Shown piece by piece: positions 1 through 64,000 of a stretch of 64,000 bases of DNA. A program made the position numbers and the translations under genes. The stretch covers positions 8,923,586-8,987,585 of the forward strand of contig NC_134528.1 in assembly GCF_027942865.1 (NCBI RefSeq), read 5' to 3'. The first letter of the stretch is position 1, and every line of letters starts with the position of its first letter. The stretch is from Odontesthes bonariensis. Its lineage: Eukaryota; Chordata; Actinopteri; Atheriniformes; Atherinopsidae. The notes below the pieces were generated by a model. The model ran no database searches and was not told where the DNA came from. It saw nothing but the letters and a program-made list of their open reading frames with translations.

Positions 1-566
1 GTTTTCGAGACGAATAGATACAGTGACCAGGTACTTCAGACTCCAGCTCGAGCAAAGATGGCAAGGTGGGCACACGTAACTGTGCCGGAGATGAAAACAT
101 TTATTGGAATGTGTATGGGCTCCTTGTGCTGCCAGTACGAAGAGACTGGCAATAAAATAAATAGATAAATAAATAATTTAAATATAAAATTAAATTTTAT
201 TTTATTTTATTACTGTTTTCTAATTGAAAATAGCGCTGTTCCTGCACTTTACTTTTTATTTTATTTTATAACTGTTTTTTTATTGAAAATAGTGCTGTTC
301 CTGCACTTTACTTTTTACATTTTCTATTTTCGTGAAGGTGTATGTAAATAAACTCAATTTCCAAAGAAAGCCACAGGTGTAAGCTCTCAAATACTTTTTG
401 AATTTTGTTTCTATCTGCTACAGAGGCTGAGAAATCAATCATTTAGTAGGCGTTGACACAATTGCTGAATTTCCAGAAAAACTTCAGGTTTTAGGGGGTC
501 TTTCTGAAATCGCCCATAGGTTTTACAGGCATTCTTTTCCAGGCGTCTTAGGCCTAAATGGGTTAA
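1..566 (+). mobile_element. piggyBac-family DNA transposon remnant, internally deleted, cut by the window edge
   Basis: Positions 3-167 read FETNRYSDQ...MARWAHVTVPEMKTFIGMCMG and then a short cysteine-containing tail (SLCCQYEETGNKINR) before TAA. The first part resembles the N-terminal part of the PGBD/piggyBac DDE transposase domain. The tail resembles the last residues of the C-terminal cysteine-rich finger, so most of the catalytic domain appears to be deleted. The 3' end at about 540-562 (CGTCTTAGGCCTAAATGGG) is followed by TTAA at 563-566, the piggyBac target duplication. Read on the minus strand this gives TTAACCCATTTAGGCC, a typical element terminus. It is non-functional. The 5' end lies outside the window. 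Confidence 0.7.
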
Positions 567-1660
567 AATGAGCTTTTTTTTTCTTTTTTTTTTAAACTTA
601 TGTGGTCCTCAAGATAATAGAAAAGAAGCCAGAAGTTAAATGAAAGCCTCTAACCAAATTCCAGGATGTCTCTTATCAATTAAAAAAATCTGAATGCAAA
701 ACCAGTGTTTTTTTCCTCCTCTTTTAGGCACTAACAAACCAACAGCAGCTTAAACCAGTGGAAATAACTTTAACTCCCTCTTCATCCAAGATAAATCATT
801 TCTTCCTCCAACCTCAAACTTGGCTCACTTTACTCCACAGCTGCTATTTTGGGGGAGAAACACCACATACCCTATCAATTCAGACAAATATCCCACTGAA
901 TGATTTGCATGATTTTATATCCTGACAGGTAACCAACATGCAACATAAAAAATCTCAGACCTGGATTAAATGGCATTCATGTAGCAGCCAAGATATGTCA
1001 AGAATTTACAGTTTTTAAAGGAAATCGGTGTTCATCACTCCTCCCATGTGCTTCTTCTTTTTAATAGTCTGGCAGAAATAATAATAATAATGGGTTCTTT
1101 CATAATGAATGGTCACATGACAATAAAAGTGCAAGGTTGTTAAGATACTCAGGGTGGGTCGACTTACCCACTGGCTCATTTTACCCTGCTCTGCCCTCTC
1201 CATGAACTCTGTGCGATGTGTTCAAAAACATTAACAACACCAAGTCTGCCAAGACTGCATTATTGGATTGACATCAGAGTTTAATAGCATCTATGTTGGA
1301 CCATGTTCCACCTCTGCTGCCAACAAAGATGCAAACACTAAGAGTATACACTGTGGAACATAACCTGACGAAGACCACAACCCAAATGTTCCATATTCTA
1401 TAAGAGCTGATTGAGTATGGACCTCTTTAGACTTTTTTCCCCTTCTCCGTGCTCCATGGAAGCAGATACATTTCTTTAAATTCCCCACGCTGTTTCTAGT
1501 ATTTTCTGACACAACATACTAACTTACACTGTCAGTGTCTTTCCATATACATGATCCTTCGGCTTTAAATACTAAATTTAGCGTTACGTGTGTATCAATC
1601 CGCTGCTTAAAATAGTTCCAGAATTATCAGTAGAAGTCGGCAGTCTATGTCGTTATTGAT
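567..1660. other. intergenic sequence, no gene seen
   Basis: AT-rich sequence downstream of the calcoco2 stop codon. Two minus-strand open frames (around 1015-1203 and 1291-1512) carry no recognisable domain. In particular, no C2H2 zinc-finger exon, which would be expected for a full-length calcoco2, was seen here. Confidence 0.5.
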
Positions 1661-1665
1661 TTATT
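1660..1665 (-). terminator. calcoco2: polyadenylation signal AATAAA of calcoco2 overlapping the stop codon
   Basis: TTTATT on the plus strand is AATAAA on the minus strand. It overlaps the predicted TAA stop at 1661-1663, which would leave an almost absent 3' UTR. This either marks a compact gene end or means the last exon is mis-assigned. Confidence 0.35.
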
Positions 1666-4650
1666 GTGTTTTGCTGAAAATAACAGGCATAAATAATCGT
1701 GCATCCCCTGCTGCATCGATTCTCGCCTTGGCGGAGGAATGTATGAAGTCTTGCTGAAATAATTACGCAGCAAAATGATTTACCTGTAGAAGCTGGATGC
1801 CATCTGTTGTTTTGAACAGCTCCCGTTCTCCTTCTCTAAGTTTGGCTTTCAGCCTAAAAGACACAGAGACCTGAGCGTTGGAGGCCTGAACACATTGTGC
1901 AGTAACCCCTAACAGCTGCTACATTTATAAAAGATAAGGGTGCTGACTTGACTCACTTGGTAATCTCCTCACTTTGAGCATCACCCTTCATCCTCAGCTC
2001 CTCGCGCTCCTCTTTGAGCTGATTGATCTTCATCACAGCTTGCTCGTATTTCTCCAGAAGAAATGCAACACACAAATATGAGCACAGGAGGAGGCTGGTG
2101 TTAGATTTTAGCAAGATAAAATCCTCTTACCTCTGTTTTTCTGGATGAATTCAAGCTCTGACTCTGCCTTTCCTGCTCAGTGGAGTTCTGTTCCTGTATT
2201 TCCATCTGCTTTGCCAGCTGCATCATCAACTCCTCCTAACAGTAACACCAGAGTTAGGTTTTAACACTGACGATGCAGCACTGAGTTTAGATTTCACACA
2301 TAAACTGCGGACAAACCTTTAAGCGGTCGTTCTCCCTAATCTGCAGCTGCAACATGCCTTTTAATTTTTTATTTTCCTCCTTGATCTGATCCATTTCTTC
2401 AGCCAGTTCAGCCTGATCTGTCAGTCTCTGGTCATTCAGCTCCTGCACAAATCAAACACACCAAGTCAGCAAGTCAAAGTTCAATTGGAAGTGGACTACT
2501 TTCTTTTTCCCGATGAGCAAATATAGACAGTCAAAAAGAAAAGAAAGTCGGGTAAGCAGACCTTGAAGCATTCAGTTTCTTTCTTCTCCCTCTGCAGATC
2601 ACTTCTTAAAGTTTCATTTTCTGCTTTCATCTGGTCCAACTCTTTCTGTAGTTCAGCTTTCTCCCGTAGACTATGATCTACTTGCTCCTGGGATACAAAG
2701 ATATACATGTTGAGTAAATAAAAAGCTTTATCTACTTGTGGAGATCAGCTTTGCACAACAGGTACAAAAAGCACAAAAAGTCCTGCAGTCAGATATTAGC
2801 TTATTAACTAGTAAAAAAAAAAGAAAAAGGGTAAGGGATCAGAATGGCTCATTTTTAACTGCTGTAGATTATATCATCTGTTACATCGACGTGTGCATCA
2901 GCAGGGTAGCTTGTGAAGGAATGGTCAATAATTCCACACGGTTTGTTAAAATGGTATTTTCTATTATTAATCTACATTTACAAAGTACCAAGGAAGTCTA
3001 TCAAGTAAATAAAGAAGAGTAAAAACACTAACTGTGGCGGAACAGAGGAAGAAATTATCAGAGACATTTAAATTATTCTAATCTTAAAATAGAAATTGAA
3101 ACAAAGCTTAAACTCATAACTTGTTTGGATGTGCCTAGTTACTTTCCACCACTAGTCTTCCATCTTTAAAATAATCCATAATCTGACCTTTTATTTGTAT
3201 CTTTATTCAGTGCGGAGTGAATCCACATGGAAATGCATTTTGATACCTGCGTTGTGATGACCAGGAGGTCGTCGTCTGTGCTGCTGTCCTCGCTTTCCTC
3301 CGCTGGAATCCTGAAACAGAAAGGAGTGCTGGCTCCTCTCACCTGCCCGCCGCTGTCAACGTAGCAGAACTGGTAGAACTCGATCTCATCTTTAGGCAGG
3401 TAGTATTCTGACAGCATAAAGATAAACATCGCGAATGAATGCAAGATCTAAATCTAGTTACAATGCTGTTCCTAAAGATTATTTTAGTCGCTGTTAGATC
3501 TGTCGATTATTTGATGATTATTGATCCATAAAATAAAGAAAAATGTGTTCTATAACTCACTAAAATCCAACTGATTTTAAAGCAAGTTTTCCAAAGTTTA
3601 AAACTCAAACAGAACTGACCATCATGATGCTGGAGTCAAAGGTTTCTGTGACGATTCGTCAACTAAATGGAGATGATTGATGTTTCTGTCAACAACTTAT
3701 ATTTAAGTCAGAAAATCTGACATGTATTTTTGTTTTTTGTGTCAGCAACCGAGTTTAAAGCACCTGTACAAAACAAAATACTGTACATCACATCAGTTTA
3801 GAGTCCTCAGATGAACCTGAGTCAAATGATGGGGGCCTCTATCCTTTGGGTGCCCCAAAAATCCTTCAAATTAAACGATATGAGAACATAAAACCCGTTT
3901 TTAGGTGAACAACTATTTACTTATGTCCACACAAAAGAAACAATCTTGATTAAGAAGTTTTATGTTGGTTTTCTCATAAACATCTCATCCCAAACCACAT
4001 TCATGGCTGTTCATACTGTAAATAATTGCGGACCAAAAACAAATTATGCTTAAAAAAAAATGATAAACTCACCCAGAAATATATCCATTATATATAAATC
4101 AAAATCCTTCTTGTTTGCATTCAGGATTTAGCATCTCCTGTCTTCACAGATTTGTGAAACAGGAGCCCAAAACATCAGATTTAAGGATTAATTGTGTTTG
4201 AACTGTTTATAGACTCGACAGGGATAGACATTGCAAACAAAACCTAATCCTTTTATGTGACAGTGAAAACTAAACTTACCCTTAAACACAGCTTGTCTCG
4301 TGCTCCCCACATCTTGGAATGGTTCCACCCAAACAAAGGTGTGGTAATCCTTCATTGTGCTCCACCCCACCTGTATCACAAAAAAGTTAGAAAAACTTTA
4401 GAAGTAAGAAGACGCCCCTTCGATTCACCACTTTCAGAGTATAACCATAGAGTCAAGGCAGTTTTCCCACCTTGAAAATGCCCACCCAGTCCCTGGAGTT
4501 GGGTATGACTGCAGCTTTCAGGGTGTAGCGGCAGGTGATGGGGGTTGAAGGCGGGTAAGATTTTGGGATGTCGATGAACACCACCTGAGAGAAGGTGGGA
4601 GCTGGGACGTCAGCTGATAGGCCTACTGGTGCCTCTGTGGGGCTCTCCAT
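1661..4650 (-). CDS. calcoco2: calcoco2-like (NDP52) selective autophagy receptor, nine coding exons
   Basis: Predicted receptor linking ubiquitin or galectin-marked cargo to LC3 in the cytosol. Coding exons on the minus strand: 4650-4471, 4370-4280, 3407-3247, 2687-2562, 2442-2317, 2235-2131, 2051-1957, 1853-1784, 1753-1661. All phases agree and the sum is about 348 residues. Exons 1-3 encode a SKICH domain ([62 protein letters not shown]), followed by DDDLLVITTQ, which matches the non-canonical LC3C-binding motif region of mammalian CALCOCO2. Exons 4-8 are heptad-rich coiled coil. The start has an acceptor one base upstream of the ATG (CTGCAG/C-ATG), so a 5' non-coding exon exists. The last exon (QDFIHSSAKARID...) is the least certain. 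No zinc fingers are seen, against about 446 residues with C-terminal fingers in human. The TTLL6-CALCOCO2 adjacency matches human 17q21. CALCOCO1 or TAX1BP1 are less likely on synteny. Confidence 0.85.
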
Positions 4651-5121
4651 GCTGCAGTCTGTTTGCCAAGAAACACACGGTATTTCATGAGTCTGACTGC
4701 TGACAACAGGTGCTTCAAACTTACGTCAGAAAGCAGCACCGCTGTTTTTAAAGGCCCTCTTCTTCCTGTTGTTCTTGTTTGTTTTATTTATGCGAACGCA
4801 AAATCTGGTTTTACTTTTCTCACCCAGAAATTATTCAAATATTTATTTTCTGCAAACAAAAGGCCGATATTCGGTTTTAAAATCCCTCTTGCCTGTATAT
4901 TCAATCCAATACTGTGTGTGTATATATGTATATATACATATATAATAAAGAAACTGCGTAAAAAGATAAATCGAAAGTAAAAAAAAAAAAAGAAAGTCTT
5001 ACAGACCAAAATAGAATCATTAAATCTGGGAAATATTGATACAAAATAGTGTTTTAAACTCAAGTTCACTCCAAAACCTTAAAATAACGTCGAAAGTTGA
5101 AGAAAAACACATCAAACTTAC

Positions 5122-5210
5122 GTTTGTTTTCAGCTGTCGCCGAAGAGTGCTTCACCCGTGTCCGCTTGGAGCCAGGGTGCTGCGTTCAGGTGCTGCTTGG
5201 ATATTTGAAG
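5122..5210 (-). other. calcoco2: candidate 5' non-coding exon of calcoco2
   Basis: On the minus strand a GC-richer stretch ends in GCTGAAAACAAAC followed by a good donor GTAAGT at 5121-5116. The first coding exon has a splice acceptor just before its ATG, so an upstream leader exon is required, and this is the best placed donor. A second donor-like site (GTAAGT after TTTCTGAC, about 4724) could serve an alternative leader. The 5' boundary is not visible. Confidence 0.4.
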
Positions 5211-6728
5211 AGCTAATACGTAAAACTGACGACACGTTGAAAATATTCCTTCTATCAAAAGTAATTTAATTATTCTTTTTTTCTTTTAAAGGAAAAAATA
5301 CAATACTTTGTCAACAAAATATTATCAAATAAACCTATTGCTTATCAACCTGAATGAAAAATCTTTAAAAAATAAAAAATAAATTTGATGCAACTAAAAA
5401 TTTGACTATAATTCGTTTTGTGTACTTTAGAATGAAAAAAGTTGCACGTTTTACGTCTATTAAAAACTTCCACAATTTAAAATTTAAACGTGACTATGTG
5501 AAGGTTATAAGCCTACTTAAACCAAAATAACTGATTTTAGTGGAAACACAGGCAAAATAAAATTGTTAATATTTATATCAATCTACAAAGTAACTGCACA
5601 AACTTTATATCACAGTTTTGTTTAGCTCTGATTTCGCCTCGATTTGTGCGCACTTACAATTTGGACAAATTCATTTTATTTTTGTGTCTCTGAAGGCATC
5701 GGGGGCTACGTTGTGTCCGGAAGGGACGATTGCATTCTGGGAAATGTGGTTCAGCTCCCTCTTTTTCCTTCCTCTTACTGGTAGTTTTCTTTAAAACACA
5801 AGAGGGAGACAAACTCTTTTCGTCTGCTAAACTGATCAAATATTGTAATTAACTAATTAATAAATTATATATATATATTTTATTTCTAAGTCGTGTATAT
5901 ATATTTGTTGTATTTTGTTCCGAACTAGTAAGAAAGGTTCTTATCAAATATGTTAAAAGAGTTTCATCATGAATTAAAACTTTTGTTCAAAGAACTTTGG
6001 GTACTTTGGGAATTTGGTACATTTTCAATAGCACTTTGAGAACATTAAGATAATTACCGATGATGAACTTTCAAGAAAATGTTTCAAACCATCTCATAAT
6101 TCTTATTTATTTGATGCAATTTGTTGCCAATATGTACGTGAAAGCTCTTTTACAATGTTAAAATTGTCAATGGTAAGTGAAGCATCCTCACCCATACAAA
6201 ATAAACATCTGTTTGGAATTCTTATATTTGATATTCTATGTAAAATATGCTAATATACTGTTGTCCACTGAGGATGTTTATTGATTTAACTAGTTTTTAC
6301 AGCTAGAATGCTTTGTATACATAAATATGTAAATGCATTTGCATAAGTAAAAAGTAAATGTGAAAGTTAGGCACTTGTGATTGAAGCAAATCAAGGGAAA
6401 GGAGTGAAGAAATATGGCACATAGGATGTAACAAAAAAAAACATTTATTCTGGTTGTTTGCTAAAAAATTTTTGCTCTCAAAGCTGTAATAATATGACAC
6501 AATAATCAACATTATTCAAGCGCAACTATCTTTGCAAAATGTGAAAAGCTGAACAAAATATGTGAGATGTTTTTCAATTCTATTAAATTAATCAATGCAA
6601 AACAGCTCGACTGAAAGGTATGGCTACTGATGCATATTTTCTCATCGATGAGCCAACAACCAATCAGAGTTGAGACCTCTAACATCCTCGGCTTGTGATT
6701 GGTTACAGTCTTAGGACACTGCAGAGAT
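5211..6728. other. AT-rich intergenic spacer between calcoco2 and ttll6
   Basis: No coding exon or recognised element was seen. It lies between divergently transcribed calcoco2 and ttll6 and may hold their promoters, but no TATA box or other clear core element could be assigned. Confidence 0.4.
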
Positions 6729-6734
6729 GCGCGC

Positions 6735-6765
<31 letters not shown>

Positions 6766-6768
6766 TGT
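6729..6768. repeat. (GC)n(GT)n compound dinucleotide repeat
   Basis: About 20 bases of alternating GC run directly into about 20 bases of alternating GT. This is a perfect purine-pyrimidine alternation of 40 bp, the type of sequence that can adopt Z-DNA. Confidence 0.95.
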
Positions 6769-6799
6769 CCTGTAAAGTTCATTCATGTTTACGTTTGTG

Positions 6800-6912
6800 G
6801 GTTGCAGCGCTACTGTCCGCCCAGCCAACATCAAAGCGAAACAACTTACAGGGTTAGAAAAATAAATCAGCTCGGTTACTCAGCGGCAACGAGAGCACAC
6901 ACTTTTTCAACG
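6800..6912 (+). other. ttll6: possible 5' non-coding exon of ttll6
   Basis: A GC-richer stretch ends in TTTTTCAACG followed by a donor-like GTAATG at 6913. The first ttll6 coding exon begins two bases after an AG acceptor (CTCACTCAG/G-ATG, 11696), so a leader exon upstream is expected. The assignment is by position only. Confidence 0.25.
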
Positions 6913-7328
6913 GTAATGTCCTGTTTTTGACCCTTTACATTGTTTAAAGTTCGCGTTTAAGATCAGTTGCTAACGGTCGTTAGCGTAAAACTGCTCTAGC
7001 TGGGAGAGGTCGGCATTCTGTTACCATAGTAACAGCGCAGCACATATAGGCTGAGCGGTTGGAAGTATGTTGTTTGCTCTGTTAACTTAAACACTCAAAC
7101 TGCGTCGCTTTTGGACACACTAATGTACAAATACAACTGAGAGCAGTTTTTTAATCGATGGCTCCCGTGAAAAAACTCATAAATGTTTCTCAGTAACTGC
7201 CGGATTTTTCTGTATCACGTAAACATGAAATAATCGCGGCTAGTAGCCCGAACAGAGCTAGACACCAGACAATTAAATGTATAGATATGAATTACATAAT
7301 TAATAAATGTATGTCCGATTTCACTTCC

Positions 7329-7715
7329 AGCCAGCATGTCCATGTGGGGCCAATCAGGTTTAAATTTGGGCTGCAGATAAGGTTCCCACGTGGGTTTGTT
7401 CGCAGTTTCCATGGTGGCCTCACCTGTGTTTGCCCATATGGGTTTCAAAGTGCAACTTGAGGGGTTAGGGGTTAGGGTTACCCTAAGCCTTAAATTATTC
7501 CAAAGGCAATACAGATAAACACATCACACAAAGTAAAAGAATGTTCGCATTTAAATTGGCTAAATGCAAAGTCCAACCAAAGCCACACAGCAACTTGAAA
7601 CCCATATGGGCAAACACAGGTGAAGCCACCGTGGAAACTGCGGACAAACCCACTTGGGACCTTTATCTGCAACCCAAATTTAACCCTTATGGGCCCCACA
7701 TGGACATGCTGGCTG
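7329..7715. repeat. fold-back (inverted-repeat) element with about 128-bp arms
   Basis: The left arm 7329-7456 and right arm about 7590-7715 are near-perfect inverted copies by eye. For example CAGCCAGCATGTCCATGTGG at 7328 recurs inverted at the right end, and CCCATATGGGTTTCAA at 7434 recurs as TTGAAACCCATATGGG at 7595. The central spacer contains a short telomere-like run (GGGGTTAGGGGTTAGGGTTA, about 7460-7480). It has the structure of a non-autonomous DNA transposon. No coding capacity is seen. Confidence 0.8.
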
Positions 7716-8094
7716 ACCACCCAGTTTGCACTTAATATTTATATTTGATACATATATTTTCTGCTGAGCAACGGTTATATAAGTGTGACAAATGCCATGT
7801 TTATGATAAAAGATTGTGATGTGTTCACGGTGCATTGGATTGTGAGCAACAACATTGAAAAAGCTACAAAGTATATTTAACTTGGCCAAAATGTATGATA
7901 TTATTAAAGTGTCAGTGTTTAATATCCGTAGTCCACCTGTAAACAAACAAAAATCAAAAAAAGGATTTGTCAGAGGGGAGGTTGCAGACTGAAAGACAAC
8001 CACAGAGATTGGAAAAATAGTAGATACAAACCAGCTACATGAACAATGACAATTAAAACACAAATTGTACACACACACATTTAATTATACATGA

Positions 8095-8790
8095 ATCAAC
8101 AGTAAAGGTAAAATAAAAGGACCACAGTGAGATGTAAAGATGATCAGAAAATGATACAAATAGACTAATAAAGAGAAATGTTCATTTAAAAAGAATCATT
8201 ATGAGCATAAGTAAATGTAAAATTACTACAGAGAAACAAATTAATCAATTAAAATGACCACAAAATGATAGAAATTAAGAATAAGATATGCTATATGACA
8301 GAAAAGACAAGGAATGATTCAAGAAGAGCTGCAAATTTAATACAGTTATATAGAAAATGTACACATAAAGGCAGAATCAACAAAAAAAGAGATACAAAAG
8401 AAAGGTAATAGCACTGCAAAGACATATAACATGACCTGCAATTCATACAAGGACACAGGATCAACCAAACAGAAGCACATAATAATAACATAAATGTAAA
8501 ATTACTATAGAGAGGCATGAATCAGCCACAGAGACATAAAAGAACCGCAAAAGAAATAGAAATACCATTAGGTGACAAATCTGCCACTAAATGACTGTAA
8601 AAAGATGACAATCATCCACAAAGAGATGCAACCAACTAACTAAGAGATGCAAAATGAACAGAAATTAATGCACAATAACTGCAAAGAGACATGAACTGAA
8701 TAAAATCACATTTCGCGTGACTAGCAACTGATACAGTCCAAATCTTTCTCAAAGAGATGGAAAATTAAAGCAAAGATACACCAACCAAAG
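8095..8790. repeat. degenerate minisatellite built on CACAAAGAGATGCAAAATGA-like units
   Basis: Imperfect units of roughly 20-30 bp recur: AAGAGATGCAACC (8619), AAGAGATGCAAAATGAACAG (8641), CAAAGAGACATGAACTG (8683), CACAAAATGATAGAAATT (8259). The copies are strongly diverged, so the edges are approximate. Confidence 0.5.
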
Positions 8791-11696
8791 CATCATCATC
8801 TGTCAGTTTTAATCCTTTTAATGACTACAACCAAAACAAGCTGCCAGCATATATTAACTATCCTTATTATCAATCTAGAAATATACCGTCATTGCAGACA
8901 TTCACACAGACACGCACACAAATCAAATACTCTCAAGCACGCACTGTGTTGGTCCTTCAGTTTAGCCAACATCCTTGCTGGAAGCTTAGCTGCTGATCTT
9001 TAAAGCATCATAACAAAAGCCCGACACAGAGGAGTGAATGTGGAAGGGTGTAAGGTGTCAGCTAGTGATTAATTAATGTTGATTGATTGATTGATTGATC
9101 GAAGAATCCGATCAGCTAACGAGATTTGTCCTTTTCTGTCACCTCATTGTCATTCAGTCCTTTTTGTCTTAATTGACACTTGGTCAGCTGACTGCTTTGT
9201 ACTCTTCTTTGTCTGCTGTTTGACCAACATTGCCCCTTCTGCATGTGCTCTATTTTTAATGTCTTCAGTGGAAGGCCAGGCTTCAGCTGAAGGATCTTTA
9301 TTTCAGCTTGGCCAAGAAGATAGATGTCCAGCCTCTTCGCTTACTCTTCTCATCGCTGCAGCGCTTTTCAGCACAGATTTACATTTAACAACTCGAGGCA
9401 CTGAAAAGCCCTTCTCCTATTTCAGTGAACAAATATCAGGGATTATCCCTCTCTACTTACCCCCTGCCGAGGTCTCCTGCTCATTTTCTCTCCATCGTGT
9501 CATGACGTATCGGGTTTTTCTAATTTGTCACCAGATCCTTTGCTTGACTATATGAGTCAATCTGAGCTAATTCACCCTTGTGATGGTACAAATCTGCTCT
9601 GTTTCTTCAGAGACAAGAAGAAGACGGCGCCCAGAGGTGAGATGTTGCTCATTGGTTTGTCCGCCGAGGAGCGTGATGGCACCTTTAAAGATTCTTGAAA
9701 TAAATATCCCTGTGTCAAAGATGTGTGGAGACTGAGAGACAAGTGCTGCTTCTTCCAATGCCGCTGTCCTCACAAATGTAGCTTTAACAGTGCAGGTGAG
9801 TAAAAGACTTCTTAAAAGATGATAAATCAACGTCACAGTCAGCAAAGAGAGCTAAAACTAATGCAGATCAATGTAACAGTTCTACTTTCACCTATTTTCT
9901 GAGCTCCATTTATAATTTTTGTTGTTTTGGAGAGCTGTTGATTCTTTTCACGACACATTTGATATATATATATAATTTTTTTTTTTGTCGTGTTTGTGTT
10001 GTTTCTTTTCACTGAGAGATATTTCCAATAATTTCCCTTCCCGTCTGTATCAGTGAGGCCTGAATCCTAGATCCAGTTCAAGAGCAGCACATACTGCAGC
10101 CTCTACTTATGAAATCATTATCTCTAATCTGTTTTATTTCAGTGAATTAGTTTAATCTAAGAAGGGTTTTGCACCACTGACAACAAGTAACAACTAGTTA
10201 ATTGATCAGTTTAACATGTAGTAATTGTGCAATTTCAAAAAAAGGGTTAGGGGTTGTTGATGGATGTTGATGTCTCCCAAATGTTTATAGATTTGCTTTA
10301 TTTATTTTGGTGTTTTTTTTATCATTACACATTGAATATCTTTGCGTTTTTGGACAAATTAAGCAGTTTCACAATCTGACTTTGCTAATTTGAACAAAGC
10401 AAACAGATAAAAAAATGAATTTATCGGTAAAGGCACATGCGTGTGAGCGTTTACATGTGCTATGCTGAATAATGTTTGCAGCAATTTACACTGGAGCCAC
10501 TGATAGTGTGGTGAGGACAGCAATTATAAAGGTGTTATTTTTGTACCTGTAGTTGTTCAACACTTAGAGTCCTTGAGAAATCATTTGCGGGGCCGTAACT
10601 GAATACAATCTGAGGTCAGTGGGGCGTCTCAGCCCAGTGTAAAGCTCACACCGAGGGCCAGGATTATCTAGATCACTGGATCAGAATACTGTTACCCAGC
10701 ACCGTAACCTCCCACTGTGTACCTGGGATGTTCCTCCTTAGTGCTTCCAGCACCCCCTGTATTCGATCACAATCATTACCAGGAATTAACTTGACCTCCC
10801 ATTTGCCCTGTAAGACACCAGATAGGACGTGGAGGTGAACAGCTGAGACGATGCTGCAGCAGTCACCACCCACAGGGCTCAGGTCAGAGTACAGACAGAC
10901 ACTTAGAAAAGAAGAGAGGTGTATCTCTGTTCCTATCAATTTAGATTAGCAGCGAATCTTTGGCGGTGGCGGGATGAGCTGGACCACCAGTTTGGTTCAA
11001 ATTAGAATATTTGAGCTGTTAAATGGATAGTCGTATCATAATTCTGCATATTAATCATTAACCATCGGATCAAATTAAAGAATTCTGCCATATATTTTAG
11101 CTTAAACACTCCAATCAACACACTTTCTTGATATTATCGAGAACAATAAGTTTAATGTAACAGTCACACATTTAGCCGATGTTCTTAAACTCATTTGTCA
11201 TTTGACCATACTGTCAGTGTGTTTACTTGGAAATACTTCGTATTTCCATCGTACGTTTGGTCTTAAATTTAATTTAGAAGTGGTATTAAAAGGTCTTAAA
11301 AAGTCTTAAATTTAACTTGTTTATACCTGTATACAATGAAGTTGATGTTATTCTGCCGGTTCTGTCGGGGTTAACTCCTGTTGCCGTTGTTGTAGTATTA
11401 GCCTCTCTTTGTATCCGTCCTGCCACAGTACCTCTTGAATGCCAGTGTGTGACTACGTGCTGACAGGCAGAGCACTCACCTGATGAGAGGAATGGAAACG
11501 GAAACATGATTCCATGCGCACTCCTACAGCTGGTCCTTTGTTCTGTTTGATTGAGTTTCGGTGTCGGGCTGCTCAACACGTCGCTTTAAAAAAGAACCGT
11601 GTAAATAAAAGAGTGCCGGAGAATGGAATGGTATCATTTGGTAGTTGTTTACAAATCAAACACCATGACATTTGTCTTTGTTTGTGCTCACTCAGG
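8791..11696. other. spacer upstream of ttll6, no supported gene
   Basis: It contains a short (GATT)n microsatellite at 9079-9100 and two open frames without recognised domains: plus 9091-9555, and minus 10673-10939, which has two splice-acceptor-like sites and ordinary protein-like composition. I see no other structure. Confidence 0.4.
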
Positions 11697-14600
11697 ATGG
11701 GTCTACAGGTGGACAGCCCAGGCAGAAATGATGATGTACAAGTATATGAGCAACAGGGAGAGGAAGGGGGGAATGAAAGCGAAAGTGAGGCCTGCACCCT
11801 CAGCCTGCCGCCACCCATCACCAAGAGGAGGAGGAAAAGCAAGAGGAGGTATTTCGCTGCTGGAGCTCCTCCGCTTACACGTCAACAGTTACGCACCATT
11901 GCAGGATATTAACCTCAGAGCACTTCTGATTCTCCATCCAGTCCTGGAGACTTTTAGTTTATCCTCGTCATCTTTTAACAGGAAGACTTTTAGGAACATG
12001 CTGCAGATTTCTGTCCTTCTGTCTGTGTCTCTTGTCTTTCAGATGACTGGGAATCAACCTCACCAACTGCAAATATGAAAGTGGTAAGTCTGATTTTGAA
12101 AAGTCTAGTATTCAGTTGTGTTGTGTATGAATTGTTGTATGTATAAAAAATGATGTCATATGAAGTGTTTGGATAGTTTTAGGCTCCTTAGCTCTATAAA
12201 AGGGAAATCTTTTTGTCAAACTTGGTAATATGTGTCTTTCAGCTGTGAGGAAACAGTTAATGTTTGTCCTCCCAACTCAAAGTTGGCTCTATGAAGAATA
12301 TGTGTGAATGTGTGAATTTAATTAGCCTGCAGGGAGCTCCAGTTCAAGCCCATTCAAAACCTCTGGGATCGATTTAAACACTTACAGTGAGCCAGATCAT
12401 AACTCCCAATGTAGAGCAAAAATAAAATCATCCCAGTCTGGATTAAAAACCATGAATCCAAATTAGCAATTGGTAAACATTTGAAAACAATAGACTAAAA
12501 TTCAAATTAAAAGCCGGATATAATTCTTACTGTAATTCTTTCATTTCTTTGTGAAAATACACAATGTAGAGCGATGAAAACGGAAAGCTGCCTCAATAGA
12601 TCGCAAATCATTTGGAGCTTCTAGGAGATATTTAATGTTTGATTTGTGTCAGTGCGGCGAGCTTCTCGTAGATATGGCCTCAGGGAGGCGATGGAGGATG
12701 AGGACTGGACGCTGTTTTGGACCGACTGCTCTGTGTCTCTGGACCGTGTTAAGGACATGAAGCCTTACCAGGTATTTGAGCCTGTTTGTCCACAATAACA
12801 CTCATATTACTGCCGTCATTCCTGAAACCGAGGTCAGTTCTACAAATTAGCTGCCTAATTGTATTTGTGCAGCAGAAGATTAACTGGGGAGGACGTGTTT
12901 CTTTTTTAATAGTTACTTTTTCAGGGCACAGTTTTTATACCTCGCAACATTTCTTTCAGCTCAGGCATTTAATTTGTAATTTGCTGTAATGGGGTAATTT
13001 AGTGCAGTTACTGTTCAGCTGCTTGTAACCAATGCACCTAATTCTCCTTTTTGAAGATGACTGCAATCTGGATACAATTTTACATGTAAAATATATGGCA
13101 TTTTATCACAACAGTCCTCTCATTCAGTCTAAACACACTTCTCTTTGCAGAAAATAAACCATTTTCCAGGGATGAGTGAGATCTGCCGCAAAGACTTACT
13201 GGCAAGAAACTTGAACCGCATGCTGAAACTGTTCCCCAAAGAATATAACGTCTTCCCCAGAACTTGGTGCCTACCTGCAGAGTCAGTTTGAACCTGATTT
13301 GAGTGTTTAATATAGTTTTTCTCTCTGCTTATCTCAGAACTCTCACTTCTTATCTGATTGTACTTTGCAGTTACAGTGACTTCCAAGCCTACACCAGAGC
13401 CAAAAAAAGCAAGACATACATCTGCAAGCCAGATACAGGTTGCCAGGGCAAAGGTATCTTCATCACCAAAGCTACGAAAGATATCCAACCTGGAGAACAT
13501 ATGATCTGCCAGGTTTACGTCTCCAAGGTAAGGCGCCGTTAAAACAGCAAGTACAACACCAGCACATAAACATGCAGCTTGAAGCTTAAACATGTACTTT
13601 ATCACCTTTTTTTAGCCTCTCATAATTGACGGATACAAGTTTGACTTGCGGATCTATGTGCTGGTGACGTCATGTGACCCGTTCAGCATATTCATGTTCA
13701 AGGAGGGACTGGCTCGCTTCTGCACCACAAAGTACAATGAGCCCACACACAACAACGTGGTAAGAACGATCGCATCTGTACTCCTCGTGCTGCCGGCAGT
13801 AAGAAACAACAATCAGTTTATCTTAATTATGTATTTATCGTCCCGTTCCACTGGATGACACGATCCTCCATTAACAGTGACAAACGCAGACACCTATCGC
13901 AGTAATTACCCACTGGATTTGAGTTCGTCCTCTCCTGAAAATAGTCCACAACATACGGAAGAGTATTAGGGCCAGGCATAAGAAAAAAAATATATTTTGC
14001 CTGTCGAGAATAAAGTCCACATGTCGAGAATAAAGTTGAAATGTCGAGAATAAAGTCAACTCCACTGGTCCATCATCTAATTACTTTATTCTCAACATAC
14101 TCTTCCGTAACAACAAATGTATTGTCTGCTTCTTCTTCTTTTTTTTTTTTTTTTAGATACGACAGGGGTCTGCTTGTTCTTAAAGTACTGACTCGGATAA
14201 ATATTTTTCATGGCTTCTCTCTTTCTATAAAAGATCTTCAGATAATCAGTTTATCTCGTCTGTCCTTTCTTGAAATTATATAAAGTTCTTTAGTTTGAGC
14301 ATGCAGTCGGTGGATGGGAGTTCTTCCTGTTAAGAAGAATCAATCTTACAAAGTGACAAATTCTTTTATTCCTGGAAAAATCTCCAAGACTTTTTATCAT
14401 GATCTCCAGCAGTACCAAAAATGGTAATCATAGAATCTGATTGAATCTCTCATTTTTAAAAAATGTAAAATGTAAAATGTACATTCATAACAGTCATCAC
14501 CAGGTTTGGATTAGATTTTTTATTGGATTTTTTCCACCGGATTTAGTGTTCAAAGAGATTATTGTATCCTTTCTGGGATTTTCTCTTTACTGCTGTGTGT

Positions 14601-17600
14601 TTTATGGGTACATGTGCATGTGGAGTCCATACAAAAAAGAAGACAATGCTCCTAAATTGCCTGCAACACCTAATTACAGACCATGATTTTACTGTTTCGC
14701 TTTTCCACAGCAACATGTCACACATTTGCATAATTCCTGCCTGGTGGCTAATTTGGAGCCCATAAGATAAAAAAGGAGAGCATGCCACCCTTTTTGACCA
14801 ATCAGCTGACTGAATAAATAATTTGCCTCATTATGGTTTCAAAGTACTTCAGGAAGATCATTAAAAATAAAATGCCTGAAAGGACGTAAGCTGGATAAAG
14901 TTAGCATTTACAACATTTATAATATCGACTGTTTAAATTAGAATGATGTTATTTTACCTTCAAAAGCAACTTTAAGGTAAAATAACTTGATGACTTTGAA
15001 ACCACCTGTCCGAAACTCAAAGATAGTCTTTTTATTTGTTTATCTAATTATTTCTTAATTGTATAACACACACAAAAAAAAACTTGTTAAAGTGTATATG
15101 AAATTCATCATTTATCTTCAATGTTAGGAAGACGTGTGCATGCATCTCACCAACTACTCCATCAACAAGAACAGCGAGAACTTTGTCCGCGATGAGGATG
15201 TCGGCAGCAAGCGGTAACTAAAAACAGTCCCAAATGTCTTTTGTGTTGTAAAAGACATATTATCGTATTTTGTCGCAATGTTGTTGGGATTTCTGTCCCC
15301 AAGAAAGTTGTCCAGCCTCACCAAACACCTGGAGTCCATCAGCTGCAACACAGAGAAGATGTGGAAAGACATTGAGGACATCATCATAAAGACCCTGATC
15401 TCCGCTCACCCCATCCTCAAGCATAATTACCACACGTGTTTCCCCAACCACACCACCGGTAGCGCCTGCTTCGAGATCCTGGGCTTCGACGTGCTGCTGG
15501 ATCACCGACTCAAACCCTGGGTGCTGGAGGTGGGAGATCAGACACAGCAGTTAGATATCAACCTTAAACTCCCTTAGTTAATCAATCTTGTCTCATGACA
15601 TTATATTACAGTTTAATTCATCCATATTTAACTTATTGTAATATTGCTTGGGGTGCCTCATATTCTTCTTACCTTAACCAGATACTCCTAATTCAGAAAA
15701 GATTCTTAAGAATGACTTCAAACTCTACAAATCAGGCGCCATCTGCACCTTTATTCAGCAAATTCAGACTCTTGTCAATTTTTTCTATTAATATGCTTCA
15801 AACATCTCTGTTTATGTTTAAATTCATTCATTGCAAACAAGACATTCCAAGCACTTTTCATAAGTTCTTCTCGTTATCATCATATATTCAGTCATATTCA
15901 GTAAGAGGTCAGAACAACTTTCTTTTACCTCTTTGTAGAACTTCCAGACATAAATGTTTTATTAAATTCCATGGTCCCCAGCTCTGGAACTCCCTAGACA
16001 GAGGTCTCAAGCTTTTATCCCCCTACAAAATGTTTAAGTCTAGTTTGGTGAGGTATCTTCTGTCCATGCAAAATTTCAATTGAAATGAAATTGTGATTTT
16101 GTTCTCTCTCTCTCTCTGTATTTTCCTTGTCTCCTCCTCTTTTCTGCCTTTTCTTTTCTTTTATTGGTTGATTTAATTTAGTGTTTTGTTTGGGGGGGGG
16201 GGGGGGGGGGGGGGGTATATAAGCCCTTGGGCTTCCTTTCCTCTCGTGCACATTCTTTTGGCCTTTGTATTAATAAATGTATTTTCTTGTTTTATCATTG
16301 TGCATATTTAAATTAAAAAAAACAAAAAAAACAAACGCATTATTTATCCAAATTCAGGTGGGTCTTTAAATGCAAATTTAAAGCCTCGTCCTCAGACTGG
16401 AGTACAAGTTTGGAGGGTTTAAGGAGTTAAAATGTTAAAGTCAAGCAGTATATTTATGTTTTTTTGTGTGTGCTCAGGTGAACCACTCCCCCAGTTTTAC
16501 TACAGACTCGCAGTTGGACCGCGAGGTGAAGGATGCGCTGCTGTACGACACTCTGGTTCTAATTAACCTGGGAGCCTGCGACCGTCGCAAGATCACCAAA
16601 GAAGAGAGACGCAGGGTGAAGGACAGGCTGCAGCAAAACCGCTCCAGGGAGGCCAGGTAGCTTTATGACGTGTGAAGCTTTTCCTCCAAAGCCACACACG
16701 CATATTTACGTAAGCTTGCAGCAACCGTACAGCTTGTAGATTTCTGTCCTTGTGTTTTACCTCCAGGTCAGAGGAGCTGCGTCAGTGCCTGGCAGCCACG
16801 GTGGAGCAGATGGAGAAGTACGAGGCCAAACACCTGGGAGGCTTCAAGAGGATCTACCCCAGAGAAGGAGGGGAGAAGTACGACAAGTACTTCAAACACA
16901 GCAGCTCACTCTTCCAGGAGACTGCGGCGTCTAAGGCCAGAGAGGAGTGTGCCAGGTATCTGCAGCACACTGTCAGCATACCGGCTGTAGCACCGAGTCC
17001 AGTCCAGTAAAGAGCAGAGGCTGCTAGTGAATCACACAGAGATCTTTTTCTTATCCACACACCACATTAGACCTCATGAGTCTGTCCAGTAAACAGTGAA
17101 AAAGTCTTGAAAAAAAACAGGTCAGTAGTAAAATCATGAAAAGGAGGAGAGGCTTCTGCACGGGACAAATTATTTTATGTTCTCTAGATGCTCACCGCAG
17201 AACAGTTGGGATTTTAAAGGTTTTTCCATTTTTACTTGATTCTAGCTGCTCAACAGTTCTGGCATTTCAGAATTTCCCATCCCTGTTTTTCTCATTTTCC
17301 CATTAATTTTCTGTGGGTGGCGGTTACAGGCCGGTCAGTGTAACATCTGGTTTGTTTTACAGAATGTGACTGACATGACTCTAGAACAAGGAGGAATTAT
17401 TGTGTTAGCCCGACCAAAAGCCGGACTTTTTAGATGAACGTAAACAAAGAATTTGGGGATCAAATCACTCCTGCATGTGCACGCTCAACTAAACTCAGAT
17501 GGGCATTCTGCAAAAAAAAAGTCAAATGTACGTGTATATTAATGCAGCAACCATTATGATCTCCCTCAGAGAAAGAATGTCTTGAACATTTTATTTGACA

Positions 17601-20600
17601 TATGTCATTGAGATAAACAATTCCCTCCTGGCGAATGTATACAGGAGCAAATACAGTCTGGTCCAATTAACCGCCCACACTGAGCTGTAACGAGCTCATC
17701 TCAGCTGTGGAGTGAAATAAGATGGACCTTCTCTGGAAAAGATGTCTGAAAGACAGCATGTGTTGCTCCAATTAGGATCTTTATCATTCAGCACAAACAT
17801 CTGCAAGTTATACATGTCGTGTTCATTAATGCACCCCCCCCCCCATACTATCAGGGGTGTTTTTTTTTTTTTAAACTGTGCGATAATGAGCTGGATGGTC
17901 CTTCTCTTTAGCTCAAATTTCTAATTATTTCCAAAAATACCTTCAGATCCTTATCTGTCAAGTTCCCCTTCTCCTCCGTCCACCTTAACTCAGCTCGGGT
18001 CCAGAGAAGGCCTCAGCACAGTGCTGCCTGAAGGCCTGAAGATCACCATCATTCAGTGTTGGTTCTCACTTCTGTCCCTTCTTCTCTCAATCCTTTAGTC
18101 TGTTGCACCGTGTTTGATGAAGTCCAGAGATTCTTTGTAATTTTCACAGAGAAACACTCTTGAAGTCTTGATCTATGTGTCCACTCTGAGTGACGAAGCG
18201 TCTTTACTTCTGACAGACTCGGCCTCCCCGGGATGTTTTATTTTCTAATCACTCAGTTTCTGACCTGTTTTTAATGAACAAGTGTTATTAACAGCATTAT
18301 GTAAGTTGAAAATGAGCATTTACAAAACCAGGCAATGTTTGGGCACAATGTTAGTTTGAAAATTAAAGTTGAGGTGGGTCCCAACTTTTTATATTATATA
18401 TTATGTATATAATTATATATAACAAACAATAACTTTTCTAATTTTCAACATTGTGTATATTCAGTCTTTTCATTTAAATATCTAGGGTAATTATTCAAAA
18501 ATCATTGCATACTGTTTTCGTTTACATTTGTATTCACACCATCGCTACTTTATAGAAATGGGGCAAAACAATTAGAATAGAATAATGATAACAAAACAAG
18601 CACAAAAAGCTTATTTTTTCAGCAAGTTAAGGTTATAAACAAGTGAAGGAGGGTTCGATTCATTTTAAGAAACTGTGTTGAAAGTATTAATTAATTGATT
18701 TAGTGAATAAGCTGATTGGCAGAGCTTCATTAAACGTAATTTAATGAAAATAAATGTTTGTAGTAATTGAATAAGCCTCTCCCTTTTGATTGTTTTTCTC
18801 AGACAACATTGATAATGTACATCAGATATATCCAAAAAGCAAAAGAAAGTATTATTTGATTGGTTTTGTCTGACTTTTGTCGGCTTTTTCAGCAATTTCC
18901 CTCGGGATAAATAAAGCTTTTTGAATCTTTTGAATTTGAATCTTTTAATTACTTGGTTGATAAAAATTGTATTTGCACCCACAACCTTGATTATTTTTTC
19001 AATTTGAAATAATTAACAACTGACTTTTATCTTTGAATCAACATCGAATCTAAAGTCCTGGAGAAAACATTTATTACAGCTTATTTAGAGCTTTTTTTTA
19101 ATCAATATTTCTTATTCAGGGAGAAATGCACAGTTTTTATATCTCTAAAACATGTGTAGAGGGTTTTTAAGCTATAAGACTAAAATGGAAGTGCAGATGG
19201 TGCTTTAGATTTGTCAAAAAAAAAAAAAAAGATTTTGGTGAGAATGATCACTGAATTAATTCTATGATTTAATTAAATGGTAAAACATCATTCGATGGCG
19301 TGTAATCTTGCCTCCAAATTAAAGGCAGTCGTGGAAATGATTTCCTCTGACTGATGACGCTCAGCTGTGTGAGCCTGTAATTCTCATGTTATTAGATTAG
19401 AAGCCAGTAAGCCTGCTGTGAAATACCATCTTACAACTTAATTTTGAGAAAACCCAAAAGCTTTAGACTCCAGTTTGATGAAATGCTGTCTGATGAGGAA
19501 ATATTTTATCAGAACAATCAAGAAATCACCAAGAACGCCCTCCTGTGTTTGATCTCGTGCAGCAGCCAGCTTCATTTTAAGCTACAGACTGTTCTGTTTG
19601 ATCATTTCTAAATACTTCAGAGCATCTATAATGTATTTGTGATTGTTTACAGGAGGTTTTTGTTTTTATTCAGAAATCCTTTCATAAGATATAACACATT
19701 AGATTGTAAATAGTTTAAAAAAATTCTTACTTATTTAAGAGATTAACATAGTTGTAGATGAACTAATATCACAGAGAGGTGCTAAAGTTTGTTGGTGTTT
19801 CCAGGCAACAGCTGCAGGAGCTGCGTCTGAAGCAGGAGCAGAAGGAGCGGGACCAGAAGGGAGGCCGGAGGAGAGAGTTGCAGGGCGAGACAGCGGGGGA
19901 GAAGGTCAAACCACAGCCGCCCTGCAACCTGCAGCCAGAGAGGCTTTCTTACCGTGTTGTTGTTCAGGTGCAGTGTCCTCATGAAGCCACAGGAGGGAGT
20001 CTCACAGCTTCATCCCCAGATGTATTGTTCATCTTCTGGCTGACCCCTCAGAGTCGATGCACACATACCAAATTTGAATTAAACAGAATAATATCCCCGC
20101 AGATAAGTTTCATTGGATGTATTCATATTAACGTATCTTTTACTGTCATGGCGGGAAAAACTAACGGTGACATCGAGCTCGTTTGGTGACAGTAACTGTT
20201 CATGTGTCATAAATGCTACAAACACAGTGAGGCAATAAAAATGAAAACTGTCTGCGTTTATCCGCAGTCCCCTCTCTCCGGCTCGTCTGTGGATCCAGAA
20301 TCTGCAGAAGTCCGAGAGGAGGAGCAGCAGGAGGGGGAGGAGGCTGACATGGAGGATCAGGAGCGAGTCGACGGACTGCTCCAGAGGAAGAAACTACTGG
20401 AGGACCTGGGGGTGGTGGACCAGATCCACCAGCTGCTTCAGGGCCAGACGGAGGGAGGTGGAGCCCTGCAGGATGTTCCTGAAGCCTGCAGACACCAGCA
20501 GGATCATCAGAGACCAGAGCAGAAGGTAAGCACTGGCTGCAGATGCTGCAACACCCTGCTTAGTTCATGTAAAATGAACAATAAACAGTTTCTGACGTGT

Positions 20601-20656
20601 TACCTTTGTACATTTGTTTATTTCAGTTGGAAGCTTTGACCCTGTTTTCTCAGAGG

Positions 20657-20703
<47 letters not shown>

Positions 20704-22147
20704 CTGCTCTCAGGTCTCACTGCAGGTAACCAAAAACACATCCAGCCCTGCTGAAATAATGCACTATTTTGTTGTATAAAATGTGCTTTAGTTTGGGGAA
20801 ATTATTCTTTTTAAGCTGCATTACCCCAGAATAATTAATCAATATTCATCTTTAGTGTCTGTTACCTCAAATATAACCTGCTATTGCTACTTTAATTATT
20901 AATCCATGTTTTTACAATTTAATTAAAATTTTACATTTTCCAAACACAATCATTTTAATCCCAAATTATGATATAGTTGTGACATAAATTAAATATTGAA
21001 CAAATAAATGAATTAATAAATAGAGAAAAACTACCATTCCTGAGCATTTGAGCAGCCTGAAGCAGATTGTTTTTTCCTGCAGTCGTATCTAAAATCCTTT
21101 AATGAGTAAAATGTTGTAGCTCAGTTAGTCAAACACAGAGAGTTTGATAGTTTTAGCCTTAAAGTTGTAAAAATGACATGTTGTTTTTTTCATTTGGGAG
21201 ATTCAACAGTTAAATGAATGAGTTCAGCTGTTTCATTTAATTATAATTTGCTGAATAATCATTATGACACACAATTAATTTCACCGTCTTGTTTGCAGCA
21301 CCTCCACTCCCTCATGACTCGGAGGAGTTTGCTCAGGCAACCGATCCACCAGAGGAGCCCGAACGAGTCCGCCTGCCGGCAGTTAGAGCCCGCGTGCCTC
21401 AACAGACCGGCAGAAATACGCAGGACCATCAGCGCCCAGCGAGTTCCCTGGCCAGGTAAACGCATCTGCTCGCTGTAAATGCTGCGACTTGACTGTCTGA
21501 GCCCATCAGAGGTGATGCACGTCTCTGGATGTGACTGCTTTTGTTTTTATTTTTAATAAAGAACATTATCAGGCCTTGTGTTCCTTCCTGTGTGCAGCTA
21601 TTCCAGAAATAAATAGAGCCGCAACAAATAAAATAAAAAAAAATACAAGCACACACTCGTAAATGTAGAAAAACGAGATTTTACACTCAATGTTTGACTT
21701 GTTGAATATTCAAACTCCTATTTACTGTGTCCATCGCCACCTAAACTGAGGTTTCTATTAAACACAGGATTAAAAACAACACAAAAACACCGGATCTTTG
21801 TTGTTTTCTTCTCCTCTCCGTTGACATTCCTCCCAGGTTTCTCTTCAGGTTTCTCAGGTTTTCTCCTTCTCTTTTTAGCCAGTGGCTCTCATGTTGTCAG
21901 GCAGGACAGCAGAAGCGGCTCCTACATGGAGACCAGGTCCCGTCCCAGCATCCCCGCCATAAACCACGTCCATAAAGGGGGCCCGCACGGCTACATGCCC
22001 CACGACCCCGCAGACCTGCAGAGCCTGCTCGTCATCTCCACGCGCGCCCCGCTGCTCAGGAGGCCTGGCTTCTCTCACATCGTCCGCAACTCCCCCCGCC
22101 TGAAGCCCCCCAGCGCGGCAAAGGCCACCGAGGAGCAGGATCACTGA
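11697..22147 (+). CDS. ttll6: Ttll6, tubulin polyglutamylase (TTL-like family member 6), 15 coding exons
   Basis: An ATP-grasp-fold ligase that adds glutamate side chains to tubulin, mainly on ciliary axonemes. Exons: 11697-11848, 12046-12083, 12653-12771, 13151-13281, 13371-13527, 13616-13759, 15128-15213, 15304-15529, 16478-16656, 16767-16955, 19805-19967, 20268-20525, 20627-20725, 21299-21455, 21879-22147. Phases close throughout and give about 788 residues; human TTLL6 is somewhat longer. Landmarks: INLTNCKYESVRRASRRYGL (residues 55-74), KINHFPGMSEICRKDLLARN (from 104), KPDTGCQGKGIFITK (166-180, ATP binding), FDLRIYVLVTSCDP (from 208), HLTNYSINKN (from 253), CFEILGFDVLLD, and KPWVLEVNHSPSF, where E351 and N353 are expected metal ligands. 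After this comes a basic microtubule-binding region and a family motif GGFKRIYPREGGEKYDKYF. Oddities: coding exon 2 needs a TG acceptor to avoid an in-frame TGA (see findings), and exon 13 carries about 13 glutamines. Confidence 0.93.
13954..14109. repeat. small fold-back element with three 20-bp direct repeats, in ttll6 intron 6
   Basis: Outer inverted repeats TACGGAAGAGTAT (13954-13966) and ATACTCTTCCGTA (14097-14109) are perfect complements. Inside are three near-identical 20-bp units with core TGTCGAGAATAAAGT at 14001-14020, 14021-14040 and 14041-14060. It looks like a short non-autonomous DNA transposon (MITE-like). Confidence 0.7.
15545..16336 (+). mobile_element. 5'-truncated LINE (CR1/L2/Jockey-like) 3' end in ttll6 intron 8
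   Basis: The open frame 15595-16083 encodes the C-terminal part of a non-LTR retrotransposon reverse transcriptase: SLIHPYLTYCNIAWG, LIQKRFLRM and, near the end, LPLCRTSRHKCFIKFHGPQL followed by WNSLDRGLK. A 3' UTR follows with a 24-G tract at 16192-16215, AATAAA at about 16272 and an A-rich tail near 16311-16336. It starts about 16 bases after the ttll6 exon 8 donor. Only the last ~163 residues remain, so it cannot move by itself. Confidence 0.8.
16192..16215 (+). repeat. homopolymeric G tract of 24 bases
   Basis: Uninterrupted run of G in the 3' UTR of the LINE fragment. It is a candidate G-quadruplex and also a likely place for assembly length error. Confidence 0.9.
18890..18960 (+). mobile_element. 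possible retroposon 3' tail in ttll6 intron 10
   Basis: TTTCCCTCGGGATAAATAAAG at 18895 followed by TTTTTGAATC / TTTTGAATTTGAATC repeats resembles the 3' end of fish LINE or SINE families with a short TTGAAT tail repeat. No coding part was recognised upstream, so the 5' edge is unknown. Confidence 0.4.
20660..20702 (+). repeat. ttll6: (CAG)n trinucleotide repeat coding polyglutamine in ttll6 exon 13
   Basis: About 13 consecutive CAG codons in frame inside the exon 20627-20725, which is otherwise conserved in phase. The run is pure CAG, so length polymorphism is likely. Confidence 0.9.
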
Positions 22148-22590
22148 CCCCCGAGGGCCCGCTGAGCAGGAACTGAGAGTCCAGACCTGCTGCAGGATTT
22201 GTTTAGACACACAGCACCTGAGGAGAGGCGGAGGTAGAGCAGAATTTAACTGTGAAAATGCAGTAAAACACACTGTGCCTATGAAGAATGTCTCATATTT
22301 GTAATGGATTTTATATCTTCACACCTGCAGTTTATACCGCTGGGCACTAAATGACCTGCAGCACGGGGGGAAAAACCCATATCATAGCTGCTTTTTAAGT
22401 TTTCTACTGTGTCCTCAAATAACGTGTTCAGAAGAAGAATCTCCTCCAACAGACCTCACATGCAGTGCCAAAACAAAAACAAGATCCAAGTCTGTGGGTA
22501 TGTCAGCCGAGAAAAATCAGAACCTTTAACTGGCTGGATGGGACTAAATCTGACTGTGTTCAATGACCATTAAAGTGTTAATTATCAATA

Positions 22591-22596
22591 AATAAA
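22591..22596 (+). terminator. ttll6: polyadenylation signal AATAAA of ttll6
   Basis: First clear AATAAA downstream of the ttll6 stop, about 445 bases after it, within CAATAAATAAAAAAAA. A second AATAAA at about 22700 is an alternative. Confidence 0.6.
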
Positions 22597-22599
22597 AAA

Positions 22600-24652
22600 A
22601 ATCCAGCAGGGACATAAGAAATAAAAGGTTACTGCTTTTTATCTCAAGGAAATTTGTAAGTTCAGTCATAGAAAATAACTTTCTCTGCGATGGAGATCAA
22701 TAAAATGTGTGTTTACTGTTCTACAACAAGATGGTGAACATGGGTTCAAATGTATTTCTTTATGGTTAAGACCATATTTTCTACCATTTCCATCATTTTA
22801 ATTGTTTGTTTGAAAGGAAGCGCCTCTGTGTTTCACCGAAGCTTTTCGGTTTGAGCTCAGAGGCCATAAAGTTTCACAATGCGACGGCATCCGGTTTATT
22901 CGCTTCTGCTCGCAGACTAAAGAAAGAAGTGGGAGGGAAATTAAGAAAGAAAACAAACACGAAACCTATCAAACATTTTAGAGGAAACCATCCACAACAA
23001 CACAGGATTGTGGTTCCGGCTGCTGGGATAAATAGTCTAAGAGCTTTTTGCTGTTTTTTTTTGTTTTTTTTTTTCTAGCTCAGAAATTATTCTTCAAGAC
23101 TTTAAAATATGAGGAAATTACGGGTTCGTTTGTTTTATCCTGACATATTATATGTAATTTAGTATCTTGAGCGATAATAAAAGAAACCAAAGCTGTGTTT
23201 TAAATGTATTTTCATGCGTCGGATCCTTAAAAAACTCAGAAAGTTTTCAGGCCTCTTTAACTCAGGCCCGCAGAGGAAAAATACTGTTTCAGACCCGTTA
23301 AACTTGGTCATAAGTTTGCTTTTAAAACATAAAACGTGTCCCAGAATGGGAGAAATTCCCCTTAACTGCGAGTTTTTTTGTTGTTTTTTTTTTTTTTTTG
23401 GATTAGATTAAATCAGTTTTAACCAAAAGGACTTAGTTTACATTTCTAATTTAATGTGAACGAAACGGCGTCACTTTCTTCCGGATTTTGGTCTCTGGGG
23501 AAAAAGCAAACCAAAAGCCGTGAGGGCTGGTGTTGAATTTCGGGAATTTATGGTTTTATTGCATCTATAAATGTCGGAAATCCTCTTTGGCGATGGAAAA
23601 CACCAGCAATACCACCTGAAAAGATCAATTTTAATTAAAGAAAAACGGAAATGGGACGTGAAAGAAACCATATTAAGGAGGGGAAATAAGTTTTTTAATA
23701 ATTGATTTTAGGCGGAACGAAGAAGGTGGAGGTTGTCCTGATGATAATCCTCATAGAAAAGTTGGATGTTGGAAGTTTCTGTGACCCTAAAATCTCCCTG
23801 AGGAAGGAAATCAGCTTAACACTTTATCCATTTTTGGCCAAAACGATCTGCAATGGCCAATGAATTCTTCATTTTCAGAGATGATGATAATAATAATGTT
23901 TTATTCAAATATCCTCACACCTTGAAGTCAAATTATTATAACAAAAAGAGCTTCAATCACGCGCGCTTGAGCCTCAGGATTATTTTTACTCCATCTGAGA
24001 GAGATTTAAAAACGAGCAGCTTCAGGTGCGCTGGAGGCAAAGATTATCAAACTAAGTTTTTTTAGATAAATCCATAACAACTACAGTCGTGATGAGAGAG
24101 CAGAAGGTGAACGAACCTTTGGCGGCGGAACGGAACCAAATATCCATCCTGATTAATGTCCTCACATTTTCACCTGCTTCCGCTTTCATCCACCATCAAA
24201 TCCAAATCCAAACATTTCGGGGCTCGGTGAAAATAAAGATGGCGAATAGAAACCTCGTGTAAAACACTAAAAACCTCTGCGGTTTATGAAAATTTACAAC
24301 TTTGCCTTGGAAGTTTACGACTCGCCGAGCTCCAGGATTGGCTGCTGGCGGTCATGTGGACAGCAGCAATGGGAACTTATTTCCCATGAGGTTATATTGC
24401 AGCTGCTGTTTTCCACCGCTCGTTCACTTAACAGTTGTAACACAAGCTTTTTCTCGGCCTTTCGTATTAGCAACACGCGTGTGGAGTGTTGTTTTGAGAA
24501 GCTGGCTGCTGTAAGTGGGTCTAATTTTCCGGGAGTGGGTGATGGAGACACCGCGCGACGCCCCAGCGCCATGTTACTGTTGCTGCACATGTGTGTCTGT
24601 GTGTCCGTGAAAATGAGGAATCACCCCACTCCAGGATGAAGGGATTACTTTC
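22600..24652. other. spacer between ttll6 and hoxb6b, part 1: no gene
   Basis: This is where hoxb9b, b8b and b7b would lie in an unreduced cluster. I looked for the homeodomain recognition-helix coding sequence ([10 protein letters not shown]) and for the miR-196 core TAGGTAGTTT on both strands and saw neither. Around 24320-24400 there are CCAAT-like (GATTGGCTG) and GC-richer sequences of promoter character. Confidence 0.45.
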
Positions 24653-24766
24653 ATGATGTCACTTAAAAGAAAAGTGGGAAATTTGGGGGCGAGGAGGACT
24701 GACAGGAAGCGCGAGGAGCTTCTGCGGAGTGGTACCCACACTGGAAATGATGGATTATCAACAAAG
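24653..24766 (+). other. candidate unannotated 5' exon with a short open frame
   Basis: ATG ATG begins a 38-codon open frame (MMSLKRKVGNLGARR... rich in R/K) that runs into a strong donor AAAG/GTAAGG at 24767. I do not recognise the peptide. It could be a leader exon of a longer hoxb6b transcript, a lncRNA exon, or chance. The phase (0) does not fit in-frame splicing to hoxb6b exon 2 (phase 1). Confidence 0.25.
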
Positions 24767-24769
24767 GTA

Positions 24770-26890
24770 AGGGCACCATGTTTCTAATATCATAGCAATC
24801 AACTGAGCACCGGCGTTTCGCTGCTGCAGATGTTGTATTGTTGTTACTGAACTGTCACTGTAGGCCTGATGTTTACATTACCGGAAAAGAGGAAATCTGT
24901 CTTTTAAGAAATGTCAATTAATCAGTGCAAAGCGTGTTGCGTCTTTTCTTGCACTGTTTCTGCTCCTCTCGGCCAGCTGCTGCCTCCGTTTAACCTCTGA
25001 GATGCTGCAGCGCTTCCCAAAGCGCCCAAACAGTATGCCATTTTACCTAAAAAGGGCTGGAATTGTAGGTTTAAGGCCTATTGGAAACAGAGGATGTCAT
25101 ATGGTCGTGCGGCTGCAGGCCAGACGAGCCTGACTTTGATGATGATGACGGTGGTAATGATGAGGGTCACAAGGCCTGTGCCATTGAAAAGACGCATTTT
25201 CCTTTTAAATCAGTTTCATTTATCCACCATTCCTCTACTGACTCATTTTATTCAATTTTACATGTTTTATTTTTGTATTTGAATTCTGAACAAAAGCTGC
25301 CAGAAACCTTTTTAATGTTTATGTTGCGCAGCGCTGTTTCCCAATTGCGCATTTTCTGCCTTTCTTTCGCCTTTTTGTACCATTATGGACAAAAGATAGC
25401 GCTGATGCTTCTCATTTTTGATTTTGTGAGAAATTTTAAACCAATTTTCACCACTCTGTACAATTTTTTTTGTTTGTTTTCACTTGTTTTATTTTTATGG
25501 CGCCTCTGTAGAGCTTATATTCTGCGCCTTTTTGAGAGCTAAAGTCTGACATAAAAACGTCAGATTGTCATTTATAATTGTTTATGTACTGAATTTAAAG
25601 ATTGTTTCATTCAGGCTTTTAAACTGTGATTTCAAAGGTGATATTTTGTCACTGGAATGAAAAATATCACAGAATCGCAGTGGGTCCAATGCAAAAGGAA
25701 ACACAAAAACATGATTATTTGAGCTTAGCAACAAACATTTAATTTTCTCCAGTTTATAACATTAAAAAACAGTCATGTGTTTCAGAAGTGCATTATTTCA
25801 GCTATCCATACACTTTGATAATTAAAATTATACGTTTTTCCATTTTAAGTGTATTGACAAAGATGATAAATTGTCTCAATTATGGCACTTAATTTAACAA
25901 ATATAACCCTCTTTGCACGGAAATCCTGTAATATTCGATATCTGGGGACGCTTTAAATGCAGATTTGGACTAAATTTTGAGTCTGTTTATCATAATAATC
26001 CATTTCTATTTGATAAAAAAAAGTGCACGTATAAAGTCAATGATACTGACATGAATTTATCTGCTTATTTATCACTAAATGCGGGTTTTTGTGGAGGATT
26101 AAACAGTGATCCGTGCAGAAGATGACGTACTTGTTTCACTTTCATTTTATACTTACCTCTTAATTTTCAATTGTGAGATTGTTGTGCACATGATCACGAT
26201 GTGTTGAGGTGATGAGGAGGATGATGATGATGGTGATGGTGGGTGTGAAGGCGCGTGTCCTCCGCGCCGCTCCCTGCCAGGTTTACGTGGACTTCAGTCA
26301 GAGTTGGGGGTGAATCAGGACTCAGGGTGAGCTCACACCTTTGGAAGAGTGAAATATTGGCGTTATTGGCGCAGTCTTTCTGCATGCGTGCACTTAAACC
26401 AGTAAACGCCACGTCTTAAGATTCCTAGCTGGGGTGAGGATACAGTATTTATCCGTGTTTATTCGGGTAATTGAAGGTAGAAGAGAGAATGGAGGGCAGA
26501 GGAAAATAGACGATGCGTTTCTGCTTTTTACACCGTGAGTGTGTGTTTTGGGGGGGAGTTTGTGCGTACTTCTTTTGTTACACTCTACTTGCATACGACC
26601 AAAACACTTGTTTCTTTTTCTTAAAAAGTATATATTTCTGTGAGTCGTTGCGTCTCAAGGAGAGCGCGTGAGCGTGCGTAAAAACCCGACAAGCTCTAGT
26701 GCTTCATTTCGATTCACCGGGGACTCCTGCGCGCAACAAGAGCCCCCCATGGGTGCAATAGTGCAAGCACAGACGGCTGTGATTGGCCAGAGGTTGATCA
26801 GATGGTACACTTCCCCTCTGTATTCAGTGGCACCTCACAACCCCCCCTTTCAGCTAAAACCAAATCTCCGATAAAGTAATGGCAAAACCA
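24770..26890. other. spacer between ttll6 and hoxb6b, part 2: promoter-proximal sequence, no gene
   Basis: AT-rich with open frames lacking domains. A (GAT)n-like run lies at 26212-26242. Nearer the gene, an inverted CCAAT box (GATTGGCCAG, about 26780) is likely part of the hoxb6b promoter. Confidence 0.4.
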
Positions 26891-26897
26891 CTTGGAC

Positions 26898-26904
26898 TAT
26901 AAAA
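26898..26904 (+). promoter_or_regulatory. hoxb6b: TATA box of hoxb6b
   Basis: TATAAAA 50 bases upstream of the hoxb6b ATG, in GGACTATAAAAGACAAC. If it is used at the standard distance of about 30 bases, the 5' UTR would be only about 25 bases long. Confidence 0.5.
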
Positions 26905-26953
26905 GACAACAAATCATATTCCTCCGGAGTATATACACCCCGTTGTCCACCCA

Positions 26954-28577
<1,624 letters not shown>

Positions 28578-29100
28578 AGGGACACTGGAACAAAAAGGCA
28601 TGTGTGTGTTTATTTGCACACTCCCCAAAATGAAATAATGTGTAATTTCTTTGTAGATATGAAGTGCTGCAAAACGCCCATGTTAGACACGTGTAGAGTG
28701 ACTTTTATTTCAGTATCTGCACGGTAACCATGTCTGCATTAATCAGGTCCTCCTCTGTTTGTCCTTGTGCTTGTGTGTTTATTTAGGGGACTATGCAAAA
28801 ATCCGACAAAAATGTAAATAAATTTCAGTGCTTCTGATTTTGACAATGTCGTTACCTCATCACCGTAGGTCCACTGAGTTTCATTTCTAATTCAGTCCTC
28901 ATGACGTTTCAGGAGGTTTTGTCCTTGTGTAGTTGCTCTGTGACTCTCTGTGGTAGTCTAGGCTTGTTGTTGACAGCTGTGCCATCAAACACTTAAATTT
29001 GTACAGATAAGAAATGTTACACGTTATTTATTGTTGTTCATGTGTTCAATGCACATCTGTATAGTGTGTGCAATATTTTGTTTAGGAAATTGTACATATA

Positions 29101-29106
29101 AATAAA
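29101..29106 (+). terminator. hoxb6b: polyadenylation signal AATAAA of hoxb6b
   Basis: AATAAA about 525 bases after the hoxb6b stop. The intervening sequence is a typical T-rich Hox 3' UTR with no other element seen. Confidence 0.7.
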
Positions 29107-29196
29107 GGCTTTTTGATGTACATTGGAAAGTTTGGTGTTTTCCTTCCTCTGCAGAACAAAAAGGAAAAAAAAAGAAAATTTCTATGTTCATAATCT

Positions 29197-29260
29197 ATTA
29201 TTATTATTATTATCATTATTATTATTATTATTATTAATATTATTATCATCATCATCATCA
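29197..29260. repeat. (ATT)n/(ATC)n trinucleotide microsatellite
   Basis: Imperfect run of ATT units changing to ATC units at the right end, between hoxb6b and hoxb5b. Confidence 0.9.
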
Positions 29261-29730
29261 CTGTAGCGTCTTCGCTGCCTCTCAGGTCACAATCGGCCTA
29301 TAAATTGATATGAAACCAGTGCAAAAGGCTAAAATAATTTCCAGTTTGACACACTGTAGCACAACATGACAACAGTGTGCCTGATAAGTCTCTGTTATGT
29401 GTTACCTGAGCCTTTTGTGGCCTGTATTATCAGCGTGTTACATAAATGATGGATGACTCCGGGGCCTGACTGCGCGTCCCGGCGGAGCGCTGCCACATCT
29501 GTCCGGAAGATGGCGCTATCTGCCTGCGCGGCTGCCTGGGCGCAGCGGGGAGGCACCATTGACTGGAGCCTAACGACCATTATTTCGTCATCATTTGTAA
29601 CCATGGAGCATGAATTACCTCTTGAAGTCATCAGTGAGGATTTACGACTGGTCAACAAAGGCACGTGATTCCCGAACGCTCTCCCATATTTGGCCGCATA
29701 CCTGGCAAAGTACAGTAGGGCTTCATTGCT

Positions 29731-29760
29731 TATAATTCATGATTGCATCCATAAATCGTG
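29731..29760 (+). promoter_or_regulatory. hoxb5b: hoxb5b proximal promoter block with TATA-like and Pbx-Hox-like sites
   Basis: TATAATTCATGATTGCATCC followed directly by ATAAATCGTG, 60-90 bases before the ATG. TATAAT is a TATA-like core. CCATAAATCG is the complement of CGATTTATGG, close to the Pbx-Hox consensus TGATTTATGG. An E-box CACGTG lies at about 29662. From memory, this type of block is conserved upstream of vertebrate Hox5 genes. Confidence 0.45.
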
Positions 29761-29820
29761 CAAGCACACAGGATTATAGCGACAAAGATCTACAAATCGA
29801 GGCTTTAAAAATCCAAGCAA

Positions 29821-31158
<1,338 letters not shown>

Positions 31159-31867
31159 ATAACTTTTTGAGGGAAAGTAAAAATGATAAAACTTAAAAAA
31201 AAGAGAAAAAAAAAGAATCCATGAGTACTGTAAAGCTATTGAAAGCGCAGCACCTTCCAGCATGCCATTGTGATAGAAAAAGAAGTATTCCGTGGTCTTA
31301 AAATACCATTTTTAGTTCACTGTTGTTGTATTATGATAGCTTAGATGTCCTATTTGGGGAAAAAATAAGATGTAAATATCATTGGGGGTATTTGTCCATG
31401 CTCTTTGCTCTCTCTCTATCTGTCTCTTCTCTATCTCTTGAAATTGTTTCAACTTGAGCTCTTTATTGTAACTTCTTGACGGTCTAACAGGAGTAAATTC
31501 ATTGTACAGTTAAAGCAAAAAGAAAAAAGAAAAAAAAAAGTTTCCAAACCATATGCTGCTCTCCATTGAATGTATTGTATTCCGGGGCCATTCAAAGCGC
31601 TTTAGTGTAACTTTTACTGCTATTTTTGATGGTTAACGTGTGGCCAAGATCCATAAACTTTCATAAACAAGCCAATGTGTAGCTCTAGGATATTTTGTGC
31701 ATCTATTATTATTATTGTTTAGAACTAATTATGAGCAATGCAAGTGTATTCAACCTGTCAATGTGATAAATTTTTAGTGCAAAGGGTTATTCTGTGGATA
31801 GGCAGTGATGTAAGCTTTTTTCGCCAATAAGCTTTTTGTATTTGTAAGTGAACTCATAGCGCTTGAA

Positions 31868-31873
31868 AATAAA
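31868..31873 (+). terminator. hoxb5b: polyadenylation signal AATAAA of hoxb5b
   Basis: AATAAA in GAAAATAAAGTTTCTC about 710 bases after the stop, with a T-rich 3' UTR between. Confidence 0.7.
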
Positions 31874-31879
31874 GTTTCT

Positions 31880-32780
31880 CTCAATTGCTTTGGACGTGTC
31901 TCGACTGAATTATCAGTTAGTTTAAAAACAAAAAAAGGAAAGGTCACGTTTTAAAGTTTTGTTTTTACGCATGAAGCTGAAGCTGCCGAGCAGCTTCTGT
32001 CTGTTTTTTTTCCCCCTCCTCGAATTAATGATTAACCTTTAAGATTAGTTGAAACAGACAAACAGCTTTTAAGGAGCGTTTCTGGCGCTTATTTTTGGGC
32101 TCACAGACAGAGTGAAAGAGAAGACTTTTTTCAGACTTACCTCTTCTGACCTCCCTGCAGCGAGGCGCGTGTTTTTCCATGCTGAGAAATGATCAAATCC
32201 TCCCCAAAAAAAGACTGGCTTTGGCTTTACAGGTATACAGACAAGGCTGAAGTTGGTAAAAAATAGCCCCTTACCAAAGATTGTATAGGCCTATATTACT
32301 TACAGACTGTGAAAAGTCACGTGAGGTCCATAAAGTTGGTTTTATGGTTTTGGGGAGTAGACAATGTACTATATAATTCACAACCTTGAATGAAAGTGAC
32401 GGCTTAACTGCATGGATGGGACTGGAAAGGCTGGACAGGGGAAGGAAGTGTCCAGTCATGTATGGTTATAGTTTAAACTGCTGGAAAACTTGGAATAATT
32501 GTTAATATTAAAACAATGCGGCGGTTAAATATTACTGATCATTTACAGGAGAAATATTATCTTTTTTATTGTAGTTAGATGGGTGGAATTTTAAGTTTCC
32601 AAAGTGCTGTTTACGCTCCTGAAAAAGAAAATGAAATAAATCAGTTTTCTTAGAAAATATTTAACTAAAATATTCTTCATTATTCATAGGAAACTTATAC
32701 CGTTTGGGAATGGTTTCATAAACCTCGTGAGTGCACGTTTAAAAGCTTCTCTTATTGTATTTATTTTCAAAGGAAAAAGA
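31880..32780. other. intergenic sequence 3' of hoxb5b, no gene
   Basis: No coding exon. Moderately AT-rich and without obvious repeats, as expected for a Hox intergenic region with cis-elements. Confidence 0.4.
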
Positions 32781-32799
32781 AAGACGTGTTTTCGTTTTT

Positions 32800-32990
32800 A
32801 AGGGGCAATAACGATTTGAAGGAAAAACAAATCTCTTTAAGGCCAATCAGGGGCTTTATGGAGCTGCCACGAGGCGAACTTGAGCGAGGTCCTGCGGTGA
32901 TTTATCCCGATCTGTCAAGTCACCGAGCGGCCAAAGGTGAAGTCTCGGACAACTCCGAGCTGGACACAGGCTTCACTGGTTTTACATAAA
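32800..32990 (+). promoter_or_regulatory. candidate Hox cis-regulatory element with paired Pbx-Hox and Meis/Prep sites
   Basis: A GC-balanced island in AT-rich surroundings. TGATTTAT (32898-32905) is a Pbx-Hox composite core, and CTGTCA (32912-32917), six bases downstream, is a Meis/Prep core. This arrangement is the one used by Hox-Pbx-Meis trimers. A CCAAT box (GGCCAATCAG, about 32840) is also present. Confidence 0.45.
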
Positions 32991-33059
32991 GAAATCACAG
33001 GCTCCGTGGCCTCTAGTACATTGTCTACCGGCCACTAATAAAAGCTAATGACGTTATGT

Positions 33060-34239
33060 GCAGGAAACTGGAGGCTGCAGGAGACTTCTACAATATTATC
33101 AAAGTCCTTTCAAACTCATTTCAGGTAGGAAAAAAAAGTTAAAAGCAGTGGTGTGCTATAAGAGTCCCAGACATTTTCCACATATTCATAACTATTAAGT
33201 GGCAATTTAACCAGCGTAATGAGCATTGCATATTGATAGGGGTAATCTGTACCCGGATCTCATGCATTATTCATGGCGACGGGGATCATCGCTGGGTCAG
33301 TAGACGATAGACTGCAGCCGCAGATGCGTCAGGACGAAGACTTTGCACTGTCATCATCGCCACTCAAGACTGGCAAAAGTCTGTGTTTGCACAGGAGGAA
33401 ACACACTTTTGATTTGTCATGCATTAACAAAATTTAGCGCGCACAGCGATGGAAATCACTGCAAATAAGATGCGTAAATTTAGCAGAATAGCTCGAAAAA
33501 TGCTTTGCAACAACACTGGTTTTATTTAAAAATAAATCTAGGAAGCAAAATCAACGCAGAAAATCTCAAACCCCTTTAATCTATATTTTAGTTAGTTAGT
33601 TATTATTTCACTGATACGTTGTATCAGTTCTAATAATCAATGTGCGCAAGAAAACTCTTTTACACTTAAATGGGATCCAAACTCCCTCTCCACCTCTCAC
33701 ATTAGATTTGATGCTCTCTCATTTATTTAATAATAATGATAAAACACATGGCGCAAAAGTCACCTTGGGTGTTTTTGGGGGAGGACGTTTTTATCGTGTC
33801 ATGGATGCTGAACTTGTGAGCTCACCGCTGCTGCTGTTCGCTGGAGGAGCTTGTAATGCAGCGACTCCGCCAGCAGAGGGCGCCTCAGACCGGCCTGTCG
33901 GATGATGGATGAGTTTACTGCCCCTCCGAGCTCGGGCTCTTATCATCGGGGGCATGTAGGTTACTGAGCAGAACACCAGGAAAAAAAATCCCCCCCGTGT
34001 TTGTTTTCTTTTATTGTCATCTCTTCATGTTGAGTGGAGGGATTGAAGCTTTAATCACAGGCTCTCTGGACTGTGAGGCTGCTTTTTCATTTTAATCGCA
34101 GGTTTTGTACAAGTCAGTTTGAGACTAGATGATCCGACAGACTAAACTGCTTCTTCTCACTTTATTTTTTCATTTTGGAGCACAGGCAGATGAAGGTTTC
34201 TGTGTTTATCCTTTAAAACACGTCTAAACTTCTCAGATT
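33060..34239. other. intergenic sequence between hoxb5b and mir-10, no gene
   Basis: Sequence of mixed composition. The part at 33180-33340 has several TAAT cores (TTAACC, GTAATGAG, GGTAATC, GCATTATTCATGG) and may be a conserved non-coding element, but only comparison can show that. Open frames have no recognised domains. Confidence 0.35.
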
Positions 34240-34249
34240 ATTTGTTTAA

Positions 34250-34425
34250 ATCACTTTTTGGGGGCCAACACTGTTTAAGTAAGCCATTCAACATGTAAAA
34301 AACAGCGAAAAATAGAGAACACCGACAACTAAAATGCTGCTTCATCATACCATTAATTATCTCTCGATCCTTCACGCTCATTGTGACCCTTTGGGGGGCC
34401 CTGACCCTCAGATTGGGAACCACTG
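34250..34425 (-). mobile_element. hAT-type non-autonomous DNA transposon fragment
   Basis: Read on the minus strand it begins CAGTGGTTCCCAATCTGAGG and continues GGTCAGGGCCCCCCAAAGG, the very common terminal sequence of hAT (Charlie/Zaphod-like) elements in vertebrates. The other end is not clear, so the left boundary is approximate. Confidence 0.55.
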
Positions 34426-35059
34426 AACTGCATGTAATCCATTTAAAACTGGAACATTTTGATATCTGTGTACTTATATGATTTAAATACAGAAGCTGTT
34501 ATTGTACAATTTTTTAACTTGTTGTATTATTTGTACTTTTATGTATTAATTCATGTTTAGGAAGTGAAACTTTAGATATCTGTGTAGTAAAGGAATTGTC
34601 AATTATATTCTGTGGCCTGGGACTGGGATATAAATAGCTACATTACTGCTCTAATAGCTCATAATTTACACAAATGATGCCAACAGTTTTTAAATAAGCT
34701 AATACAGACATATACAAATATTACAGCCATGCTACTAATAATGAATTATTTATCTAAATGCTAACAGGGCAGAGTGTCTCCTCCACAAACACCTCAAACA
34801 TGCACAACTTACACAACTCCTTTATCTGACGCTCTGACTTTAAATGGATTTAGTGTGTTTACACCCGTGTTTCTGACTCTGCTAAAACTTTATCTATCTC
34901 ATTTTAGAGATCAGATCATTCACACACAACAATTTCCCTTCATGTATCAACTAAAACACGCAACCAAACTTCTTTTGGTTGGTTATAAGATCAAAAAAGG
35001 TAAAGATGCAAGATACAAAATCTGCCGTGAACACAATTAACAGTTAAATAACGGCAGAC

Positions 35060-35910
35060 TTTGTGTATTAGCCCTTTTATTTATGTTTTAATAACATTTA
35101 TAAACACAGAGTTGATTACAAAACTCTTTCATTAATTATTTATTAACATTTATCTGTGCCACGATTACAGACTTATCGACTAAAATAAAACCCTTAAAGA
35201 CTGTGGACTTATAGATTTGATGCACCAAACTTGACATAACATCATATATACAGTAACTTTAAAAGCACAGAGTTTGTGATCAGAAGCCTTCATGACACAT
35301 TAACTTTGACATTTTTTACACATTTTAGGCCTGTGACTCTTTCTAAAAGCTTGATGGAGATTTCTAAGCATTTATAACAGTAGACTAAGTGTTGGTCCCT
35401 TTTTAAAACATCTTATTAACATTTATAACAACTGACTTTTTGTACTAGCTACTATATTAATGCATTGTTAATATTTATAATATTGTATTAGACCTTTAAT
35501 TAATGACATCAACATTTCTACCCACATATCTTATGGATTAAGTTCTGAATGAATTGATTAACACTTTTAAAAGTTGACTATATGTATTAAACACCATAGC
35601 AAATATTTTTCTTTTAAAAGAAATATAACAGAATTTGTGTTCAAAACTCTTAATTAACCCCTATTGATGAAGACTTGATGTTTTAAACCCTTTATTGATG
35701 ACATATTAACATTTATAACTAAACTATTAGTGCTTAAATTACATTTCTATCTTTAGTTTTTGATATAAAAACCCTTTATTACGGATTACTATGTGTTAAA
35801 CACTTTATTTATAACTAATTAGCATTTATAGCTGCATATTTCATGCACTGCTATACTGTAGTCATTTCTAAATGGATTATCAACCATTTATAAGTGCATT
35901 ATTATCATCA
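35060..35910. repeat. AT-rich degenerate minisatellite, unit about 50 bp with core ATTAACATTTATAA
   Basis: The core recurs in the same orientation at about 35089, 35144, 35366, 35417, 35468, 35707, 35818 and 35882. It is often preceded by a CCCTTTATTAATGA-like segment and followed by a TGACTTTTTGTATTA-like segment. Units are diverged, so copy number is approximate (perhaps 14-16). It ends about 270 bp upstream of the mir-10 hairpin. Confidence 0.65.
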
Positions 35911-36183
35911 AATAAAACACCAACCTGGGGGATTTCTCACATACTGGCAACAAAAATTGAAAAAAGTCAAACAGTATGATTTGTTAACCATTAACTAAGT
36001 CTTTAAGTTAACTTTTGAACATGTACACATAGTGTCTCTTTAAATAAAAGACCTTTGACTGAAAAACACAGTTAACAAGGAGACAGAACCTCATGTCGCT
36101 TTGTAAGTGTGTAAATATCTTAGACGTAATGGATGAATAAATTGTTGCAGGTTTTTCTCAGCACACCTACGGAGACTCATGAG

Positions 36184-36275
36184 CTGTCACTTATATGCAC
36201 CCTGTAGATCCAAATTTGTGTAAATACAGCAGCCGCCACAAATTTGAATCATTGGGAGTATGTAGGTGATGACAC
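36184..36275 (+). ncRNA. mir10: mir-10 family microRNA precursor with two paired base changes
   Basis: The 5' arm (36198-36220) matches vertebrate miR-10a except for C instead of T at mature base 1 and A instead of G at base 15; the seed ACCCTGT is intact. The 3' arm (36239-36260) corresponds to the miR-10 star strand. The arms pair over most of their length around an 18-base loop (36221-36238), and flanks CTGTCACTTATATG / CATACTTACATC-type continue the stem. Both mature-strand changes are matched by changes in the star strand that keep base pairing (C-G for T-A, A-T for G-C). Position between hoxb5b and hoxb3b is the canonical place of mir-10, upstream of the now missing hoxb4b. It targets Hox mRNAs in other vertebrates. 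Confidence 0.88.
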
Positions 36276-36279
36276 TTCA

Positions 36280-39200
36280 ACCTCCAGGAGAGGAAAAACA
36301 AACTTAAAAGCTAAGACAACACGAACTGCTTTCGTCCGCCTGTGCAATCGACAGCCTTTCTGCTGAGATGTGTTGACAGTTTTCTGTGAGCAGTTTACAC
36401 TCACTGAGCAGGAGGCCCTCGGCAGAGTTTGAGTGTTTTCCTTCTTCCCCTTCTTTCTTTTTTGGCACCACATTGTTAGAGAATATGACATCTGGGAGAC
36501 TTGCAGGACGAGCCCTGAATGTGGGCATTGTTCGGACCATCATTTGTCACGTCTCCTTTTCACGGCCACTGTCTGTGGTCGAGGAGGAGTTTTAGTTTGC
36601 GGGGGCAAAATGTGAGGAGGACCTCGACAAACAGCTACAACCCGCCGGACTGGAGGGAGAATCTGTCCTGAGGAGAAGATGAAATCGCAAGAAGAACAGT
36701 AAGTTTGTTAAAGTTCTAATTTTCTAAGAAAAAAGACAAAGTCAGAGCATGAGTTTGTGTGTTGCTTTTAGGGGAAAAGTAGCTACATGTTCAGCATTTA
36801 TAAGCAGGAAGGCTTCTAACAGTTATACAGACATATACGGACATTTTTAGTGTTTATTAATGTTAGTATTTTTGTAACTTTTCCTTGGAGGATATATTCT
36901 ATATGAACAAAATCTGCTGAGCCTTCACTGAAGAATGGGTGACTGGTTGATGTGTTTATATGTTTTATCTGATTATAAATGCTTTGAACTTACCATAAAT
37001 ATCACTCTATGTTGTTTGTTTATTAGTGCATTAGTTTATTTATTGGCTTGCTTATGTTGTCGGTGGGAAATCAAGTTGCTGCCACTGTTGATTCAACTGC
37101 CTCTGAATTAATTCAGGGCAATAAATCGCCTGTGCCTGCGGACACGTGGTTCCTGCAGCTAATTGACAGGAGAGGTTGCAGAGAGCTGCATTTGTCAGCA
37201 GGCCTGCATGCTGAATGGAGGGTCGTGGGGGTGGGGGTGGTGAAGAAGGGGGAGTGTGCGTGTCCATCACACATCAGACAGGCAGCCTGAGGACAGGGGA
37301 GTGATGGGAGCCAAGCTCAGGCATGTTGTCATATATGTGAGTGATAACTACCCTCCACAGGGATCAAACATGTATTTATATTTATGCTGCATGTCTCTAT
37401 TCAGTAGGCTGACCTATCAGATCAGTACATCTGCACCTCCACCCTCACCCAACCAGCCTCCACCTCTTCTCTCAAACACCAGAGGATGGTTTATTTTCTA
37501 AACAGTGCACTTTTGCTGATTTTCTTTGTGCTTTTATGACACTTTTTATAGGCTATCAACCAGATTTATGGATTACTGACCGGTTTATGCAGTGGCTACA
37601 CCTGTATCCTGCACTGTTGTACTGAAATGCAATAGAGATACTTGAGTATTCTCTTTTCCCAGAGATTCACTACATTTCAAGGGGCCAATGCCACTTTTCA
37701 TTCGACAAATTGTGCATTAGATCAACATCACAGGATATAATCAACCCATTATTTATAGCCTTCCTCCTATTATAGGTTAAGAAACAACATATTGATCCCT
37801 GCTGATCTAAAGAAAAAGCATGTTAATAGACATGTCGTCTCGAGGAATGACACCGTGGCCTCAATTTCTACCCAAACCATTTTTCGTGTCGTAGAAATTA
37901 CGCAAAAATCCCACTAAGCGTAAAAATAACACATAATGAGCTTGAGGTGGCTATTTACATGCGAAATCCTAAAATCATTCTGCAAATAATTAGTTTTTAA
38001 CCCAAGAAGTATTTAATCAATGTGCACTTACATGCTGCTAGATTAATAGACTCATAATCCCGTATTAGTATGATTTAAAATGAGGCATTCTGCAGAACGA
38101 GTGTTTTTAATTTCGGTACTTTTCTTCTTCGGAGCAATTGTGAATGCAGAACTTTCACTTGCAACAGAGTATTTCTTTTATTCAAGTGGAATAGATCCCA
38201 TAAGCACAATTTGAAGCAAACTGCAGCCTCTATTGAAATGAAACGTCGCAGCACAAAGCCCACTCACTGGAAAATTTCAAGAGATTTAAGACACATCTCT
38301 GGGGATTCATCAGGATATATTAATAGCCCAGCAAGTCTCTGGGTTTGTAATTTGTTCCGACATTCATCTGAGCAGGTTTGCAGGTGTGTAGCGTTGGGCT
38401 GCATGTTTTATAGCTGAAGAGAGAGAAAAAAAAAGAGAGGAAATTAGACAGATTTCCACTTTCACTGCAAAAGCAGCTGTTGGTGTTATTTTCGGGCACC
38501 ACAAAGGTGCGTCATTTCTTCGCATCAGAGATCAAAGATGCCAATTTGCATTAATTAACACCACTTAGTTAAATATTACCTTTAAGATCCAATCAAATCG
38601 ACGGAGCAAAACGTGAAGATGAGAGATCAAAGCACCGCGAATCGATCCGCTGCAGCAGTCTGGTCGTCACCATGTAAAACCAAATCAGCAGCCTCATTAC
38701 AGTATCAACTTCTGAATGGAGACTTCTTAATGGATGCTGCTGTGCTGACCGCTGTCTGTCTCCACTTTAGTGCTTCAAAACGAGTCTGTCTTTAAATTAG
38801 GGATGAAAAAAACTCATTGCATAAAGACGATGTAATGCATTTGGCGTGTGTTTGTGTGGAAACCATACACTCAAAGCTTTCTTTCTCTGGGTGATTTATG
38901 GCCTCTGAACGGGATGTTTGATTTTTTTTTGTTGCAGAACTGGACGTGTTCCCAGGATTGTTTAAACAAAACGAGATGTGGCTGCCTGTGTGTGTGATTG
39001 TGGGCAGAAAATGTGCCTTGGGTGCTTAAGAAACTGCTCAGTTTTGGTTTATTTTAATGCAAACCGATGGTGATTTTTTACAGGCTATTTTCCTGATCTA
39101 AATCTACATAAACATTAGGTTGAAAGCTAAAAATATATCAAGGCTCTCTGATTGTATCCTCATCTGATTGCAGTAAAGGAAGTCAAACTGCCTCCGACAA

Positions 39201-39420
39201 AGGCGTAAAACCACCTCTTCCTTATCTTTATATCAGGGCCATTGCCATATATGAAAGTGAGCTTGCATGATCAGCAGAAAGGCTTTCTTTTTGCACACAC
39301 ACGCACACACACACACACCCACGCGCGGATATTGTGTGCAGAAATGCAACGAAGGGCGGTCTGAGCTGCAGAAACACTGTCCACTCCGCGTCACCCCAAA
39401 GCAACACAACACCTCATGTC
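36280..39420. other. intergenic sequence between mir-10 and hoxb3b, no coding gene
   Basis: This is the interval where hoxb4b would lie; no hexapeptide- or homeodomain-coding sequence remains on either strand. A donor-like site (GAAGAACA/GTAAGT, about 36700) after a GC-rich stretch could mark a distal leader exon. A short CA repeat lies at 39293-39319. Confidence 0.4.
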
Positions 39421-39429
39421 GGAGCCGCA

Positions 39430-39475
39430 ATCTCTGCGCGGATTATTCTAATCTGTGAGCTTTTCCAAAAAGGTA
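39430..39475 (+). other. hoxb3b: possible 5' non-coding exon of hoxb3b
   Basis: The sequence ends AGCTTTTCCAAAAAG followed by GTAAGA, a good donor. A second donor (GTCTCGAAG/GTAAGG) lies at about 39525. The hoxb3b coding exon has a strong acceptor about 100 bases before its ATG, so a leader exon upstream is expected. Assignment is by position only. Confidence 0.3.
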
Positions 39476-39597
39476 AGAGGAGCCGGCGCGTTTGTTTGAG
39501 CGCGGAATGATGTGGGTCTCGAAGGTAAGGCAGCCGAGCTGTTGTGAGGCGGACTGGGTTATGTGTCTTTATGATTTACGAGCCTGACTCCAGCCGC

Positions 39598-39614
39598 GGT
39601 TCAACCAGAGTTCA
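39598..39614 (+). promoter_or_regulatory. DR5 retinoic acid response element
   Basis: GGTTCA-ACCAG-AGTTCA: two direct half-sites spaced by five bases, with the same half-sites as the classical RARbeta2 and Hoxa1 elements. It lies 3' of mir-10 and about 890 bases before the hoxb3b ATG, that is, in the interval of the lost hoxb4b. Mouse Hoxb4 is flanked by DR5 elements that drive neural expression. Confidence 0.7.
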
Positions 39615-40484
39615 TAAAGCTGCATGCCTCCAGACTTATTCCCTCTGTCTCTCTGACTGCTCTCCTCTCCTCGTCTTTAAAAACTACAGCTGAATAATTT
39701 CGATCGCTTTAATTTCGGAGGAAGAGTCCATTTAATTTTATTGCGATACTGGCTGAAAAAAAAGGAACAAAAAGAAAGACAAAGATGGATAAAGCAGCTG
39801 CAGCTGCGTTGCACAATGGACTTCTGTACAATTTTGCATTGGATTGATGGGTTTTTCAGTAGGTTGTGATACAACATTTAATTTTTCCCATACAAACAGG
39901 GCTATCCATTAGCTGAATAAAGGCTGTTATGTATGAACAGAAATAGGCCTAATGTAATTTCAGGAGACACCACAGAAAACACAATGAAGCACTGTTTCTT
40001 TTTATATCTACATCTAATTTGTTGTCTGATAACAATATATTTACATTTGTTAGGCCAGTTTTAGTTCTTAATTCATCTAATCCCCTTTGAGACAAAAAAA
40101 CACAACAACAACAAACAAACAATTTCCAGAAAAATAGCCTCGTTTTTCGACCTAAAATCGTCATATGTTGTGTGTAAAAGAAATTGAGCCCCGCTGGGAG
40201 GTGAATCACTGCAGCTTTTTCAGGATTATCCTCACGTTGGTGTTTTCCACCGAGCTCTTCATTTTGCCTCTCTTGCATGGAGAGGCTTGCTATTCATGTC
40301 AGAATACTATTGAGTTGATAAGATGGATCATTTAGTCTCCTCCCTTATTCTGTGTCCGTCTTTTTTCCTCCCTGGATCCTCTCAGGCCAGAAGCCTTCGG
40401 CTCTCTGGAAACCCGCCATGTGACATTTGGCTACCAGCGCTCAGCCAGAAGGTCAAAGGGGGGCCCGGTGCACATTTCGTGGAA

Positions 40485-42185
40485 ATGCAGAAACCCAGCG
40501 CCGCACACAACATCCACCACCACCGCGACTTCTTCAGCGAGTCTCTGGATGGCGTCTCTGGCTTTGGGTGCTCCCCACAAGCACCGACACACCAGCAGGG
40601 AGTGGAGACGTTTGAGCGCACGTTTCCCCGGAGGTCAAAACCACAAAGCACCAAGTTTCCAATGAGCAGAAACATTTTCCCCTGGATGAAAGACTCCAGA
40701 CACTCAAATCAGAAACCCAGCAGGAAAATCACAGGTCTGTATGACATGAAAAAAAAAAAAAAAAAAATCAGACGTTTTTAAACTAAACTATTTCCATTTG
40801 GCCTCTCAGTTTAAAAAGATGATTTCAGACTTTAATGTTCCTCCTTGCAGGTTCAAAAGGTCATCTGGCTTTTAATGGGGCTGCAGTCAGGCATGAGAGG
40901 CAGGAGGCCTTCAGGTTTTAGGCTCACAGGCATTTAAGGATGTATTTTAATATCAATTAGCATGTATCTTTTTTTTTTAAAAGAAAGCCTGAGAGAAATT
41001 AAATTAGAAACAACAGAAAGGGCCGACTGAAGCTGAAACAGACTGAGCCTTTTATGCTCCAGACTATAGGACCATAAAACAGAAACATGAAGGATCCCTT
41101 TCACCAAACCCAAACTAGTAATTAAAGGATTTGTATTTAATCGTGATTTTAATCCAAAATGTATAAAGATAAAAACATAATTTAAGTTATAAAAACAACC
41201 GTGTTGAAATAGTAGCAAATCGAGCCGTATTTGTCTTGATTTACTACATCTGAAACACTAACAGCGACATAAAGGGGAGATAAACACAGTTAAATTTCAT
41301 ACATGTCAGCTCACTAATCTTTCAACAACAGCCAGCTTCTTACACACAGGTTTCAGCCCAAACCTTTTGATTTATTCTTTTGTTGTTGTATTATTGTGGT
41401 TTTCTGTGCCTTTTGATCCAGTTTATTCAATAATTATTTGTTGGGCTTTTTTAGTGCTCCTCTTTTACGCAGCAACATGTAAGATAACGCGAACAGAAGC
41501 AATTAAAAAGACTGGAAACTGGCAGTAAACGCAGCGGAGGCTCACTGGAAGAAAGATGTAATGTATCTGTTCGACACCTCATTTCCCGACATTTGTCTCC
41601 GCAGATTGCAACGAGAAGTGCCCAAGCGCGACCCCGGCCTCGAAGCGCACGCGCACCGCATACACGAGCGCGCAACTGGTGGAGCTGGAGAAGGAGTTCC
41701 ACTTTAGCCGCTACCTGTGCAGGCCGCGGCGGGAGGAGATGGCCAGCCTGCTCAACCTCAACGAGAGGCAGATTAAGATCTGGTTCCAGAACCGGAGGAT
41801 GAAGCAGAAGAAGGACCAAAGAGTGCAAGGCCTCACCAACATAACCAGCACCACCTCCTCCTGCTCTCCCCCGTCCTCCCCCTCCGCCTCGGGCAGCCCC
41901 ACTCTGGCAAGTCTGGGTTATGTCCATCTGGGCGGTGATTACCAGTCGGCCTCCCCTCCGCTCAAGTCCCGACAACAACAGCAGCAGTCCCAGCCGGCGT
42001 GCCGTGCACAATACTCCAAATGTCCAGCTCCGGGCTTCAAGCACGGCCCCCAGTTTGATGTGCAGTACAACACTTCTCACACAACAAACCCAAACCAGGG
42101 AGGCGACGATCTGAGCGGGTCGTACTTCTCACAGAGCTGCTCTCAGGACAGAATCATGCAAGCTCCAAAACTGACTCATCTGTAG
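40485..42185 (+). CDS. hoxb3b: Hoxb3b homeodomain transcription factor, shortened and divergent
   Basis: Exon 1 40485-40734, intron 40735-41604, exon 2 41605-42185; 276 residues against roughly 400-430 in other Hox3 proteins. The start is chosen because MQK is the usual Hox3 opening and because a pyrimidine-rich acceptor (TCTCAG at 40385) places 40386-40484 in the leader; the frame is open upstream, so a longer start cannot be excluded. The hexapeptide IFPWMK is at 64-69. The homeodomain is at 96-155 ([20 protein letters not shown]...[18 protein letters not shown], helix [15 protein letters not shown]). The C-terminus [11 protein letters not shown] is the conserved Hox3 ending. Changes from the Hox3 consensus: N23S, V32E, N36S, T41N and Y56Q. 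The Hox3 N-terminal and central regions are reduced. Next gene downstream is hoxb1b; hoxb2b is missing. Confidence 0.92.
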
Positions 42186-43140
42186 CAAAGCCAAGGCGCG
42201 TGTGTCTCGTTGCATTCTCTATTTATTTATTGGGCTAAATCTAAATTAGCGACGTTTTTATTTATTTGTATTTGACATATTTATTATTTTTTTTGTGGGT
42301 TTTATCCTCGCACACGCCCTCAAACATGGAGAAATGTTACAATTCAGACCTGAAAGCTTAAATGAACACATTAACTATTATTTAGGCTGCAATTTGATTC
42401 AAACAGGCTCGTGATCCAGATTTACACCCCATTTAAGAGACAAAACGTTGTCGAAAATGGCAAATCTTACTCTTTTTTCTTCTTCTTCTGTTTTTTGGTT
42501 AAAGCTTAATTACCACTTGAGGACTATAGCCACATTAACTCTTACTTAATTACAGGGCGCGTTTTAACGAGTGTGGACGGTTTACGTTATAGTGTCAGTG
42601 TTGTTAATTTACAAGCAGGAGGGGAAAATAAGATGTAGAGAAAGGCCTATCTGGCTGTTAAACGTCTTTGTTCTTTTATGGGCAAAATGGGCCAAACAAG
42701 CTGTCAGTCTTTAAAAAGAGGCATGATGGATCACTGAATTCACTGCGCTGACTATTTCTGCAACATTGTCTGATTCAGAGCCTGTGCGCACCACTCATGC
42801 TGTCCAAAGGCTGGGGAAATATTTCAGTAAGAAGCCAATCCGGACATGGGCGAAAGTGATGTTTAGAGACACAATTGGAAATTAATTGAATGTTTTTCAA
42901 CCCTCGTCGGCAAAGAAGCTAAATTATTCAACGATGCCAAAGCTTTAACAGCATGCAGGCCGTCAATTTTACACATTTAAATGGAAATATTAAAAGTATT
43001 ATAATTGTAAGACTTAAAGACCTGCAGTGGCAGTCAGATTTATTCTTATTATCATTATTATTATTATTTTCTATCTTTTTATTTGTCAGTGGAGCTCCTC
43101 TAACACTGCAGCCTGCATATGTCTCCTGATGTTTGTGTTC
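42186..43140. other. hoxb3b 3' UTR and hoxb3b-hoxb1b spacer
   Basis: A T-rich 3' UTR follows the hoxb3b stop; no canonical AATAAA was noted. No trace of hoxb2b coding sequence was seen. A short ATT run lies at about 43048-43070. Confidence 0.4.
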
Positions 43141-43143
43141 TTA

Positions 43144-43250
43144 TCAGATGGATGAGGGAGTTTGATTGAAGCATTTGTCATGTAAATGCGAGCCGTTTGA
43201 TGGACGAGCCTGCAGACTTGACAGAGTGCTGTTGGTCTTTTGCCATTGGC
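43144..43250 (+). promoter_or_regulatory. hoxb1b: hoxb1b autoregulatory-type enhancer (Pbx-Hox, Sox/Oct and Meis sites)
   Basis: In order: AGATGGATGA (43146-43155) and TGATTGAAGC (43163-43172), both Pbx-Hox-like; TTTGTCATGTAAATG (43174-43188), a Sox plus octamer-like site; TGATGGACGA (43198-43207), a Pbx-Hox site with one core base changed (TGATGGAT expected); CTTGACAG (43217-43224), a Meis/Prep site; and an inverted CCAAT at 43245. Order and spacing resemble the mouse Hoxb1 rhombomere-4 autoregulatory element as I remember it. It lies about 160-265 bases before the ATG. Confidence 0.7.
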
Positions 43251-43408
43251 GTTTAGCAGGTCACATGGTGTGTCAGGAAGGTGATATGAGCGTGGAAGGC
43301 AGTTTTACAGCTTTGACATACTTACCTAAGGTTAGGGGCGAGGGGAGCACCGATTAATGACTGCTCAGTCTTCATCAGTTCTGAACAAATAACAGGCCCA
43401 GGTTCAGG

Positions 43409-44518
43409 ATGAACTCCTACTTAGACTATCCTGTGTGCAACCGGGGAGCAAATATTTTCAGTACCAAAGCCGGATACCCCAATTTAAACCATGGATACAT
43501 GTCGTCCAACTCGTGTGCAACAAGTGATAGTTACGCACCGGACGGTCGTTTAGTGGCAGCAGCCTCTGCGCCCCACCAGACTTCGAGCCTCCCTCTGCAC
43601 CACCAGGCCCACGCCAACTTGGATCTGCAGTTTTCAGCCCCGGGGAACCCCATGTATGGGTCACCTCTGGAGTACGGACATCACCAGTACGGCCTCGCTC
43701 CAGATCAGGACCGGAGCTTTATTCACGCACAGGTCTCACCGCTCGGAACAAACATGGCTCCCTACGCAGGGGACAGCTGTGGGCCTGGAGTTGTATCGGG
43801 CAGCCAGTATCTGCATTTTGCCAACGGAGATCAGAGGCAGCAAGAATATTCTGAAAGTGTTTACGCGAGGTTACCGACCCAGTGTAAAGAGAAAGATTTG
43901 GAGCACGTTGAGGAGGCTTCTAAGACTTTCGACTGGATGAAAGTGAAAAGGAATCCTCCTAAAACAGGTTTGTTGTGGACATTAGAGCAAAAACGTTGTG
44001 CCATTTAGAGAACCCATGAGGCCAATAAAACGTGCGTAAAACCCAGTCAGCTGACAATAAAGCCAAAGTGTTTTAAATAGTCCTGATAAATCATTTTATC
44101 CACTAATGTTTTTCTGTTCATTCTCATTTTTTCACTCATATCCAATCCTCATACTCCAGCTCCATGAGTTCCATGTATTTCTCCACCATCCATTCATCCA
44201 TTTCTCCCCGCAGCTGTCCTGTCGGAGTTCGGGGTCCCGGGCCAGAACAACGTGATCCGCACCAACTTCACCACCAAGCAGCTGACGGAGCTGGAGAAAG
44301 AGTTCCACTTCAATAAATACCTGACGCGGGCACGGCGGGTGGAGGTCGCGGCCAGTCTGGACCTGAACGAGACGCAGGTGAAAATCTGGTTTCAGAACCG
44401 CAGGATGAAGCAGAAGAAGAGGGAGAAGCTTGGCTGCGCTTCGGTCAACTCTTCGGCACCTGTGGAGAAACTCTCCAGCTCCGACACCTCCCCAAAGACT
44501 AAAGGGGAAAAACTCTGA
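43409..44518 (+). CDS. hoxb1b: Hoxb1b homeodomain transcription factor
   Basis: Hindbrain-patterning Hox1 factor. Exon 1 43409-43967, intron 43968-44213 (only 246 bp), exon 2 44214-44518; 287 residues. The N-terminus [13 protein letters not shown] and the GY...SY region are Hox1-like. The Hox1-specific hexapeptide TFDWMK is at 173-178, followed by VKRNPPKT. The homeodomain is at 198-257: [40 protein letters not shown] and [18 protein letters not shown]. The tail is serine-rich. It is the most 3' Hox gene of the cluster, with an upstream autoregulatory-type cluster and a 3' DR2 retinoid element. Confidence 0.96.
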
Positions 44519-44813
44519 ACAATGACTCTTAAAAAATGACTGTGGAGGCCTGAGCAGCTTTCCACAGACAAGTTGCACCATTCCAGAAAAGAAAAAAAAG
44601 TGAATAATGCTCGTGGTCTTGTGAAGTATACAGGGTATGTCTGTGTCTGCTGATGTGCATCGACTTCTGAATTGGATGTTGAGAAAACTTTCGAAAAGGT
44701 GTTTTCATCCATTCTTGTATTTCTATGTTTAGTTTTTGCACCTCCTAAAATGTCATTGTTTGCACTATTTATTTACAGGGTATTTTCCAACAATTGTTCA
44801 GATAATTTAGCTT

Positions 44814-44819
44814 AATAAA
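44814..44819 (+). terminator. hoxb1b: polyadenylation signal AATAAA of hoxb1b
   Basis: AATAAA in TTAGCTTAATAAAGTTTATC, about 295 bases after the stop codon. Confidence 0.75.
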
Positions 44820-45062
44820 GTTTATCAAATTAAAAACGGAGTTGTAATTGTTGTGCATGTTAAAGAAGCTGATAGTCCATATTCGGCACAATCTGCAGTT
44901 TTTAAGAGAAAGTTGTCTCCCTCTGAGGGTATTGAATTAATTTTTTGGGTGGAATTAAAAACTTATTTTCTGTATATCCACCTCCATAAATAGTTCCACC
45001 AATAGTTCCCCTTGCATAATGTGACAAGAGGAATCTTTCACAACACATGGGGTGGTTCCAAG

Positions 45063-45076
45063 TGACCTTTTCACCT
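45063..45076 (-). promoter_or_regulatory. hoxb1b: DR2 retinoic acid response element 3' of hoxb1b
   Basis: Minus strand AGGTGA-AA-AGGTCA, two perfect consensus half-sites (RGKTSA) spaced by two bases. It lies about 245 bases beyond the hoxb1b polyadenylation signal. Vertebrate Hoxb1 genes have a DR2 element on their 3' side that drives early neural expression; this is its likely equivalent. Confidence 0.7.
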
Positions 45077-48000
45077 CGAAATACCTCCAGGGGCTCTAAA
45101 CATGACAACAAACTCCAGGAAGCCAAGTCTCACCCTTGATTTGTTACCCAAATTCTATTTGGATACAGCTGACACATGTTGTTACAGAGAACCATTTATA
45201 TTTCTTTTCAAAAACAGCCACTATTTTGATAATCTAACATCTTGCAGCCTATTGTGGGTTCGGCCTCAGCCATACGCTTGCAGGACTTGACCACCTTGTT
45301 TCCTCTGATGGTGAGGGGGCAGCAGTTTCAATATTTGCTCTGGGTGTTGGGTTTGCACACACAGTTTCTGCCCCAACAGCACTGGCCTGTTGATGCCCCT
45401 CTTTCCAAAGCTGAGGTTCATGCAGAGTTCAGGCACAAATGAATGCGGAGTCAATCTGTCAAGACACCAGAGTGGGAGGTAAACTCTCAGGCTCAGGTTG
45501 TGGGACATTCAGGCTATTTTTAAGATTGTGTGAACTTTAATCTCCTTTAAAGCCTCTTACAAACATGTTTTTAGGAAATGGAAATCAGCATTCATTTGAA
45601 ATATATCTGTGTGAGTATGCAGTTCTTTCATAACTATATTAAAAATGAATACAGTTCCGCGAATAGAAGTTACAGCTGAAATACCATACATCCCATTACT
45701 GTAAATTAGAAAGAAGGCTCGGATATTTGATGTCATGCCTTTCTTTACAAGTAAAAAGCCTCCTCTTCGGATGAGTCACAAGGCCATGGACTGGGGAGGC
45801 GACAATGAATATGGTGAGTAGTGACAGATTCAACAACAGAAATGGGGACGGTGCAGAAAACAAGTGTGGGACTTCATTCCAGGGGTGTGATCCCTGCCAT
45901 CTCTGTAGGTAATACCTCAGCGCTCCCAGCAGGCTCTCCATCTGGAGGTGTCAAGAGTCGGTGCGGCAGCCAACTCCACCGAGACAGATGTTCAACTGGG
46001 GGAGAGGAGGAGGATGTTTTTCACCTTCCGATCAGGGTAGCCTTCCTTGCTTTCTGTTGGAGAATGTAGGGCAAGGAGAGGAGAGGAGCACAGAGTGGTT
46101 AATGAACACAAAGGGACGAGAAGGAAAATCCTTGTAAGGTCACGATATAACCCAAAACATCCAACTGAACACACGGAACAACAATTAATAAATCCAGAAC
46201 TGCCAACTTTTTAGTCTTCAGATATCTCGCACATCTTTAGCCCCCCCCCACCCCATGCACTTTGTTTGAGGTCGGCCCGGTGCTGTTTGTACCCCATGCT
46301 GGTTGCAGTTGTTGCAGGCTCTTTTACAAGTCTATTGCCAGGCTCACTTCCTTGGTTTTCTACCAGTTCCTCTGTCGCATGTCACTCTGCAGGGTCCCCA
46401 GGCTTCAAAGGAAAACTAGATACAGTATTCATGGCATAACAGGGGGTTAGTCATCTAAGAGATACCACGGAGGAGTGACTTTTATTGGCAGGTATCAAAC
46501 ATGGCTTTTTACAGGCTGACGTCATCTAAACATGATACAGACATCACAGCATACTAAAGACATTTTCAAAAGAGCAATATTTCAATTTAGTTTGTTTACA
46601 TCATCCTAAAATATTTATAAAACAAGTCACAAATTGGACAGTGTCAAGGGTGAAGTAATAAAATTATGCACTTATTTCAATCCTGTCCTGTGTTTTTTTT
46701 TCATATTTTATTGATCAGTGTCGACCGAGTAAGGGTAGAGTTGAAAATGGGGGGAGTTAAATCATAAAAAGATTTTTTGGCATGAGTTTTGCTGACCAAA
46801 TAATCATTTAAAATCCAATCTTTTGCAAGTTTTAATGTAATTAGGGTCAAAATTAACACTTTTGTTTGGCAGCCCTGATTAAAGTGAGTATCTTTGGGTT
46901 TCAGACTGTTTGTGGGACAAAGCAAGACATCCGATGACGTAACCGTAGGATGTGAGAAAAGTCAGAGGAGCTTTTTCTTCAGCCATGATCCTTCCTGGGA
47001 GAAGGATCTACCCTCTTTTGTTCTTCCAGATATTTTCCAGTATTGTATCTACATTAAAAGAATTTCTTGGGGAAGTTTCTCCTGAAGCTTAAATCAAAAT
47101 TGACTTATTTATGAATAAAGAAAAAAATCATCAGGAGGTTAATTGATAATGAAAATAACTGCTAATAGTAGCACTTTACACATACGTGTTGACATGGGAA
47201 AAATCATAAAAGGAGGCATCATGGACTTCCAGGTTCAATAGCTGTTTGATATTATTCAAGGATCGGTGGGTTAAAAGATAATATGCTCATGTTTTTTTTT
47301 TAATATGAATAATAATGATGAGATAACAAATATAATTTAGGACTTCGGAACCATGTGACAAAATGTTTGAAGAAACAAAAGAAATCCAGAGAAGTCACAT
47401 ATGAGATTTCCATTCTGTAGATGTTGGTGAACATTTAACACGTTTCTGTAATTTTTCCATCGTGTTCTTTGAGGCCTTCTGGAGAAATGATGTCTTGGTA
47501 TGAATGGCACGCTTTCTTCTTCCTTTGTTTTGGCACTGAGCCTCTTTATAACCCAGCCTGGGAGGCTCTTGACAACCATCCCCCATCCGAGTCAGGCTCT
47601 ATTGGATCTGGAAGCGCCAGCTGACCTGAAGCTCCTGTCTCCTGGGTCCCCCTTGCGACTGGATCCTTTTCCCACTCCATCAGCATAGTAACCGACAAAG
47701 ACAAGTGACTTGGCCAGGGTTAACGTCTTAATACTCCCTGGGATTGCCTCCAGGATCCAAATGGCTACCCCTAATAGTTTTCCTCCTCTGTGTGCCTGTC
47801 AGACCGCCATGACTGTATGCCGTAAGAAAAACAAGACGATCTGAGAGGCAGAGTAACGAAGCAGCACAATGGAATAATGAGGGGTGGTGAGGAAAAATAG
47901 AGCGTTCATGAAAGGTTTGGTGTGAGGATACAAAGGTCTGAAGTGATGCCTGGCGCTCAGACACTGGTGTGCCAGTGGCTGATACTTTGCATGGAGAGCC

Positions 48001-49359
48001 AGCACACTTGAAATTAAACTGGCTCCTTCCTTTAGAGCCCAGGAGGGGAAAACCAGAACTCAATCAGTGTCACGTCACATGGTTCAAAGCGGCCAATTCG
48101 ATGCTGCCAGGAGGTTGAGAAATGCAAGGTGACAGTTCATTTTACCAGTGACAGTGTGTCGGTCTCGCTTGCTGGTTCTCCAGTCAATTCCCAGCGAGCA
48201 GTGAAGGTTGCTGGAGACAGACAGCAGCTACCACCCCCTCGCCTCCTCCTCTTCATCCTCACCACCGCCGCTCTCTCATCGACCCTGCTCTGCTTTGTAT
48301 TCCAATTAACTGGACAGGGGGAGAGGCGGCAGTGTGCAGGATTACAAGCGCAGGCAGACACATTCTTCTGGCATCTTCGCGGTATCTCAATCCCAATAGT
48401 GCTGTTCTTCCCTTTTCCCTTCCCTTTTTCCCCTCTTCTCGGCTTATGACAAGGGCCAGTTGTTCCAGAGGGATAATTCATAGATTCTTCTTTAACAACT
48501 CCCTCTAGGGACAATGTCTTGGTAATGAAAAATAGGTCCCTCTCACACATTCATATATCACATGTAATAGAGGTGTGTAATCACTCAGTCGAGTCAACGC
48601 ATTCCCAGCTGTAACCGCTATTCTTAACAGACACCTCAAATAATGCTGAATTAATATTTTGAAATGGCTCATATATTCTAACATAATACAATTTGAATGA
48701 TTTTCCATTCAATGCTTTCAGGGCTAACATTGATTTGGGTACAGGCTGAGGTAACTCTCCGAGTCAGTCAATGTGAGGCTGACTGAAGGTTGTAGATTTA
48801 GCGTGGCACATTTGCTCTTCTGTCTTTTGTGTCCTCAATCTATCATCACTTTTTTACCTCGCCACCACCAAAGCACCCCCTACACTGACACATGTTTGAG
48901 CAATGGGTGGGATGGGAATACAATGATTCTGAGGAAATCCGAAAGGTAAACTACCTCTTTTTATCTCCCCGAGCTACACAAACATCTACGACAGACCCTT
49001 AAGAATCAGGCCAAACACCTTTTTTCTTTATCAAGGGCCTGAATATGGGCTGTGACATGTTTAAATTAGGGTCACATTTGAGCACCAACGGGAGATTTTT
49101 GCCATTGTAAAAGGTGTCAGATTGATTTATGCAAATTGTTTTACACATATTGTAATAGTATAAGGCATAACTTGAGTGCCCTGCTTGTTTTTTTGTAGAT
49201 TTTTGCAGAATTTCACATTTGAAAGCCTTACTTCTTTTTTAGTTCCTTTTTTTTTTTAAATGTAAAGCAAACCAGAACTTGAAACACAGGCGTGGGTGGG
49301 TCACTATTTGTCCCTCTGGACTACAGAAAGGTTCCTGCCTATCTGGAGAATGTAATGTG

Positions 49360-49360
49360 G

Positions 49361-49403
<43 letters not shown>
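49360..49403. repeat. (GT)n microsatellite with one TTT interruption
   Basis: Forty-odd bases of GT repeat interrupted once by TTT in the middle. Confidence 0.95.
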
Positions 49404-49407
<4 letters not shown>

Positions 49408-51418
49408 AAGACAGGATGCACACTCAAACGCACACCATCCATGCCCTAAGGATCCTCCTGACTCTACTGGCGCTATCAGATCAGAGAGACCCGCTGTCCC
49501 TCCCCACACCGCAATGCAAATGAAAAGGAATGCGCTGATAAAAGGCCAGATCCTAGAGATGAGAGGCCAGAAGGAGGATTGAGGCAGCAAATGCTAAAGA
49601 GGGAGAGCCTCTTGGGGAGATGAGAGGTGGCAGAAGAGTCAGTGTTGGTAGTAGTGGGAGATCATAGCCATGCTCCCCCTCAGCGGCGTTTGATACAGGG
49701 CTTTTGTCGCTCTTTCAGTGGTGCATTGTTGGGTGGTGTAATCCCCGTCGGATTACAAAGGGCTTCCCTTTTCATATGGGGCTGACCCAGCAGGCAGGTG
49801 GCTGGGGCTCTGTGGAGCTGTCAAGGGGAGGGAACCTCTTTTCCAGGGGAGGGGACCCCAGTTCCTCTTACCTTCACAGGGGCTTTTTGCTGGGAGGCCA
49901 GTCAGGCGCAGGTCAACGTGGGGACAATGTTGACTTGGATTCAACTCAGCCTGACCCCGTGGCTTCCTGTAGGGGAAGTGACAGGGAAGGACACCATCAC
50001 GAGACTGCGTTCAACATGAAATATTAAAAAATACTTAGACTAGTTCAAATATTGCTGAAGGGAGAGAGGTGCTACTGCTGCATCTCTTTAAAATAAATGA
50101 TCATTTAGGAGGGAGATTGCAGCAGAAGGGTCATAACTTAATCTACAAGGAGAAATGTCTTCCAAATGTGCAAATGATTACAGTTTAGATGTGAATGAAA
50201 ATGTTAAATCTAAACATATTTCTGATCGAATATGCATACCAGTGAGGCTCTTGCCTAAAATCTAACACAAATTACACATCTTAAAAGTAAAAAGTGTATA
50301 ACATTCATCGAACAGTGCTTGATTGTATGCTGAGCAGTGTAAGACTACGCTTTGGTTATCTGATTGCTTTCCTTGTAGGATTTCAGTAATACAGGATCAA
50401 TAAGACGATAGCGTGGCGCAGCAGTATGTCTGTCAGCGCTGCTATACCACCACCTCTTCTGCACATGTCAATTGCGTGTGTAAAAGCCCAGTTCAGTTCA
50501 TCCCATTGCTGCTCACCCTCTACTGGTAATCAAAACCGTTCATCCACGCCCTGTCAAATATAGAGAGGGGCCAGTTTAGTGATGCTGCTTTCATGTGTCG
50601 TCTAAAACAACCTTGTTAGATTTTCCTGCTTAACTCTAACACTTGTGGAAGTGGTGAATTGAAACAGTTTGGATTGGATACTTTTAACTTTCAGATTTAT
50701 TTGCCACACTTTGCATAATTTTTTGTTTTATGGCTTAGCCAAAATGTCAACTGCATCCATGCTGATATTAGTAATTTATAGACATAAACACAACACAGAT
50801 TTATATTCTGGATTTTTGTTCTTATTTGTTGGAGTGGGTCAGTTACCCTGAAATGTAATCAAATACATAATGGCAGTTTTTATAATTAGTAACATAATGT
50901 TTTACAAATAATGTAATCCCATCAGATATTAATAGATTACATATAAGTCAAATAAAGTCACTCTAAATCAAACCAGCAAGCTAGTAACGTGTGTGTTTAT
51001 TTCAAATGTAATTATTTTAAAATAGAACTGACACTGTAATTTACTATTTCACATATTGCGGGATCTCGTGTAGAAGAAGGCAACATCTGCACAAAAATGT
51101 AATTTAAAAGATAAAAATAAAAATATTAATTGTTTCTTACCTTTATTATAAACATCATGTAAAACGTATGTAGCTCAAAAATAGCAGAAACTGAAATAAA
51201 CCTTATGATAAAAGTGAAAACTTTGGAATGCAATGTCTGCGCCCCATAAAACAGTCGCAGATAAAAGTAGCTTTTGTGAAATAAGATGAAAAAAAAAACT
51301 ACTTTTAAAATCAGTTACTTACTTAAGTGAATTGCTATATGGGAACTGTTTCAACTTACTCAAAGAAAAAGCTTTATTAGAGGACCAACGTCGGCAGCTG
51401 GCTGGCTTCTGGACCACC

Positions 51419-51470
51419 TAGCTAACTTCAAACAAGCTAAAGTTAGCTAACTTCAAACAAGCTAAAGCTA
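51419..51470. repeat. short tandem duplication, unit about 24-25 bp
   Basis: GCTAACTTCAAACAAGCTAA with its flanks occurs twice in direct succession; the second copy runs into GCTAACGGTGTCC. Confidence 0.75.
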
Positions 51471-53210
51471 ACGGTGTCCAATCCAAACCGTCATTGGTGA
51501 GATAATCAGTTAAATTATCCTACACTCAAGTGTTTACCGCCACACCTTGTTTTAATTATAAAACAGATTAAGAGTTCATGAAACTACACAGTGAACGGAA
51601 ATATAAGTATGTAAAGGTCGTACTAATTTGCCATTTCTGGGGTTACGGTTATTAGCAGGTTAGCTTTAACGGTGTGAGCCCCAAATGTTCGATTAGCCAT
51701 GATGCTGAAATTTGAGCAGAGAAATTACAATGAAATAAAAATCCTTAAACGATTTTATTTTATTTAAGCTCTATAACAGTACAATGACCACTTATCAAAT
51801 GTTTACACTGGTAACATTAAGTGATAAATATTTAATTACTGGACTACGGTATTTTAAAGAAGTTAGGACAAGAGTAACGAGTAGAAAAGTTCAATGCTAA
51901 ATAACTACCATGATAGAACATATCGCAACTAATGAGATTAATTGAGAACAGGGGAGTAGCATTATAGGGATAAAAACAGCCTCCTCGTGAGGTAAAACGT
52001 TTATCTAGTATTGTTAAATGATGAAGAGAAACAGCAGAGGCCTCTGCAAATGCAAAGAAAGGAGCATATATGCAAGAATATCCATTAAACATGGTATTAG
52101 CGCACCTTTAAAAGCCAGCATTCAGGCATGATGGTGAGAAGGTGGATTAGTTTTACATGGGTATCTCTCACACCTTTGAAGGCCCCATAAATGCTTATAG
52201 CCTCCAGGAATATTGAGCAACCTGCTCAAAACCTGCCTTATCTATCACTTCTTACTCAGGAAAGGCCTTGCTTTCTTCAACAAGACAATGTCAAACCAAA
52301 TTCTGCATGTGTTGTAACTGTAGTGAGAATCTAGGTTTTTAACAGACCTACCTGCAACCCAGACATACCATCCATTAAAAACAACAACAATGAAATCATT
52401 ATAAAACCCAAAAGCTCAGAGCAACTGAAAATCTAGAAAACAAGAATACCAAAACATTTTGAGGCTAGTCTTTTTGCTAATCTCATTGCAAAAAATTGTC
52501 TGCCCTCGGGGTCAGCAACATCACAACATATATGCAGCTGGTAGGAATTCTCTATGTTGTTCAAAGACTGTTAAAAAGACTTGAGGCAATTTAGCTGGAG
52601 GTTTGAAGGCCTGATTATCATTTTTTTTAGCATTATTTACATCCCTAATACATTTGAACTACTATAGAAAACTTGATGGCAACATACAAAAGCACCATTA
52701 TCAGTTCTACGTCTTTGATTATAATATAGGTGATTTTTGGTGTAGATTTTTTGAGTGTCTTGACTCTCTAGAAACCTGATCGTACAGAATCTATCACAGG
52801 CAGTCTTGCTGGGCTCCTTAACTGCTGAAGGCAGTGTAACGAGCTGTGCAACATTGAAAGAAAGAGGTGTTTTCTTACTGTCAGTCAAACCTTCGTGAGC
52901 CTCGACTGTGAAACCAGACTGCAGAGGAAGTTGTCATCTGTACACCTGCTCCACCTCATATTGTGCAAATCTAGATGCATGCACGGAAGTAAAGTTTCAG
53001 TGCAGAAGAACACAGGTAGTTGCATGCCGTGTCAGTTCATCTGTCAGTGTGTGTGCCAAGCTCCTGTTTTATTGTCATGGAGCTGTAGCGGTGCAACAGC
53101 GGCTGGATGTAGATAAGCTGCCTTTTGGGCTAAAGAATTAAAGTGTGAAGGGGCAGAAAAAGACTTTTGAATAATCAACAGTGGGTTTTTTTTCTCTGGA
53201 ATTAACAAGG

Positions 53211-56200
53211 ATGGGGACAGTCCCGATCGACATCAGAAGACTCTTGGATGGTAATATCTTTATTATTATTTTTTGCTATTAATAAATCTTTTTTCAATAG
53301 TACAGTTTTACTTTTAAATCGTATTATCTGAATGTAGCATAACTGGAAATTCAGTGCGGCGAGGCACACATGTCTCAATAAAAAGTTATGATTCTGTGTT
53401 TGTTGTGTACACAGACGATTAAGGGAATTTGAAAGTGACTTTTTAAAATATTCCCGTGTCACTGGGGTTATATAAAGTTTTATATCTCACCTCCTCATTC
53501 TATTGTCATATACAGTAAATGATGGCACCATGACATTTACCACATTTGCATGCACTGCCAGGCCTGCACAACCTTTGGGACAACATTTGCATATGTCAGT
53601 TTATTTGTGTAATATGGGGGTGAGGACATAAAGCAATCGAATGAGATAAGTGATGTGGACCAACCTGTTTCATCTTCATTTCCATAAAGACGAGTCTCTT
53701 CGTGATAGTACTTTGACTTGAAATCAAGTCTGTAGTTGAGTTTAGTACAACAGAGACAGAGAATGTAGATCTTAACTCATCATTGATCGAGCCACATAAA
53801 GAGCAGCTTTAAAAAGAATTGGGAAAAGCTGTGTGGTGGTAAAATGAAAGTCAGCCATCGTGATAGAACAAATTAGATAAAGGCTTTGATCTTTTGAAGT
53901 TTACATTTCTCTTATGGGTGCAGTACAGGCCCAGAACACCAACAAAGAGTCTTTGAACGCAAGTTCCTAAGCATCTCTCTCTTTGCTCAATCAGTTTGTG
54001 ATGATTCACTCATTTCTATGCCACACTCAGTACTATTCATCTGAAACGCTAAGGAGTCATGGCTGGTGTACCTAAAAAGTCTTTCGAGCACACTTCACGA
54101 ACCTGCTGCTTACTCTGTGTCTTTACTCGTCAGATTGTGAGTTGTTTGTTACGGAGATCCTTCGAGAAGAAAACCTAAGTGAGAATGCTGAGGAGACACG
54201 GGAGGTCCTGCTGAACAACTTCAGAGTCGTCCATGCAAGGTAAGAATTTAACTCTCCATGCAAAGTTGAATTAAAGTTAACTGTTGAAGTTACACTGTTC
54301 GCGACTGAACTTTTTCCTGTTAAAACAACACAAACTTTTACCCGTTGCAAGTGGAGGCGCTTTAAATAGACTTCACTGACTTCACTCTTGGTCTTTGCTG
54401 TTATTGTAGAGATCTCGTGGGATCACTTTTTATTTAGTTTAAATGATTTAAATGTTATTGTGATTTAATTTCAAAGCACGAGGAACAGGTCGTGGACCAG
54501 AAGAATTACACTCCTGTTCGCAGTGTGATATTTTACTCCGGAAGCTGTTGTTGTCTGCGCTGCACGATAAAAGCCTCAAGCTGTGTTGCAGAAAACTTGT
54601 GGTTTTGGGGGTTTTTAGCTCAGGAAGCAATTTCTAAATTTGAGAAGTTGAGCAGTCTAAAGAGTGAAAGACACCGCTGAAATTCCGTGCAACAGAATTT
54701 GATTTGTGCTTATTTTGATTTATTGTGCAGAAATCCTCAGGAATTCCCCTTACGATGTGAGTAAAATGTCCCCTGATTTCCATCACTAATGTATCCTGCT
54801 GTATTTCACACTGTGGGAGGGGTTTAATATGTGCTGTGCAAAGTATTTCCTTACTTTACTTACAGATTTTTTGCTTAATCTAACTATTTCACACACACAT
54901 ACACACACTCAGTGGATTATAGGGACGAAGACGGTTCTGATGACAACCACGGTTCTGATGACCGCATGTCCAGTCTGGGTCGGCGTGCGCCTTCAGACGA
55001 CGCCTCAGTAGCCTCTGACTACCAGGATGATGGAATGGAGTGTAAGTTAACAAAAGTCCTGATTCTGATTACCTTTGTGTAGTTGTGTGTGTGTGTGTGT
55101 GTTTTTTGGGCCATTTGCGCAATCTGAGCTTAAAAAGGCCAAATTTGTCCGTCTAAACACAAAGTAACTCCAGTTTTAGAAGCAGACACCAGCTCAGAGA
55201 GTCTAGCTTTACCCGTCACAATAGACACGTCTATGCTATCATTACAAACGTGTATTTTTCGCTGGAAGGCTCGATTCTGCATCGACAAAGGAGAGGGTGA
55301 ATAGGAGGAGTGAGTGCCACAAAGGATGATGCCATACTCCTGTGAACAAAATTAGTTTTAACACACCATCCCTATTGACAAAGCTACACCTCGCCACAGG
55401 AGGAACAGGTGGACCATTTAGCTGTATATTGTTTCACACCCTCATTATTTGAAAAAAATTGGATCACATCTGTGAAATTTCCCCCCCCTTGCCGGCTTCC
55501 TGCTGCTCTGCCCGGTGACATCAGCGGCTTCTCCTCCCTCTCCCCCGCCTCCTGGCCCGTGTGCAGGTATCCCGATGGTGCAGAGATAAGGCTGGAGATT
55601 CACGCAGACCTGAATGGTGACCTAGAGCTCCCTCCAGTGGCAGATTCACAGCTCAGCTCCTGATCTTTCCCTTTCAGCATGTGGATTGTGGGAGGTGAGG
55701 AGGCAGCCCACACAGAGAGGAGGCTTTTGTAGCTGCAGGCTAATGCAGTGATTTATTGAACCTCAGCCCCTCTATTCTTTCACAACTGGGTTTGAAATAC
55801 AACACTGTACCTGAGGGGCCATGTGTGCTCCATCCCTCTCTCCCTTTATCAATCTTTCTTTCTATCTTCCTTTCTCCTTATCCCTTCCCTCCCATTCAGA
55901 CTTAGTATTTCTGACTCTATGTGCCAGCTAATAGCCCTTGACGTGACATGCCGCAGGTGGGCATTATAGACGCCGCTGCCTCAGGTGCCCATCTCTATTG
56001 TTTTTCGAGCTTATCTCATGAGGTAAAGCAGAATGCATGTGGAATTCCCCACTAAGAAAAAAAGGAATATTTCCAGTGATTTCAGGATGCTGTTGGTTAA
56101 TGCCAGCTGGATGCAGTCAAGCTTGATCCCTTATTTGGAAGTGACTTAATGAACTCCTCTACCTTCAGAAGAGAGGCCGCTGCTTTTCTCTGCGAGCTCT

Positions 56201-59200
56201 TTAGATACATAAACAAATCATGGCAGATGGTGTGAAGATAGACCACGGAAAGAAAAGACAATAATGACCTTTTTAAAAAAAATATAGAGTAAATAAGGAG
56301 AGATTGCCTTTGGGAGACGAAGCAAATTAATCTTTAAGATGCTTAAAAAATTTCCCTTAAGGCCACACTGATAACACACCCAACTACAAATTACACCGTC
56401 TGTTGTTGTGGTAAGCGATAGTTGTTAAAGCTCACACACAGTGTTATGCTATTGTCTGTTAAATGTGAGAAATTGGCAATTATACATCACTACCTTCTGC
56501 TTGTATTTCCCTTTGAATATAGGGAACTAATGCACTTTTTGACAAAATAACTACACTTAGAAAAACACGCTTTTTACTGTTGGATCAATAATTGTAACAT
56601 TTGACTTTGTAAGAAAAATGCGAACCCCGCAGCACTGCGTCTGTTATTGCTTGGGGACTGCAACCATGTTAGCATAGTGAATGGTTTGTGTCCTCACGAA
56701 AAGGGCACGCGGAGTTCATAGTTCATTCTCTGTTCACTGCCAGTTGAAAGAAATGGCTCACGCTTCTGTGCTGGGCGGGCCATTTCAGAGGAAGAGGGAG
56801 TGTTGGTGGAAAATAATGGCATGGGGGCTTAATGAAATCAGTGACATTTTTGGAGGAACAGTTATCCCTGGTGGTAATTTTGGGTTATTTAATTTTTTAA
56901 GATTCCCTCCACGGCGCAAATCGGCAGGATTTGTTTGAAAATGAATTACAATTTTTGTGATTTAGAGTGTGGTCTGGCAATAAGAGGAGGGTTGAAAATG
57001 TAATGGCTGTTGAGTTTAATTGTATAATTTTATTTGAGCCTACTGTACACAATGGAGACTTTGTGACTCGGAGGATGTATGAGCCGTGGTAATCGACTGC
57101 CTGCCTTTGCTGCTCTGTGTTCTCTAACCAGAGTGTGAGTGAGTGTGAAGTCGATGGTTGTTTTTACACGCAGGAGTAGCCTGTGCCGTGTGATTAGATG
57201 CGGTGCCCTGTTGTCTTCAGTGGACTGGGTGACACCAGATTTGCAATGGCTGACAAGAACAGATGGAGCCTCCATTGTTAGCCCGAGTGTCTGCATGGTA
57301 ATGTGAACTGAGTTTCACCCGCCGACCGCACCGGTGACCTGACCGCGCCTGCAGCCTCACCCTATCTCTGTCTGCCCCCTGCAGCACCCACCGCTTCTCA
57401 CTCTCCGTGCGATCCGGGGCTCACGCTTATTTTTAGGTATTTAACTCCCACCATCACACAATGATGCCATTCCAGCACTTCATGCATACATAAACAAATA
57501 TAGTCACACATTTTTGCCCTCTGGCGTGCAAAAGCTCTTTAACACACGCACATGCCCTCACACAGACACAAACCGACCCCAGGAGACAGCTGGAAATGTG
57601 GGGCATTCAGCCCTGTCGTGCTGTTTGCAGGTCAAGTTTACGAAGTCGAAATGGCCTGTTTGTTTTACTTTGATTGGGGAGCTCTGCTGGGCGCTCGGGG
57701 ATGTTTGCTGGGAAGCTGCAGCGATGACAGAGCGCTGCAGGATGAGCTTTGTTTTCAGGAGGCAGGGAGAAAAGATGGCGCTTTCGATATATGTCTCCTT
57801 TTTCTTCTTTGTGATCGAAACGATTCTAGTAAGATGTACCGTATAGCCTGTGTTAACTCAGGTGTGGCCCCAGGCACCGTAGAAATAACTTGGGAAAACA
57901 TGTTGTCAGGCTCCTCAGATACATGTTATCTGATTTGTGTTTACATTTGGAATAGATCAATTGTTAGTTTATTTTATTTTGCATGCATCAATAGCTATAT
58001 TTCTAAAACTCTTTTATGGAAAATCGGAGAAGACAGGCTTACTTTCACTTTAGAAGAAGGAAAAGCAACACGTTCCTCGAACAAAGAAGAGGTTTAGTTG
58101 TTTGACTTGGAAATGATTTGAGATTTGTATGGTTAATTAACTCAAAGTTTCGGCTCTAAATGGAGCTTTGTTCTCACGTGCAGGCCGGGGAATGTTTCTC
58201 CTGTCAGTACACTGTGCCGGCCCAATTTCCTAAACTAATTACTGGCACCAGTACGCAGTAGGACAACCAATTTAAAGTAATGTCTTGCTGTTGCCTATTT
58301 CACATTTGAATATGAGGAGCCAATGCACAGTAACAACATTATCACCCAGTGCTTGTAAATAGAATATTCAATCTAAATTCTGTCATTCTGGCTGAAGCTT
58401 GAAAAAGCCATTTAAAGTGGTTTTGGGGGCTGCACACCCAGGTCTTTTGGCTGGTGACACTTAAAATCTGATGCCAGCTGACAGATTGAAACTCCATTAC
58501 AGGGTTAATCAGCGGTGTTTAATGTGCCAACTGGGCTTTTCTGGATTTGAAATCAGGTTATCGAGAAAGAGGAAGTTGAAGCAAACTGCTTTGCTGCAAT
58601 TCTCCTAGTTTTTCTCTTTGAAGTTTTTCCTCCTGGACGGTATTTTCGGTCTTACTGAACTCTTGACCCTTGGTCTCCTGCCTGGCCAACCTGTGACCCG
58701 TCTGCAGCAGGTTTGGTGACGTGTGAAAGATTGGCCTCGCCGTCAAAAAACACCCATCAGTCGTGGAGTTTCTTTGGACTTGCCGATAGCCACCTACTGT
58801 ATCTGTTCATCAGAATATCTGCCTGGAGATTCATTTTTCACCGTGCTCGTCGGTGTATGGATTTTGTGACATTTGGATGGCGGCTGCTCGTTTGCAAGCA
58901 AGCAAGGAATATGCTAATGACCCCCACTCTTCCTCTTTCTCCTTCGCTCTCCTTTCCTCTCCTACTTCAGTTTCTGTCAGTGTGCTTTTTTAGAAAGACG
59001 CTCACGCATTACGAGGCAGGAGCAGGATCTGTAGATTGCTGCGACTGCTTGCCATCAGGGTTCAAAAGTTCACACCATTCCCTCAGGGCTACTGTGCTGC
59101 TGCAGATGCTGATAGTCTTTTCTTTCTGCCTCTCTTCTGGCTGCCTTTCTTTCCCTCTCTGCCTCGCTGTTTACGCTATTAATCTTGTACACTCTCTCTC

Positions 59201-62200
59201 GCACACTCACTCACACGGCCTGGCAAGAAGAGAGCGGCTTGAAGGGGGGATTTGGACGTATTTAACCGAAGGGCATCCATCACTCTCATCTCCGGCTTCA
59301 CCCCCACCAAAAGCCACACCGTGTAGTTTTTTTGTGTCCTCCTGGTTTGTAAGCCCTCTGATGCAGCTCTCCCCTCATTTGCTTTGTTTTATTGTTGCAC
59401 TGCCTATAATTACATCCCTCTGTTGCCTCTGGTGCAGCGCCGCGTTGAAACTCGGGGAAAACAGACGAAGGTAAATGTGCAGCCGTCCATCTGTAAGGAG
59501 GCACATAGGCAGAATGCAAAGTGGGAAGCTGGGGCAGGGTGGCTCCTAATCTCCCCCAGAGCTGTCAATGTCACAGACAAATAGGAAAACTATCAGATGC
59601 GGCGGGTTCACCCAGAGGTTAGCGTTCCCAGGTACCTCCTGCGTTCACTCCCTCTCTTTCTCCCCCTGCCTTGCAAATGAGAATTTGATTTTGCCCTCCA
59701 CTGGAATCCATTTCTGGAGATGAATGAAGTTTCAATGCCAAGCCCAGGTGGCCCTGCTGATTTCTTAGGGAAATAAATGGAGATAGGAGAGATGTGTTGG
59801 CCTGTACACAGACAGTGACACGGCGGCTTCCAATGCCTCTGGGATCCCTCTGTTTAATTGTTGTTGTAATGTAGCACTTTAAGGTCATTAACATACCCTT
59901 GTGGAGTTATTCGAAGATGTTCAGGATGCATCCCTCTTTACACCGGGATCTCCGCACGGCTGCGAGAAGCCACCACTCTGGGCGTGCACTTAGGGCGGCT
60001 GTGGGCAACTGGGAGATTGCTTATCTACGATGGTAATTTTTACCATTGATTTATCGTGGCCTTTGCTGCAAGTTAGCTTATGTGAAAGAAATCAGAAGCC
60101 GATCGACTGCTAAAACATTTTATTTTAAAGTAACTTCGTCCCGTTTGGCAGAATGACAACTGTAGTTTCACAAGAAAAAAAGCTTTGAGTTAATTCATTT
60201 CAGCGTATAAATTCCCTGAAGGACTAATCGCAATTAAGTTAAATCAATTTTATGAGACGTTAGTCTTAAAAAAAAACATTCAATCTCTTTTTTGGTGGTA
60301 AAATAGTATAAATATCTGTACGATATTACTTATGTACTATTTAGCTTTACTATTTAGTTAAATGATCATTTTAATTTTGGATGGTTTTATATATATATAA
60401 AAACGAATGAATACATGACTTTTAAAACTTGACCAGTATTGAGGAAGACTTACGTTAAACAATTATTGTTCTGTTGATATTGTTCATTTTTGCATTGTTA
60501 AAAAGAAAAATTTTAATATTTCTTTGACGGTAATTATCAGAGTTTAATTTGATTGTTTTTAACTGATAAAAAATATTTAAAGCAGGAGTTAGTTTTAAAA
60601 ACTGTTTTTACAATGATCTTATTTTTCTTGCTGGTGGTTTAAAAATGCACGCAACTTTAATCGAGTTACACGCTGATATGATCTTTAAATTATTCACTTT
60701 GTTCATTATTCATCTGTTTCAAAACGAAGTTTCTTATGTTTTTACAGTAAAAAAACTAAACAAAAGCAAATAGAAAAAAATAAAAGGAATCCAAATTATT
60801 CTTATTTCCTTGAGAACTTGTTGAAAAAATCCAGATAAAACTATTTATTTAAGACTCAAACTTGCAGAACAGAAACACTTTTAAATCTAATAAATATGCA
60901 ACAGTAATTATAACAATAATAAACAGTAATTATTCATTTCTCCTGTAGAAAATTTAAAGTTGAGTGAAACTAATCATGGCTATAAATTGAAAAAAATAGA
61001 TAATTTTTGATTATTTAGTGGGAACAATTGTCATGATTTATATGAATCCAATTAAATAGAAAATATATATAATATAGTTTTTTAAAATGAATACAATTTG
61101 AATATCTTTATTGTAAAAAAAAAACAAAAAAAAAAACCTTTTGCATCACTGCTTCCAATCAGAATTTGGCCCTCTTTTCCTTTACAATTTTCTTTTCTTT
61201 TCATTTTTGTAACACCTGTTGCCTGTGGACTCGCAGGAGATTTACTGAGGGAATTAAAGAGCGATAGCATCATATAATTATTTATTAGCATAATATGCAA
61301 CTGCAGAGACAATAAAATTAGAGCAATTTGTATAAAAGGCTTTTAGGTGTGAGATATTGCTCAGACGGCGCAGTGCAGTACCAGTACTTGTTTAGATCAT
61401 ATTTAAAGCCATTAAGTGGAAATAAAAGCAGCATTTTTAAAGGTGCACAAACGGTATTTCAGAGGGCAAGTGTGTAAATTTTTTTGTGGGTGCTCTTCCC
61501 TCCAGGCTGCACGTTTTTATCACAGATATTCTGGTTCCTCTGTGGGCCTGAACTCCTCCGTTACTGGTATTTATATTCTTAAAACTGTGTTGTGTTTTTT
61601 TTTTTCTTTCTCTCTGTCAGTAAAGCAGCTGAAAACCATCCCAAGCGATTAGAGGATCATTGTATCTGCAGTTAAGCATTTGAATAGTGGTAGTAAATCT
61701 AGAAAAAGGAAATTCAGGGTCGCTGTAGACGCTGCTTATGGCTGCCCAGGGGGAAGCCGATGTCACATTGTAAATTTAGCCCTTTAGTGTCTTTACAGTG
61801 GCTGACCTGTGATGTTTGAGCGTAGGAATAGAGTAAAACATAGAATGATTTGGTGTCTGTTCCTCTGTAGAGAAAAATAAATATATTTTTCTTCCCATTT
61901 ACATCAAGTGTAATGCACCTAGTCACACACTAAACGAAGGAATTACTGCGTATTTGGTCACGGATTTATCAATGCACCTCACTGAAATTTTAGAATCCAA
62001 CAGATTTAGTAAGTGTGATAAAACTGGATCATTTCTGTGTTGTTTGAAGTTTTTATTTTGTCCTGTTAAAGGCATCAATCACTCGTAGTGCCATTGTCTC
62101 AAGTTTGATTTGTTGTGTAATCAGATTGGCATCCTTGATCTTAAAAGAAAGAAAAGAAAAAAAAAATCACAATCACTTCTGCATAAATTCCTGCCCCCAT

Positions 62201-64000
62201 TAAACATTATTAGACGGTGACACAGTCATCATGCAGCCTGATATAATGCACTGCATGTTTTCTTTGGTTCAAACACATGCATTAGGAGGTTCTAAACATG
62301 GTTTATGTATCGATGACTGAAGTCCTAATCAAATCAAGGGGAGGGAAGGAGGGCTGAGAAGACATTCTGCCCTTAACCTCAGTGCCTCTCAGTCTCTCTC
62401 CTCCTTTCTGACGGCCGCCTCGCTGGAGGGACATGCAGCGAAGGCCTCCCACTGTAATGAGGAAAAATGTATCAATTTAGCTTGGCCTGTGCACAGATTG
62501 AGCGCCGGGTGGGTGAAGGTGCACTGAGTGAATCCTTTTTCCTAATCAAGGACAGTATCGAAGAGGATTGCGGTCTCGTTCGCCTCATCTGTAGAATCAG
62601 CAGCATTCCTCCCTGCAGCCCCCTCAGGGCCGGGGAGCCTCTCTCTGCCTTCTGTTTCACCTCATCAGCAGAGTTCACATGGGGGTCAGGTCCTGCCCCC
62701 TGATGCTGCATTCAATGCAATACCTCTTGCATCGAACGGCTCTGTGAAAGCCCCAGACTCAAGGACTAAGCAAAGGAGAAAAAAAAACATATGATAACGT
62801 TCTGATATTACTTTCAGCTTGCTCTTTAAGGCATCACGTCTGGAGATAAATGTATCCACCGCAGTGATAGATTTGTCTGATATTTTACCTCATAATTACT
62901 GCTAAATACAGTGATACTTAATATATATCGTTTCCTTTGTGCTTTGGAATTAAAAAGCAGTTTAATTTTTCGTTAAATTTTGTCTCATTATGAGGGAAAT
63001 AATTCTTCAGATGAAAAAATGTCATGCAGTTGTTCCAGTTTCACAAGAGTCCATCTGCATTTGGATGTAAAGAATGAAAAGAAACAGCTAGACAAGCAAG
63101 ATAAGCAGACGTCCATTTATTGAATGTCATTTAATGTAGAAATGCCATCTGGGTACTTAAATTGGCCACTGTATCAAAATTAAATATCTTCGGAGTCTCG
63201 GTAAGACAAAAAAAGTTGTGTGTCAGTCAATATTGCTGGCGTTTTATGACATTTTAAAGGCCAAAAAAATGAATGTACAACCAGGAAATGATTGAGAAAT
63301 TAATCAGTAATAACAATGATCGTGATTTTAAAACAACATCAGGGCTCATCCTGTTAAAAACAGAAGAAATGAAAGATTATAAAAAAGGAGGTTAAAAGAA
63401 CAGACACAAAACTGCAACCTCATGAACACAAGTTAGATTTAGATATAGACTTTCAGAGTGTGTTCCAGTATTTTTACACTGAGGAAGAAAAGCAGGAGCA
63501 TAAGGCGATCAATCCTCAGTCACATCACGTAGATTTGATGGACGGAGAAAATGATCATTATTATTATTTCATTATGTCTCTCCAAACTTTTGTCCATCAC
63601 ACACACCATTACCACTCATCTATATCAGGACATCAAGATATCTGTTTTAGTTTAGGTCACTAACATTTATGCAAAGCAGCATTTTTTCCCTTCTTTTTTC
63701 GATCATTTCACCGTGTTTCTCTCCATGCATCCGGCCAATCGGAACGTTTCCTCTGGTTCAGGCCGTAGCATCTGACGGTTTACCTGCTGCGACTGAATCC
63801 CGCCTCCGCCTTCGCCCCTCTCCGCCGTCTCAAAGACAAGATACTAAGTGGGACCACTCGTTTCTGTAGCACCATCAACATCTTCAGCGCATTTTTGTGT
63901 TTTCCTCCCATCTTTGTTGTGTTATGACCACCGTTAGATCTAATGTAACATATCAGTCCTCCCACCCGACCATTTCCCCTTCATTTTGATTCACCCTCTA
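53211..64000 (+). CDS. skap1: skap1 (src kinase-associated phosphoprotein 1), first four coding exons; gene continues past the window
   Basis: Cytosolic adaptor coupling antigen-receptor and Src-kinase signals to integrin activation. Coding exons: 53211-53250, 54134-54239, 54731-54756, 54913-55041; phases 1, 2, 1, 1 close perfectly and give about 100 residues. Reading MGTVPIDIRRLLDDCELFVT, EILREENLSENAEETREVLL, NNFRVVHARNPQEFPLRLDY, RDEDGSDDNHGSDD and ASDYQDDGMEC, it follows the N-terminal helical (dimerisation) region of SKAP1 and its acidic SDYQDEGMED linker. The PH and SH3 domains must lie to the right of the window; no further exon was recognised in 55.0-64.0 kb, so the fourth intron exceeds 9 kb. 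SKAP1 is the neighbour of HOXB1 in human as well, in the same orientation. Confidence 0.88.
55042..64000. other. skap1: intron of skap1, no exon or element recognised
   Basis: About 9 kb. GC-balanced islands around 55.5, 57.3, 58.7-59.8 and 62.3-62.7 kb alternate with very AT-rich sequence (60.1-61.4 kb). Open frames such as 58713-59474 have no domain and low-complexity composition. Confidence 0.4.

Follow-up and report, generated by a model that had tools for sequence, protein, structure and literature searches.

The 64,000-nt window (the whole stretch of Odontesthes bonariensis DNA that was analysed) carries an ordinary miR-10a gene of a fish Hox cluster, slightly diverged, with two small changes in its mature arm that lie outside the target-recognising part. 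The locus is a hairpin of the mir-10 family, flanked by Hox genes, with an intact seed and paired changes in its stem, and two miR-10 sites lie behind a hoxb1b-like gene of the same cluster. In our preferred reading, to which we give a probability of about 0.78, the locus is mir-10a in a teleost HoxBb cluster from which hoxb4b has presumably been lost; it is probably still expressed and made into a miR-10-family microRNA, and it has undergone near-neutral drift within a folding constraint. Drosha and Dicer would free the 5p arm, and its unchanged seed ACCCUGU would repress mRNAs with ACAGGGU(A) sites, possibly including that of hoxb1b nearby, jointly with other miR-10 copies. Both mature-arm changes spare the seed and have a partner in the hairpin, so near-neutral drift under folding constraint is their most likely origin, rather than a new function. 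The hairpin comprises the following features.

36186..36270, + strand: mir-10a stem-loop (HoxBb copy), lower and middle stem, 36186-36220 paired with 36237-36270; fold -33.8 kcal/mol, z -5.45
36191..36266, + strand: match to the Rfam RF00104 mir-10 covariance model
36198..36220, + strand: mature miR-10a-5p arm, CACCCUGUAGAUCCAAAUUUGUG, placed by homology; 2 of 23 bases unlike the printed human arm
36239..36260, + strand: star (3p) arm, CAAAUUUGAAUCAUUGGGAGUA, placed by homology; 6 of 22 bases unlike the printed human arm

The Rfam match covers the full model (1-74) with 55 bits (cut-off 47.5, E 5.9e-11) and is the single match above any cut-off in the whole window. A permissive Rfam search of 22000-50000 returned six matches, namely the mir-10 hairpin and five below their own cut-offs. 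Positions 36184-36275 fold at -33.8 kcal/mol, against -17.9 (sd 2.92) for shuffled sequences, and none of 200 shuffles was equally stable. With this z-score and the sole above-cut-off Rfam match in 64 kb, the hairpin is more than chance. Raw fold energy was discarded as proof, 157 of the 12,782 92-nt segments (both strands, step 10) reaching -33.8 kcal/mol or better. As regards membership of RF00104, the locus folds into a stable hairpin whose 5' arm carries the mature sequence (the use of that arm being assigned by homology), has a covariance score above the curated cut-off, and keeps the miR-10 seed ACCCUGU at bases 2-8; at mature base 1 it has C (36198) and not U. A 5' U at this base is usual for vertebrate miR-10 and does not define the family. 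The lower stem counts 13 bp. The antisense strand of the hairpin (36190-36265, - strand) is also mir-10-like and folds at -26.1 kcal/mol; its Rfam score of 29.5 bits is under the cut-off of 47.5, and it was rejected as a mir-10.

Four homeodomain genes, all on the + strand, were located at 26.9-28.6, 29.8-31.2, 40.3-42.2 and 43.4-44.5 kb by motifs, reading frames and a Pfam Homeodomain match each.

26903..28577, + strand: hoxb6b-like gene, YPWM frame and homeodomain frame; Homeodomain 80.8 bits
29809..31158, + strand: hoxb5b-like gene; Homeodomain 83 bits
40314..42185, + strand: hoxb3b-like gene; Homeodomain 78.7 bits
43385..44518, + strand: hoxb1b-like gene, reading frames; Homeodomain 79.9 bits

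The paralogue names hoxb6b, hoxb5b, hoxb3b and hoxb1b are our assumption from sequence hallmarks, gene order and the cichlid gene set cited below, Pfam giving Homeodomain only. The first coding frame of the hoxb3b-like gene (40314-40781) looks short and diverged ahead of its FPWM motif. With the names so assigned, the hairpin lies between the hoxb5b-like and hoxb3b-like genes, which is also the location of teleost hoxbb mir10a. This placement between hoxb5b and hoxb3b is given in PMC5168715, and the cichlid (A. burtoni) HoxBb gene set in PMC2080641 matches the four Hox genes of the window. In addition, Pfam assigned a SKICH domain to a frame at 4.5 kb (- strand) and a tubulin-tyrosine-ligase domain to one at 15.2 kb (+ strand), in agreement with ndp52 and TTLL6, which PMC2080641 names as neighbours. 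Four other frames in the same Pfam search had no match. The gene content points to a percomorph as the likely source. Neither a motif search nor tblastn with the hoxb5b-like homeodomain revealed a further candidate homeodomain for hoxb4b, the latter yielding, besides the four homeodomains, three weak matches of short length (E 1.2 or more). Beside the ttll6-like frame, a 171-aa open frame (15568-16083), without a Pfam match at E 0.001, is presumably similar to the last part of a LINE reverse transcriptase. Overall, the mir-10 hairpin in a HoxBb-type cluster put forward in a preliminary description is borne out by the Rfam score and the gene order, and the RNA folding that it suggested as a check gave a stable stem. 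The locus resembles teleost hoxbb mir10a (mir10-Bb) in place, seed and hairpin, the published hoxbb copies being compared by place.

As human reference, we used the miR-10a mature and star arms printed in PMC8499475. The window shares 21 of 23 mature bases with this human/mouse miR-10a and differs only at bases 1 (T>C) and 15 (G>A), the seed (bases 2-8) being unchanged. The star arm shares 16 of 22 bases, with six changes: 36245 C>T, 36247 T>A, 36251 T>A, 36252 A>T, 36253 G>T and 36258 A>G. The two mature-arm changes are as follows.

36198, + strand: base 1, C for T, pairing with G36258 (T-A of the printed human arms to C-G)
36212, + strand: base 15, A for G, pairing with T36245 (G-C of the printed human arms to A-T); both human bases lie in CpG

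The preliminary description had read both substitutions, the intact seed and the two replaced pairs correctly: C and A stand at 36198 and 36212, and its human states agree with the printed arms. It had also seen the partner changes, A to G and C to T, but had placed them near 36259 and 36247, whereas they lie at 36258 and 36245. Position 36247 is a separate star-arm change, unpaired in the fold; with 36251, 36252 and 36253, it is one of four star-arm changes beyond those described earlier. At 36251 and 36252, mismatches of the printed human arms give way to pairs, though in a fold fitted to the window sequence. The probe sequence given in PMC2148072 shows that zebrafish miR-10a differs from the window at mature bases 1 and 15, where it has T1 and G15; C1 and A15 are therefore likely the derived states. 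The asymmetry between the arms (2 of 23 mature versus 6 of 22 star bases) was rejected as proof of selection, since it is not significant (Fisher p 0.13). A search for the mature and star sequences in the main texts of one open-access library found neither, one milkweed match being unrelated. No sequence of this locus was obtained from PMC4166920, PMC5974277, PMC4132760 or PMC3286462. A pattern scan of viral and prokaryote sequence collections returned no fish relatives and one unrelated match in a viral contig (L001), which is coding-like by eye and has no Rfam match above cut-off.

Both changed pairs are predicted with high probability, C36198-G36258 and A36212-T36245 reaching 0.998 each in five of five fold contexts of 92 to 361 nt. 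When the human precursor, in the form assumed here, is folded, the predicted partner of base 1 is 3p base 20 (p 0.94) and that of base 15 is 3p base 7 (p 1.00). The Rfam mir-10 consensus structure leaves base 1 unpaired. Setting the base-1 pair to its human state gave -29.8 kcal/mol for base 1 alone, -29.8 for the partner alone and -32.4 for both, versus -33.8 for the native hairpin; the human state thus costs 4.0 kcal/mol on either side alone and 1.4 on both. At the base-15 pair, G15 alone gave -33.5 kcal/mol (a cost of 0.3, the wobble being kept), the opposite C alone -29.6 (a cost of 4.2) and both -35.6, versus the same native value. Because the hairpin with all four human bases reaches -34.2 kcal/mol versus -33.8 for the native one, the derived state is predicted to be paired but no more stable than the human state, which is slightly favoured. 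As an isolated duplex, the two arms of the window bind more weakly than the printed human arms (-14.0 versus -20.5 kcal/mol), and the base-1 pair is unformed in both; as the flanking stem is required for this pair, full hairpins were used to assess it.

Compared with the printed human arms, both mature changes are partnered in the hairpin (2 of 2) by the star changes at 36258 and 36245. The earlier claim that these paired changes argue for continued selection stands as to the pairing, but the step to selection is weakened by the energetics above, by the unpaired base 1 of the Rfam structure and by the CpG context. We computed the chance that two random mature-arm changes would both be compensated by six random star-arm changes. 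It is 0.007-0.014 when CpG is ignored, 0.018 if CpG transitions are fivefold faster, and 0.05-0.09 if they are tenfold faster (0.053 or 0.087 by transition rate), both rate factors being assumptions. The human base-15 pair sits in facing CpGs (CCGAA facing TTCGTA in the printed arms), which makes CpG transitions of both G15>A and the C>T opposite it; a G-U wobble is possible as an intermediate between them. Structural co-evolution, in which selection on the stem would have held both pairs, is a serious candidate to which we give somewhat less than even odds: the unweighted probability and the 4.0 kcal/mol cost of either single human base at the base-1 pair speak for it, whereas the comparison is pairwise and post hoc, with two pairs and one distant relative (human), and loses strength as the CpG rate rises. 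The matched changes are real, and their weight as evidence of selection is modest and suggestive only. More generally, facing CpGs make a compensatory change less costly than it seems.

The candidate targets of the preferred mir-10a reading include two 8-mer sites behind the hoxb1b-like gene.

44630..44637, + strand: miR-10 8-mer site ACAGGGTA, 112 nt past the hoxb1b-like ORF end
44775..44782, + strand: second miR-10 8-mer site ACAGGGTA, 257 nt past the hoxb1b-like ORF end

These are the only two occurrences of ACAGGGTA in the window on either strand; both are sense and precede AATAAA at 44814. A count of two is ordinary (mean 1.33 over both strands of shuffled windows). The joint position of the sites, both within 264 nt of the hoxb1b-like stop, is not ordinary: when the 457 nt behind this stop were dinucleotide-shuffled 20,000 times, 46 shuffles had at least one site and 0 had two. 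The sites could be open to any miR-10 copy. According to PMC2148072, zebrafish HoxB1b has one putative miR-10 site 125 nt past the ORF and is strongly upregulated in miR-10 morphants; miR-10 overexpression gave no downregulation, and the authors leave directness open. Pairing with site 1 is predicted at -14.5 kcal/mol for the window arm versus -18.8 for human miR-10a, the two arms differing at bases 1 and 15, and pairing with site 2 at -17.1 versus -18.6 kcal/mol. At site 2, the sole structural difference is the base-1 pair, so that base 15 is addressed by site 1 only. Argonaute does not use the base-1 pair with a target. Adaptation of the two changes to the hoxb1b sites was dismissed, as the window arm is predicted to pair more weakly than the human one at both.

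Among miR-10 sequences, a C at the first base is unusual, and Argonaute disfavours a 5' C. The preliminary description had called this base unexpected; the C is indeed present, but it has a parallel in miR-99b, which we take to be a relative of miR-10. As printed in PMC8499475, miR-99b-5p starts CACCC, a precedent for a 5' C as in the window; it is without miR-10's U at base 6, its seed being ACCCGUA versus ACCCUGU. The C might have moved the main 5' end to A36199, in which case the dominant product would have the fly-like seed CCCUGUA; we consider this unlikely. According to PMC3919606, an isomiR with this seed, starting one base later, makes up 21.8% of human and 28.6% of mouse miR-10a-5p, and the major form of fly miR-10 starts at that later base. 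The C at base 1 could raise the share of the A2-start form. Relative to base 1, the 5' flank in the window reads CU at -14/-13 and UG at -13/-12. In the human precursor, in the form assumed above, the flank has UG at the same -13/-12 spacing, and this equality predicts an unmoved Drosha cut, with processing that would still begin at base 1. However, counted from A36199, the UG sits at -14/-13, the usual place of the flank UG motif, so the motif does not settle the 5' end. The 7-mer of the shifted seed, TACAGGG, lies in both hoxb1b sites and once more at 42551-42557, 366 nt past the hoxb3b-like ORF end, where it is a 7-mer for the one-base-shifted form and an offset match for the canonical one. 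This last site may be due to chance, TACAGGG occurring 10 times in the window (both strands), once in the hairpin itself. It seems rather improbable that, through the base-1 change, this miR-10a copy has come to start mainly at A2 with seed CCCUGUA and has so returned, in a vertebrate, to a fly-like 5' end; in that case, hoxb1b would be kept as a target and hoxb3b added.

Some decay of the locus is possible, given an arm duplex weaker than that of the printed human arms. A locus decaying outright, with hoxb4b gone, other miR-10 copies present, drift to loss and paired changes that are mostly CpG accidents, would agree with the tenfold-CpG null and with the six star-arm changes relative to the printed arms. 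In addition, the HoxBb mir10a locus is dispensable in some percomorphs, since it is reported as absent in Gulf pipefish (PMC5168715) and as not found in medaka (PMC2080641). miR-10 is reported in six eel Hox clusters (PMC3286462). We nevertheless give outright decay a low probability: the seed and 21 of 23 printed mature bases are kept, the Rfam score exceeds its cut-off, the 13-bp lower stem persists, and the changes at 36251 and 36252 create pairs, albeit in a fold fitted to the window sequence.

As the mir-10a of a HoxBb cluster, the locus is already known, and some percomorphs are without a copy in the papers cited; taken alone, the mir-10a of the window is an ordinary gene. A copy that combines an intact seed with a changed first base and paired changes in the stem would serve well as an intermediate in studying whether duplicated Hox microRNAs fade through drift or through a 5'-end shift.

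Elsewhere in the window, sub-threshold mir-297 and mir-466 matches fall at 49367-49441. This segment is likely a TG-rich repeat rather than microRNAs, because an overlapping frame reads CVCVCLCVCVCV.
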